Below are positions 1 to 51,299 of a DNA stretch of 51,299 nucleotides, piece after piece. Positions within the stretch are counted from its first letter, which is position 1, and every line of letters begins with the position of its first letter. The stretch is taken from contig JACMQX010000008.1 of the NCBI GenBank assembly GCA_014376765.1, forward strand, positions 1 through 51,299. Direction: 5' to 3'. This DNA comes from Ramlibacter sp. GTDB taxonomy: Bacteria > Pseudomonadota > Gammaproteobacteria > Burkholderiales > Burkholderiaceae_C. A model generated the notes under the pieces. It had not been told where the DNA came from. It did not search any database and saw only the letters and a program-made list of their open reading frames with translations. Both the position numbers and the translations under genes were made by a program.

Positions 1-374
1 GGCTTCCAGATGATCATGGCCAGCGTCTGCAGCAGGATGGACATGCCGATGGCGGTGATCAGCGGCGCAAGCTTGGGGCTGTTGCGCAGCGGCCGGTAGG
101 CGACCTTCTCGATGACGAAGTTCAGCGCGGCGGCGACGATGCAGGCGATGACCATTGCAATGATCAGGATGATCCAGCCGGGCGCGCCGGGCATGGCGTC
201 TTTCATCAGGCCGATGATGGTCCAGCTCGTGAGCGCGCCGACCATGAGGACCTCGCCATGGGCGAAGTTGATGAGGTTGATGATGCCGTACACCATGGTG
301 TAGCCCAGGGCTACGAGGGCGTACATGCTGCCAAGGACCAGACCGTTGATGATCTGTTGCAGCAGGATTTCCAT
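1..374 (-). CDS. livH: Branched-chain amino acid ABC transporter permease, LivH type (3' end cut by window edge)
   Basis: The first 124 residues are present, starting MEILLQQIINGLVLGSMYAL from an ATG at 374 and running off the window at base 1. The sequence is strongly hydrophobic, with at least two membrane helices separated by the family segment GYTMVYGIINLINFAHGE, which is characteristic of LivH/LivM-type inner-membrane permeases. Such proteins pair with LivM, LivF/LivG ATPases and a periplasmic receptor to import leucine, isoleucine and valine or related compounds. The other subunits are presumably beyond the left edge. The substrate cannot be told from this fragment. The gene is read away from rarA's terminator, so it is probably a separate transcript. 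Confidence 0.9.
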   Translation of the reverse strand, partial: MEILLQQIINGLVLGSMYALVALGYTMVYGIINLINFAHGEVLMVGALTSWTIIGLMKDAMPGAPGWIILIIAMVIACIVAAALNFVIEKVAYRPLRNSPKLAPLITAIGMSILLQTLAMIIWK

Positions 375-465
375 AAGAGTTCTCCGTTTTCTTGATCGGC
401 GCAGGAACAGCGGTGGCCGTGAACCCTCTTCATCGGCCTGCCTTGTGGGCTTTACCGTTCGTCTA

Positions 466-502
466 GCAAAAAACCCGCCAGTGTTCGGTCGTTGGCGGGT
501 TT
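466..502 (-). terminator. Rho-independent terminator after rarA
   Basis: A perfect 10-bp stem (471-480 with 493-502, arm AAACCCGCCA) closes a 12-nt loop. On the minus strand it runs into a run of six T's. It lies about 20 bp past the rarA stop and ends the ftsK-lolA-rarA direction of transcription. Confidence 0.9.
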
Positions 503-522
503 GTGCGCGAATTGTAGGGCCA

Positions 523-1839
523 TCAGTTTTTGGGGTTGTTGAGCTTTTTAAGTTCACGCAGCTTGTCGGCAATGCGGATCTCCAGGCCGCGCTCAACCGG
601 CCGGTAAAACTCGGGCGCGTCCATGCCTTCAGGGAAGTAGGTCTCGCCCGCAGCAAAGCCGCCCTCTTCGTTGTGCGCGTAGCGGTAGTCCTTTCCGTAA
701 TCCAGCTGCTTCATCAGCTTGGTCGGCGCGTTGCGCAGGTGCAGGGGCACAGGCCGCGTGCCGTCCTTCTTGATCAAGGCCTTGGCCTCATTGAAGGCGG
801 TGTAGACAGCGTTGGACTTGGGCGCCATGGCGAGGTAGACGACGCACTGCGCCAGGGCCAGTTCGCCCTCGGGTGTGCCCAGCCGCTCATAGACCTCGGT
901 GGCGTCCAGCGCCATGCGCAGGGCGCGCGGGTCGGCCAGGCCGATGTCCTCGCTGGCCATGCGCACCAGCCGGCGGGCCATGTAGCGCGGATCAGCACCC
1001 CCATCGAGCATGCGCATGAACCAGTACAGCGATGCGTCCGGGTCGGAGCCGCGTACTGATTTGTGCAGCGCGCTGATGGTGTCGTAGAACTGCTCGCCGC
1101 CCTTGTCGTAGCGCCGCATGCGCTCACCCAGCACCTTGAGCAGCCAGGCGTCGGTGATGTTGGCCAGCTTTTCGCTGGCTGCCGCCACGGAGAGAGTCTC
1201 CAGGGTGTTGAGCAGGCGTCGCGCGTCACCGTCGGCATAGGCGACCAGCCTGTCCAGCGCGGCTTTCTCGAGCGGCGGCACGGCGACTATGGCCTGGGCC
1301 TTGGCCACGATCTGTTCAAGATCTGATTCCGACAGCGGTTGCAGTACGTACACCGCTGCCCGCGACAGCAAGGCCGAGTTCACTTCAAACGAAGGGTTCT
1401 CGGTGGTTGCGCCAATGAAGGTGAAAAGGCCGCTTTCCACATGCGGCAAAAAAGCGTCCTGCTGGCTCTTGTTGAAGCGGTGAACCTCATCAACAAACAC
1501 GATGGTGCGGCGCGCCTCGCCTGGCCCGTCCGGGTTGCTGCCCAGCAGGCTGCCTTGCGCCACCAGCGCCTGCTCCACGGCCTCGCGAATGTCCTTCACG
1601 CCGCCCAGCACGGCGCTGATGGTGATGAAGCGTGCGTCAAAGGCATCGGCCATGAGCCGGGCAATAGTGGTCTTGCCAACGCCCGGCGGACCCCAGAGGA
1701 TGCAGCTGTGCGGCTGACCGGATTCGAAAGCAATACGCAGCGGCATGCCTTCACCCAGCAGGTGCTGCTGGCCGATGACCTCGCCCAGCGTGTGCGGGCG
1801 CAGCCGTTCAGCCAGCGGTTGATGGGATGCGGTGACCAA
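523..1839 (-). CDS. rarA: Replication-associated recombination protein A (RarA/MgsA AAA+ ATPase)
   Basis: This 438-residue protein has the normal length and motif order of RarA/MgsA, the bacterial Mgs1/WRNIP1 family. Walker A GPPGVGKT is at about 50-57, Walker B IVFVDEVH at about 113-120 and sensor-1 GATTENPS at about 143-150. The C-terminal half matches the tetramerisation and clamp-loader-like region (segments RGSDPDASLYWFMRMLDGG and RRLVRMASEDIGLADP). The enzyme is a cytoplasmic DNA-dependent ATPase acting at stalled replication forks. It begins 13 bp after lolA ends, so the two are probably cotranscribed. The lolA-rarA order is conserved in many proteobacteria. Confidence 0.97.
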   Translation of the reverse strand: MVTASHQPLAERLRPHTLGEVIGQQHLLGEGMPLRIAFESGQPHSCILWGPPGVGKTTIARLMADAFDARFITISAVLGGVKDIREAVEQALVAQGSLLGSNPDGPGEARRTIVFVDEVHRFNKSQQDAFLPHVESGLFTFIGATTENPSFEVNSALLSRAAVYVLQPLSESDLEQIVAKAQAIVAVPPLEKAALDRLVAYADGDARRLLNTLETLSVAAASEKLANITDAWLLKVLGERMRRYDKGGEQFYDTISALHKSVRGSDPDASLYWFMRMLDGGADPRYMARRLVRMASEDIGLADPRALRMALDATEVYERLGTPEGELALAQCVVYLAMAPKSNAVYTAFNEAKALIKKDGTRPVPLHLRNAPTKLMKQLDYGKDYRYAHNEEGGFAAGETYFPEGMDAPEFYRPVERGLEIRIADKLRELKKLNNPKN

Positions 1840-1852
1840 GGCCAGTCGCCGC

Positions 1853-2497
1853 TTACTGGCGGATCACGTCCGCGCCAGCCGGCGGTTTGAAGTTGAAGGC
1901 CTCGGCGGCCAGTGATGGATTGACCTCGACCTTGCTGAAGCTCATGAGCGAGCGCTGGCCAAAGCTGTCCAGAATCTCCAGCGCCGCCAGCTCATTGCCC
2001 TTGAAGCCGATGCGCACGCTTTGCAGCTGCGCATCTTTGCTCTTGGGCGTGGCTACAGCCCATTGCATTCCGTCCTTCTCGGGGGAGGATTGCAAGTTGA
2101 AATCGGCCTGCAGGGCTTTCAAATCGGGGGCGGACGCTACCAGCGCTGCAGGAGTGGAGCCCAGCACTTGCGCCTGCTTGCGCGCTGTGACCTGGTTGAG
2201 GTCTACATCATGCAGCCACAGGGTCTGGCCATCGGCCACGATGGTTTGCTCAAAAGGTTTTTTGTAGAAGAACCTGAAACGGTTGGGCCGCAGGAATTCA
2301 AAGGTGCCGCTGGAGGTTTTGGTCCTCGAGACCTGCCCTTCCCTGGCCGGCGCCGTCACCACCTGGGTGAAATCGGCACGGCCCGAGCGGGTATTTTTGA
2401 CGAAAGCCTCGAGGCTGCCCAGACCATCTGCGAAGGCGGACTGCGCGGCCGCAGACAGCAGCAATGCGGCGATGAAGAAGGTGTTTGTTTTGCTCAT
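1853..2497 (-). CDS. lolA: Outer-membrane lipoprotein carrier protein LolA
   Basis: The 214-residue product has a signal peptide (hydrophobic core FFIAALLLSAAA, likely cleavage after SAFA at residue 23). A LolA-type beta-barrel fold follows, with segments such as RADFTQVV, SGTFEFLRPNRFRF and ADGQTLWLHDVDLNQV. LolA takes lipoproteins released from the inner membrane by the Lol ABC exporter and carries them across the periplasm. The exporter genes (45589-47539) are also in this window. lolA lies 30 bp after ftsK and 13 bp before rarA, the usual ftsK-lolA-rarA arrangement. Members of the family are about 200-215 residues. Confidence 0.96.
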   Translation of the reverse strand: MSKTNTFFIAALLLSAAAQSAFADGLGSLEAFVKNTRSGRADFTQVVTAPAREGQVSRTKTSSGTFEFLRPNRFRFFYKKPFEQTIVADGQTLWLHDVDLNQVTARKQAQVLGSTPAALVASAPDLKALQADFNLQSSPEKDGMQWAVATPKSKDAQLQSVRIGFKGNELAALEILDSFGQRSLMSFSKVEVNPSLAAEAFNFKPPAGADVIRQ

Positions 2498-2527
2498 GAT
2501 GAATAGACGCGGCCCAGGTCCGAACGT

Positions 2528-4867
2528 TCACTCCGCGCGCGCGGGAACCAGAATTTCACGCTGGCCACTCCCGGACATGGCGCTGACGAGGCCGGCTTTT
2601 TCCATGTCTTCCACCAGCCTGGCGGCACGGTTGTAACCAATCTTCAGATGTCTTTGCACGAGCGAGATGCTGGCTTTGCGGTTCTTGAGCACCACTTCGA
2701 CGGCCTGGTCGTACATCGGGTCTTTCTCGCCGCCGCCGTTGCCGCCGCCCTCGCCTGCCGCATCGCCCTCACCGTCGAGGGTGCCGCCTTCGAGCACTCC
2801 GTCAATGTAGTTGGGCGCGCCCTGCGACTTGAGGTAAGCCACCACGCGGTGCACTTCATCATCGCTCACAAAGGCACCATGTACGCGGACCGGCAGGCCG
2901 GTGCCCGAAGGCATGTAGAGCATGTCGCCCATGCCCAGCAGGGCTTCGGCGCCCATCTGGTCAAGGATGGTGCGGCTGTCGATCTTGCTGGAGACCTGGA
3001 AGGAAATCCGGGTAGGGATGTTGGCCTTGATGAGGCCGGTGATCACGTCCACGCTGGGCCGCTGGGTGGCCAGAATCAGGTGGATGCCGGCGGCACGGGC
3101 CTTTTGCGCCAGCCGGGCAATCAGCTCCTCTATCTTCTTGCCCACCACCATCATCAGGTCGGCCAGCTCGTCGATCACGACCACGATATGCGGCACGCGC
3201 TCCAGCGGCTCGGGTGCGTCAGGCGTGAGGCTGAACGGGTTGTAGATGAACTCGCCTTTGGCCTTGGCCTCGTCGATCTTGTGGTTGTAGCCGGCCAGGT
3301 TGCGCACGCCCAGCTTGCTCATCAGCTTGTAGCGGCGTTCCATTTCGGCCACGCACCAGTTCAGTCCGTGCGCCGCCTGGCGCATGTCGGTCACCACGGG
3401 GGCGAGCAGGTGCGGGATGCCTTCATACACCGACATTTCCAGCATCTTGGGGTCGATCAGCAACAACCGCACGTCCCGGGCCTCGGCCTTGTACAACAAG
3501 CTCAAAATCATGGCGTTGATGCCGACCGACTTGCCAGAGCCCGTCGTACCGGCCACCAGCACATGCGGCATCTTGGCCAGGTCGGCCACCACGGCCAGGC
3601 CGGCGATGTCCTTGCCCAGGCCCATGGTGAGCATGGACTTGGCTTCGTTGTAGGTCTGCGAGCCAAGGATTTCGCTCAGCTTGATCGACTGGCGCTTGGC
3701 ATTCGGCAACTCCAGCGCCATGTAGTTCTTGCCCGGGATGGTCTCCACCACGCGGATGGACACCAGGCTGAGCGAGCGCGCCAGGTCCTTGGCCAGGCCG
3801 ACGATCTGCGAGCCTTTCACGCCCGTGGCCGGCTCGATCTCATAGCGGGTGACCACAGGGCCGGGTGACGCGAGCACCACGCGCACATCGACACCAAAGT
3901 CCTTGAGCTTTTTCTCGATCAGGCGGCTGGTCATCTCCAGCGTTTCGGGGGAGACGGTTTCCTGCTTGACCTGCGCCCCATCGAGCAGGTCCACCAGTGG
4001 CAGCTTGCTGTCTGGCAGCTCGTGGAACAAAGGCTTTTGCCGTTCCTTGGCCACACGGTCGCTCTTGGGAACGTCTACAAAGACGGGCTCGATCATCACC
4101 GGCACGGGGTGGTGCTCCCCGCTCTCGATGCGCTCTTCAATCACGATCTCTTCCCGCTCCCGTGCGGCCTGCTGGCCAAAGGCCAGGTCCTGCGCGATCT
4201 CGCGCTTTTCACGGCGTGTTTCGATCAGGGAATAGATCTGGGCGCCAATGCGCTCGGCCACATGGCTCCAGGAAAAGCGGAACACCATGGCCGCTCCGAT
4301 CACGCCCAGGGCGATGCACAACAGGGCCGCGCCGTTAAAACCCAGCCACTTCACACTGAAGGGGCCCACGAGGTAACCGAGCACGCCGCCGGCGTGGCCC
4401 GGCAAGGCCGCCTCAAAGCGATAAAGACGCGACCATTCCAGTGTGGCACTGGCTGCAAGCAGCAGAACCAGCCCCGCCCAGAAGCCGAGGCTGCGCGTGC
4501 CTGACGCAGCCGCTGTTGATGCATGCGGCACGGCGGCTTCATCGCTGCGCATCCAGCGCGCCAGCCCTGACAGCCACGCCTTGAGGCCGGCGGCCACGCA
4601 CCACCAGGCAGAAAAACCAAGCAGGTAGTAGCTGGCATCGGCCAGCCATGCACCCAGCCTGCCGCCCCAGTTATGGACCGGGCCGCCCACGCCCGATGTG
4701 GACCAGGCTGCGTCAAGCGCCGAATGGCTGACCAGCGCAAGCAACCAGAAGACGAGGCCGATCGCACCCAGGATCAGACCAATTTCATGGCCAAAACGGC
4801 CCACCCCGGTGCGGGTTTGCCCGGTGGCAGAGGATTGGGAATTCAGCGTGTTGAGCGAGTAGGTCAT
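2528..4867 (-). CDS. ftsK: DNA translocase FtsK
   Basis: This 779-residue protein has several N-terminal membrane helices (to about residue 196), a short linker, and the motor and gamma domains. Walker A GTTGSGKS is at about 440-447, Walker B is in [14 protein letters not shown], and [12 protein letters not shown] follows. A C-terminal winged-helix gamma domain (about 715-779, with [12 protein letters not shown] and [18 protein letters not shown]) reads the polar chromosome sequences. FtsK coordinates septation with chromosome dimer resolution. The linker is short, as in other betaproteobacterial single FtsKs and unlike the long E. coli linker. It precedes lolA by 30 bp. Confidence 0.97.
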
Positions 4868-4958
4868 GAGCTAGGGCAACTTGGCCGCAAGCTTACCTGA
4901 AGAGGTGGCCCGCGAAAGGGGCCTGAGCATGTAATGACTGCTGTAACGGCGCCAGCAA

Positions 4959-5633
4959 TTAGCCCAGCGTCGCCAGCCTGTCCTTGACGATCATCGAGCC
5001 GTTTTCCCGGGTTTCAATGAAGCCCCGTTCCTCCAGGTCCTTCATTACGCGGCTGACCATTTCGCGCGAGGCGCCCACCATCTTGGCAATGTCCTGGCGT
5101 GAGATTTTGTCGCGGATCAGCAGTTGGCCATCGGCGTCGGGCAACGCAAACTCAAGCAGGGCGCGCGCCACGCGGCCATACACGTCCATCAAGGCCAGGG
5201 ACTCGATCTTGCGGTCGGCATGGCGCAGCCGTTGCACGAGGCCCTTCATCACCGCATACGCCATGGAGCTGTTTTCCGGCAGGCACCGCGCAAATTCGGT
5301 ACGACCGAGCACCAGTACATCTGTCTGGACTTCGGCGCGGACGCTGGCCGAATGGGGCTCGTTGTCGATCAGGCTCATCTCGCCAATGTAGTCGCCCGGT
5401 TGCATGGTGGCCAGGATCACCTCGCGGCCACGCGCGTCAGCAGTGAGCACACGCGCACGGCCCGTCAGCAAAATGAAGAGGGCGTTGGACTTCTTGCCCT
5501 GCTCAACGATGGACTCGCCGCGCTTGAAACGGCGTTTGACAATCGCTTCCGAGACAGCCTCCGCCTGGACGGACGTCAGCATCGCGAAGAGGGGGACGCG
5601 GCGCAGCAGTTCCAGATTCGACAACATCGACAT
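4959..5633 (-). CDS. Crp/Fnr-family transcriptional regulator
   Basis: The 224-residue protein has an N-terminal cyclic-nucleotide-binding-type beta roll (GESIVEQGKKSNALFILLTG, then PGDYIGEMSLIDNEPHSASV) and a C-terminal Crp-type winged helix (SRQDIAKMVGASREMVSRVM, about 173-192). The pocket segment GEMSLIDNEPHSASV resembles the cAMP-site consensus GE-L-RSA, but the arginine before SA is replaced by histidine, so the ligand is uncertain. No Fnr-type cysteine cluster is seen, so it is probably not an oxygen sensor. A GGAGG ribosome binding site lies just upstream. The gene is divergent from trxB and upstream of ftsK, the position that Lrp holds in E. coli. Confidence 0.93.
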   Translation of the reverse strand: MSMLSNLELLRRVPLFAMLTSVQAEAVSEAIVKRRFKRGESIVEQGKKSNALFILLTGRARVLTADARGREVILATMQPGDYIGEMSLIDNEPHSASVRAEVQTDVLVLGRTEFARCLPENSSMAYAVMKGLVQRLRHADRKIESLALMDVYGRVARALLEFALPDADGQLLIRDKISRQDIAKMVGASREMVSRVMKDLEERGFIETRENGSMIVKDRLATLG

Positions 5634-6742
<1,109 letters not shown>

Positions 6743-6745
6743 CGC

Positions 6746-6751
6746 TATAAT
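6746..6751 (+). promoter_or_regulatory. Consensus -10 box of the rpmB-rpmG promoter
   Basis: TATAAT, a perfect sigma-70 -10 hexamer, starts four bases after the trxB stop. No matching -35 element is visible at 16-18 bp spacing. Transcription would start near 6758, giving a leader of roughly 115 nt before rpmB. Confidence 0.65.
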
Positions 6752-6763
6752 GGAGGGCTTCGC

Positions 6764-6855
6764 TGGACGCAGGTCCGGCCGGTTACCGCCCCCGTCAGGG
6801 CGAGGTGAGGCGTCCATGTGAATGAACGCCGGGACGGTCAGGTTCAATGACCGTC
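6764..6855 (+). promoter_or_regulatory. Structured mRNA leader of rpmB (candidate ribosomal-protein autoregulatory element)
   Basis: Two independent hairpins fill the leader. The first has an outer 7-bp stem (6764-6770 with 6810-6816) enclosing an inner 5-bp stem CGCCC/GGGCG (6787-6791 with 6798-6802). The second is a perfect 8-bp stem GACGGTCA/TGACCGTC (6833-6840 with 6848-6855) and a 7-nt loop, ending 5 nt before the TAGGAG ribosome binding site. Neither is followed by a T-run, so these are not terminators. Autoregulation by a ribosomal protein is inference from position. Confidence 0.55.
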
Positions 6856-6873
6856 AGTTATAGGAGTGTCCAA

Positions 6874-7107
6874 ATGGCACGCGTATGTGAAGTTACGGGC
6901 AAAGGCCCAATGGTAGGGAACAATGTTTCCCACGCCAACAACAAAACCAAGCGCAGGTTCTTGCCGAATCTGCAATACCGCCGCTTCTGGGTCGAGACTG
7001 AAAATCGTTGGATTCGCCTGCGTATCAGCAATGCAGGTTTGCGCCTGATCGACAAAAACGGCATCGACTCCGTGCTCGCAGACCTGCGCGCACGTGGCCA
7101 AGCTTAA
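6874..7107 (+). CDS. rpmB: 50S ribosomal protein L28
   Basis: The 77-residue product starts [17 protein letters not shown] and contains [17 protein letters not shown] and the C-terminal [17 protein letters not shown], closely matching bacterial L28. The ATG at 6874 was chosen over an in-frame ATG 27 bases upstream. It agrees with family length (77-78), and TAGGAG lies 7 nt before it. The upstream ATG falls inside the leader hairpin. L28 is an assembly protein of the large subunit. rpmG follows after 9 bp, the standard rpmB-rpmG operon. Confidence 0.98.
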
Positions 7108-7116
7108 GGAACCATC

Positions 7117-7284
7117 ATGGCAAAAGGCGGACGCGAAAAAATCAAGCTGGAATCCACTGCTGGAACTGGCCACTTCTACACGACAGACAAGAACAAGAAA
7201 ACCATGCCCGAGAAAATGGCGATCATGAAGTTCGATCCCAAAGCTCGCAAGCATGTGCAGTACAAGGAAATCAAGCTGAAGTAA
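7117..7284 (+). CDS. rpmG: 50S ribosomal protein L33 (zinc-free form)
   Basis: This 55-residue protein ([20 protein letters not shown] start, [11 protein letters not shown] end) aligns end to end with E. coli L33. It has no cysteines, so it is the C-minus paralogue type that does not bind zinc. A TAAGGA ribosome binding site precedes the ATG. It is the second gene of the rpmB-rpmG operon and is followed by a strong terminator. Confidence 0.98.
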
Positions 7285-7303
7285 TTCGGTTTGATATGAA
7301 GCA

Positions 7304-7328
7304 AAGCCGCCCCCGGGCGGCTTTTTTA
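7304..7328 (+). terminator. Rho-independent terminator of rpmB-rpmG
   Basis: A GC-rich 8-bp stem (AAGCCGCC at 7304-7311 with 7316-7323) and a 4-nt loop are followed by a T-run, 20 bp past the rpmG stop. Confidence 0.92.
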
Positions 7329-7361
7329 ATGCCTCCGATTTTCTTTGAATCGGCGCTCAAT

Positions 7362-7402
7362 AACAAAAAAGCCTGGCTGCATGAGCAGCCAGGCTTTTTG
7401 TT
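7362..7402 (-). terminator. Bidirectional terminator, mainly for the desaturase gene
   Basis: A perfect 10-bp stem (GCCTGGCTGC at 7371-7380 with 7385-7394) has a 4-nt loop. It is flanked by six A's on the left and five T's on the right, so it can stop transcription from both sides. It lies 17 bp beyond the desaturase stop on the minus strand and backs up the rpmG terminator on the plus strand. Confidence 0.9.
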
Positions 7403-7418
7403 GAAACCGATCAGTCGG

Positions 7419-8633
7419 TCAGGCGTGTGCCGACCGCAGCTTCTGCGAAAAGTCTTTGAGTGCAGCAACGCCACTGGCTTCAGCGCGGTGGCACCAGGCG
7501 GCCAGGTCGGCTGCGAGTTGCTGCTGCGAGCGGCTGGTGCTCAACCACATCTGGCGCAGCTCCTCGCGCATCACCACCATCTTGTCCAGAACAGGGTGCG
7601 CGGCGCGCGCCTCGGCCAGCTGGGACACGGCCTCTGCCGGCACCTTGTCTGCGTCGCGGTGCATCCAGCGTTGCGCGGCCTTGAGGACCGACACGTCGCC
7701 TTTACGCTCCTGCAGGGCGGCGATCTCGGCCTTGCAGACGCGGCGCATTTCACGGGCGTAGCCTGCCATGACTTCGTAGCGGTTGGCGATCAGCGCCTCC
7801 AGCGTCTTCTCGTCAGCCACAGGCTTGATTTCCCCGAGTTGCAGCTTGGGCGGCGTCTTCTTGACCGTAGCCCAGCCCACTTTTTGCATCATCTGGATGT
7901 ACATCCAGCCGATGTCAAACTCATAGGGCTTGACCGAAAAACGGGCCGAGGTCGGGTAGGTGTGATGGTTGTTATGCAGCTCTTCACCGCCGATCAAAAT
8001 GCCGATCGGCGAGATGTTGGTGCTGGCATCCGGTGCCTCAAAGTTGCGATAGCCCCAGTAGTGGCCAATGCCGTTGATGATGCCCGCCGCAGTGATCGGG
8101 ATCCACAGCATTTGCACGGCCCACACGGCGGCACCCACACCGCCGAACAGGGCCAGGTCGATGATCAGCGTCAGCCCCACGCCTTGCCAGCTGAAGCGGG
8201 TGTACAGGTTGCGCTCGATCCAGTCGTTGGGCGTGCCCATACCGTACTTGGCAATCGTTTCCTTGTTCTTGGCTTCAGCGCGGTACATCTCCGACCCTTG
8301 CCAGAACACCATGTCAATGCCGCGCACCTGGGGGCTGTGCGGGTCATCAACGGTTTCGCATTTGGCGTGATGCTTGCGGTGAATCGCAACCCATTCCTTG
8401 GTCACCATGCCAGTACCCAGCCACAGCCACAGGCGGAAGAAGTGCGACGGGATGGGGTGCAGGTCCATGGCGCGGTGCGTCTGGGTGCGATGCAAAAAGA
8501 TGGTGACGCCAACGATCGTGAGGTGCGTGGTCACCAGCGTGAACAGCACTATCTGCCACCAGCTCAAATTCCAGAGGCCGTGGCCGACCCAGTCAATAAA
8601 GGCATGGAGGACGGCCGAATCAGGTAACAACAT
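7419..8633 (-). CDS. Acyl-lipid/acyl-CoA fatty-acid desaturase (membrane di-iron)
   Basis: From the ATG at 8633 this is a 404-residue integral membrane protein with the three histidine boxes of delta-9-type desaturases: HRTQTH (48-53), HRKHH (85-89) and HNNHH (220-224). Membrane helices lie around residues 26-47, 65-77 and 155-190. It would insert a cis double bond into fatty acyl chains using O2 and an electron donor. About 170 residues after the third box have no recognised domain and contain charged helices. An in-frame ATG 26 codons upstream was rejected because it adds a polar non-family extension. The gene is monocistronic, ended by the hairpin at 7362-7402. Confidence 0.93.
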   Translation of the reverse strand: MLLPDSAVLHAFIDWVGHGLWNLSWWQIVLFTLVTTHLTIVGVTIFLHRTQTHRAMDLHPIPSHFFRLWLWLGTGMVTKEWVAIHRKHHAKCETVDDPHSPQVRGIDMVFWQGSEMYRAEAKNKETIAKYGMGTPNDWIERNLYTRFSWQGVGLTLIIDLALFGGVGAAVWAVQMLWIPITAAGIINGIGHYWGYRNFEAPDASTNISPIGILIGGEELHNNHHTYPTSARFSVKPYEFDIGWMYIQMMQKVGWATVKKTPPKLQLGEIKPVADEKTLEALIANRYEVMAGYAREMRRVCKAEIAALQERKGDVSVLKAAQRWMHRDADKVPAEAVSQLAEARAAHPVLDKMVVMREELRQMWLSTSRSQQQLAADLAAWCHRAEASGVAALKDFSQKLRSAHA

Positions 8634-8759
8634 AGTTGATTTGTCTCTCAAAAAAGATACATGGGTGCGGCAAACCCGCATTGCAAGGTATTTTAGGGTG
8701 GGGCCGTGCAAAACGGTTGATTTCTCACAACTTGTACCGGGTTACTGGCAAGCCGCTGC

Positions 8760-10052
8760 TCACTTTTTTTCCCACGTGGCTGCGAAAAATCCGTCCGTCG
8801 CATGCCGGTGCGGCCACAGCCGCAGGTACTCGGTGCCTGTTACGGGGCCGCTGCACAGGCCAGCAGCACCTTGTACTTCCAGATTGGACAGGATTTCAGC
8901 CGCGGGCAGTGGGGTGAAGTCACTATTGACCTCGGAAAACGCCTGGGCAATCGCCTCGTTTTCAGCCGGCAGGATGCTGCAGGTGGCGTAGACCAGTCGG
9001 CCACCCGGCTTGAGCAGGCGCGCGGCGCTCTGCAAAATCGCAGTTTGCTTGACCACCATCTCCTCCACCGATTTGGGGCTCTGGCGCCACTTTAGGTCCG
9101 GGTTGCGCCGCAAGGTACCCAGGCCCGAGCAGGGAGCATCCACCAGCACCCGGTCGATCTTGCCGGCCAGGCGCTTGATGCGGTCGTCGCGCTCATGGGC
9201 AATGGCGGCCGGGTGCACATTCGACAGGCCGCTTCGCGCCAAGCGTGGCTTGAGAGCGTCCAGCCGGTGGGCCGAGGTGTCAAAGGCGTAGAGCCGGCCG
9301 GTGTTGCGCATGGTGGCGCCTATGGCCAGGGTCTTGCCGCCGGCACCCGCGCAGAAGTCCACGACCATCTCGCCGCGTTTGGCGTCCAGCAGCAGGGCCA
9401 GCAGTTGCGAGCCTTCGTCCTGCACCTCGACCGCGCCCCGGGTGAACACGTCCATTTTGTTGATGGCCGGCTTGCCGTCTATTCGCAGGCCCCAGGGGGA
9501 ATGCGGTGTGAGGGAGGCCTTAATGCCTTCCTTGGCGAGTTCCGCCTGCACTTGCGGCCGCTTGGCGTTCAGCATGTTGACGCGCAGGTCCAGCGGCGCG
9601 CTTCGGGCCAGGCTGTCCACCAGCGCCCAGAATTCATTGCCAAGCTGCGCCTTCAAGGGTTGGACCAGCCAGTCGGGCAGGTTGTGGCGGTGCATGTCCA
9701 GCAAGCCCGGGCCGGTGCCTGTGGGCAGCACTGCGTCGCAGGCCTGTAGCCAGGCTTTTTCGTTGTCGGTGAGCGCTGCGGCCAGAAAGTCGCGTGGGCC
9801 GTGGTAACCCAGAATCGCAAGGCGGCGCTCCTTGGGGCCGCTGCCGCCTTGGGCCAGCGCATCAAACAGCAGCTTCTTGCGCAGCACGGTGTAGACGGTT
9901 TCTGCCAGCGTGGCCCGCTCACGCGGCCCAAAAGCGTATTTGGCGCGGTTCTCGCGAAAGTAGTGCGACACCACCGAATCAGCGGGATGGTCGAATTTGA
10001 GGGTGAGCTTGACGAGTTCGGAACACGCGTCGAGCAAAGCTTTAGGATGCAT
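8760..10052 (-). CDS. rsmB: RsmB/NOP2-family RNA (cytosine-C5) methyltransferase
   Basis: The 430-residue protein has an N-terminal helical region and a C-terminal Rossmann methyltransferase. The SAM motif is VVDFCAGAGGKT (about 230-241). VDAPCSGLGTLRRNPDLKW carries one active cysteine (about 308), and YATCSILPAENE carries the second (about 358), the two-cysteine arrangement of m5C RNA methyltransferases. The most likely target is 16S rRNA (RsmB modifies C967 in E. coli), but RsmF-like specificity cannot be excluded. In E. coli the gene sits with fmt/def; here it is divergent from the DUF1653 gene with a 49-bp gap. Confidence 0.88.
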   Translation of the reverse strand: MHPKALLDACSELVKLTLKFDHPADSVVSHYFRENRAKYAFGPRERATLAETVYTVLRKKLLFDALAQGGSGPKERRLAILGYHGPRDFLAAALTDNEKAWLQACDAVLPTGTGPGLLDMHRHNLPDWLVQPLKAQLGNEFWALVDSLARSAPLDLRVNMLNAKRPQVQAELAKEGIKASLTPHSPWGLRIDGKPAINKMDVFTRGAVEVQDEGSQLLALLLDAKRGEMVVDFCAGAGGKTLAIGATMRNTGRLYAFDTSAHRLDALKPRLARSGLSNVHPAAIAHERDDRIKRLAGKIDRVLVDAPCSGLGTLRRNPDLKWRQSPKSVEEMVVKQTAILQSAARLLKPGGRLVYATCSILPAENEAIAQAFSEVNSDFTPLPAAEILSNLEVQGAAGLCSGPVTGTEYLRLWPHRHATDGFFAATWEKK

Positions 10053-10101
10053 AACCCTCTATTGTCCCACCCCCACCCACACGCCAAAGACTTTGCACGT
10101 C

Positions 10102-10347
10102 ATGTCCCACGAACTGCCGCCCCTGATCCAGACGCCACCCGGGCTATACCGGCACTACAAAGGTAACTTATACGAGGTGGTGGGGACGGTGCGACACAGC
10201 GAATCGCTGGAACCCATGACGCTGTACCGCGCGCTGTACGGCGAGCATGGGCTGTGGGTGCGGCCAGCCGCCATGTTCAATGAAGACGTCGTGATTGACG
10301 GCGTGCGGCAAGCACGGTTTACACCTGTGCCGTCAGGCGCCGCTTAA
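10102..10347 (+). CDS. DUF1653 domain protein
   Basis: This 81-residue protein starts MSHELPPLIQTPPGLYRHYK. Its core (GLYRHYKGNLYEVVGTVRHS, EPMTLYRALYGEHGLWVRP) matches the small DUF1653 family, a compact beta-rich domain of unknown function. The ATG at 10102 agrees with family length; an upstream in-frame start would add 35 non-conserved residues. It is convergent with purN, and the two stop codons share the four bases TTAA (10344-10347). No function is assigned. Confidence 0.85.
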   Translation: MSHELPPLIQTPPGLYRHYKGNLYEVVGTVRHSESLEPMTLYRALYGEHGLWVRPAAMFNEDVVIDGVRQARFTPVPSGAA

Positions 10348-10925
10348 AGCGCTTCAAGCAGCTCCCGGATCGCCTTGGGGTAGAGGATGTGCTCCTGGCT
10401 CAACGCCCTGGCTGCCAGCGCCTGCGCTGTGTCGCCCCGCAGGATCGGCATGACGGCCTGCGCAAGAATCGGTCCGTGATCCAGGTCGTCCGTCACGCGG
10501 TGCACCGTCACGCCGGCCACCTTGCAACCGGCGTCCAGCGCGCGCTGGTGGGTGTTGAGCCCGGCAAACGCGGGCAACAGTGAGGGGTGGATGTTCACCA
10601 TTCGACCCTCGTAGCGCTTGACGAAGCCGGGCGTGAGGATGCGCATGAAACCCGCCAGCACCAGCAAGGCCGGCTCGTGCCGGTCAATCGCCTTAGCGAG
10701 TGCAGCGTCAAAGTCCTCACGCGAGTCAAAAGCCTTATGGTCCACTGCCTCGGCGGCAATGCCGCGCTCCTGTGCAAACTCAAGACCCTGCGCATCCGGC
10801 CGGTTGCTGATCACGGCAGCAACGCGCGCCCCGAACCGCTCGCCCCAGCGCTCTTTTTCGCAGGCCTGAACGATGGCGGCCATATTGGAGCCCGCGCCGG
10901 AGATCAAAATAACGATGTTTGGCAT
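10344..10925 (-). CDS. purN: Phosphoribosylglycinamide formyltransferase PurN
   Basis: This 193-residue enzyme transfers a formyl group from 10-formyltetrahydrofolate to GAR in purine synthesis. It shows the phosphate-binding loop ISGAGSNMAAIV (8-19), the catalytic NIHPSLLPAF (Asn111, His113) and TDDLDHGPILAQ (Asp149), matching the Asn/His/Asp triad of E. coli PurN. No purM is adjacent, unlike E. coli purMN. It is divergent from the yceH-like gene with 57 bp between starts and convergent with the DUF1653 gene. Confidence 0.96.
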   Translation of the reverse strand: MPNIVILISGAGSNMAAIVQACEKERWGERFGARVAAVISNRPDAQGLEFAQERGIAAEAVDHKAFDSREDFDAALAKAIDRHEPALLVLAGFMRILTPGFVKRYEGRMVNIHPSLLPAFAGLNTHQRALDAGCKVAGVTVHRVTDDLDHGPILAQAVMPILRGDTAQALAARALSQEHILYPKAIRELLEAL

Positions 10926-10982
10926 TGACAGGTTTTACTCAACGGCCACCCAGGCCCCTCAACTGAAAACGGAATTATCACC

Positions 10983-11654
10983 TTGCGAATCCTCTCCCCC
11001 AATGAAACGCGCGTGCTGGGCACCCTTATGGAAAAGGCACGCACCGTGCCCGACAGCTACCCCCTCACCCTCAACTCGCTGATCTCCGGCTGCAACCAGA
11101 AAACCAGCCGCGACCCGCTGATGGCGATGAGCGACGCGCAGGCCCAGTCTGCGCTCGACTCCCTCAAGCAGTTGAGCCTGGTGTTCGAAGCCAGCGGCAG
11201 CCGCGTGACGCGCTGGGAGCACAACTTCCAGCGCGTGGTCGGCGTGCCCGAGCAGTCCGCCGTGCTGCTGGGCCTGCTGATGCTGCGAGGGCCCCAGACC
11301 TCGGGCGAGCTGCGCATCAACACCGAGCGCTGGTACAAGTTTGCCGACATCTCGTCGGTGGAAGGCTTTCTTGAAGAGCTGCAGGACAGATCCGCCGAAA
11401 AAGGCGGTCCGCTGGTAGTGAAGCTGCCGCGCGCCCCCGGCATGCGCGAGCAGCGCTGGGCGCACCTGCTGTGCGGCCCAGTCGAGGCGTCGCAAGCTGC
11501 CGGCGATGAAAGCGCAGACGCCGTGCCCAGCGCCGGCGAAATCGGCCACCTGCACACCCGCCTGCATGTGCTGGAAAACGAGGTAGCGCAATTGCGTGAC
11601 ACGGTGCAAAAGCTTTACAACGAACTGGGCTTGTCGCAACCCGGACAGACTTGA
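10983..11654 (+). CDS. yceH: YceH-family (DUF480/UPF0502) protein
   Basis: This 223-residue protein matches the DUF480 family, which carries tandem winged-helix domains. The first conserved block is [20 protein letters not shown] and [20 protein letters not shown]; the second is [20 protein letters not shown]. The C-terminus (about 190-219, [20 protein letters not shown]) looks like a coiled coil. The start is an uncommon TTG at 10983, chosen because the family begins right at this block and no in-frame ATG lies just upstream. The cellular role is not established. Confidence 0.88.
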
Positions 11655-11698
11655 TCGAACGCTCGTGCTAAAACCCGGTTCCGACCTGGAGATACCTC

Positions 11699-12877
11699 AT
11701 GGATTTGGCTTTTACCCCTGAAGAACAGAAGTTTCGCGAAGACATCCGCGCCTGGGTGCGCGAACACCTTCCGGCCGACATCTCACACAAGGTGCACAAC
11801 GCCTTGCACCTGTCGCGTGAAGACATGCAGCGCTGGGCCAGAATCCTGGGCAAAAAAGGCTGGCTGGGGCATGGTTGGCCCAAGGAATTTGGCGGCCCCG
11901 GCTGGAACGCCATCCAGAAGCATTTGTTTGAGGAAGAATGCGCCCTTGCCGGTGCGCCCCGCGTCGTTCCGTTTGGCCCGGTGATGGTGGCCCCGGTCAT
12001 CATGGCCTTTGGCTCGCCCGAGCAGCAGCAACGCTTCCTGCCCGGCATCGCCAGCGGCGAAGTGTGGTGGAGCCAGGGTTACAGCGAGCCGGGATCGGGC
12101 TCGGACCTGGCCTCCCTCAAGACCCGCGCTGAGCGCAAGGGCGACAAATACATCGTCAACGGCCAGAAAACCTGGACCACGCTGGGCCAATACGGCGACT
12201 GGATGTTCAACCTCGTACGAACCTCGACCGAAGGCAAGCCCCAGACCGGCATCAGCTTCCTGGTGCTCGACATGAAGTCCCCGGGCGTCACCGTGCGGCC
12301 CATTCGGCTGCTGGACGGTGAATGCGAGGTCAATGAAGTGTTCTTCGACAACGTCGAAGTGCCGGCCGTGAACCTGATCGGTGAAGAAAACAAGGGTTGG
12401 ACCTACGCCAAGCACCTGCTCAGCCACGAGCGCACCAACATTGCCGACGTGAACCGGACCAAGCGCGAGCTTGAGCGTTTGAAGCGCATCGCCAAATTGG
12501 AAGGCGTCTATGACGACCTCCGTTTTCGCGACGAGATCGCCAAGCTCGAAGTTGACGTGGTCGCGCTCGAGATGCTGGTCCTGCGCGTGCTGTCGGCCGA
12601 GAAATCGGGCAAGCAATCGCTGGACATCGCAGGCCTGCTCAAGATCCGCGGCAGCGAGCTGCAGCAGCGCTACACCGAGCTGATGATGCTGGCCGCAGGC
12701 CCCAGCAGCCTGCCGCTGATCCGCGAAGCCATGGAAGCCGGCTGGCAAGGCGACTTTCCCGGCCATGTATTCGCGGCGCCGCTGGCCTCTACCTACTTCA
12801 ACATGCGCAAGACCACCATCTATGGCGGCAGCAATGAAGTGCAAAGAAACATCGTGTCCCAGTTTGTGCTGGGCTGA
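11699..12877 (+). CDS. Acyl-CoA dehydrogenase, pimeloyl-CoA dehydrogenase large-subunit type
   Basis: The 392-residue flavoprotein has the acyl-CoA dehydrogenase N-terminal helical domain (MDLAFTPEEQKFREDIRAWV), a middle domain with WWSQGYSEPGSGSDLASL, and a C-terminal domain with TIYGGSNEVQRNIV. The best family match from memory is the large subunit of pimeloyl-CoA dehydrogenase (PimC-like), which works with a smaller partner. That partner follows after 13 bp. Together they would oxidise medium-chain acyl-CoA or dicarboxyl-CoA, passing electrons to ETF. Substrate identity is inference. A GGAG ribosome binding site precedes the ATG. Confidence 0.88.
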   Translation: MDLAFTPEEQKFREDIRAWVREHLPADISHKVHNALHLSREDMQRWARILGKKGWLGHGWPKEFGGPGWNAIQKHLFEEECALAGAPRVVPFGPVMVAPVIMAFGSPEQQQRFLPGIASGEVWWSQGYSEPGSGSDLASLKTRAERKGDKYIVNGQKTWTTLGQYGDWMFNLVRTSTEGKPQTGISFLVLDMKSPGVTVRPIRLLDGECEVNEVFFDNVEVPAVNLIGEENKGWTYAKHLLSHERTNIADVNRTKRELERLKRIAKLEGVYDDLRFRDEIAKLEVDVVALEMLVLRVLSAEKSGKQSLDIAGLLKIRGSELQQRYTELMMLAAGPSSLPLIREAMEAGWQGDFPGHVFAAPLASTYFNMRKTTIYGGSNEVQRNIVSQFVLG

Positions 12878-12890
12878 ACAAGGACTATTC

Positions 12891-14006
12891 ATGGACTTCG
12901 ATTTCACTGACGACCAGGAATCCCTGCGCGACGCAGTACGCAAATGGGTGGACAAGGGCTACAGCTTCGACCGCCGCCGCGCGATCACCGGGGCAGGCGG
13001 GTTCGACAAGGCGGCATGGAGCGAGATTGCCGACCTGGGCCTGTGCGGCCTCTACATTTCCGAAGCCGATGGCGGGATGGGCTTCGGCCCCGTGGAGGGC
13101 ATGGTGGCGATGGAAGAGCTGGGCCGCGGCATCGTGCTCGAGCCATTTGCGCAGGCGCTGATTGCCGGCGGTGTACTCAGCGGTTATGCACCCGCTGAAG
13201 TGAAGTCCGCATGGCTGCCAAAGGTCGCCTCCGGTGAAGCACTGGTGGTGCTGGCTTACCTGGAGCAAGGTGCCCGCTACAAGCTGGACGCCTGCAAGAC
13301 CAGCGCTGCCAAGGCAGGCAGCGGCTGGGCGCTGACCGGAGCCAAGACCGTGGTGCCGGCTGGCGACCAGGCGGATGCTTTCATCGTGCCCGCCACAGCG
13401 GACGGGAAGATCGCCCTTTTCCTTGTCGAGCGCACTGCGGCAGGCGTCACAACGCGCGGCTACGGCACACAGGACGGAGGGCGCGCCGCCGAGCTGATGC
13501 TGGCCCAATCCCCCGCAACGCTGATCACGGCCGATGGCCTCACAGCGCTGGAGCATGCGGTCGACATCGGCATTGCCGCCGTTTGCGCTGAAGCGGTGGG
13601 CGTGATGGACAAGACCCTTGCCATCACCGCCGAATACATGAACACCCGCAAGCAGTTCAACGTGGTCATCAGCAGCTTCCAGGCGCTGCGCCACCGCGTG
13701 GCCGACATGAAGATGCAGCTGGAGCTGGCCCGCTCCATGAGTTATTACGCCTCACTCAAGCTCAATGCGCCTGCCGCTGAACGCAGCCGCGCGTTGGCCC
13801 GCGCCAAGTACCAGCTGGGTGTGTCCATGCGCTTCATCGGCCAGCAGGCGGTACAGCTGCACGGCGGCATCGGCGTGACGGATGAATACGTCGTAAGCCA
13901 CTACTTCAAGAAACTTACGCAGCTGGAAATGACCTTCGGCGACACGCTGCACCAGTTGGGCCGGGTGTCTGACCAGATGCAGGAAACAGCCGGGGTGTTT
14001 GCCTGA
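12891..14006 (+). CDS. Acyl-CoA dehydrogenase, pimeloyl-CoA dehydrogenase small-subunit type
   Basis: This 371-residue protein starts MDFDFTDDQESLRDAVRKWV and ends with the acyl-CoA dehydrogenase C-terminal segment LHGGIGVTDEYVVSHYFKKL. It resembles the PimD-like small subunit paired with the preceding gene. The middle domain is more divergent than in the large subunit. The ATG at 12891 was chosen because the open frame upstream lies inside the large-subunit gene. Its stop overlaps the start of the downstream lipoprotein hydrolase gene (TGATG), so all three are likely one operon. Confidence 0.87.
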   Translation: MDFDFTDDQESLRDAVRKWVDKGYSFDRRRAITGAGGFDKAAWSEIADLGLCGLYISEADGGMGFGPVEGMVAMEELGRGIVLEPFAQALIAGGVLSGYAPAEVKSAWLPKVASGEALVVLAYLEQGARYKLDACKTSAAKAGSGWALTGAKTVVPAGDQADAFIVPATADGKIALFLVERTAAGVTTRGYGTQDGGRAAELMLAQSPATLITADGLTALEHAVDIGIAAVCAEAVGVMDKTLAITAEYMNTRKQFNVVISSFQALRHRVADMKMQLELARSMSYYASLKLNAPAAERSRALARAKYQLGVSMRFIGQQAVQLHGGIGVTDEYVVSHYFKKLTQLEMTFGDTLHQLGRVSDQMQETAGVFA

Positions 14007-15391
14007 TGTGGACCCGCAGGGCGTGGCACCGCCTGGTGCTGATGGTGTCGGCGGGCCTGGTGCTTGCCAGCTGCGCGGCCAGGCCTTCGATGGAAGACAC
14101 GCCGCCGGTGGTATTCGTGCACGGCAACGGCGACACAGCCGCCCTGTGGATGACCACCCTCTGGCGCTTCGAATCCAGCGGGTGGCCGCGTGACCGCCTC
14201 CACGCGATCGACGCTGCCTACCCGCTCTCGCGTGACGACGACACCAAGCCCCAGCCCGGCCGCAGCTCAACGGCCGAAAGCATGGCGCTCCTCAAAGCTG
14301 AAGTTGAAAAAGTGCTGAAGGCCACGGGCGCATCCCGCGTCGTGCTGGTGGGCAACTCGCGCGGCGGCAACGCCATTCGCAACTATGTGCAAAACGGCGG
14401 CGGCGAACGGGTGGTGAGCCATGTGATCCTGGGCGGCACACCGAACCATGGCGTCTGGGCGATCAAGGACTTCCGCGAAGGCAACGAGTTCTCCGGCACT
14501 GGCCCGTTCCTCACCGCGCTCAATGCGCCAAAGAACGCGGCGGGTGATGAAGTCACCGGCCCGGTGAAGTGGATGACGCTGCGCTCGGACAACAACGACA
14601 AGTACGCACAACCCGATGGCTTGTGGATTGGTGCGAAGGGCAAGCCCACCAACGTGACCTATGAGGGCCCTGCTCTCAAGGGTGCAACCAACATCGTCCT
14701 GCCCCGTGTGGACCACCGGGAGACGGCTTTCTCGCAGGCCGCGTTCAATGCGATGTACGGCTTCATCACCGGCCGCTCGCCCCGCGCCCCGGGCGTCGAG
14801 CCGGAAGCGCAGGTGGTGCTCAATGGCAGAGTCACCGGCCTGGGTGTGGATTCACTTGACCCGAAGTCTGGCAATGTTGCGAACAACCTGCCTGTGCCCG
14901 GCGCGCAACTGCTGATTTATGCCACAGACGCGGCTACGGGTATGCGCCAGGGCAGCGCGGTGCACACGCGCACGGTCGGCGCTGACGGTGTGTGGGGCCC
15001 GTTCAACGCGCAGCCCCTTACCTCCTATGAATTCGTTGTCGCAGCGCCAGGTTACGCCACCACGCACATCTACCGGAGCGCCTTCCCGCGCTCAACGGCC
15101 GTGCTCAACCTGCGTGCAGAGCGCATCGCCGATGCCGACAAGGACGCAGGCGCCATCGTGAGTTTCAGCCGGCCGCGCGGCTACTTTGATCCGGCGCGTG
15201 ACCAGATGCGCTTTGACGGGCAGACCAGCTTGCCGGGAGTGTTGCCCGGCGCAGGTGTGGCCAACTCGAAGATCAAACTTCAGGATGTGCCCGAGCGCCC
15301 CTTCGTAGCGTCATTCAATGGTGAGACGATCGCAGCACGCGCCTGGCCGGCGGGTCAAGGTCACCAGACGGTGATCGAGCTGCACTACTGA
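14006..15391 (+). CDS. Lipoprotein alpha/beta hydrolase (lipase/esterase-like) with C-terminal carboxypeptidase-regulatory-like region
   Basis: The 461-residue protein starts with a lipoprotein signal peptide (LVLMVSAGLVLASC, lipobox cysteine 23). An alpha/beta-hydrolase fold follows: VVFVHGNGDTA as oxyanion strand, VVLVGNSRGGNA as nucleophile elbow (Ser118), and RVDHRETAF as a plausible catalytic histidine. Residues about 275-380 (VVLNGRVTGLGVDS, YEFVVAAPGYATTHIYRS) resemble a carboxypeptidase-regulatory-like beta-sandwich. It would be anchored to the envelope. Its ATG overlaps the stop of the dehydrogenase gene, suggesting it frees an acyl substrate that is then oxidised. The substrate is unknown. 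Confidence 0.8.
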   Translation: MWTRRAWHRLVLMVSAGLVLASCAARPSMEDTPPVVFVHGNGDTAALWMTTLWRFESSGWPRDRLHAIDAAYPLSRDDDTKPQPGRSSTAESMALLKAEVEKVLKATGASRVVLVGNSRGGNAIRNYVQNGGGERVVSHVILGGTPNHGVWAIKDFREGNEFSGTGPFLTALNAPKNAAGDEVTGPVKWMTLRSDNNDKYAQPDGLWIGAKGKPTNVTYEGPALKGATNIVLPRVDHRETAFSQAAFNAMYGFITGRSPRAPGVEPEAQVVLNGRVTGLGVDSLDPKSGNVANNLPVPGAQLLIYATDAATGMRQGSAVHTRTVGADGVWGPFNAQPLTSYEFVVAAPGYATTHIYRSAFPRSTAVLNLRAERIADADKDAGAIVSFSRPRGYFDPARDQMRFDGQTSLPGVLPGAGVANSKIKLQDVPERPFVASFNGETIAARAWPAGQGHQTVIELHY

Positions 15392-15407
15392 TAATTTGCA
15401 GGAAGCC

Positions 15408-15498
15408 TGTCATCCCGGACTTGATCCGGGATCCATAGCGCGGTGAAGCAGCGCCGATTTGACGCCAGCGTGGATCGCGGATCAAGTCCGCAACGACA
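15408..15498. repeat. 91-bp MITE-like palindromic element with 28-bp imperfect terminal inverted repeats
   Basis: The left end (15408-15435, starting TGTCATCCCGGACTTGATCC) and the reverse complement of the right end (15471-15498) match at 24 of 28 positions by hand alignment. Each end is itself palindromic (CCCGGA...TCCGGG on the left). The element fills the gap between the convergent hydrolase and HNH genes, ending 5 bp before the HNH stop. It looks like a small non-autonomous or REP-type intergenic element and could also act as a transcription barrier. Confidence 0.75.
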
Positions 15499-15503
15499 AC
15501 CCG

Positions 15504-16061
15504 TCAGCCGTATAGCCGCGACGTCTTCGGCAAATGCGCCATTAAAAACTCCATCTGGTCCGCCAGGATGCGGCGGTTGCGCAGGATGAAGTCCTCCCAC
15601 AGGCTGGGCACATAAGGCGCGTACAGCAGCGGCATGTGCGCCTGCTCCGGCGTGCGGCTGCTTTTGCGATGGTTGCAGACCCGGCAGGCCGTGACGACAT
15701 TCATCCAGCTGTCGATCCCGTTTTGCGCAAACGGGATGATGTGCTCACGGGTGAGTTCTTCTTCGTGGAAATGGGCGCCGCAGTAAGCGCAGATATTGCG
15801 GTCGCGGGCAAAGAGCTTGCCGTTGGTGAGGCCTGGCTTGAGGTCAAACGGATTGATGTTGGGCACGCCCTTGGTGCCAATGATGCTGTTGATGGTGATG
15901 ACCGACTGCTCGCCCGTCATGGCGTTGTGGCCCCCGCGGAAGATGGCCACCTCGGCCCCGACTTCCCAGCGCACCTCTTCGGCGGCGTAGTGCAGCACAG
16001 CCTGCTCCAGCGAGATCCAGCTCTGGGGCAGCCCTTGGGCAGACAGCTTCAAGACCTTCAA
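15504..16061 (-). CDS. HNH endonuclease-family protein
   Basis: Starting at a TTG at 16061 the product is 185 residues. The HNH region lies at about 91-131: CAYC (91-94), REHIIPF (His107) and CRVCNHRK (126-133), a treble-clef with two CxxC zinc pairs typical of the HNH5/McrA-like group. The N-terminal 60 residues (SWISLEQAVLHYAAEEVRW) are conserved in small Burkholderiales HNH proteins. A perfect GGAGG lies 6 nt before the TTG. A longer open frame upstream is rejected because it runs through a low-conservation region into the opposite-strand ribF gene. The function is not known; it is not next to a modification gene. Confidence 0.85.
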   Translation of the reverse strand: MKVLKLSAQGLPQSWISLEQAVLHYAAEEVRWEVGAEVAIFRGGHNAMTGEQSVITINSIIGTKGVPNINPFDLKPGLTNGKLFARDRNICAYCGAHFHEEELTREHIIPFAQNGIDSWMNVVTACRVCNHRKSSRTPEQAHMPLLYAPYVPSLWEDFILRNRRILADQMEFLMAHLPKTSRLYG

Positions 16062-16067
16062 ATCACG

Positions 16068-16072
16068 CCTCC
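16068..16072 (-). promoter_or_regulatory. Ribosome binding site that fixes the TTG start of the HNH gene
   Basis: Minus-strand GGAGG, 6 nt from the TTG at 16061. It is the only strong Shine-Dalgarno sequence near the N-terminus and decides the start in the absence of a suitable ATG. Confidence 0.7.
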
Positions 16073-16221
16073 ATCTACAAGTGAAAAAACACCGGACCGG
16101 GAACGCAAACGCCTTCAACCTCAATGCATCACAATATACATTGTTTTCGTGGCAACCCGGCGTCAGGCGCTTGTCGGGCGGGCGCGATCTGCTATCAAAA
16201 AGATACCAAGCCTGTTCATCC

Positions 16222-17232
16222 ATGCGAGTCTTCAGAGGTTTCAACCACACCGGCATTGCGCCCGCATGCGCCCTGACCATCGGCAACTTTGACGGCGTGC
16301 ACCGCGGCCACCAGGCGATGCTGGCACTGCTCAACAACGAGGCGCAGCACCGCGGCGTGGGCAGCTGCGTCATGACCTTCGAGCCGCACCCCCGCGATTA
16401 CTTTGCTGCCGCAGCCCGCAAGCCGGAGCTCGCGCCCGCACGCATCGCCACCTTGCGCGACAAGCTCACTGAACTGGACCGCTGCGGCGTGGACCAGTGC
16501 GTGGTGCTGCCGTTTGACGCGCGGCTGTCGTCCCTCTCACCGCTGGACTTCATCAACCAGGTGCTGATCAAGGGCCTGGGCGTGAGGTACGTGCTGGTGG
16601 GCGATGACTTCCGCTTTGGCGCCAAACGCGCCGGTGATTACGCGATGCTCGACGCCTTCGGCAGCAGCCACGGCTTTGATGTGGCCCGCATGAACAGCTA
16701 TGAAGTCCACGGCCTGCGCGTCTCCAGCTCGGCCGTGCGGGACGCCCTGACCCGCGGTCAGATGGACGCCGCCGCACGCCTGCTGGGCCGGCCCTACAGC
16801 ATCAGCGGCCACGTGGTGCATGGGCGCAAGCTCGGGCGCGACCTGGGCTATCGCACCCTCAACCTGCGCTTTGCCCACTGGAAGCCGGCGGCCAGCGGCA
16901 TCTTCGCGGTCCAGGTGCATGGCCTCACAAATGCAGAAAATTTGGCGCCCCTTGTTGGCGTGGCCAACCTGGGCATCCGGCCCTCGATCGACGCAAACGA
17001 CGTAAATGGCGGGCGCGTGCTGCTGGAGACCTACTGCCTTGACTGGCCGGCTTCCCTGGGCGCCGATGGTGGCTACGGTAAAATCATCCGGGTGGAACTC
17101 CTACATAAACTGCACGACGAACTCAAGTACGACGGCCTGGACGCTCTCATGGCGGGCATTGCCAAAGACTGCGAGGACGCGCGCGCCTGGTTTGCTTCCA
17201 CCCACCGCCAAACCACCCGCGACCGAATTTGA
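16222..17232 (+). CDS. ribF: Bifunctional riboflavin kinase / FAD synthetase RibF
   Basis: This 336-residue enzyme phosphorylates riboflavin to FMN and adenylylates it to FAD. The N-terminal nucleotidyltransferase shows [13 protein letters not shown] (His27, His30) and SSSAVRDAL. The C-terminal kinase shows [20 protein letters not shown]. The ATG at 16222 ([11 protein letters not shown]) fits family starts; 47 upstream in-frame residues have no family match. It is the first gene of the conserved ribF-ileS-lspA order. No FMN riboswitch was recognised upstream. Confidence 0.96.
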
Positions 17233-17235
17233 TGC

Positions 17236-17291
17236 GGTGTGCGAATGCGGCAGTGGTCTCTTACGACCTGCCGCACCCCACGCCGCACACC
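17236..17291 (+). promoter_or_regulatory. Nested RNA hairpin in the ileS leader
   Basis: An outer perfect 8-bp stem (GGTGTGCG at 17236-17243 with 17284-17291) encloses an inner stem-loop. The inner one has a 7-bp stem (TGCGGCA at 17246-17252 with 17269-17275), a 2-nt bulge, then GGTC (17255-17258) with GACC (17265-17268) and a TCTTAC loop. It starts 4 bp after the ribF stop. There is no T-run, so it is not a simple terminator. A role in ribF-ileS processing, stability or control is inference. Confidence 0.5.
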
Positions 17292-17359
17292 CAACCGCTG
17301 CCCACGCCCTCCCTTGCCTTTGCGGGCAAATTCCACACGCACCGTTTCTGGCCCTGCAT

Positions 17360-20215
17360 ATGAACGACAAAACCGCCCCTTCAGACACCCCCGGCAAGAC
17401 CGACTACCGCGCCACGCTCAACCTGCCTGACACCCCCTTCCCCATGCGCGGCGACCTGCCCAAGCGCGAGCCGGGCTGGGTCAAGGAATGGGACGAGCAA
17501 GGCCTGTACAAGCGCCTGCGCGACGCCCGCCACGGCGCGCCGAAATTCGTGCTGCATGACGGCCCGCCCTACGCCAATGGCCAGATCCATATGGGCCACG
17601 CCGTCAACAAGATCCTGAAGGACATGATCGTCAAGGCCCGCCAGCTAAAGGGCCTGGACGCGATCTATGTGCCCGGCTGGGACTGCCACGGCCTGCCGAT
17701 TGAAAACCAGATCGAAAAATCATTTGGCCGCAACCTGAGCCGCGACGAGGTGCAGGCCAAAAGCCGCGCCTACGCCACCGAGCAGATCTCCCTGCAGCGC
17801 GAAGACTTCAAGCGGCTGGGCGTGCTCGGCGAGTGGGACAACCCCTACCTCACGATGAATTTCGCCAACGAGGCCGACGAGATCCGCGCGCTCAAGCGAA
17901 TCATCGAGCGCGGCTTTGTCTACCGGGGCCTGAAGCCCGTGTACTGGTGCTTTGACTGCGGCTCGTCGCTGGCCGAGTTCGAGATTGAATACGCCGACAA
18001 AAAATCCCAGACGCTGGACGTGGGCTTCAAGTGCGCAGAGCCTGAAAAACTCGCTGCCGCTTTTGAGCTGATGACGCTGGGCAAACCCGCCTTCGCGGTG
18101 ATCTGGACCACAACCGCCTGGACCATCCCCGCCAACCAGGCCCTGAACCTGAACCCCGAGCTGGAGTACGCACTGGTGGACACCGAGCGCGGCCTGCTGA
18201 TCCTGGCCACCTCGCTGGTAGACAAGTGCATGGAGCGCTACGAACTTACCGGCACCGTCATTGCAACCGCCCTGGGCCGCAAGCTGGACCACATCAAGTT
18301 CGAGCACCCGCTGTTCAACGTGCATGAGGGGTATCACCGTTACGCGCCGGTGTTCCTGGCCGACTACGCCACGGCGGATGACGGCACCGGCATCGTCCAT
18401 TCATCGCCCGCCTATGGCGTGGAAGACTTCAACTCCTGCGTGGCCAACGGCATTGCCTATGACGACATCCTGAACCCGGTGCAGGGCAACGGCCGTTATG
18501 AAGACACGCTGCCCCTTTTTGGCGGCCTGAACATCTGGAAGGCCGCGCCGCAGGTCATCGAGGTGCTGCGCGAGAACGACCGCCTGTTCGCAACCCAGAC
18601 CATCACCCACAGCTACCCGCATTGCTGGCGCCACAAGACGCCGGTGATCTACCGCGCTGCCGCCCAGTGGTTCATCCGCATGGACGAGGGCGTTGGCGTG
18701 TTCACCAAGGACAAGGCGCCGCAGACCCTGCGCCAGCTCGCGCTCAACGCGATCGAGGAAACCAGCTTCTACCCCGAGAACGGCAAGGTCCGCCTGCGCG
18801 ACATGATCGCCGGCCGGCCTGACTGGTGCATCAGCCGCCAGCGCTCCTGGGGCGTACCGTTGCCCTTCTTCATCCACAAGGACTCGGGCGAGTTGCACCC
18901 GCGCACCATGGAGCTGATCGACACCGCTGCCAACATGGTTGAGCAAGGCGGCATCGAGGCCTGGAGCAAGGCCACGGCCGAATCGCTCATAGGTGCCGAC
19001 GCCGAGCAGTACTTCAAAAGCAACGACATCCTTGACGTGTGGTTTGACTCCGGCACCACGCACGACACCGTGTTGCGCCGCAGCCACGTCGCGCAATCGG
19101 CCTGGCCGGCCGACCTGTACCTGGAAGGCCATGACCAGCACCGCGGCTGGTTCCACAGCTCGCTGCTCACCGCCTGCGCCCTGTACGACCATGCGCCGTA
19201 CAAGGGCCTGCTGACGCACGGCTTCACCGTGGACGCGCAGGGCCGCAAGATGAGCAAGTCGCTGGGCAACGGTGTGGACCCGCAGGAGACGAGCAAGAAA
19301 CTCGGCGCGGAAATCATCCGCCTGTGGGTCGCTGCCAGCGACTATTCCGGCGACATCGCAGGCGACGAGAAGATCCTCGCCCGCGTGGTGGACGGCTACC
19401 GCCGCATCCGCAACACGCTGCGCTTCCTGCTGGCCAATGTGAGCGACTTCAACCCCGCGCAGGACGCCGTGCCGCTGCAGCAGATGCTGGAGATCGACCG
19501 CTACGCCATGTCGCGCGCGGCGCAGTTCCAGGCCGAAGTGCTGGCGCACTTTGAGGTGTATGAATTCCACCCGGTGGTCGCCAAGCTGCAGCTGTACTGC
19601 TCGGAAGACCTGGGCGGCTTCTACCTGGACATCCTGAAAGACCGGCTCTACACCACGGGCCCCAAGTCCCTGGCACGGCGCAGCGCCCAGACCGCGTTGT
19701 GGCAGATCACGCACGCCATGCTGCGCTGGATGGCGCCGTTTTTGAGCTTCACCGCAGAAGAAGCGTGGAAGATCTTTGGCAACTCAGACTCAATTTTTCT
19801 TGAAACCTACGCCGCACTCCCGGCGCAGGACTCAGCCCTGCTCGACAAATGGAGCCGCATCCGCGTGGCGCGCGAGCTCGTCAACAAAGACATCGAAACC
19901 CTGCGGGCGGACGGTAAGGTGGGCTCGTCGCTGCAGGCTGAAGTCAAGCTCACGGTGCCAATAGCCACGCATGGCGATTTGTGGGAAGCCCTGGCCAGCC
20001 TGGAAGGGGACCTGAAGTTCGCCTTCATCACCTCGTCCATCGAACTGGCGGCGGGTGATGCCTTCAGCATCACAACCACCCCCAGCACCACCACCAAGTG
20101 CGACCGCTGCTGGCACTACCAGGCCGACGTGGGCCAGGACGCGGCGCACCCCACGCTGTGCGGCCGCTGCACCAGCAACCTGTTCGGCTCGGGTGAAGAA
20201 AGAAGGTTCGCCTAA
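17360..20215 (+). CDS. ileS: Isoleucyl-tRNA synthetase
   Basis: From the ATG at 17360 the product is 951 residues, near the normal length of proteobacterial IleRS. The class I signature HMGH is at 77-80 ([14 protein letters not shown]) and KMSKS at about 630 ([11 protein letters not shown]). The editing domain [13 protein letters not shown] is present. The C-terminal zinc motif CDRC...CGRC (914, 917, 934, 937) is intact. It charges tRNA-Ile in the cytoplasm. The open frame continues upstream for over 100 codons through ribF in another frame and has no family match. The lspA ATG follows the ileS stop directly. Confidence 0.98.
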
Positions 20216-20710
20216 ATGCCGTTCAAGAAATCATCTCCCGGCAGCATGCTGCCCTGGCTGGGATTGGCCCTGATCATCCTGATTGCGGACCAGTTCACCA
20301 AGGTGCTGATCATTGGCTACTACCGGCTGGGTGACAGCACCTATGTCACAGACTTTTTCAACATCGTGAGGGCGCACAACTCGGGCGCAGCGTTTTCTTT
20401 CCTCGCCGGTGCGGCAGGCTGGCAGCGCTGGTTTTTCACGGCCATTGGTGTGGCGGCGTGCGTCTTCATTGTGTGGATGCTCAAGTCGCACCCCGGCCAG
20501 AAGCTCTTCAGCTTTGCCATGGCCTGCATCCTGGGCGGCGCCATCGGCAATGTGGTCGACCGGCTGCTGCACGGTTATGTGGTGGACTTTCTCGACTTCC
20601 ATGTGAACGCCTGGCACTTCCCGGCATTCAATGTGGCTGACAGCGCCATCACCATCGGCGCGATTAGCCTGATCATGGACGAGCTGCTCCGAGTGCGGCG
20701 CGGCAAGTAG
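20216..20710 (+). CDS. lspA: Lipoprotein signal peptidase (signal peptidase II)
   Basis: This 164-residue inner-membrane aspartyl protease has four membrane helices. The conserved blocks are [35 protein letters not shown] and [12 protein letters not shown], which include the two catalytic aspartates (in VVDFLDF and NVADSA). It removes signal peptides from prolipoproteins. It starts on the base after the ileS stop codon, so translation is probably coupled, as in the common ileS-lspA pair. Confidence 0.97.
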
Positions 20711-20726
20711 GCGGGGGCGTCTGGTC

Positions 20727-21110
20727 CTAGTGCTCTATCTTGTCGCGTTCCTTGACGCAGTAGTCAACCAGCGCGTCAATTTCCATTGACTTGTCGAACA
20801 CTGCATCTGCACCCAACTGGGCGCAGCGCCAGCGGATGTCCTGCGTGGCATGGTTGCTCAGCACGACCATTTTTTGCTGGGGTGAACGGTACTTGAAGGC
20901 TTCCAGAATGGCCAGGCCGCTGCCCTCCTTGAGGAAAAGGTCAATGATCGCCAAATCCCAGTAATTGGCGTTGCTGGACAGCCAGGCCTTGCCTTCGCTT
21001 TCGGTCTCGGCCGCGCCCACGGGTTCTACCAGCGCCAACTCGGTCAAGGTGGCAAACAGGTTCTCCCGGATGGTCGGGCTGTCCTCAACGATAAAGGCTC
21101 TGAATTTCAT
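20727..21110 (-). CDS. Stand-alone receiver-domain response regulator
   Basis: This 127-residue protein is a single receiver domain with no output domain. The acidic pocket is Glu9/Asp10, the phospho-acceptor Asp57 (LAIIDLFLKEGSG), the switch serine about 85 (VVLSNHAT), and the conserved lysine about 107 (AVFDKSME). An ATG at 21110 is preferred over one six bases upstream because GGGA then sits 6 nt before it. No histidine kinase is adjacent. It might be a CheY-like or phosphotransfer-chain protein. Partner and output are unknown. Confidence 0.88.
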   Translation of the reverse strand: MKFRAFIVEDSPTIRENLFATLTELALVEPVGAAETESEGKAWLSSNANYWDLAIIDLFLKEGSGLAILEAFKYRSPQQKMVVLSNHATQDIRWRCAQLGADAVFDKSMEIDALVDYCVKERDKIEH

Positions 21111-21256
21111 GGTCATTCCCAGGGGCAGTCGATACACGGCATCAGGAAACTGTCTGCCCGTTCGAATTTACCGTCACAGCCCTGACAAATATGCAGGGAT
21201 GAAACCCGACGGCCTGTAGGAGAGCTCCTCAGTGCCCGGCACCGCCATCATGCGGC

Positions 21257-22054
21257 TTACAGCGCCGCACACAGAATGAGGGCAGCCTCCTGCGTGAAAG
21301 CGTTGCGGTACAGGCGCTCCCTCAGCGCGGCGCGGTCCAGCAGTTCAAACCGCCGGACTTCACCGTCCTGGTTGACCGGCGTCATACCGTGCGGCACCAC
21401 TGCCCGGTACCAGTCAATCTGCTCGTTCATGTAACCGGTGCCACCGCCATCCGCGCAAGGCTTGTTGATGGTTATGCGCCCACCTGGGCTCAACTGGTTC
21501 AGCGCGGAAACAACGAGCCCCGCCTCTTCCCAGGTCTCGCGCGCCAGGGCCGTTTCAACACTGTCGGCCGCGGGCACCATGCCGCCCATCAAGGTGTCCC
21601 ACAGGCCCGGGTCATTCGCCTTGTTGAGCGCCCGTTGTTGCACCCAGGCGCCGCCTTCGGGGGACAGCCCCACCAGGTGTACGGCATGGGTCGCGATGCC
21701 CAGCACGCGGACCACCGCGCGCTCCACGGTGCCCAGGCAGCGAGCCTGCGCGTCAGTGACCGCCAGTTGCTCGTCACGCCAGGCATGGGCGAGGCCCGCG
21801 CTGCGCAGGGCGTTTGCGATGAGCGCCAGGCTGGCGGTCAACTCGCCATGAACCTGCCAGCTATCGCCCCCCGCCAGCTCCGTTGCCGGGCTGCCGTTGG
21901 CCAGCCGCAACGGCGCGATGCGCTCCAGCACACCCGCCTCCACCGAGCCAAACACGGCATCGCCTGAACGCAGGGCAATTCGCGGGCGCAAGGGCTCAAG
22001 CCTGGCGCCTGCGCTCAGGGCTGCGTGCCAATGGGGGTCCAGGCCTTCCAGCAT
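21257..22054 (-). CDS. Nudix hydrolase with DUF4743 N-terminal domain
   Basis: The 265-residue protein has a DUF4743-type N-terminal region (about 1-110) and a Nudix fold. The Nudix box spans about 158-180 (GGMVPAADS...RETWEEAGL). The metal-binding REXXEE part is intact, while the first box glutamate appears to be aspartate. Members are thought to be diphosphatases related to plant and yeast thiamine-pyrophosphate-type Nudix enzymes, but the substrate is uncertain. The frame is open upstream of the ATG without another ATG, so the true N-terminus may be a few codons longer. It follows the oxidoreductase gene on the same strand. Confidence 0.87.
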   Translation of the reverse strand: MLEGLDPHWHAALSAGARLEPLRPRIALRSGDAVFGSVEAGVLERIAPLRLANGSPATELAGGDSWQVHGELTASLALIANALRSAGLAHAWRDEQLAVTDAQARCLGTVERAVVRVLGIATHAVHLVGLSPEGGAWVQQRALNKANDPGLWDTLMGGMVPAADSVETALARETWEEAGLVVSALNQLSPGGRITINKPCADGGGTGYMNEQIDWYRAVVPHGMTPVNQDGEVRRFELLDRAALRERLYRNAFTQEAALILCAAL

Positions 22055-22118
22055 GGCGGTGCAGATCCGGGGGAAATCGTCCGTGCGCCAGGAGTCAGGG
22101 GCTCTCAGGCTCAGCGGC

Positions 22119-23102
22119 TTACAAGGTCAGGATGCTGCAGCCCGTGGTCTTGCGCGCTTCCAGGTCGCGGTGGGCCTGCTGCACCTGCTCCAGCGGGTAA
22201 CGCTGGTCGATGCGGATCTTCACTTGCCCGCTGCTCACGGCGGCAAACAGGTCGTCGGCCATGGCCTGGGTGCTCTCGCGCGTGGCAATGTGGTTGAACA
22301 GCGTCTGGCGCGTGACATACAACGAGCCCTTCGCCCCCAGGATGCCCGGCGCAAACGGCGCAGCGGGGCCGGACGAATTGCCAAAGCTGGCCATCAGGCC
22401 GAAAGGCGAGAGGCAGTCCATCGACTTGTCCCAGGTGTCCTTGCCCACCGAGTCGTATACGACTTTCACACCCTTGCCGCCGGTGATCTCCTTGACGCGC
22501 GGCAGGAAGTCTTCACTCGAGTAATTGATAACGTGCGATGCGCCCATCTCCTTGGCCAACGCGCACTTGGCATCCGAGCCGGCCGTGCCGATCAATTGCA
22601 GGCCCATCGCCTTGGCCCATTGGCAGGCGATCAGGCCCACACCGCCGGCAGCGGCATGGAACAGCACAAAGTCACCCTCCTTCAAGCCGCCTTGCGGCTG
22701 CGTCTTGCGCAGCAGGTACTGCGCCGTCAGGCCCTTGAGCATCATGGCCGCGCCGGTTTCAAAGCTGATGTCGTCCGGCAACTTGCACACGCACTTGGCC
22801 GGCATGACTCGCACTTCGCAATAACTCCCGGGTGGCTGGCTGGCGTAGGCGGCGCGGTCGCCGACCTTCAGGTGCGTGACGCCGTCGCCCACCGCTTCCA
22901 CGAGGCCGGAGGCTTCCATGCCCAGCTTGAGCGGCAAAGGCAAGGCATACAGGCCGGTGCGCTGGTAGACGTCGATGAAATTCAGGCCCACAGCCTTGTG
23001 GCGGATCCGGATCTCGCCGGGACCGGGTTCGCCCACAGTGACGTCCACAATCTTCATTTCTTCGGGCCCACCGGTGCGTTCGATCTGGACAGATTTGCTC
23101 AT
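22119..23102 (-). CDS. qor: NADPH:quinone oxidoreductase, zinc-free MDR family
   Basis: From an ATG at 23102 with a GGAGA site just before it, the product is 327 residues. It has the MDR GroES-like N-terminal domain (VGLNFIDVYQRTGLY) and a Rossmann domain with AAAGGVGLIACQWAKAMG (an NADPH-binding AXXGXXG variant). The conserved tail ends ARKTTGCSILTL. Zinc-ligand residues of alcohol dehydrogenases are missing, as in quinone oxidoreductases. A longer reading frame upstream of the ATG is spurious. It is divergent from the FkbM gene; the Nudix gene lies about 65 bp downstream. Confidence 0.92.
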   Translation of the reverse strand: MSKSVQIERTGGPEEMKIVDVTVGEPGPGEIRIRHKAVGLNFIDVYQRTGLYALPLPLKLGMEASGLVEAVGDGVTHLKVGDRAAYASQPPGSYCEVRVMPAKCVCKLPDDISFETGAAMMLKGLTAQYLLRKTQPQGGLKEGDFVLFHAAAGGVGLIACQWAKAMGLQLIGTAGSDAKCALAKEMGASHVINYSSEDFLPRVKEITGGKGVKVVYDSVGKDTWDKSMDCLSPFGLMASFGNSSGPAAPFAPGILGAKGSLYVTRQTLFNHIATRESTQAMADDLFAAVSSGQVKIRIDQRYPLEQVQQAHRDLEARKTTGCSILTL

Positions 23103-23228
23103 GTTGTTCTCCTGGTATTGATGGGTGACGGATCGGTGTGATGCGTCTGAATACGCCGCGCGAATTCGCAAAGATGGCCATGGTGCCACCAAACCGGGCA
23201 ACGTGCAGCCTTGCGGTAAAGTCTCGCG

Positions 23229-24059
23229 ATGCAACACATTGATCTGGCGCCGCCGTACCGGCTGGTCTTCGGGCGACACGGCCCGACACTCGTCAACCTG
23301 CAGGACGTTTACGTCGGTAATGCAATCGCCGCCTACGGCGAGTACGGCGAGCTTGAATTCGATTTCATGCGCAAGGTGATCCAGCCGGGCCGCGACGCAG
23401 TGGAAGTCGGCGCCAACATGGGCTCGCACACTGTGCCACTGGCGCGCGAAGTTGCGGCTCACGGCCGCCGCCTGCTTGCGGTGGAGCCGCAGCCCGTGGT
23501 GTTCCAGAACATGTGCGCCAATGTGGCGCTGAACCGCCTGCTCAATGTGCACACCGAAAACTGCGCCTGCGCCGACGCGCCAGGCTGGTTGTCGTTTGAC
23601 ACGCCCGACTACACCGCCACCGGCAACTTCGGCGGTGTCTCCATGCAGGTGCCTGCAGTCGCACGTGCCGGTGTGCAGCGCGTACGCAGCGTGCCACTGG
23701 ACGATTTGCTCGATGAAAGCTGGAGCGTGGGCTTTCTCAAAATCGACGTCGAAGGTTTTGAGCAGCAGGTGCTGCAGGGTGCGCGCCACACCATCGCCCG
23801 CGACCGGCCAGTCATCTACCTGGAAAACGACCGCATTGAAAAATCCCGCGAGCTGATCGAGTGGCTTTGGGACGCTGGCTACAAGCTCTGGTTTCACATG
23901 CCCCAGCTGTTCAACCCGCAGAATTTCGCGCAGAACTCGCAAAACATCTACGGCAACATCATCTCGGTCAACATGCTGGCCGTGCCGGCGGACACCCAGG
24001 TGGACATCCCCCAGCCGCCACTGTCAGACGCCGGCTTCCATCCGCTCAGAGCCACCTGA
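23229..24059 (+). CDS. FkbM-family SAM-dependent methyltransferase
   Basis: The 276-residue protein has the FkbM methyltransferase pattern: DAVEVGANMGSHTVPLA (SAM-binding loop), LAVEPQPVVFQNMCANV, and VGFLKIDVEGFEQQVLQGAR, where the aspartate-valine-glutamate segment is typical of the family. FkbM proteins O-methylate sugars, lipids or peptides, often in surface polysaccharide or secondary metabolism. No glycosyltransferase or biosynthetic cluster is adjacent, so the substrate is unknown. It begins in a 126-bp gap divergent from qor; EamA follows after 67 bp. Confidence 0.88.
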   Translation: MQHIDLAPPYRLVFGRHGPTLVNLQDVYVGNAIAAYGEYGELEFDFMRKVIQPGRDAVEVGANMGSHTVPLAREVAAHGRRLLAVEPQPVVFQNMCANVALNRLLNVHTENCACADAPGWLSFDTPDYTATGNFGGVSMQVPAVARAGVQRVRSVPLDDLLDESWSVGFLKIDVEGFEQQVLQGARHTIARDRPVIYLENDRIEKSRELIEWLWDAGYKLWFHMPQLFNPQNFAQNSQNIYGNIISVNMLAVPADTQVDIPQPPLSDAGFHPLRAT

Positions 24060-24126
24060 CGCTGCAGCCGCAGCGGAAGTGGCTGGCGCGGCAGGCGCTG
24101 CCTTTCCAGCAGTACCGAAGTTTTCA

Positions 24127-25026
24127 ATGAACCAACGCCTCACCCCCGGCACCATCTTGCTGCTCCTCGTCCCACCCTTGATGTGGGCCGGCAACGCGAT
24201 CGTCGGCCGCATGATGAATGGCCTCGTGCCGCCCATGACGCTCAATTTCCTGCGCTGGGCACTGGCCTTTGTGCTGTTGCTGCCGCTGGCCGGCTGGGTG
24301 CTCAGGCCGGGCAGCGGGCTGGTGGCCAGCTGGCGCCGCTTTGCCGTGCTGGGCTTGCTGGGCGTCGGGCTGTACAACGCCATGCAGTACCTGGCACTCA
24401 AGACCTCCACCCCGATCAACGTGACGCTTGTTGCAGCCAGCAACCCGATCTTCATGCTGGTGATCGGCACCCTGTTTTTCGGCCAGCGCATTGAGGCGCG
24501 GCAGGTGCTGGGGGCGGTGCTCTCACTGGCCGGCGTGCTGCTGGTGCTTGCGCGTGGCGAGTGGTCGCTGCTTATGCAACTGCAGTTGGTGTCCGGCGAT
24601 TTGTTCGTGCTGGTGGCCACGGCCTCCTGGGCGCTGTACAGCTGGCTGCTTAGCCAGCGGAACGAACCTGAAGCGATCCGCGCCGACTGGGCTGCCTTCC
24701 TGCTGGCGCAGATTGTGTTCGGCCTGCTGTGGTCGGGCAGCTTCGCCGCCACCGAATGGGCGGTGACCGACGCGCACCTGACCTGGAGCTGGCCGGTAGC
24801 AGCTGCCCTGCTGTTTGTGGCCGTGGGCCCGGCCATCGTGGCCTACCGCTGCTACGGAATGGGCGTGCTGCGCGTAGGGCCGAACGTAGCCGCCTTCTTC
24901 GTCAACCTCACGCCGCTGTTCGCCGCACTGATGTCCAGCGTGCTGCTGGGCGAGGCGCCGCACACCTACCACGCGCTGGCATTTGTGCTGATAGTGGGCG
25001 GGATCGTGGTGTCCTCAAGGAAATAG
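24127..25026 (+). CDS. EamA/DMT-superfamily transporter
   Basis: This 299-residue membrane protein has ten predicted helices in two EamA repeats. The first repeat opens ILLLLVPPLMWAGNAIVGRM and carries LNFLRW; the second is centred on GDLFVLVATASWALYSWLL. These are typical of drug/metabolite exporters. The ATG at 24127 is used; an in-frame GTG 48 bases upstream is possible but adds a non-hydrophobic stretch. The substrate is unknown. A hairpin repeat follows the stop. Confidence 0.88.
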   Translation: MNQRLTPGTILLLLVPPLMWAGNAIVGRMMNGLVPPMTLNFLRWALAFVLLLPLAGWVLRPGSGLVASWRRFAVLGLLGVGLYNAMQYLALKTSTPINVTLVAASNPIFMLVIGTLFFGQRIEARQVLGAVLSLAGVLLVLARGEWSLLMQLQLVSGDLFVLVATASWALYSWLLSQRNEPEAIRADWAAFLLAQIVFGLLWSGSFAATEWAVTDAHLTWSWPVAAALLFVAVGPAIVAYRCYGMGVLRVGPNVAAFFVNLTPLFAALMSSVLLGEAPHTYHALAFVLIVGGIVVSSRK

Positions 25027-25045
25027 TTGCGCCTTCGTGGGGGCC

Positions 25046-25123
25046 GTGGAACCGGCTTTGCCGGGCCACTGGCTTCGCCCCCCAGTGGGGGGAGCCGCGC
25101 AAAGCGCGCATCGGGGGGCGTCC
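25046..25123 (+). repeat. Dispersed multi-hairpin repeat, copy A
   Basis: About 78 bp containing three short palindromes in a row: CCGGCTTTGCCGG, then CCCCCCAGTGGGGGG, then a GCGC...GCGC arm, ending in CGGGGGGCGTCC. The same order occurs in copies at 31420-31493 and, inverted, at 33814-33895. It lies in the convergent gap between the EamA gene and the SDR gene and ends 1 bp before the SDR stop. Confidence 0.8.
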
Positions 25124-25124
25124 T

Positions 25125-25922
25125 TCAATACGTCCCCGGGTAAGCTCCACCGTCCATCAAGACGTTCTGGCCCGTGACGTAGCTGGCATGCTGGCTGCAC
25201 AAAAACGCGCACATGGCGCCAAACTCCGCAGGGGTGCCTAGCCGCTTGGCCGGCACAGCGGCACGCCGCGCTTCGAGAATTGCATCCACCGCCTGTCCCG
25301 TTTTCTCTGCTGTCCCCTTGGCCATGTTGCGGATGCGGTCGGTGTCAAACACGCCGGGCAGCAGGTTGTTGATGGTCACGTTGCTGGACGCCAGCTTGCT
25401 GGTGCGCGCCACGCCCGCCACAAAACCGGTGAGGCCGCTGCGCGCGCCGTTGGACAGGCCCAGCACATCGATCGGCGCCTTGACCGAGCTGGAGGTGATG
25501 TTCACGATGCGGCCAAAGCCGCGCTCGGCCATGCCGTCCACGCTCGCCTTGATTAGCTCGATCGGCGTGATCATGTTGGCGTCAACCGCCTTGATCCAGT
25601 CTTCGCGGTCCCAGTTGCGGAAGTCGCCCGGCGGCGGGCCGCCGGCATTGGTGACGATGATATCGAACTCCTTGCGCACCGCGAACACGGCCGCCCGGCC
25701 TTCTGCGGTGGTAATGTCGGCCGCCACGGCCGTGACCGTTGCTGATGCAGGGCGCGCCGGGTCGGCCAGCAAACCGGCAGCCGCTGCCTCCAGCACGGCT
25801 GCGCCGCGCGCGACGATCAGCACATGCACACCTTCACGGACCAGTGCCTGCGCGCAACCCAGCCCGAGGCCTTTGCTCGCGCCGCACACCAGCGCCCATT
25901 TGCCTGCAATTCCCAAATCCAT
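25125..25922 (-). CDS. SDR-family protein lacking the catalytic Tyr/Lys
   Basis: The 265-residue product starts MDLGIAGKWALVCGASKGLG, with an NAD(P)-binding GASKGLGLG and NAGG motif, a serine run (NITSSS) and the C-terminal substrate-loop segment typical of SDRs. Where the catalytic YxxxK should be, it reads GLSNGARSG, so neither the tyrosine nor the lysine is present. This matches a known atypical BKR-like SDR subgroup with an imperfect catalytic tetrad. It may be a non-classical enzyme or a non-catalytic protein. The start ATG at 25922 was preferred to one six codons upstream. It is divergent from the SH3 gene with a 36-bp gap. Confidence 0.88.
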   Translation of the reverse strand: MDLGIAGKWALVCGASKGLGLGCAQALVREGVHVLIVARGAAVLEAAAAGLLADPARPASATVTAVAADITTAEGRAAVFAVRKEFDIIVTNAGGPPPGDFRNWDREDWIKAVDANMITPIELIKASVDGMAERGFGRIVNITSSSVKAPIDVLGLSNGARSGLTGFVAGVARTSKLASSNVTINNLLPGVFDTDRIRNMAKGTAEKTGQAVDAILEARRAAVPAKRLGTPAEFGAMCAFLCSQHASYVTGQNVLMDGGAYPGTY

Positions 25923-25958
25923 AACAATCACCGCTTCCAAAGTAGTTCAGGAAAAACA

Positions 25959-26570
25959 ATGATACGTGCAGGGATGAAGAACATCAGCAGATGGCCTGGG
26001 CATTGCCTGGCCGGCCTTCTCATGCTGACGGGCGCTGCGGCGCTGGCGCAAACGGAACAGGTTCTGGTCAAACGCGCCGCCGAGTTGCGCGATGCGCCCG
26101 GTGAGTCGGGCAAAAGCATGGGTGCACTGGCTTTGCAGACGCCGGTGACGCGGCTGGGCGAACGCCAGGGTCAGTGGATCAAGGTGAGTACAACTGGCGG
26201 CGCCACAGGATGGCTGCACATGTTTGATGTCACCTCGCCGAATGCGCCCAGTACGGGGGGAAATGCCGTCACTGGCGCGCTGCGTGGCGTGACCAGCTTC
26301 TTCAACAAAGGCAGCGGGCAGGCACAGGCCAACACCTACGCCACCTCCACGGTGGGCATTCGCGGCCTGGGGGCAACAGACATCTCCAATGCACAACCCG
26401 ACCTCGCAGCGGTCGGCCGCGCCGAGGCGCTGCGGCTGGACGCAGGCCAGGCCCGGCAGTTTGCGCAGCAGGCGGCGCTCAATGTGCAGAACGTCGAGCC
26501 GTTGCCGGTACCGGCCAATCCGCGTGCGGCCAACACGAACCAGAACTTCAACCAGGGCAACACGCCATGA
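25959..26570 (+). CDS. Periplasmic SH3-domain protein
   Basis: This 203-residue protein has a signal peptide (hydrophobic core LAGLLMLTGAAALA, cleavage near ALAQ). An SH3_3-type domain follows (about 40-90, VLVKRAAELRDAPGESGKSM and GQWIKVSTTGGATGWLHM). The rest is low-complexity and asparagine/glutamine-rich. Such domains often bind peptidoglycan or other periplasmic partners. Its stop overlaps the start of the M48 protease gene (ATGA), so the two are translationally coupled. AGGA lies 7 nt before the ATG. Confidence 0.82.
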   Translation: MIRAGMKNISRWPGHCLAGLLMLTGAAALAQTEQVLVKRAAELRDAPGESGKSMGALALQTPVTRLGERQGQWIKVSTTGGATGWLHMFDVTSPNAPSTGGNAVTGALRGVTSFFNKGSGQAQANTYATSTVGIRGLGATDISNAQPDLAAVGRAEALRLDAGQARQFAQQAALNVQNVEPLPVPANPRAANTNQNFNQGNTP

Positions 26571-27694
26571 GCGCCGCATTCCGATTTCACCAACTGGCGC
26601 TCACCGCCGCACTGGCTGCCTGCTTGCCCTGCGCATTCGCGCAGAACCAGGATGCTGCCAAAGTACTCAACCTGTTCCAGGGCTTGATCAAGCCCGCGCA
26701 GCCACTTCAGCCTGTGCAACCTGTGCAGCCGCAGCAACTCAGCACCAACCCGCTGGCCAACATGCTTGGCAATGCAGTGGCGCCGGCAGCCCTGAACACC
26801 ATCATCAACACCAACGCCACTCCCATCCCCAACAACGCGGCCAACCGGGGCGCCGAGCTGATCAGCATGCTGACGCAATCGCTCGAGCAGATCGACGAGC
26901 CGCGCGAGATTGAAATCGGCCGGCAACTCTCGGCCGTGCTGCTGGGCAGCAAGCCGCTGTACCCGGGCATGGCCGTGCAGCGCTACGTCAACCAGCTGGG
27001 CCGCTGGATCAGCCTGCAGTCGTCCCGTCCCGACCTGCCCTGGACCTTTGCCGTGCTGGACGACCCGGGCTTCAACGCCTTCGCAGCGCCCGGCGGTTTT
27101 GTGTACATCACCAGGGGCCTGCTGGACCAGGTGAAAGACGAAAGCGAGCTCGCCGGCATCCTGGCGCATGAGATCAACCACGTCACCGGCAAGCATCACC
27201 TGAAGGCCATGCGCAAGATCGCGCGGGCCGGCTTGTTGACGCAGGCCATAGGCTCAAGGTTGGGCGGCAACAACGAGATCGCAGGCGCCATCTCGTCGCA
27301 AGTGCTTGCGCTGGGCAAAGACCTGTACGCCAAAGGCCTGGACCAGGACGATGAGTTCGAGGCCGACCGCAACGGCGTCGCCCTGGCGGCCCGTTCGGGC
27401 TTTGACCCGTACGGCCTGGTTTCGGTGCTGCTGCAACTGCGCACGGCCGCACCTGACAACCCGATGTTTGCACTGCAGCTGAGCACGCACCCACCATCTC
27501 AGGTGCGGCTGGACCAGATCGAGCAGGCGATGGGGACGCGGCTGGACGCCTTGTCCGGCAAGCCGCCGATCACGGTGGCGCAGCGCATGGAACGCTTGCA
27601 GGCTGCGGCACAGGCCAGTACGGCAGCAGCAGCCCGGCCTGTTGCCGCTCCTGCCGCCCCATCGCGCAAACAGGCGCCGCAGAAAAAGCAGTAG
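26567..27694 (+). CDS. M48-family periplasmic zinc metalloprotease (BepA/LoiP-like)
   Basis: The 375-residue protein has a signal peptide (ALTAALAACLPCAFA). The M48 motif HEINH (201-205) follows ILA, and the third zinc ligand is in DDEFEADRNG (about Glu263). The family segment FNAFAAPGGFVYITRGL is present. It resembles the BepA/LoiP/YcaL group that degrades or assists outer-membrane proteins. BepA-type TPR repeats are not visible. A proline-glutamine stretch (QPLQPVQPVQPQQ) precedes the domain. It overlaps the SH3-domain gene by four bases, so the two may act together at the outer membrane. Confidence 0.9.
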   Translation: MSAAFRFHQLALTAALAACLPCAFAQNQDAAKVLNLFQGLIKPAQPLQPVQPVQPQQLSTNPLANMLGNAVAPAALNTIINTNATPIPNNAANRGAELISMLTQSLEQIDEPREIEIGRQLSAVLLGSKPLYPGMAVQRYVNQLGRWISLQSSRPDLPWTFAVLDDPGFNAFAAPGGFVYITRGLLDQVKDESELAGILAHEINHVTGKHHLKAMRKIARAGLLTQAIGSRLGGNNEIAGAISSQVLALGKDLYAKGLDQDDEFEADRNGVALAARSGFDPYGLVSVLLQLRTAAPDNPMFALQLSTHPPSQVRLDQIEQAMGTRLDALSGKPPITVAQRMERLQAAAQASTAAAARPVAAPAAPSRKQAPQKKQ

Positions 27695-27761
27695 CAACTC
27701 GCGGCTGCGGAGCGACGCTCGGACCCACACATCAATTCAAAACCTGTTCACGAGATGGCCC

Positions 27762-28958
27762 ATGAAAAGTTTGACAGTCACAGGCTCCCCGCACAATTTC
27801 AAACACGTACGCGCTGCCATGCAGCGCCAGGTAGACACGGAGATCCTTGCCGGCGTGTCGTGGGCCATCCTGCGGGGCCAGGACTTGCTGGACGTTCAAT
27901 CTGTGGGTTGGGCAGACAAGGAAAGCCAGGCGCCGCTGCGCACTGACCATATCTTTCGCGCCATGTCCAACACCAAGCTGGTGACGTCCATCGCGGTGAT
28001 GCTGCTATGGGAAGAGGGCCGATTCCAGCTGGATGACCCTGTTGCCAGGTTCATCCCCCAGCTTGCCAACCTGCAGGTGCTCAAGCCCGGCGCGACGCGC
28101 CTGGACGATACCGAGCCGGCCCGCAGCCCGATCACCATCCTTCAACTGCTCACCCACAGCTCGGGCTTGAGCTACGGTCTCCTGGATCCGGGCAGCCTGC
28201 TGTTCAAGGCGTACAACGAACGGGGCGTGCTCAATACCAGCCAGCCCCTGCCGAACATGATCGAGGTACTGGCCAGCTTGCCGCTGATGTTCCAGCCCGG
28301 CACCTCCTGGGAATATTCGGTCGCCACCGACGTGCTCGGTTATCTGGTTGAAGTCGTCACTGGCCAGGGGCTGGACCAATTTTTCCAGTCACGCATTTTT
28401 GAACCGCTGGGGATGGTGGACACCGCCTTCAGCTTGCCCGCAGACAAGCTGGACCGGTTGACGACCTGCTACATGGGCGCTGACCTGACGGACCCGACCA
28501 AGCCGGGGTTGAGCGCCACCAAAATGGCGTGGGTGGGCGACTTTCGCAAGCCCATGCCGATGAAACTGGGCGGCGGCGGCCTGGCAACGACGCTGCCCGA
28601 CATGGTGGCGTTGATGCGCAGCCTGCTGCCTGGCGGCAAATCAGTCCTGAAGCCGGCCACGCTGGCCATGATGATGACCAACCAGTTGCCAGAAGGCCGG
28701 AACATCCAGTTCGCCAGGTTCGGCGAAATCCAGGGCAAGGGCTATGGGCTGGGCGGCGCCGTCACGGTCCGGGCATCGGCCATTGATCCGCCTGCATCCA
28801 CGGGTGAATTCCAGTGGGGCGGCCTGGCTGGAACGCACTGGTGGGTATCGCCGCAAACCGGCTTGGCAGGTGTACTCATGACGCAGCGCTTCATGGGCTT
28901 CTGGAACCCGTTTTCATTTGAGTTCAAGCACCTGGCGTACCGAGCTGCCGGCCACTAG
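27762..28958 (+). CDS. Beta-lactamase-fold serine hydrolase (family VIII esterase/class C-like)
   Basis: The 398-residue protein, starting MKSLTVTGSPHNFKHVRAAM, has the SxxK motif S69-N-T-K72 and the second-box tyrosine in WEYSVATDVLGYL (Tyr185). WGGLAGTHWW stands at the third KTG-like position. This is the pattern of EstB-type esterases and class C beta-lactamase relatives, here without a signal peptide, so probably cytoplasmic. YSV rather than YxN suggests an esterase or lactonase rather than an antibiotic-hydrolysing enzyme. It is convergent with the gamma-glutamyltransferase gene (22-bp gap). Confidence 0.85.
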   Translation: MKSLTVTGSPHNFKHVRAAMQRQVDTEILAGVSWAILRGQDLLDVQSVGWADKESQAPLRTDHIFRAMSNTKLVTSIAVMLLWEEGRFQLDDPVARFIPQLANLQVLKPGATRLDDTEPARSPITILQLLTHSSGLSYGLLDPGSLLFKAYNERGVLNTSQPLPNMIEVLASLPLMFQPGTSWEYSVATDVLGYLVEVVTGQGLDQFFQSRIFEPLGMVDTAFSLPADKLDRLTTCYMGADLTDPTKPGLSATKMAWVGDFRKPMPMKLGGGGLATTLPDMVALMRSLLPGGKSVLKPATLAMMMTNQLPEGRNIQFARFGEIQGKGYGLGGAVTVRASAIDPPASTGEFQWGGLAGTHWWVSPQTGLAGVLMTQRFMGFWNPFSFEFKHLAYRAAGH

Positions 28959-28980
28959 CTGGCTTTGGTCCTTATAAGCC

Positions 28981-30591
28981 TCAGAACCCGACAGCCTGCC
29001 CGTCACGCCGCGAGTCACTGGCTGCGACGTAACCTTCTACCTTCGGGTTGCCCGCACGCCAGATGAATTGGCCGGCGCCGAAGTCCTGGTAGGAGTCGTT
29101 GATCACTTCCATGGTGTGCCCACGGTCGGCCAGGCCTTGCACCAGGCCCTTGTCCATTGCCGCTTCCACATTGATCTCCAGCCCTGCATTGAAACGCCAG
29201 CGCGGCGCATCGCAGGCCACCTGAGGGCTTTGTTTGTAATCAAGCATGCGCACCAGCGTTTGCAAATGGCCCTGCGGCTGCATGTTGCCGCCCATCACAC
29301 CATGGCTCATGACCGGCTGGCCGTCTTTGGTCAGGAAGGCCGGGATGATGGTGTGGAAGGGCCGCTTGCCCGGTGCCACGATGTTGGGGCTGCCATCGTT
29401 CAAGCTGAAGCCGTGACCACGGTTTTGCAGGCTGACACCAAATTCCGGCTCCACGCAACCGGAGCCAAAGCCCATGTAGTTGCTCTGGATGAAGCTCACC
29501 ATCATGCCGTTCTCATCGGCTGCGGTGAGGTAGATGGTGCCGCCCTTGACCGGGTTGCCCGCCTTGAAGTCCTGCGCCTTTTTCATGTCGATGAGCTTGG
29601 CGCGGGAGGTCAGATAGGCGTCGTCCAGCATCTGCTCGGGCGTGACCGACATCGACGATCCCTCGGCCACGTATTTATAGACGTCGGCGAAAGCCAGCTT
29701 CATCGCCTCGATCTGCAGATGTTGCGAGTCGACCGAGTCCACTGGCAGTGACGCCATGTCGAACTTGTCCACAATGCCCAGCGCGATCAGCGCCGCGATG
29801 CCCTGGCCGTTCGGCGGGATCTCGTGCATGGTGTAGCCGCGGTAGTTCTTGGAGATGGGCTTGACCCATTCCGGCTTGTAAGCCGCCATGTCAGCTGCGG
29901 TGAGGCTGCCGCCGTTCTGACTGGAAAAGCGCTCCAGCGCGGCTGCGATCTCGCCGCGGTAAAAAGACTCGCCCTTGGTCGCAGCAATGGCACGCAGGCC
30001 GCGTGCTGCTGCCTTGAACTGGAACAGCTCCCCCACATTCGGCGCACGCCCCCAAGGCAAGAAGCCCTGCGCAAAACCTGGCTGGCTCTTTAGCTCGTCA
30101 GTGGCGGCGGCCCACTTCTGCTGAATCACTGTCGGCAGCAAGTAGCCGCGCTCTGCAATCTCGATGGCCGGCTCAAGCAGGTCGGCAAAAGGCAGCTTGC
30201 CAAAGCGCTCGCTCAAAGACACCCATGCACCCACAGCGCCTGGCACCGTCGCCGAGTCCAGGCCCCGCTTGGGTGGCGTGCTTTCCGCGCCGTATTTCTG
30301 CTTGAAGTACCCCGGCGTCCAGGCCTTGGGCGACGGGCCCGAGGCGTTCAGGCCATGCAGTTCCTTGCCGTCCCAGAGGATGCAGAACGCATCGCTGCCC
30401 AGCCCATTGCTCACCGGCTCGCAGATGGTCATGGCGGCCGCTGCGGCAATGGCCGCATCAACCGCGTTGCCGCCCTTGAGCATCATGCGCAGGCCGGCTT
30501 GCGCGGCCAAAGGGTGGGAGGTCGACACCACGTTGCGTGCGAACAGCGGGATGCGGGTGGACGTATAGGGGTTGTCGAAGTTGAAGTTCAT
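28981..30591 (-). CDS. ggt: Gamma-glutamyltransferase family protein
   Basis: This 536-residue Ntn-hydrolase of the GGT family (gamma-glutamyl transpeptidase or acylase) shows the N-terminal block GGNAVDAAIAAAAAM and the glycine-rich NGLGSDAFCILWDG. The processing site is KGGTIYLTAADENG, where Thr352 would become the catalytic N-terminal threonine of the small subunit. NMQPQGHLQ follows near the C-terminus. No signal peptide is seen, unlike classical periplasmic GGT, so this may be a cytoplasmic acylase-type member. The substrate is not assigned. It is divergent from the XRE regulator gene with 57 bp between starts, suggesting possible shared control. Confidence 0.9.
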   Translation of the reverse strand: MNFNFDNPYTSTRIPLFARNVVSTSHPLAAQAGLRMMLKGGNAVDAAIAAAAAMTICEPVSNGLGSDAFCILWDGKELHGLNASGPSPKAWTPGYFKQKYGAESTPPKRGLDSATVPGAVGAWVSLSERFGKLPFADLLEPAIEIAERGYLLPTVIQQKWAAATDELKSQPGFAQGFLPWGRAPNVGELFQFKAAARGLRAIAATKGESFYRGEIAAALERFSSQNGGSLTAADMAAYKPEWVKPISKNYRGYTMHEIPPNGQGIAALIALGIVDKFDMASLPVDSVDSQHLQIEAMKLAFADVYKYVAEGSSMSVTPEQMLDDAYLTSRAKLIDMKKAQDFKAGNPVKGGTIYLTAADENGMMVSFIQSNYMGFGSGCVEPEFGVSLQNRGHGFSLNDGSPNIVAPGKRPFHTIIPAFLTKDGQPVMSHGVMGGNMQPQGHLQTLVRMLDYKQSPQVACDAPRWRFNAGLEINVEAAMDKGLVQGLADRGHTMEVINDSYQDFGAGQFIWRAGNPKVEGYVAASDSRRDGQAVGF

Positions 30592-30648
30592 GGCTCATTA
30601 TCGAACGTATCATTGCCGCGTGCAGGCGCAGAACATCCCGGAGGAAAC

Positions 30649-31392
30649 ATGGCCGATACCTCGCTGTTGATCGACGTGATCAAGCTCGAACTCAAGGCGC
30701 AGAGCAAGACCTATGCCGATGTCGCCGCGTCGCTGGACATGAGCGAGTCCAGCGTCAAGCGCATGTTCAGCCGCAAGGAAATGCCGCTGACCCGTGTGGA
30801 CGACATTTGCCGCATCCTCAACACCGATTTTGCCGAGCTGTCGCGCCGCGTCACGCTGGCCACACCCCTCATGAGCGAGCTGACGTACGAGCAGGAAGTG
30901 GCCGTCAGCCGCGACCCCAAGCTGCTGTTGACCGCGATCTGTGTGCTCAGTTACTGGACGCTGGAGCAGATGGTGCAGACCTATGACATCACCGAGGCGG
31001 AATGCACCGCCAAGCTGGTGCAGCTGGACCGGCTGGGCGTGATCGAGCTCAAACCACTCAACCGCTACCGGCTCAAGGTCGCCAAGACCTTCAAATGGCG
31101 CGGCGACGGGCCGATCCGCCAGTATTTCCTCACCCACATCGTGGGCGAGTATTTTGGCGGCCGTTTTGACCGCGAAGGCGAGACCCTGCTCATGGTCCAC
31201 GGCAGCATCAACAAGGCTGTGGCGCCGAATTTTGTGGAGCGGCTCACCAGGCTAGGCCAGGACTTTTCACAGCAGCACCTGGCCGACCAGAAGATGGACG
31301 CCAGGCACCGCGACGGCTTCACGATGATTGTGGGATTCAGGCGCTGGGAGTTCTCTGCGTTTACCGGACTCAGGCGAGAGCAAGTCGCTTGA
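30649..31392 (+). CDS. XRE-type helix-turn-helix transcriptional regulator
   Basis: This 247-residue protein has an N-terminal Cro/CI-type HTH (about 16-60: KTYADVAASLDMSESSVKRM) and a C-terminal region of about 180 residues with no named domain. That region contains a short MarR/winged-type segment (ECTAKLVQLDRLGVIELKPL). The ATG at 30649 is preceded by GGAGG 5 nt away and agrees with the family N-terminus. It is divergent from ggt and may control it. No ligand is assigned. Confidence 0.87.
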   Translation: MADTSLLIDVIKLELKAQSKTYADVAASLDMSESSVKRMFSRKEMPLTRVDDICRILNTDFAELSRRVTLATPLMSELTYEQEVAVSRDPKLLLTAICVLSYWTLEQMVQTYDITEAECTAKLVQLDRLGVIELKPLNRYRLKVAKTFKWRGDGPIRQYFLTHIVGEYFGGRFDREGETLLMVHGSINKAVAPNFVERLTRLGQDFSQQHLADQKMDARHRDGFTMIVGFRRWEFSAFTGLRREQVA

Positions 31393-31419
31393 CGGTCAGA
31401 AGCGGAACCATGCAGGAAT

Positions 31420-31493
31420 GCGTGGATCCGGCTTCGCCGGCCCGCTGCATTGCCCCCCAGTGGGCCGGGCGGCGAAGCCGCTTCGGGGGCGTC
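31420..31493 (+). repeat. Dispersed multi-hairpin repeat, copy B
   Basis: About 74 bp with the same order of motifs as copy A: GCGTGGATCCGGCTTCGCCG, then CTGCATTGCCCCCCAGTGGG, then GGCGAAGCC, then CGGGGGCGTC. It fills the convergent gap between the XRE gene and the Bug receptor gene, ending 2 bp before the latter's stop. Its end runs into a short T-run (CTTTTATT), so it may also act as a plus-strand terminator. Confidence 0.8.
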
Positions 31494-31495
31494 TT

Positions 31496-32467
31496 TTATT
31501 CTGCCGTGATCTTGCGCTCCGCAATGATCTTCTTCCACTTGGCGTAATCGCCCGCCAGCATCTGGGTGAACTGCTGCGGCGAGCCGCCCACGGGCTCAAT
31601 CCCCAAGCGGCCCAGCTTGTCTTTTACATCCGGCTCGGCAAGCGCCTGGTTGGCAGCGGTGTTCACCTTGGCCAGGATGTCTGCAGGCAAGCCCTTGGGC
31701 CCGTACAAACCAAACCAGGTGTTGGATTCAAAGCCGGGCAGCAGCTCGGCAATCGCAGGCAGGTCAGGCGCCATCGAGGTGCGTTTGGCAGAAGTGACGC
31801 CCAGCGCGCGCAAACGGCCGTCGCGCACATGCGGCAAGCCGGTGGGCAGGGAGTCGAACAGCACGTCCACCTTGCCCGACACCAGGTCGGGGATGGCCAA
31901 CGCGGTGCCCTTGTACGGAATGTGCACGAGGAACACCCCCGCCTGCGCCTTGAACAGCTCGGCAGTGAGCTGCACGATGGTGCCGTTGCCGCTGGATGCG
32001 TAGTTGAGCTTGCCCGGATTCTTGCGCGCGTAGTCGATCCACTCCCTGAGCGTTTTGGCTGGCGAGTTGTTGGGCACCAGCATGATGTTCGGCGCATTGC
32101 CAACGTGGCAGATCGGCACAAAATCCTGCACCGCGTCATACGGCATCTTGGGGTTGAGGTTGGGGCCGATGGTGTGCGTGCTGGAGGTGGCCAGCAGCAG
32201 CGTGTAACCGTCAGCGGGCGCCTTGGCCACCTGGTCAGAGCCGATGGTGCCGCCGGCGCCGGGCCGGTTTTCCACCACCAGCGAGCTGCCTAGTTTTTCG
32301 CCCAGCTTCTGCGACAGCACCCGCGCGAACAGGTCGGTTGCACCAGCCGCAGGGAACGGCACGATGAGCCTCACGGGTCTGTTGGGATAGGGGCCGGACT
32401 GCGCAAGGACACCAGTGGATGCAAGGCCTGAAAGCCCCGCGTTGATGATGAGTTGGCGGCGCTTCAT
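31496..32467 (-). CDS. Bug/TctC-family periplasmic solute-binding receptor
   Basis: This 323-residue protein has a signal peptide (INAGLSGLASTGVLAQ) and the Bug fold. Its segments are RPVRLIVPFPAAGATDLFAR, VVENRPGAGGTIGS and ADGYTLLLATSSTHTI, with a C-terminal AGDYAKWKKII. Bug proteins feed the tripartite tricarboxylate transporters or sense solutes. The TctA/TctB genes of this window lie about 2.5 kb upstream on the same strand but are separated by unrelated genes, so a functional link is possible but not shown. Such receptors are very numerous in Burkholderiales. The ligand is unknown. Confidence 0.92.
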   Translation of the reverse strand: MKRRQLIINAGLSGLASTGVLAQSGPYPNRPVRLIVPFPAAGATDLFARVLSQKLGEKLGSSLVVENRPGAGGTIGSDQVAKAPADGYTLLLATSSTHTIGPNLNPKMPYDAVQDFVPICHVGNAPNIMLVPNNSPAKTLREWIDYARKNPGKLNYASSGNGTIVQLTAELFKAQAGVFLVHIPYKGTALAIPDLVSGKVDVLFDSLPTGLPHVRDGRLRALGVTSAKRTSMAPDLPAIAELLPGFESNTWFGLYGPKGLPADILAKVNTAANQALAEPDVKDKLGRLGIEPVGGSPQQFTQMLAGDYAKWKKIIAERKITAE

Positions 32468-32480
32468 GGCCGATATTTTG

Positions 32481-33776
32481 TCAGGCTTTCATAACCTTGT
32501 TGTGCAGCCGCCTGAGCGAGAACCACACCCCGCACACGACGACGGGTATGGCCAGTGCGGCTGTAGTCTCGGGGCTGAGCGGCCAGCCCGCGTGATTGGC
32601 TGCCTTGGCCAAATAGTGCACCAGGCCAGCTATGTAGTAGGTAATGGCCACGACCGACAGACCCTCCACCGTGGACTGCAGCTGCAGCTGCAAACCCTGG
32701 CGGTGATTCATCGCGCCGAGCAGCGCCTGGCTGCTTTGCTGCTGCTCAATCTCGACGCGCGTGCGCAGCAGGTTGCTCATGCGCGAGACCCGTTGCGACA
32801 GCGCGTCCTGCCGCCGTGTGGCCCATTCGCAGGTACTGCGCGCAGGGCTCAGGCGGCGGGTCATGAACTCGCCGATGGTCTGCATGCCGGCGAGGCGCGA
32901 CTCCGCAATGTCCGCAATGCGCTTGTCCACCAGCTCGAAGTACGCAGCGCTGGCGGAAAAGCGCGAGTGCGTCGCAGCGTACTGGCTCTCCACCTGGCCT
33001 GCCAGCCGCGTGAGGCGGTCCAGCAGTTGCGGCTCGTCGTGCCGCGCCGCCATGCGGATGGATTCAGCCAGCCCGGCCAGCTCACGCTCGGCAAAGCCCA
33101 GCACGGCCGAGGCTTCGCGGGCCGCTGGCAGGCCCAGCAAGGCGGCCATGCGGTAGGTCTCGATTTCCATCAATTGCTGCACGAGCCGCCCCAGCCGGCG
33201 CGGCGCGACACTGCTGGCCAGCAGCACCATGCGAGAGAACCCGTCTGCGTGGATCGCAAAGTCGGTGTGGACCTCGCCATAGCCGTCGGCAATGGTGGAG
33301 GCGACCATCGTGTCTTCGTTCAGCACATGCTTGACCAGTGAATAGTCGTTGCCCATCGTGTGCGCGCCCAGCACCCACAGGTGCAGGGACACCAGGCTTT
33401 CACCCGGCAGGCTGGCCAGCCATTCCTGGGGCACCACGTCGCTGGCGCCGCCCGGCTCGCGCTCGCCAAAGCCGGTAGGGTCCAACGGGCGCGAGAAGGT
33501 CCAGCTCACAAACTCGGTGTGCAGTTCCCAACGCAGCCGGAAAGCGCCCAGGTCCATGCGAATGTGGATGGAGTGAGCGTCGGGTGCGGGCAGATGGTGG
33601 CCCTGCAGCAGCGCGGCCAGATGCGCGCGGCTGGCCTCGCGCTGGCTGGCATCGCAGGCCATGACGACATGCGACAGCGCCATGGGCGCTGTCAAAGCCT
33701 CAGGCGGACGGGCGTGAATTTCATTGTGCAGCGCGACCCTTTGGGGGTGCTGCCGCAGATAAGGACTGGCTTGCAT
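32481..33776 (-). CDS. DUF3422 family membrane protein
   Basis: The 431-residue protein starts MQASPYLRQHPQRVALHNEI. It has long charged helical regions (about 200-370, rich in Arg, Glu and Ala) and two C-terminal membrane helices (GLSVVAITYYIAGLVHYL and TTAALAIPVVVCGVWFSL). This matches the DUF3422 family of inner-membrane proteins with a cytoplasmic helical domain; its function is not established. The Bug receptor gene lies 13 bp downstream, so they may be cotranscribed. Copy C of the hairpin repeat lies just upstream of its start. Confidence 0.88.
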   Translation of the reverse strand: MQASPYLRQHPQRVALHNEIHARPPEALTAPMALSHVVMACDASQREASRAHLAALLQGHHLPAPDAHSIHIRMDLGAFRLRWELHTEFVSWTFSRPLDPTGFGEREPGGASDVVPQEWLASLPGESLVSLHLWVLGAHTMGNDYSLVKHVLNEDTMVASTIADGYGEVHTDFAIHADGFSRMVLLASSVAPRRLGRLVQQLMEIETYRMAALLGLPAAREASAVLGFAERELAGLAESIRMAARHDEPQLLDRLTRLAGQVESQYAATHSRFSASAAYFELVDKRIADIAESRLAGMQTIGEFMTRRLSPARSTCEWATRRQDALSQRVSRMSNLLRTRVEIEQQQSSQALLGAMNHRQGLQLQLQSTVEGLSVVAITYYIAGLVHYLAKAANHAGWPLSPETTAALAIPVVVCGVWFSLRRLHNKVMKA

Positions 33777-33813
33777 AAAGGCATCTTAAACGCCCCCCGT
33801 CCGGCGGATATAG

Positions 33814-33895
33814 GACGCCCCCCGATGCGCCTTTGGCGCCTCCCCCCCACTGGGGGGCAATGCAGTGGACCGGCGCAGCCGGATCCACGCATTCT
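33814..33895 (-). repeat. Dispersed multi-hairpin repeat, copy C (inverted)
   Basis: About 82 bp. Its reverse complement reads, in order, GAATGCGTGGATCCGGC, then a CCGG hairpin, then CTGCATTGCCCCCCAGTGGG, a GCGCC/GGCGC arm and GGGGGGCGTCC, matching copy B closely. It sits between the small gene at 33928 and the DUF3422 start. A nearby direct duplicate of ACGCCCCCC (33790-33798) may be a leftover of the same element. Confidence 0.8.
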
Positions 33896-33927
33896 GGGAT
33901 AGAGCTTTGCGCGCCGGGGGCGTTTCC

Positions 33928-34152
33928 TTACTCGTCGCGGACGAAAAGCGCCATGAAGGTGTCGCACTCCGCTGCCAATGCTGCGCTGCCGGAGGTGTGC
34001 TGGGCCTCGCCGTGCATGGCTGTGGTCAGCGCTGGCGAACCTGACCTGATGGTGGTCTCTGCTGGAATCTTGGCGCTGAGAGCGGCGGGCACCGCGGCAG
34101 AGTTGGAGGGACGCACGGCCGGGAGGCTGATTGCTGGCGGAATGAATGACAC
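33928..34152 (-). CDS. Small Ser/Ala/Pro-rich protein downstream of a type III chaperone (hypothetical)
   Basis: A 74-residue open frame with a GTG start and a well-placed GAAGGA site 6 nt upstream. It begins 35 bp after the CesT-family gene on the same strand. The N-terminal 60 residues are rich in Ser, Ala, Pro and Thr with few acidic residues, and the C-terminus ends ECDTFMALFVRDE. That composition is like a type III secretion signal or disordered segment. No family is recognised. The placement suggests a chaperone-partner pair. It could also be a chance frame, but the ribosome site and spacing argue for a real gene. Confidence 0.55.
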   Translation of the reverse strand: MSFIPPAISLPAVRPSNSAAVPAALSAKIPAETTIRSGSPALTTAMHGEAQHTSGSAALAAECDTFMALFVRDE

Positions 34153-34187
34153 GGCAAGTCCTTCAGTGTTGGAGGCGGGCCGGCGGC

Positions 34188-34652
34188 TCAGGCCAGACGG
34201 GCAAAACGAAGTTCACCGCTGGAGGCGTTGGCTGCGCTGTCCAGAAAGTAGTCGCGTGACCAACGCGCCACATGGTCGGAGAACTTGTTGAGGAAGGTAT
34301 GCACGCCGGGCACATGCAACTGCGACAGCGGCGTCATGCGGTGCAGAAAAATCTCGCCCGTCTCGGGCATCTGGACAAAAGCGCCTCCGCCCTTTTGCAT
34401 CATCAGGAAGTTGGCATTCATCAGGTTGGCCATGACCTCGGCCGCCTTATCGCTGGGCGGCGCGCCGAATTTCACCAGCATCGACATGTTTTCCGAGCGG
34501 TGTGACCTGCGCTCGATGAAGCTGAACTCGGTGCCCTTGTGCGTGATGGTGAAGGCGCGGCGGCCTTCGTCATCACAGGTCAGCGACGGGAGTTCCAGGT
34601 TGAGCAACTCACAAAGCTGGATGGAAAAATCGTCAAAATCTGCTGCGGCCAT
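34188..34652 (-). CDS. CesT/Tir-family type III secretion chaperone (orphan)
   Basis: This 154-residue acidic alpha/beta protein starts MAAADFDDFSIQLCELLNLE. It shows the CesT-family outline: an N-terminal helix, then beta strands (RRAFTITHKGTEFSFIER), a middle helix (EVMANLMNANFLMMQKGGG) and a strand pair (GGAFVQMPETGEIFLHRM). Such proteins form dimers and bind a non-globular segment of a secreted effector. No type III secretion machinery is encoded in the window. The small GTG-start gene downstream is its best partner candidate. Two dyads lie upstream of its start. Confidence 0.8.
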   Translation of the reverse strand: MAAADFDDFSIQLCELLNLELPSLTCDDEGRRAFTITHKGTEFSFIERRSHRSENMSMLVKFGAPPSDKAAEVMANLMNANFLMMQKGGGAFVQMPETGEIFLHRMTPLSQLHVPGVHTFLNKFSDHVARWSRDYFLDSAANASSGELRFARLA

Positions 34653-34668
34653 GAACTGCGCCCCTTGA

Positions 34669-34691
34669 TGTGAAGACCTGATTTCTTCACA
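34669..34691. promoter_or_regulatory. Perfect 8-bp dyad upstream of the CesT-type gene
   Basis: TGTGAAGA (34669-34676) and TCTTCACA (34684-34691) flank a 7-bp spacer, 17-39 bp upstream of the chaperone start. The symmetry resembles an operator for a dimeric regulator; it could instead be an RNA hairpin in the leader. Confidence 0.5.
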
Positions 34692-34716
34692 CAGCAGACC
34701 GCAGCGCCATCATCCT

Positions 34717-34734
34717 TTAGTCTTGCTTGACTAA
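34717..34734. promoter_or_regulatory. Second dyad upstream of the CesT-type gene
   Basis: TTAGTC (34717-34722) and GACTAA (34729-34734) flank a 6-bp spacer, about 65-80 bp upstream of the start. Together with the first dyad it suggests a two-site control region. The rest of the 325-bp gap 34653-34977 holds no gene I can support. Confidence 0.4.
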
Positions 34735-34977
34735 CCCTGATTCATCGCGCCAATCACCAGGCAGCAGCAGCAGCACACATGGGCAAGCGAGATGCAAATA
34801 TCGCCAGACCGGAACCAACGTTCCGAGGTCACCGTGTGATCGTGATGACGGATGCTGAATTCGCGAAAGGTTCACCCTGGCCGCTGCTGCACACCGTTCC
34901 AAAGCAGCAACGATGGCTGGAGCGCGTGGTTTCCCTGGGGCGTGCACAGGTCCTCCAACGCAAATGCATCTTCACTC

Positions 34978-36489
34978 CTATTCTTCGACAAACGCCTCTT
35001 CGCGCTTGTTCTTCACCGCCGGCAGCAGCACGATGATGATCAGCACTGCGGCCGCAGCCAGCAGGCCGGCCGACAGGGGGCGTGTCACAAACACGCTCCA
35101 GTCGCCGCGCGACAGCAAGAGCGCGCGGCGCAGGTTCTCTTCCATCATCGGCCCCAGGATGAAGCCCAGCAACAGCGGCGCGGGCTCGCAACCGAGCTTG
35201 ATGAACAGGTAGCCAATGAACCCAAACGCCGCCACCATCCAGATGTCGAAGGTGTTGTTGTTGGTCGAGTACACGCCGACGGCGCAGAACAGCACAATCG
35301 CCGGGAACAGGAAACGATAGGGCACCGTCAGCAGCTTGATCCACATGCCGATCAGCGGCAGATTCAAAATCACCAGCATCAGGTTGCCGATCCACATCGA
35401 GGCGATCAGGCCCCAGAACAGTTGCGGATTGCTGGTCATGACCTGCGGGCCGGGCTGGATGTTGTGGATGGTCATGGCGCCCACCATCAGCGCCATCACG
35501 GCGTTGGGCGGGATGCCCAGCGTCAACAGCGGGATGAACGAAGTCTGCGCGCCGGCATTGTTCGCCGACTCGGGGCCAGCCACGCCGCGAATGTTGCCCT
35601 TGCCGAAGGCAATTTCACCCGGCTTGAGCTTGATTTTCTTCTCAAGCGTATAGGCCGCAAAAGCCGCCAGCAGGGCGCCGCCCCCCGGCAAGATGCCCAG
35701 GGCAGAGCCCAGTGCGGTCCCACGAAGCACGGCCGGCGCCATGTGCTTGAAGTCTTCCTTGGTCGGGAGCAGACCGCTGACCTTGGCTGTAAAAATCTCG
35801 CGCTCGTCTTCTGGCTGCGACAGGTTGGAGATGATTTCACCGTAGCCGAACACGCCCATGGCAATCACAACAAAGCCGATGCCGTCAGTCAGTTCCGGAA
35901 TGTCAAACGAGAAGCGCGCCACACCCGAGTTGACGTCCGTCCCCACCAGACCCATCAAGAGGCCCAGCACGATCATGGCAATCGCCTTGATCAGCGAACC
36001 CGAAGCCAGCACCACCGCGCCAATCAGGCCCAGGATCATCAGCGAGAAATATTCTGCCGGGCCGAACTTGAAAGCCAGTTCCGTCAGCGGCGGTGCAAAG
36101 GCAGCCAGGATAAGTGTGCCGACTGAGCCCGCAAAGAACGAACCCAGGCCGGCCGCGGCGAGCGCGGGCCCCGCCCTGCCCTGCCTTGCCATCTGGTAGC
36201 CGTCAATACAGGTCACGACCGATGAGGACTCGCCAGGCAGGTTTACCAGAATCGCCGTCGTCGAGCCGCCATACTGCGCGCCGTAGTAAATGCCGGCCAG
36301 CATGATGAGGGCCGAGACGGGAGGCAGCGCATAAGTCGCAGGCAGCAGCATGGCAATGGTGGCCACCGGCCCGATGCCGGGAAGCACGCCGATCAGTGTG
36401 CCCAACACGCAACCGATGAAGGCATACATGAGGTTGATGGGCGTGAACGCAACGCCAAAGCCAAGCGCGAGGTTTGAAAGCAGTTCCAT
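34978..36489 (-). CDS. tctA: Tripartite tricarboxylate transporter, large membrane subunit TctA
   Basis: This 503-residue protein has about 11-12 membrane helices and the TctA signature region (GVLPGIGPVATIAMLLPATY, then YYGAQYGGSTTAILVNLPGE). It is the main permease subunit that imports citrate or other carboxylates with a Bug-type TctC receptor. It lies 14 bp after tctB, forming a tctBA unit; a TctC gene is not adjacent. The nearest Bug receptor (31496-32467) is a candidate partner only. Charged residues at the C-terminus (KNKREEAFVEE) are cytoplasmic. Confidence 0.95.
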   Translation of the reverse strand: MELLSNLALGFGVAFTPINLMYAFIGCVLGTLIGVLPGIGPVATIAMLLPATYALPPVSALIMLAGIYYGAQYGGSTTAILVNLPGESSSVVTCIDGYQMARQGRAGPALAAAGLGSFFAGSVGTLILAAFAPPLTELAFKFGPAEYFSLMILGLIGAVVLASGSLIKAIAMIVLGLLMGLVGTDVNSGVARFSFDIPELTDGIGFVVIAMGVFGYGEIISNLSQPEDEREIFTAKVSGLLPTKEDFKHMAPAVLRGTALGSALGILPGGGALLAAFAAYTLEKKIKLKPGEIAFGKGNIRGVAGPESANNAGAQTSFIPLLTLGIPPNAVMALMVGAMTIHNIQPGPQVMTSNPQLFWGLIASMWIGNLMLVILNLPLIGMWIKLLTVPYRFLFPAIVLFCAVGVYSTNNNTFDIWMVAAFGFIGYLFIKLGCEPAPLLLGFILGPMMEENLRRALLLSRGDWSVFVTRPLSAGLLAAAAVLIIIVLLPAVKNKREEAFVEE

Positions 36490-36503
36490 TTTGTTGTTCC
36501 CTA

Positions 36504-36992
36504 TCAGCCGGTGATGAAGCTGGGCCAGACCTGGATCTGAAGCTTGAGCAGAATGATGAAGGCCAGGTAACTGCCGATGGCCAGCACGGTGGCCAGGATC
36601 AGCACGTCACGCAGCTTGAAGCGCTCGCCCGCCAGGCTTGCGACGATGGTCAGCGCATAAATGGCGGCAATAAGGCCCATGGCAGGCACCTTGATGCTGG
36701 GCAGGCCAGCCAGCAGCACGCCGAACAGCAGGTTGGCGCCAATGATGTAGCCCAGCGGCTTCCAGGCCCATTTTCCGATCGGGTCGCCGTTTTCGGTCTC
36801 CACAACAAGGGAGTAGAACATCACCACAACCCCCAGCACGGCCAGCAGGATGCCCAGCATGAGCGGGAAGTAGCCCGGGCCCATCCTGGCCCCCTGGCCC
36901 ACGCTGTAGGTCGTGGCACCCCAGGCAAAGGCGGTGCCCATGGCGCTGAACATGACGCCCGAGAAGAAGTCCTTCTGGCTTTTGATTTTCAT
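36504..36992 (-). CDS. tctB: Tripartite tricarboxylate transporter, small membrane subunit TctB
   Basis: This 162-residue protein has four membrane helices in the TctB pattern, starting MKIKSQKDFFSGVMFSAMGT and containing GPGYFPLMLGILLAVLGVVV. It is the small permease subunit paired with TctA, whose gene follows after 14 bp. The start ATG at 36992 has GGAGA 6 nt upstream, but that site is in the 3' arm of an 8-bp hairpin (36999-37048), so translation may be controlled by RNA structure. The upstream gene on the same strand is the GspE-like ATPase. Confidence 0.93.
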   Translation of the reverse strand: MKIKSQKDFFSGVMFSAMGTAFAWGATTYSVGQGARMGPGYFPLMLGILLAVLGVVVMFYSLVVETENGDPIGKWAWKPLGYIIGANLLFGVLLAGLPSIKVPAMGLIAAIYALTIVASLAGERFKLRDVLILATVLAIGSYLAFIILLKLQIQVWPSFITG

Positions 36993-36998
36993 TCGTGG

Positions 36999-37048
36999 TC
37001 TCCGCGAAAAATGGCTTCGGTCCCGGATTGTCCCGGCACCCGCGGAGA
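36999..37048 (-). promoter_or_regulatory. tctB leader hairpin that includes the ribosome binding site
   Basis: A perfect 8-bp stem (CGCGGAGA on the minus strand at 36999-37006, with its complement at 37041-37048) encloses a 34-nt loop holding two CCGGGAC direct repeats. The GGAGA Shine-Dalgarno sequence of tctB (36999-37003) is within the stem, so the leader could fold to hide it. No known riboswitch was recognised. Confidence 0.5.
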
Positions 37049-37092
37049 GAACGACTGTGGATTTTGCTTACAGGGTAGGTACTGACTCGCAC

Positions 37093-37118
37093 CTGACACA
37101 AAAAGCTTTATTTGTCAG
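37093..37118. promoter_or_regulatory. 26-bp palindrome at the gspE-like stop codon
   Basis: Starting CTGACA and ending TGTCAG with a central AAAGCTTT, this is an imperfect palindrome that covers the stop codon of the GspE-type gene, upstream of tctB. It lacks a T-run on the minus strand, so it is more likely an operator than a terminator. Confidence 0.35.
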
Positions 37119-38920
37119 TCCATCGGCGGCGTGGCCGTCAGGATCTCTTCGGCAGTGGTCAGCCCTTCAGCCACGCGCAGGGCGCCGGCCAGTCGAAGTG
37201 GCCGCATGCCGTCGGCAACGGCCTGGCGGCGCAGCGCGTCGATGCTGGGCTCCTGGTTCACCTTGGCCTTGAAGGCCTCGGTAATGGTCAGCAGTTCATA
37301 CAAGCCCATGCGGCCCATGAAGCCCGTCATGCGGCAGTCAACGCAGCCGGCCGGTTTGTAGGGCCGGTAGCCGCCATTGATCTTCCAGGGTTTGACGATC
37401 TCGGCCAGCGCCTCGCGCGAGGCCTCTTCGTCAAGGACCTTGCACTGCTTGCACAAAGTGCGCACCAGGCGCTGCGCCAGCACACCCAGCATGGTGGCGT
37501 TGATGAGGTAGGCCGGCACGCCCAGCTCCATCATCCGGGTGATGGCCGAGGGCGCATCGTTGGTATGCAGGGTCGAGAACACCAGGTGGCCGGTGAGCGC
37601 CGCCTGGATCGCCATGTCGGCCGTGGCGAGATCCCGGATTTCACCCACCATGATGATGTCCGGGTCCTGCCGCATCAGTGCCCGCAGGCCTTCGGCGAAA
37701 CCAAAGTCCAGCTGCGTCTGGACCTGCGTCTGGTTGAAGGAGGGCTCGATCATCTCGATCGGGTCTTCAATCGTGCTGACGTTGACCTCTTCCGTGGCAA
37801 CGCGCTTGAGCGTGGAATACAGCGTGGTGGTCTTGCCGGCGCCCGTCGGCCCGGTCACGAGGATGATGCCGTAGGGGCGTTTGACCAGCGTCTCCCAGCG
37901 GTCAGCGTCGTGTTTGGAAAAGCCCAGCGCGTCCAGGTCCTTGACGGCGGTGTCGGGGTCGAAGATCCGCATCACCATCTTCTCGCCGAAGGCTGTGGGC
38001 AAGGTCGACAGGCGCATTTCAATTTCTTCGCCGCGCGGGTTGCGGGTCTTGATGCGGCCGTCCTGCGGCCGGCGCTTTTCCATGATGTCCATGCGGCCCA
38101 GCAGCTTGATGCGCGCCGTCATGGCCTGCAGCACGCTCATCGGCATCTGGTAGACCGGGTGCAGCACGCCGTCAATGCGAAAGCGGATCACGCCCTGCTC
38201 GCGCCGCGGCTCCAGGTGGATGTCGCTGGCGCGTTGGTCAAAGGCGTACTGCCAGAGCCAGTCCACCACCTGCACCACGCCCTGGTCATTGGCGTCCAGC
38301 TGCTTGTTGCTCTTGCCCAGTTCGACCAGCTGCTCAAAACTGGCGCCGCCGTTGGCGCTGCCTGATTTTTGCGCGGCCCGCACCGACTTGGCCAGCGCAA
38401 AGAATTCGGCCGTGAAGCGGTGAATGTCCTGCGGATTGGCCACCACGCGCCGCACGCTGCGGCGCGACTGGCGCTCCACTTCGTCAACCCAGTCGATGAG
38501 AAAGGGCTCGGCTGTCGCAATGACGACTTCAGTGGGCGTAACCTGCACCGGAAGCACCTTGTGGCGCTCGGCATAGGCAGCGCTCATGGTGTCGGAGACC
38601 TTGCCCACATCCACCTTGAGCGGGTCGATGCGCAGGTAGGCCAGCCCGGCGCGGCCGGCCAGCCACTGGGTCAGGCTTTCAATATCCAGGTGCTTGCCGT
38701 CGCTCACACGTTGCATGGCCACACTGGCCAGGCGCACCAGCGGATGCTGCGCGCTCTCGGCCTGCGTGAGCCGGGCCACAGTGCGCTTCATTTCCTCGGG
38801 CGAAATCACGCCGTCTGTGCTCAGCCATTCAACCACGCGCCGCCAGTCGAGGGGGCCGCTGAAAGCAGATTTGGCCAACGAAGGGTTGCCTTGGGGTTTG
38901 GGGGGCAGTACAGCGCTCAT
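37115..38920 (-). CDS. GspE/PilB-family secretion ATPase
   Basis: From the ATG at 38920 this is a 601-residue hexameric-type secretion ATPase. It has an N-terminal MshEN-like region (about 60-175), an Asp-box region with ASDIHLEP (231-238), Walker A GPTGAGKT (357-364), DPDIIMVGEIRDL as Walker B, and a C-terminal zinc region (LCKQC...GCVDC). It would power type II secretion or type IV pilus assembly, but no other secretion or pilus gene is adjacent. It overlaps the upstream spermidine-synthase-like gene by four bases (ATGA). An in-frame start 17 codons further upstream was rejected for this overlap. Confidence 0.9.
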   Translation of the reverse strand: MSAVLPPKPQGNPSLAKSAFSGPLDWRRVVEWLSTDGVISPEEMKRTVARLTQAESAQHPLVRLASVAMQRVSDGKHLDIESLTQWLAGRAGLAYLRIDPLKVDVGKVSDTMSAAYAERHKVLPVQVTPTEVVIATAEPFLIDWVDEVERQSRRSVRRVVANPQDIHRFTAEFFALAKSVRAAQKSGSANGGASFEQLVELGKSNKQLDANDQGVVQVVDWLWQYAFDQRASDIHLEPRREQGVIRFRIDGVLHPVYQMPMSVLQAMTARIKLLGRMDIMEKRRPQDGRIKTRNPRGEEIEMRLSTLPTAFGEKMVMRIFDPDTAVKDLDALGFSKHDADRWETLVKRPYGIILVTGPTGAGKTTTLYSTLKRVATEEVNVSTIEDPIEMIEPSFNQTQVQTQLDFGFAEGLRALMRQDPDIIMVGEIRDLATADMAIQAALTGHLVFSTLHTNDAPSAITRMMELGVPAYLINATMLGVLAQRLVRTLCKQCKVLDEEASREALAEIVKPWKINGGYRPYKPAGCVDCRMTGFMGRMGLYELLTITEAFKAKVNQEPSIDALRRQAVADGMRPLRLAGALRVAEGLTTAEEILTATPPMD

Positions 38921-39675
38921 GGAATCTGTGGTTTGAACACCCGCAGCCATTTGGACGCGGGCAAGGCCCATTGAGTTTGGACGTTTTCAGCTCGTTCGGC
39001 AAGCTCGGCACGTTTGGGCCGCGTCGGTGTGCGCTGGGCCAGCACCACCGTGTTGCCCTCGCGGGTGGGTTTGAAGGCCCAGACCGAGTCTGCGCCGAAG
39101 GCCGCCGCTATTTTCTCCAGGCTTTTTTCATAGCTGGACGAGCGGCCGAACAGGTTCACCGTCATGCAGCCGTCTTCTGTCAGCAGGCGCCGGCAGTCGG
39201 CGTAGAAAGCCGCGCTGTCCAGCACCGGTGCTGCTGCTTCATGGTCATACAGGTCCACCTGCAGCGCGTCCACCGTGCCGTGCCAGTGCGGGTGCGCCGC
39301 CACCAAGGCTGCGTCACCCAGCACCACCTGCAGGCGCGGCGCGTCCGGCGGCAGCTTGAACCACAGGCGGCAGGCGGCGACCACCTGCGGGTTGATCTCG
39401 ATGGCCGTCGCGCGCATCTTCAACTTCTTGTAGCAGAACTTGGTCAGGGTGCCCGCGCCCAGACCCAGCTGCATGGCGTGGCGTGAGGGGACAGTAGCCG
39501 GGTCCATGAACATCAGCCAGGCCATCATGCGCTGCACATATTCCAGCTCGATCTCATAGGGCTTGTCCATCAGCATGGAGCCCTGGATCCACACCGTTCC
39601 CAGGTGCAGGTAGCGGATGTCGCCATAGTCGGAAAAGTTGACTTCGGGCAGTGCGGCGGTCTTGGGCTTGCTCAT
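38917..39675 (-). CDS. Spermidine synthase-fold protein (polyamine aminopropyltransferase-like methyltransferase)
   Basis: This 252-residue Rossmann-fold protein has QLGLGAGTLTKFCYKKL (SAM/decarboxy-SAM loop) and ATAIEINPQVVAAC. The acceptor-site segment VDLYDHEAAAPVL stands where true spermidine synthases have a catalytic aspartate pair. It belongs to the spermidine-synthase-like group, often without proof of polyamine activity. Its stop overlaps the GspE-like ATPase start (ATGA), so translation is coupled. That pairing is unusual and hints at a shared but unknown task. The substrate is uncertain. Confidence 0.85.
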   Translation of the reverse strand: MSKPKTAALPEVNFSDYGDIRYLHLGTVWIQGSMLMDKPYEIELEYVQRMMAWLMFMDPATVPSRHAMQLGLGAGTLTKFCYKKLKMRATAIEINPQVVAACRLWFKLPPDAPRLQVVLGDAALVAAHPHWHGTVDALQVDLYDHEAAAPVLDSAAFYADCRRLLTEDGCMTVNLFGRSSSYEKSLEKIAAAFGADSVWAFKPTREGNTVVLAQRTPTRPKRAELAERAENVQTQWALPASKWLRVFKPQIP

Positions 39676-39727
39676 TCGGGGCTTATTGTGACGCTATCCT
39701 CGGTGCATGCTTTTTTCTGGAAACGAC

Positions 39728-40543
39728 ATGAACACCGAAGCCGTCTGGACCTTCATCACCACGCAGGGCGTGGATTTTGGAATGAAGGCGCTGGGGGCCA
39801 TTGCCGCCTGGTTCATCGGCCGCTGGCTGATCGGCGTTCTCAAGCGTGTGATCGGCGCCGCGCTCAAGCGCAGCAGCCGGATGGACGCAACGCTCACCCA
39901 CTACCTGATGGCCATCCTCGGGGTGGTGCTGAACATCCTGCTGCTGCTCGCGGTGCTGGACATTTTCGGCGTAAAGACCACCTCCTTTGCCGCGCTGCTG
40001 GCTGGCGCGGGCCTGGCCATCGGCACGGCCTGGGGCGGGCTGCTCACGCACTTTGCGGCCGGCGTGTTCATGCAGGTGCTGCGGCCCTACAAGGTCGGGG
40101 ACCTGGTGATGCTGAGCGGGATAACGGGCCATGTAAAGGAACTCGGCCTTTTTGGCACAACAGTGGTCACGGCTGACAATGTGACCGTGCTCATCGGCAA
40201 TAACAAGGTGTTCTCTGATGCGATTCACAACTACAGCATGCTGGAGCACCGCCGGGTGGACTGCACCGCCAAAATCGCCCACAGCGTGAATGTGCAGGAG
40301 GCGATGGACAAGCTCAAAGCGGCCGTTGCGCTGGTGCCCCACGTGATGCAGAACCCGCCACCGGCGGTGGAGATTTTGTCTTTCACCCCGGAAGGTCCGT
40401 TGCTGGGTGTACGGCCTTATGCCTCCTGTGAGTTTTACAACCAGGTGCAGGCCGACACCAACCGGGCGATCGTGGACACGTTTGCGAAAGCCGGTTACCC
40501 GGTGCCTGAAACGCCAATGGCGCATCGGGCGGTCACGGTTTAA
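39728..40543 (+). CDS. mscS: MscS-family mechanosensitive ion channel
   Basis: This 271-residue protein has three N-terminal membrane helices, including the pore segment GLAIGTAWGGLLTHFAAGVF (glycine/alanine-rich TM3). The cytoplasmic beta and alpha/beta domains follow, with RPYKVGDLV. It opens on membrane tension to release solutes. The ATG at 39728 is preferred to one 7 codons upstream because GGAAACG lies just before it. It is convergent with tatD, the stops sharing TTAA (40540-40543). Confidence 0.93.
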   Translation: MNTEAVWTFITTQGVDFGMKALGAIAAWFIGRWLIGVLKRVIGAALKRSSRMDATLTHYLMAILGVVLNILLLLAVLDIFGVKTTSFAALLAGAGLAIGTAWGGLLTHFAAGVFMQVLRPYKVGDLVMLSGITGHVKELGLFGTTVVTADNVTVLIGNNKVFSDAIHNYSMLEHRRVDCTAKIAHSVNVQEAMDKLKAAVALVPHVMQNPPPAVEILSFTPEGPLLGVRPYASCEFYNQVQADTNRAIVDTFAKAGYPVPETPMAHRAVTV

Positions 40544-41382
40544 ATTGAGAAAGACAGCAAAGGACCGACCTTAGGCAATGCAGCAACCGTGTTGCGCATC
40601 GCCGCCTCACGTAACTCAGCCTCATCGATTCCGCGCAACTGCGCCAGCACGTGTGCAATACGCGGCAGTTCCGCCGGTGAATTCAGCGCCTGTGGCGCGC
40701 CCGCATCGCGTTCGGCCGCCGTCTTGTACAGCCAGTGCGGCGGGATGTCGGGCGAGTCGGTCTCCAGCACAAGGGACTTTAGCGGCAAGCTTTGCGCCAG
40801 GCGCCGGATCTGGAGCGACCGTTCATAGGTCACTGTCCCGCCAAAGCCGAGCTTGAAGCCCAGGTCTACAAATGCCCGTGCCTGCTGGTCGCTGCCGTTG
40901 AAGGCGTGGCCAATGCCCTGCACGTCAATACGGCGCAACTCCTTGAGCAGCTTGTCGGCCGAGCGCCGTACATGCAGGATCACCGGCAACCCATGCTTTC
41001 GGGCAAGCTTGAGCTGCTCGCGGTACAGGTGTTCCTGGTGCGCAGCGTCAAGGCCCTCAACGAAATAGTCCAGCCCGATCTCGCCCACCGCCACCAGGCG
41101 CGGGTCATCCCGATGCTGCGTCAACGCTGCGTCCAGGCGGGTCAGGTCATCCTCAGTTGCGCGGCCGGTGCATAGGGGGTGGATACCCAGGGCATAGCTG
41201 TCACCAAAGCGGTGGGCCAGGCTGCGCACTGCGTCGAAGTTGCCCACCTCCACGGCGGGGATCACGCAGTGGCCCACGCCGGCTTCACGGGCGCGTTCGC
41301 GCATCGCGTCCCGTCCGGTGTCCATTCCACCGGCAAATTCCGGTGCGTCAAGATGGCAATGCGTGTCGATCCAGAAGCTCAT
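40540..41382 (-). CDS. tatD: TatD-family metal-dependent DNase/hydrolase
   Basis: From the ATG at 41382 the product is 280 residues, starting MSFWIDTHCHLD with the HxH metal ligands (His8, His10). GEIGLDYF, PVILHVRRSADK and LVLETDSPDIPP carry the other conserved residues of the TatD/YcfH amidohydrolase group. Members are 3'-5' exonucleases or hydrolases of unknown substrate; this one may be the YjjV/YcfH type. An earlier in-frame ATG (12 codons upstream) falls in a hairpin and is less likely. Confidence 0.93.
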   Translation of the reverse strand: MSFWIDTHCHLDAPEFAGGMDTGRDAMRERAREAGVGHCVIPAVEVGNFDAVRSLAHRFGDSYALGIHPLCTGRATEDDLTRLDAALTQHRDDPRLVAVGEIGLDYFVEGLDAAHQEHLYREQLKLARKHGLPVILHVRRSADKLLKELRRIDVQGIGHAFNGSDQQARAFVDLGFKLGFGGTVTYERSLQIRRLAQSLPLKSLVLETDSPDIPPHWLYKTAAERDAGAPQALNSPAELPRIAHVLAQLRGIDEAELREAAMRNTVAALPKVGPLLSFSI

Positions 41383-41396
41383 CGCCAAATGATGCC

Positions 41397-41417
41397 TGAT
41401 GGCGCGGCCCGCCATCA
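41397..41417. promoter_or_regulatory. 8-bp dyad in the tatD/protease divergent region
   Basis: TGATGGCG (41397-41404) pairs with CGCCATCA (41410-41417) around a 5-nt loop, 15-35 bp upstream of the tatD start. An AT-rich tract (TATATAAA near 41457-41464) and a CCGTGA duplicate (41465-41470, 41473-41478) follow and may hold the promoter of the protease operon. Confidence 0.45.
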
Positions 41418-41526
41418 AAGTCCCTGGTCACGCAGTGGCCCCGGAAGATACGCAAATATATAAACCGTGATACCGTGACAACGCAATAAAGAGACGCCTT
41501 TCAACCCTTGCTTCACAGGTGAACGG

Positions 41527-42432
41527 ATGCGCAGGACAGCCCTCTACAGCCGCTCTGGCAGGCCAGCCGCACAGGCGCCCATGCCCGCAGTCCAGACCGC
41601 CGGCCCCATCCGCTCCGCGCTCAGCCGCATCTCCCCCTCCAGCCCCCGCGTTCTGTGGAGCGCCATCGCACTGCTGGCCATGCTTCTGGCGCTCAGCCTG
41701 TCGCTGTCGCTCAGGCCAGGCGCGCGCAAACTCACCCAGGAAGACATCGACAAGGCCGTCCTGCACACGCTGAACAACAACGTGTTGCCCTCAGCCGCCT
41801 CCAAAGCCTATGAAAAGATCAGCGCTTCGGTGGTCCGGGTCGTGAGCTACAGCAAGGCGCTGGACAAGAATGGCAAGGAAACAGACCAGGAAGTCGAGCG
41901 CGGCGTGGGCACCGGCGTGGTCATCGTCGACAAAGGCGTGATCCTCACCAACCTGCACGTGGTGTCTGGCGCGCAGACCATCAAGGTCACCTTCTCTGAC
42001 GGGCTTGAATCCCTGGCCACCATCACCGGCGTGCAGGCCGAAAACGACCTGGCCGTCCTGCAGGCGCAGAAGATTCCCGACGACATGATCGCCGCCACCA
42101 TGCGCTCCACCGGCGACCTGATGCCCGGCGACCAGGTCGTGGCGGTGGGCTTTCCTTTTGGCATTGGCCCATCAGCATCCGCAGGCATCGTGTCAGGCCT
42201 CAAGCGCTCGTTCCGCTCGCCCGAGGGCAAGCAGGAAATGAGAAACCTCATCCAGTTCGACGCTGCCGCCAACCCTGGCAATTCGGGCGGCCCGCTGGTC
42301 ACCATGGACGGCGAGGTGGTGGGGATCGTCACCGCCATCCTGAACCCCACTTCGGCGCGCACCTTCATCGGCATCGGCTTTGCAGTGCCGATCGAGAACG
42401 CAGCGGCGGCGGCCGGCCTGCCGCCGTTCTGA
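41527..42432 (+). CDS. Membrane-anchored trypsin-like (S1C/HtrA-type) protease without PDZ domain
   Basis: The 301-residue protein has a basic N-terminus and one membrane helix (about 42-62, VLWSAIALLAMLLALSLSLS). The HtrA catalytic triad follows: His144 (LTNLHVVSG), Asp174 (AENDLAVLQ) and Ser253 (NPGNSGGPLV). No PDZ domain follows, so it is shorter than DegP/DegS. The active site faces the periplasm, as an anchored envelope protease. It is the first gene of the run protease-moxR-DUF58-VWA, 33 bp before moxR. Its target may be one of the VWA partners; this is inference. Confidence 0.9.
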   Translation: MRRTALYSRSGRPAAQAPMPAVQTAGPIRSALSRISPSSPRVLWSAIALLAMLLALSLSLSLRPGARKLTQEDIDKAVLHTLNNNVLPSAASKAYEKISASVVRVVSYSKALDKNGKETDQEVERGVGTGVVIVDKGVILTNLHVVSGAQTIKVTFSDGLESLATITGVQAENDLAVLQAQKIPDDMIAATMRSTGDLMPGDQVVAVGFPFGIGPSASAGIVSGLKRSFRSPEGKQEMRNLIQFDAAANPGNSGGPLVTMDGEVVGIVTAILNPTSARTFIGIGFAVPIENAAAAAGLPPF

Positions 42433-42465
42433 TTTTTTCTTTCCGAACCAGCGAGACAACACAGC

Positions 42466-43479
42466 ATGAGCATGGACCCGACGACCCAACAAGACAGTGA
42501 TACCGGCAAGCTGATGGAGCAGATCCTCTACGAGGTCAAGCGTGTGGTGGTGGGGCAGGACAGGTTCCTTGAGCGCGTCATGGTCGCCATCCTGGCGCAA
42601 GGCCATCTGCTGGTGGAAGGCGTGCCCGGCCTGGCCAAGACGCTCACCATCAAGACCCTGGCCGACACCGTCACCGGCCAGTTCAAGCGCATCCAGTTCA
42701 CGCCCGACCTGGTGCCGGCCGACCTGGTGGGCACCCGCGTCTACAACCAGAGGACCGGCGAGTTCAGCACCTCTCTGGGCCCGGTGTTCACCAATTTGCT
42801 GCTGGCCGATGAAATCAACCGCGCGCCGGCCAAGGTGCAAAGCGCGCTGCTGGAAGTGATGCAGGAGCGCCAGGTGACGATTGCGGGCGAGACCCACAAA
42901 GTGCCCAGCCCCTTTCTCGTCATGGCCACGCAGAACCCGATCGAGACCGAGGGCACCTACCCGCTGCCCGAGGCACAGGTCGATCGTTTCATGATGAAGG
43001 TGCTGGTGGACTACCCGACCGATGAAGAAGAGTTCGTCATCGTCGAGCGGGTAATCGGCCCGCCGGTGACCGTGTCACGCGTTGCCACCACCGAGCAACT
43101 GGCCGCGCTGCAGCGCGAATGCCGCCGCGTGTATGTGGATCCTTCGCTGGTGCAGTATGCGGTGAAACTGGTGTCGGCCACGCGCACGCCGGAGAAGCAC
43201 GGGCTCAAGGATCTGTCGCGCTTCATCACGTTTGGGGCAAGCCCCCGCGCCACCATCGGGTTGACGGAAGGTGCGCGGGCCCTGGCGATGCTGCGCGGGC
43301 GCACTTACGCCTTGCCCGAAGACATGACTGACCTTGTGCCCGACGTGTTCCGCCACCGGTTGGTGCTGTCGTATGAGGCGCTGTCTGAGGGCTTGAGCGC
43401 GGATGCGATCACCGCCAAGATCATGGCGAAGATTCCTGCGCCGGCCAAGCCTTTGCAACACGAGAAACTGGCGGCCTGA
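42466..43479 (+). CDS. MoxR-family AAA+ ATPase
   Basis: This 337-residue AAA+ protein has Walker A GVPGLAKT (52-59), Walker B LLADEINR (112-119) and the family run TQNPIETEGTYPLPEAQVDR. MoxR ATPases act as chaperones that insert metals or build protein complexes with VWA partners. DUF58 and VWA genes follow directly (2 bp and 29 bp gaps). The product is cytoplasmic. The start ATG follows a GCGAGA-type site. Confidence 0.95.
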   Translation: MSMDPTTQQDSDTGKLMEQILYEVKRVVVGQDRFLERVMVAILAQGHLLVEGVPGLAKTLTIKTLADTVTGQFKRIQFTPDLVPADLVGTRVYNQRTGEFSTSLGPVFTNLLLADEINRAPAKVQSALLEVMQERQVTIAGETHKVPSPFLVMATQNPIETEGTYPLPEAQVDRFMMKVLVDYPTDEEEFVIVERVIGPPVTVSRVATTEQLAALQRECRRVYVDPSLVQYAVKLVSATRTPEKHGLKDLSRFITFGASPRATIGLTEGARALAMLRGRTYALPEDMTDLVPDVFRHRLVLSYEALSEGLSADAITAKIMAKIPAPAKPLQHEKLAA

Positions 43480-43481
43480 AA

Positions 43482-44486
43482 ATGCCGCTGTTCCGCCGCA
43501 CGCCCGCCCCCGCGAAACCGCCGCAGCCGGTGGCGAGCATCACGCCCGCAGGCCAGGCCGAGCACATCCTCAAGCGCCTCGAATGGACGGTGATCCGGCG
43601 GCTGGACGGTTTGCTGCAGGGCGACTACCGCACACTCCTGCGCGGCGCGGGCCTGGACCTGGCCGACCTGCGCGAATACCAGCACCACGACGACGTGCGG
43701 CATATCGACTGGAACGTGACGGCCCGGCTCAACACGCCGCATGTGCGCGTGTTCACCGAAGACCGCGAGATAGCTGCCTGGTTTTTGCTGGACCTCAGCC
43801 CCTCGATAGACTTTGGCTCGGGCGACCAGCGCAAGCTCAATGTGTCGGCCGAGTTCGTGGCCGTGCTGGCGCGGCTGCTGACACGCCACGGCAACCGCGT
43901 GGGTGCGCTGCTGTACGGTGGGGGCGTAGACACGATGATCCCCACGCGCAGCGGCAGGCGGCATGTGCTGCACCTGCTCAACTCGATCAAGGCGGCGCCG
44001 GCAGCTGCGGCCGGACGCGAGGCCGGCGTCACCCGGCTGCACGAACTGCTGGATTCAGGCGCCAACACCATCAAGCGCCGCTCCACTGTGTTTGTGGTGT
44101 CGGACTTCATCAGCGAGCCCGGCTGGGAAAAACCGCTCGCGATGCTGGCGCAGCGCCATGAAGTGGTCGCAGTGCGTCTGCTGGACCCGCTGGAGCTGGA
44201 GCTGCCGGACCTCGGCCTGCTCACCATCCGTGATGCCGAGACCGGCGAGCAGGTGCTGGTGGACACGCATGACAAGGGCTTTCGAAAACGCTTTGCCCGC
44301 ATTGCGGCGCAACGCGAGGCTGAGCTGCGCCAGGCCTTTACCCGCGCCGGTGTGGACGCGCTGGAGCTGTCCACCGACGACGACCTGACCGGCGCCATCC
44401 TGCGCTTTACCGACATGCGCAAACGCCGCAGCCGCCTGGCCGCAGGCGGCGCCTTGCCTGCTCACCTGCGGCAAGCTGCCGCCTGA
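43482..44486 (+). CDS. DUF58 protein (MoxR-associated VWA-like)
   Basis: This 334-residue protein has the DUF58 signature HIDWNVTARLNTPHVRVF (74-91) followed by LLDLSPSIDFGSG with a MIDAS-like DxSxS (104-108). The N-terminal membrane helices of many DUF58 proteins are absent, so this is a short, probably soluble form. It likely works with the MoxR ATPase, whose gene ends 2 bp upstream. A trypsin-like protease begins the same operon. Confidence 0.93.
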   Translation: MPLFRRTPAPAKPPQPVASITPAGQAEHILKRLEWTVIRRLDGLLQGDYRTLLRGAGLDLADLREYQHHDDVRHIDWNVTARLNTPHVRVFTEDREIAAWFLLDLSPSIDFGSGDQRKLNVSAEFVAVLARLLTRHGNRVGALLYGGGVDTMIPTRSGRRHVLHLLNSIKAAPAAAAGREAGVTRLHELLDSGANTIKRRSTVFVVSDFISEPGWEKPLAMLAQRHEVVAVRLLDPLELELPDLGLLTIRDAETGEQVLVDTHDKGFRKRFARIAAQREAELRQAFTRAGVDALELSTDDDLTGAILRFTDMRKRRSRLAAGGALPAHLRQAAA

Positions 44487-44515
44487 GCCAGCATCCCATA
44501 CCCGAACCTCACAAC

Positions 44516-45571
44516 ATGACCTTTCTCTGGCCCCAATTCCTCTGGTTGCTGTTGCTGATGCCGCTGCTGGTGCTGCTGTATGCGTGGCTGCTGCGGCGCA
44601 AGAAAAAAATCGCCCTGCGTTACGCCAGCCTGTCCATCGTCAAAGAGGCCATGGGAACGGGGCGCAACGTCCGCCGGCATATTCCTCCCTTCCTCTTTTT
44701 GCTGGCAATGGCCTGCATGCTGGTGGCCGCCGCAAGGCCCTTCGCCGTAGTCATGTTGCCCTCGCAGCAAGAGACCATCATCCTGGCGATGGACGTCTCG
44801 GGCAGCATGCGTGCCACCGACGTCAAGCCGAACAGGCTGGTCGCCTCGCAGAACGCGGCCAAGGCGTTCCTGGCGGAGCTACCGCGGCAGGTCAAGGTCG
44901 GCATCGTGGCCTTTGCCGGCTCTGCCTCCGTGGTGCAGGCGGCCACCACCAGCCGCGAGGACCTGGTCGCCGCCATCGACCGCTTCCAGATGCAGCGCGC
45001 CACAGCCATCGGCAGCGCCATCGTCGTGTCACTGGCCGAGCTGTTCCCGGACGCCGGCATTGACCTGGCCGACATGGGGACGGGTCGCAACCGGCAGATG
45101 GGCGCGTCGCTGGACAAACCGTCTGCGGGCAAGGACGGCAAGGACAAGAAAGATTTCGTGCCGGTCGCACCGGGCTCGTACGGCTCGGGTGCCATCATTT
45201 TGCTGACCGACGGGCAACGCACCACCGGTGTGGACACGATGGAAGCGGCCAAGCTCGCTGCCGACCGCGGCGTGCGCATCTACACGGTGGGCATCGGCAC
45301 TGTAGACGGCGAGACGATCGGGTTTGAAGGCTGGTCCATGCGCGTGCGGCTGGATGAAGAAACCTTGAAGAGCGTGGCCACCAAGACCAATGGCGAATAC
45401 TTCTACGCAGGCAACGCGGCGGACCTGCAAAAGGTCTACGAAAAACTCAGCTCGCGCTTGACGGTGGAGAAAAAGGAAACCGAAATCTCCGGCCTGCTGG
45501 CGCTTGCCGCAGCAGCCCTGTCGCTGATTTCTGCAGCGCTGTCGCTGCTGTGGTTCAACCGCATCCTGTAG
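44516..45571 (+). CDS. BatA-like membrane VWA protein
   Basis: The 351-residue protein has two N-terminal helices (LWLLLLMPLLVLLYAWLL and FLFLLAMACMLVAA), a von Willebrand A domain and a C-terminal helix (about 327-350). The MIDAS motif is DVSGS (93-97), with Thr163 and Asp232 (LLTDGQRTTG) as the remaining metal ligands. This matches BatA/BatB-type VWA proteins encoded with MoxR. A Lys/Asp/Gly-rich insert (about 185-222) lies inside the VWA fold. It ends the protease-MoxR-DUF58-VWA operon and is convergent with lolD. Confidence 0.93.
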   Translation: MTFLWPQFLWLLLLMPLLVLLYAWLLRRKKKIALRYASLSIVKEAMGTGRNVRRHIPPFLFLLAMACMLVAAARPFAVVMLPSQQETIILAMDVSGSMRATDVKPNRLVASQNAAKAFLAELPRQVKVGIVAFAGSASVVQAATTSREDLVAAIDRFQMQRATAIGSAIVVSLAELFPDAGIDLADMGTGRNRQMGASLDKPSAGKDGKDKKDFVPVAPGSYGSGAIILLTDGQRTTGVDTMEAAKLAADRGVRIYTVGIGTVDGETIGFEGWSMRVRLDEETLKSVATKTNGEYFYAGNAADLQKVYEKLSSRLTVEKKETEISGLLALAAAALSLISAALSLLWFNRIL

Positions 45572-45588
45572 CGGGCGCGGTTGCGATT

Positions 45589-46290
45589 TCACTGCTCCTG
45601 CAGCACCCCTGACACCAGCCGCACCTGCCTGGCGCAACGCGCGGCCAGCGCATCGTCATGCGTGACCATCACAAACGCGGTGCCATGGTCGCGCGCCAGT
45701 TGCAGCATCAGGTCGAACACGCCGTTGGCGGTGGAGCGGTCCAGGTTGCCGGTGGGCTCGTCCGCCAGCACGCAAGCGGGCCGAGTGACTAATGCACGTG
45801 CAATCGCCACGCGCTGGCGCTCACCGCCTGACAGCTCGGCCGGGCGGTGATGCAAGCGGTCCTGGAGTCCCACAGCGCTGAGGATGCCCTGCGCCACCTT
45901 CGCCGCAGCAGGCCGCGCCTCACGCCGGATCCATAGCGGCATGGCCACGTTGTCTTCGGCGCTGAACTCGGGCAGCAGGTGATGGAACTGGTAGACGAAG
46001 CCCAGGTGCTGATTTCGCATCACGCCCTGCGCGGCCGCGTCGAGCTGGGACAGGTCTTGCCCTTGCAATTGCACTGCGCCACTCGTGGGCGCGTCCAGCC
46101 CGCCGAGCAGGTGCAGCAGCGTGCTCTTGCCTGAACCCGAGGCACCGACGATCGCCAGTGTTTCACCCGCACGAACCTGCAGGTTGACGCCTTGCAACAC
46201 GGTGACATCCAGGCGGCCTTCAGTGAAGCGCTTGGTCAGACCCTGGCACTCAAGTACCACCGCGCCAGGCTTTTGAATGGAATCACTCAT
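45589..46290 (-). CDS. lolD: Lipoprotein-releasing ABC ATPase LolD
   Basis: This 233-residue ABC ATPase has Walker A GASGSGKS (49-56), the Q-loop in [13 protein letters not shown], signature LSGGERQR (153-160) and [12 protein letters not shown] (Walker B region). The [10 protein letters not shown]-type Q-loop is characteristic of LolD. It powers release of lipoproteins from the inner membrane to LolA. Its start lies within the end of the lolC/E gene (8-bp overlap 46283-46290), so the two are translationally coupled. Confidence 0.95.
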
Positions 46291-47539
46291 ACCGCAGTGC
46301 CTCCGCCGGGTTCACGCGGCTGGCGCGCCAGCTCGGGTAAATGGTCGCCAGGAACGCCAGCACCAGCGAGATGATGGCGATCGGCATGATGTCGCTGCTT
46401 TGCGGGTCGCTCGGCATGCGGCTGATGAGGTAGATGTCGCGCGGCAAAAAGCTGGCGTTGAGCGCGTTCTCCAGCGCCGGCACGATCACGTCGATATTCA
46501 GCGCCACCAGCAGCCCCAGCGTCAGCCCCGCCACGGTGCCTATGACGCCAACCATCGCGCCCTGCACGATGAAGATGTACATGATGCTCTTGGGGCTGGC
46601 GCCCAGCGTGCGCAGGATGGCGATGTCGGCGCGCTTGTCGGTCACCGTCATCACCAGCGTGCTGACCAGGTTGAACGCGGCCACCGCAACAATCAGCGTG
46701 AGGATGATGAACATCATGCGTTTTTCCAGTTGCACGGCCGCAAACCAGGTGCGGTTCTGGCGCGTCCAGTCGCGGATCAGCACCTCACCGGTCAGCGAGC
46801 TGCCCAGCTTGGCCGCCACCTGGCGCGCCTGGTTCAGGTCCTTGAGCTTGAGCCGCACACCTGTCGGGCCTTCCAGCCGGAAGATGCGGGCTGCATCGTC
46901 CTGGTGGATCAGCACCAGCGCCGAGTCGTATTCAAAATGCCCGGAGTCGAAGGTGCCGACCACCGTCATCTGCTTGAGGCGGGGCACGACGCCGGCCGGC
47001 GTGACCTGGCCGCTGGGCGCAATCAGCGTCACCAGGTCGCCCACGCGCGCGCCCAGGCTACGCGCCAGTTCGCCGCCCAGCACGATGCCGAAGTTGCCGG
47101 GGATGAGCTGGGTCAGCGCAGTGTTCTTGAGCTCTACCGCCAGATCGGTCACCTCGCCTTCATGCGCCGGGTCAATGCCGCGCACGATGGTGCCCTTCAT
47201 GTCCTCACCACGCGCCAGCAGGGCTTGCGCGGCAATGAACGGTGCCGCGCCGATGACTTCCGGGTTCTTGCGTGCCTCGGCCATGGTGCGGGCCGCATCA
47301 GGCAGCGCCGCGCCGTTGGGCGCAAAGATCTCGATGTGTGAAACCACGCTCAGCATGCGGTCGCGCACTTCCTTCTGGAAACCGTTCATCACGCTCAGCA
47401 CAATGATCAGTGCGGCCACGCCCAAGGCAATGCCCAGCATGGACACGCCGGAGATGAAGGAAATAAAGCCGTTGCGCCTGGTGGATCGCCCCGCGCGCGT
47501 GTAGCGCCAGCCCAGGATCAGTTCGTAAGGTAGTTGCAT
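46283..47539 (-). CDS. lolC: Lipoprotein-releasing ABC permease LolC/LolE (single-gene type)
   Basis: From the ATG at 47539 the product is 418 residues with four membrane helices (one N-terminal, three in the C-terminal FtsX/MacB domain) and a large periplasmic domain. [20 protein letters not shown] opens it, and [18 protein letters not shown] closes it, which are LolC/E family ends. Only one such gene is present next to lolD, so it may act as a homodimer (LolF-type). The start 12 codons upstream was rejected. It is divergent from the RpfE-like gene with only 34 bp between starts. Confidence 0.92.
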
Positions 47540-47573
47540 CGGGGGTGATTGTGGCATCCGGGACAATAGCACC

Positions 47574-48512
47574 ATGTCAGAAACAGTTCATTGCGTCATC
47601 GCCGCTGCGCCCTCCGGGGCCGGGCCTGCGGCAGTCAGTGTCTCGCTGCCCAACCTGCAGTCGCTGCTTGCACAACTCACAGAGGGTGATCGTCTGGTGA
47701 TGAATGAAGGCAGTCCCGCCATGCCCTGGGAAATGCGCATGGCCAGTTTGACCGGCCTTCCCGGTGATGCGGGCCACGTCCCCTGGGCCGCGCATGAGAG
47801 CGGCATGCTGGGCACGCCCTGCGCGTGGATCACACTGTGCCACTGGGAAGTAGGCACTGACCACGTGCTGCTCGCCTCCCCCGGCGCCCTGGCGGTCGAT
47901 GATGACACCTCGACAGCGCTTCATGCTTCGATGGCTCCTTATTTTGAGGAAGACGGCATCACCCTCGAGCCTCACCCTGCCCGGCCTGGCCTTTGGCTGG
48001 CTACGGGTGAGCTGTTTCGCCACCTGCCCTGCACCTCGCTGGACCGCGTCATCGGCAGGCGGCTCACGCGCAGTTTCTTTGAGGCCAAAGATGAGGCCTC
48101 GCGCACCCTGCGCCGCCTGCAAAATGAAATGCAGATGCTGCTCTACACCCACCCCGCCAACGACCGGCGCGCCGATGAAGGCCTGCCCCCGGTGAACTCG
48201 TTCTGGGTCACGGGTGCGGGCGTGCTTGATGAACCCGCTGCGACCCTTCAAGGCACCCTGATGCTGGAGCATCGCCTGCAGGAACCCGCTTTGCGCCAGG
48301 ACGCCGCCGCCCACGCCCAGGCCTGGCGCGACATTGACGCCAGCACCTGCGCCGACCTGCTGGCGCGCCTGAAAGCAGGCCAGCCAATCCACCTCAGCCT
48401 GTGCGGCAACCTTGCGGCGCAGGACTACGTCACACAGGCCCGCAGCCCATGGGGCCGCGCGGCACAACTTTTCAAGAGCAGGCCTGACCTGCGCTTCATG
48501 GACAGCTTATGA
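47574..48512 (+). CDS. RpfE-like (COG4255) protein upstream of recJ
   Basis: This 312-residue protein has no strongly conserved catalytic motif that I can name. It resembles, in outline and in position next to recJ, the RpfE/COG4255 family known from Xanthomonas, which some databases label phosphoglycerate-mutase-like. The middle has charged helical stretches (GRRLTRSFFEAKDEASRTLR). Its stop overlaps the recJ start (ATGA), so it is cotranslated with the exonuclease. The function is unknown. Confidence 0.65.
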   Translation: MSETVHCVIAAAPSGAGPAAVSVSLPNLQSLLAQLTEGDRLVMNEGSPAMPWEMRMASLTGLPGDAGHVPWAAHESGMLGTPCAWITLCHWEVGTDHVLLASPGALAVDDDTSTALHASMAPYFEEDGITLEPHPARPGLWLATGELFRHLPCTSLDRVIGRRLTRSFFEAKDEASRTLRRLQNEMQMLLYTHPANDRRADEGLPPVNSFWVTGAGVLDEPAATLQGTLMLEHRLQEPALRQDAAAHAQAWRDIDASTCADLLARLKAGQPIHLSLCGNLAAQDYVTQARSPWGRAAQLFKSRPDLRFMDSL

Positions 48513-50230
48513 AAATCAACACACGCGACGTGCCGCCACGCGCCGTCTGGGCGCTTGAGCAGGCGGGCGTGCACCCGCTGCTCGCGCGCCTTTATGCCTC
48601 ACGCGGCGTGAGCGCCAAGGACGAACTGGACGACGGCCTGAACCGCCTCCTTCCACCCTCGGGCATGAAAGGCACACAGGAGGCTGCCGTGCTCCTGGCC
48701 GACGCGATTGCTGCCGGCAAGAAGCTGTGCATCGTCGCCGACTACGACTGCGACGGCGCTACCGCCTGCGCCGTCGGCATGCGCGGCCTGCGGCTGCTGG
48801 GCGGCAGTCATGTGAGCTACATCGTGCCCGACCGCGTAGTGGACGGCTACGGCCTCACCGCGCCGATTGCGCAGCGTGTGAAAGACAGCGGCGCAGACGT
48901 ACTGATCACCGTCGACAACGGCATCGCCAGCGTGGAGGGCGTCGCCATGGCCAATGCGCTGGGGCTGCAGGTGCTGGTGACTGACCACCACTTGCCGGGC
49001 AGCGAGTTGCCCGCGGCCGAGGTGATCGTCAACCCCAACCAGCCCGGCTGCACCTTTGCCAGCAAGAGCATGGCCGGCGTGGGTGTGATGTTTTATGTGC
49101 TGCTGGCAGTGCGGGCGGAAATGCGGGCGCGTGGTGTTTTCACGCCGGACAATCAACCCAAGCTGGATGCACTGCTGCCTTTGGTCGCGCTCGGTACCGT
49201 TGCCGATGTTGTCAAGCTCGATGCCAACAACCGCCGCCTCGTCGCCCAGGGTCTGCGCCGCATTCGCGCCGGCACCTTGCCCGCAGGTCTCGCGGCGCTT
49301 TTCACCGCAGCAGGCCGTGAATCCCGCGTCGCCACCACCTTCGATTTCGGCTTTGCGCTAGGCCCGCGCATCAACGCAGCGGGGCGCCTGTCTGACATGA
49401 CGCTGGGCATCGAATGCCTGCTGACCGACGACAGGGCGCGGGGCGACGAGCTAGCCCGCACGCTGGACGGCATCAACCGCGAGCGGCGCGAGATTGAAGG
49501 CGACATGCGTGAACAGGCGATGCTGATCGCCGAGTCCCTGTTCGACGAAGGTGCGGATGGCGAATTCGGCGCACCGGCAGCGATCTGCGTGTTCGACCCC
49601 GACTTTCACGAAGGCGTGGTGGGCATCGTGGCCTCGCGCATCAAGGACAAGCTGCACCGCCCCACCTTCGTGTTTGCTGCCAGCCAGGCGCCGGGCAAGG
49701 AGCACGAGCTCAAGGGCTCCGGCCGCTCCATTCCCGGCTTTCATTTGCGTGACGCGCTGGACCTCGTCGCCAAGCGCCACCCCGGCGTGCTGCTGCGCTT
49801 TGGCGGCCACGCCATGGCCGCAGGCTGCACCATTGACGCTGACCAGCTGGACGTGTTTGAAGAGGCGCTGGGTCTGGTCGCCCAGGAGTGGCTGGACGCC
49901 GCCACCCTCACCCGCCGCCTGGACACCGACGGCCCGCTGGCGCTCGAATACCGGCGCATTGACCTGGTGGACACGCTGCACAGGGAAGTGTGGGGCCAGG
50001 GGTTTGCTGCACCGGTGTTCAGTGAAGAGGTGGAGGTGGTGTCGCAGCGCCTGGTCGGCGAGAAGCACCTGGCCCTGAAGCTCAAGCACCAGGGCGAGCC
50101 GGTGGACGGCATCTGGTTCGGCCGTACCGAGCCCCTGCCCAAGCGAGTGGTGCTGGCCTTCCGGCTCGATGCTGATGAATGGCAAGGGGTGCGGCGGGTG
50201 CGCTTTCTTGTTGAGGGTGCGGAGGTTTGA
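48509..50230 (+). CDS. recJ: Single-stranded-DNA exonuclease RecJ
   Basis: This 573-residue protein is the usual RecJ length. The DHH domain shows ADYDCDGATA (Asp78, Asp80, Asp82), VDNGIASVEG (Asp136) and VTDHHLPG (159-161). The DHHA1 domain shows GSGRSIPGFHLRDAL and FGGHAMAAGCTI. It degrades single-stranded DNA 5'-3' in recombination and mismatch repair. It overlaps the preceding RpfE-like gene by four bases. No terminator is obvious in the 157-bp gap that follows. Confidence 0.96.
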   Translation: MKINTRDVPPRAVWALEQAGVHPLLARLYASRGVSAKDELDDGLNRLLPPSGMKGTQEAAVLLADAIAAGKKLCIVADYDCDGATACAVGMRGLRLLGGSHVSYIVPDRVVDGYGLTAPIAQRVKDSGADVLITVDNGIASVEGVAMANALGLQVLVTDHHLPGSELPAAEVIVNPNQPGCTFASKSMAGVGVMFYVLLAVRAEMRARGVFTPDNQPKLDALLPLVALGTVADVVKLDANNRRLVAQGLRRIRAGTLPAGLAALFTAAGRESRVATTFDFGFALGPRINAAGRLSDMTLGIECLLTDDRARGDELARTLDGINRERREIEGDMREQAMLIAESLFDEGADGEFGAPAAICVFDPDFHEGVVGIVASRIKDKLHRPTFVFAASQAPGKEHELKGSGRSIPGFHLRDALDLVAKRHPGVLLRFGGHAMAAGCTIDADQLDVFEEALGLVAQEWLDAATLTRRLDTDGPLALEYRRIDLVDTLHREVWGQGFAAPVFSEEVEVVSQRLVGEKHLALKLKHQGEPVDGIWFGRTEPLPKRVVLAFRLDADEWQGVRRVRFLVEGAEV

Positions 50231-50387
50231 GGCGCCCAGTTTGCAGCGGGTGATGAAGCTTTCAAGCACGGAGGTCTGGCACGGTACCGGTCTTCCTGCA
50301 CCGCCAGCGGCAGCACCCCATCTGCAGGCTACAAAATTACGCAGGCGCTGCTGTTGATAAGACGGCAAACGCTCATAAGCACCAGCC

Positions 50388-51296
50388 TTACTGAAACTGC
50401 CAGAACAACCCCACATTCGCCCCCGTCCGCACATAAAACGGATTGCGGTACCGCTCAACGCGCGCCTCCACGCCCCACAGCGGTCCGATCCAGTGGCGGA
50501 CTTTCACGCTGGCTTCATTGCTGCGGAAATTGATCAGCGAAGCCGCACTGGTAATGGTCTGGTAGCCCTCGCTACCCCAGGCAAGGCGCCCGGTGACCTG
50601 CGTTTGCTTTTCGCTGCCCCAGGTAGCTGCCACAAACTGCTGGTGCGTCCTGATGTTGCCCGGGCTGCTGTCATTGAAACGGATTTCGCCCTGAACCACG
50701 AGCGGCTGCTGGTCAAAATAATAGGTCGCGCCAACGCTCTTGCTCACATCGGTATGTCCGTCAGGCGCGCGGTAATAGCCGGCACCCAGGGTGCCGATGA
50801 GATTGCGCCCCGGCAGGAATTTGCGGTTGATGAAGCTGTCGATGCGGTAGCGCGGCAAGTAGAAAGCACCGTCGCCTGCGCCCAGGGACAGCGAGCCAAA
50901 CCAGTCGTTGTCAAAGGTGATGGTGTCGCCAATCGCTACGAACTGGCCGGTCTCGCGGAATCGGCGCATCGTCGCAAATTCCGCCTGCCAGCGGTGGGCA
51001 CCAGTCTCATACGAGCCCCGTACCCCCGCCTCACGCCAATCGCCAAAACCCCCGGTCAGGTGATGGGCACTTGTGTAGGCGTCAAGTGAGGCGCGCGTTG
51101 GCAAGCTCACCGGCTGCGTGACCGGCTGGGCCGGTGGTTGCCGCGGCGTTGACAGCGTGCGCAGCTCGTTGGTCCCCGCCTGCGCAAGTTGCACAGCGTC
51201 GTCGGGCGTAAAAAGAGGCTCGCCTGCCTGCTGTGCGTGCGAGAACACAGGCAGGGCCAATACCGGCAGGAAGGCGATCAGGAATTTTGATTTCAT
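50388..51296 (-). CDS. YaiO-family outer-membrane beta-barrel protein
   Basis: This 302-residue protein has a signal peptide (FLIAFLPVLALPVFSHAQ), a short proline/glutamine-rich linker (STPRQPPAQPVTQPV) and then alternating beta-strand sequence typical of a YaiO-type barrel. The segments are GGFGDWREAGVRGSYETGAH, TFDNDWFGSLSLGAGDG and GTLGAGYYRAPDGHTDVSKS. It ends FWQFQ. YaiO-like proteins are associated with surface polysaccharide or glycosyltransferase systems, but such partners are not visible in the window. The start is 3 bp from the right edge, so upstream context is missing. Confidence 0.82.
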   Translation of the reverse strand: MKSKFLIAFLPVLALPVFSHAQQAGEPLFTPDDAVQLAQAGTNELRTLSTPRQPPAQPVTQPVSLPTRASLDAYTSAHHLTGGFGDWREAGVRGSYETGAHRWQAEFATMRRFRETGQFVAIGDTITFDNDWFGSLSLGAGDGAFYLPRYRIDSFINRKFLPGRNLIGTLGAGYYRAPDGHTDVSKSVGATYYFDQQPLVVQGEIRFNDSSPGNIRTHQQFVAATWGSEKQTQVTGRLAWGSEGYQTITSAASLINFRSNEASVKVRHWIGPLWGVEARVERYRNPFYVRTGANVGLFWQFQ

Positions 51297-51299
51297 AGA

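Follow-up and report, generated by a model that had tools for sequence, protein, structure and literature searches.

Stop-adjacent multi-hairpin repeats of the Comamonadaceae and close relatives, an apparently mobile family

The window, a 51,299-nucleotide stretch of Ramlibacter sp. contig JACMQX010000008.1, holds three similar multi-hairpin sequences, and this raises the question of what they are and why they lie where they do. An earlier note on this DNA had described copies A, B and C, and all three were found where it placed them; they align well with each other and share one anatomy. With limits taken from a covariance model, copy A occupies 25040..25122 on the plus strand and consists of hairpin 1 (with a variant outer stem, GGGGCC/GGCTTC), hairpin 2 (CCCCCCAGTGGGGGG), hairpin 3 (GCGCGC) and a terminal GGGGGGCGTC. 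Copy B (31416..31493, plus strand, limits from the same model) has an AATGC/GCATT outer stem in hairpin 1, a partly mismatched hairpin 2, hairpin 3 with GCGGC/GCCGC and a terminal GGGGGCGTC. Copy C (33814..33894, likewise delimited) is inverted, with hairpin 1 at about 33893-33859, hairpin 2 at about 33857-33842, hairpin 3 at about 33841-33826 and a terminal GGGGGGCGTC that reaches 33814. Copies A and B each lie within a convergent gap, as had been noted, and two bases separate the last base of the copy from the stop codon of the minus-strand gene. For copy A this is a short-chain dehydrogenase/reductase gene (25125..25931, minus strand), with an EamA transporter gene on the other side (24127..25026, plus strand); for copy B it is a TctC-type receptor gene (31496..32467, minus strand), with a plus-strand gene at 30649..31392 on the other side, where an HTH_26 domain is present in the longer ORF that runs from 30355. 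Copy C has its C-rich end turned toward the gene at 32481, on that gene's start side. Copy C is flanked on both sides by truncated end pieces, both recognized by eye on the minus strand. One is a C-end piece (33904..33923) lying 4 nt past a TAA at 33930-33928, the putative stop of a short candidate ORF; the other, with the hairpin 3 side and the terminal G-run, adjoins copy C at 33791..33807. Rfam gave no match to copies A, B and C at E<=1, and none at gathering score in 16 repeat loci.

The suggestion of a chromosome-wide family, rather than three isolated copies, was borne out, and the matches far exceed what chance would give. With a cut-off of E<=0.01, the covariance model found at least 36 matches in the own genome, of which four are weak (E 0.0019-0.0079); this is a lower bound, as 150 of 3985 candidates were scored and further copies are possible. 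BLAST with copy C gave 32 matches in the same genome. Of 150 genomes sampled from the bacterial family, 96 carry the core hairpin, with a maximum of 96 copies in one genome, and the subfamilies are genome-specific. The unit is about 80-110 bp long, or about 160-175 bp with a tail in genome G171, where it forms head-to-tail tandem arrays. Copy C had no match among plasmid and phage sequences; two other copies used as queries matched 6 and 7 plasmid records. Eight plasmid matches were inspected: four lacked annotated neighbours, a fifth was located within a CDS, and the remaining three had a CDS facing the C-end. The ends of these three independently annotated CDSs lie 16 nt (Diaphorobacter), 4 nt (Variovorax SRS16) and 23 nt (Comamonadaceae OTU4NAUVB1) beyond the BLAST match, in the expected direction. 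A Methylibium copy sits within a CDS that is annotated as a transposase and matches HTH_Tnp_1 at its N-terminus, and this CDS shows no sign of being an autonomous partner element. Copies A, B and C belong to a widespread, apparently mobile family of non-autonomous repeats with several hairpins each, found in Comamonadaceae and their close relatives.

Base pairing in the family outlasts two-sided changes in the arms, in agreement with the compensatory changes proposed earlier. At least five of six outer pairs are intact in 245 of 268 copies, against a mean of 137 with the arms shuffled (both counts take the best of three offsets and treat G-T as paired). In hairpin 1 of 26 copies, 95.6% of cells pair; sliding the partner by 1-3 columns lowers this to 23-43%. 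Its covariation score was equalled in 0 of 500 shuffles and its count of pairs with a two-sided change in 19 of 500; the number of further pair types was equalled in 447 of 500, and that measure gives no support for pairing. Wobble pairs show no clear excess on the gene-sense strand over the other (44 versus 42 in the outer stem, 8 versus 13 in the inner one), and the gene-sense strand folds less stably on average than the other in all seven sets, significantly in six. Thus, pairing looks to be maintained at the DNA level rather than through selection on mRNA. The wobble counts and the weaker gene-sense fold also speak against a function in the mRNA.

The main regularity of the family, which the earlier note had missed, is the way in which copies are oriented toward stop codons and closely spaced from them. 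Outside the own genome, copies sit between genes, nearly always in the one orientation that places the C-rich end 0-15 nt past a stop codon. In same-direction gene gaps of seven such sets, 187 copies point one way and 11 the opposite way (p 1.8e-42, with kinship of the genomes ignored; the sets are partly non-independent, since G020 and G171 belong to the same genus and have at least six sites in common). The placement analysis covered 65 of 65 core copies in G020, 78 of 96 in G171, 34 of 66 in G014, 37 of 69 in G109, 7 of 63 in G122, 7 of 81 in G123 and 21 of 22 in the own genome, as well as 19 copies found by a looser pattern in loci of 25 relatives. Spacing was counted in fully parsed ("full") copies, and "within 15 nt" also admits overlaps of 20 nt or less; on this basis, among the 186 full copies outside the own genome whose C-rich end faces a stop, 172 are no more than 15 nt away. 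Two of three f4 loci also adjoin a stop. In convergent gaps, the C-end lies within 15 nt of its stop in 28 of 32 full copies, compared with 5.8 expected under uniform placement (matched in 0 of 20000 simulations). When the distances of the two ends from their respective stops are compared, the C-end has the shorter one in 29 of the 32. Because the C-end adjoins the stop even in convergent gaps, neutral accumulation in the sole free space, with purging elsewhere, was rejected.

Stop types are broadly those of the background. In G171, 35 TGA, 11 TAG and 4 TAA were counted among 50, against 554, 152 and 60 among 766 in the background; the exception is an excess of TAG in G020 (21/57 versus 176/820). 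We do not favour the idea that the element itself supplies the stop, given the background-like stop types in G171 and the same stop codon in 7 of 11 ortholog alignments judged by eye, although it may do so for some copies, such as G171_61.

The own genome shows the direction bias poorly. In its tandem gaps orientation is 4:4 or 6:4 in two analyses, significantly unlike the other sets. Spacing there follows the rule: of the 22 copies that face a stop, 21 overlap it or are at most 15 nt away (two overlaps of 21-22 nt), and in convergent gaps the C-end is the closer one in 7 of 8 full copies. Of the 36 copies, the 30 with loci entered the gap analysis; 16 lie in convergent gaps (p 0.07 against the stop-codon expectation) and 4 in divergent gaps. 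The near-even tandem orientation and the four copies in divergent gaps are further observations against a function in the mRNA.

Could the repeats be bidirectional or bifunctional transcription terminators, as the earlier note had offered as one option? They have strong hairpins at gene ends, and the 16 of 30 own-genome copies in convergent gaps would suit such a role. A scan found a terminator-like site inside copy B at 31479-31491 (15 sites in the scan versus 7.4 expected). On the strand opposite to the gene, a T-tract follows 27 of 219 full copies, exceeding the 33 of 1585 at 75 nt after stops generally, although the complement of the stop codon itself adds T. On the gene-sense strand, however, 2 of the 219 full copies have a T-tract after hairpin 1. 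Convergent gaps are not enriched in the four relatives tested (G020, G171, G109 and G014); their share matches stop-codon counts in the last three. Furthermore, orthologues of nine tandem-gap copies have just 14-88 bp between the aligned flanks, and a terminator should need neither a fixed direction nor contact with a stop codon. The T-tract and gap evidence led us to reject this role for the family as a whole, and we regard it as highly improbable.

The family appears mobile, because sites occupied in one species are empty in its congeneric partner. G020 and G171 have six distinct sites in common, one of which is closer to its orthologue, and about 15 sites filled in one of the two species are vacant in the other. 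A single clean empty site (G171_42 versus L131) has CATAT on both sides; flanks elsewhere are too diverged. The own-genome ends GAATGCGTGG and GGGGGGCGTC are not inverted repeats as judged by eye, the true ends of the element not being fixed. The earlier note had also proposed mobile REP-like elements, with a search for a RAYT gene as a check. Mobility stands, given the empty and occupied orthologous sites and the tandem arrays; the link to RAYT does not. Classic REPs mobilised by RAYT, a Y1 transposase, would likewise be short extragenic palindromes with genome-specific subfamilies placed near stops, as in E. coli, and the own genome has one RAYT-like gene. Presence of the element, however, is not tied to such transposases: in 15 copy-rich and 15 zero-copy genomes, hand-picked from the core-hairpin survey, Y1 matches were found in 13 of each (one copy-rich match below the family cut-off), and they are absent from G020, G011, G122 and G166, with 35-65 core copies each. 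The element was found in the flanks of 0 of 43 Y1 loci (15 from one genome, 7 from core-free genomes, about 21 fully informative); at 8 of the 43 another repeat, AATTGGGGNCAGA, occurs. The RAYT-driven reading is therefore mostly refuted, and we consider it very unlikely.

What, then, keeps the copies at stop codons? Their placement hints at a link to the end of protein synthesis. The combined explanation that we prefer, with a probability of roughly 0.5, is a mobile, non-autonomous, stop-adjacent family acting at termination or at the mRNA 3' boundary. That is, the repeat would be a REP-like, transposase-orphan, strand-specific 3'UTR element, probably acting on terminating ribosomes or mRNA ends. 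The inserted element would become part of the mRNA of the upstream gene, and its first hairpins would sit under or just ahead of a ribosome reading the stop codon. As has been suggested for E. coli REPs lying within 15 nt of a stop, it might slow or tune termination and recycling, or set the 3' boundary of the mRNA. Its spread would depend on some enzyme that works on the DNA hairpin.

Selfish insertion by an unspecified enzyme, directed to stop codons in a fixed direction and bringing no host function, we think somewhat improbable; the enzyme would perhaps recognize gene ends by some property of their DNA, their RNA or their translation. A hairpin at the DNA level is indicated by the two-sided changes, as wobble pairs are in excess on neither strand, the gap distribution is proportional to stop codons in three of four relatives, and the G171 arrays fit as well. 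The most mutually similar copies already follow the orientation rule (60/63, versus 64/70 in the least similar third), which fits function-free targeted insertion equally well. Against it, no transposase was found, casual inspection revealed no fixed target motif, stop types are broadly background-like apart from the TAG excess in G020, and it is hard to see how a DNA enzyme would recognize real stop codons. We hold as unlikely that the element inserts at translation stop codons in a fixed direction, independently of RAYT and by a mechanism linked to the target gene being translated or transcribed. If true, such stop-codon-directed insertion would give bacterial mobile DNA a type of target specificity that is new.

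A translation-gated RNA switch was also considered, in which the stop-side C-run and the hairpin 2 C-run compete for one G-run, the choice between the two hairpins being made by a ribosome located at the stop. In 95% of 219 parsed copies, each of the three runs has a length of 4 or more, and the stop-side C-run would lie inside the usual footprint of a terminating ribosome. Covariation of run lengths is weak, however; in G020 and G109 it is stronger for hairpin 2 than for the stop-side run, and in G171 neither is clear. Mutually exclusive hairpins are thus weak on run-length covariation, and we give the switch hardly any credence.

As for known systems, BOX, RUP and ERIC are short interspersed or MITE-like elements, non-autonomous, located between genes and folding as RNA. 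The present repeats resemble them in being short, non-autonomous, intergenic and able to fold as RNA, but have no terminal inverted repeat by eye and are distinguished by stop-codon adjacency and direction. We know of no settled explanation, since the E. coli REP work, for why palindromic repeats accumulate beside stop codons. An earlier study of REPs at stops is reportedly that of Liang, Rudd and Deutscher in 2015. For E. coli REPs within 15 nt of stop codons, PMC12306157 gives a count of 446 of 4,072 and cites an earlier study that proposed 260 of 496 REPs; stop-proximal REPs are reported to stall ribosomes there. Like the REPs described there, ours are extragenic palindromic repeats with many copies, some near stop codons; the same 15-nt limit holds for 172 of the 186 full copies that face a stop outside the own genome. 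Unlike those REPs as described, they keep a nearly fixed direction outside the own genome, have three hairpins per unit and lack a RAYT link. CGTC-tagged REPs, as described in PMC3733652, have a single 8-9 bp stem, a 4-5 nt loop and a short tail mostly fitting CCA, and mostly form head-to-head dimers. They share with the present family small palindromic repeats without an associated transposase, whereas here there are three hairpins per unit and the G171 arrays run head-to-tail. A terminal CGTC is present in 15 of 17 full own-genome copies and 5 of 202 in the other sets; a GTAG-type unpaired tag, as in GTAG-class REPs, was seen by eye at neither end in the own-genome alignment or the copies of relatives. 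No publication title or abstract on this family was found in the mainly open-access literature searched.

The family represents a repeat class not covered by Rfam. It is rich in copies and strict in direction and spacing, and a congeneric pair with empty and filled sites is at hand. Function and targeting may therefore be separable, by experiment and by comparative RNA-seq.

The three repeats that the earlier note had reported in the window, A (25040-25122, plus strand), B (31416-31493, plus strand) and C (33814-33894, minus strand, inverted), are present at those places with a common ordered set of palindromes. Read along A and B, hairpin 1 is built of an outer stem AATGC/GCATT (variant in A) followed by GTGG/CCAC and CCGGC-loop-GCCGG. 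Hairpin 2 is CCCCCC-AGT-GGGGGG, with a partial mismatch in B, hairpin 3 is GC-rich and variable between copies, and the last G-run ends in CGTC. As had been claimed, both A and B occupy convergent gaps beside a stop codon; 2 bases separate the element end from the stop of the minus-strand gene. C is flanked on both sides by truncated end pieces. The gene at 34188-34652 (minus strand) encodes a CesT-family protein, like a type III secretion chaperone, and is followed by a short possible ORF that ends at 33928, its stop lying 4 nt away from one of the truncated pieces. A sub-threshold Rfam match to Cis8_sRNA lies at 35324-35451 (plus strand; 46.3 bits vs gathering 58). In two copies from another genome, G020 (L135 9619 and L148 9683), the loop of hairpin 2 is enlarged to an extra inner palindrome, and the C-run and G-run are still complementary.

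The proposed chromosome-wide family was confirmed, with far more copies than these three. BLAST with copy C gave 32 matches in the window's own genome (GCA_014376765.1), and with a covariance model built on 26 copies there were 36 matches at E<=0.01, of which four are weak; the model scored 150 of 3985 candidates. At E<=1e-4, the same model matched 25 of 60 genomes, namely this genome and 24 of 35 others of its family, and none of 24 genomes from other families. Judged partly from the names of matched organisms, its family (f1) is probably Comamonadaceae in the broad sense. The core hairpin pattern occurs in 96 of 150 genomes of the family, with a maximum of 96 copies in one genome; the reversed pattern gave at most 2 per genome. 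Among 300 genomes drawn from the order, 13 had the core. These were 6 of 9 from the same family and 3 of 9 from a second one, f4 (with 121, 14 and 8 copies), along with four single hits. One f4 locus read per genome showed the same anatomy; the C-rich end follows a called gene's stop in two (L296, L298) and faces a gene start in the third (L297). Some of the 121 copies form head-to-tail arrays with a period of about 82-135 bp (e.g., G245:C1:231871-232089 and 237271-237563). When named genomes were scanned once with a strict pattern, the sole match was a Ramlibacter metagenome assembly. Plasmid matches came from Variovorax, Diaphorobacter, Methylibium, a Comamonadaceae bacterium and Burkholderia anthina.

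Genes were called with our own simple codon-usage caller. Nearly all copies (263/268) are intergenic, and divergent gaps hold 5 of the 261 having both flanking genes called. Outside the own genome, copies in tandem gaps have the C-rich end towards the upstream gene's stop in 187 cases and point the other way in 11. Fully parsed copies facing a stop, again outside the own genome, lie within 15 nt of it in 172 of 186 cases (overlaps up to 20 nt included), and the commonest spacings are 0 and 4-6 nt; genome G171 has eight exceptions, at least five being inner array members. Of the 32 full copies that genomes other than the own one have in convergent gaps, 29 have the C-rich end as the closer one and 28 have it within 15 nt, compared with 5.8 expected from uniform placement. 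Because the C-rich end adjoins the stop, the order in gene direction is stop codon, directly CCCCC, then hairpins 3, 2 and 1. Of eight plasmid hits inspected, four lacked annotated neighbours and one fell inside an annotated CDS; the other three follow the stop rule at 4, 16 and 23 nt. In G171, G109 and G014 the share of convergent gaps agrees with the numbers of stop codons, and in G020 it falls slightly short (p 0.05). TAG is over-represented beside the element in G020 (L114-L162; 21/57 vs 176/820 genes, p 0.013), an excess absent in G171. The direction bias is significantly weaker in the own genome, a 336-contig draft, than in other sets: its 30 copies lie in 16 convergent, 6 usual tandem, 4 reversed and 4 divergent gaps. 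There, the C-rich end faces a stop in 22 copies, and 21 of these overlap the stop or come within 15 nt of it.

Any explanation must account for both stop codons and direction. We prefer the reading that the element would act on mRNA at the stop codon, by analogy with E. coli REPs located no more than 15 nt from a stop, for which PMC12306157 cites reported ribosome stalling. The suggested bifunctional terminator is not supported for the family, because on the gene strand a T-tract follows 2 of 219 full copies (27 on the other). Rfam had no family at the copies tested. The suggested link to a REP-associated transposase (RAYT) also failed: Y1 transposase matches were equally frequent in copy-rich (13/15, 12 over cut-off) and zero-copy (13/15) genomes, and the element was at none of 43 Y1 loci (15 from one genome, 7 from genomes without the core), which makes a RAYT-driven REP unlikely. 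AATTGGGGNCAGA repeats occur at 8 of these loci. Y1 matches were missing in G020, G011, G122 and G166. Such an orphan family has a precedent, since PMC3733652 describes REPs without transposase. The own genome has a single RAYT-like Y1 transposase (232 aa; locus L031, contig C250, ORF 1168-1866, minus strand) with AATTGGGGTCAGATT-type repeats near both ends, which are also found at Y1 genes of seven other loci.

G020 and G171 belong to one genus. In 28 comparisons between them for which both flanks could be aligned, the partner was empty in 15 and occupied in 13. The occupied ones amount to six sites, each counted from either genome, and G171_11, whose match is a neighbouring element and whose site itself reads empty; two empty partners are one tandem pair. 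Thus about 15 distinct sites are empty, by gain or loss in this two-way comparison, and six are shared. At the shared sites, hairpin 1 shows 74-88% identity to its orthologue and 83-95% to the best-matching other copy of its own genome, a generous comparison of many paralogues with one orthologue; the orthologue is closer only at G020_44. These identities hint at conversion or repeated occupation, short of proof. The sole empty site clean enough to show a duplication has a possible one of 5 bp. Arrays in G171 are head-to-tail, with periods mostly about 160-175 bp and one of about 251 bp.

Compensatory change at pairing positions was borne out. Of the hairpin 1 cells in 26 copies of the own genome, 95.6% are paired, compared with 23-43% with slid partners, and none of 500 shuffles reached the paired cells, the two-sided-change cells or the covariation score. 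Pairs with two-sided change were reached by 19 shuffles; further pair types did not exceed chance (447/500). Across eight sets, 268 copies have 65 different outer 5' arms and 245 keep at least 5 of 6 outer pairs, compared with a mean of 137 (maximum 154) when 3' arms were shuffled within sets. Wobble is rare in the inner stem (21/2412 cells, counts biased towards pairing by choosing copies by pattern), and it is spread symmetrically over the two strands (13 and 8 in the inner stem, 42 and 44 in the outer). Mean folding stability is higher for the strand opposite the gene in 7 of 7 sets tested, significantly in six. The pairing therefore fits DNA-level constraint or correction, unlike strong selection on the gene's mRNA. 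Insertion steered to stop codons comes close behind our preferred reading, since the most similar copies already obey the placement rule and the pairing looks DNA-level. Action on mRNA and steered insertion are compatible, and both may hold together. As far as literature searches can tell, this repeat family is new, as are its near-fixed direction and spacing.
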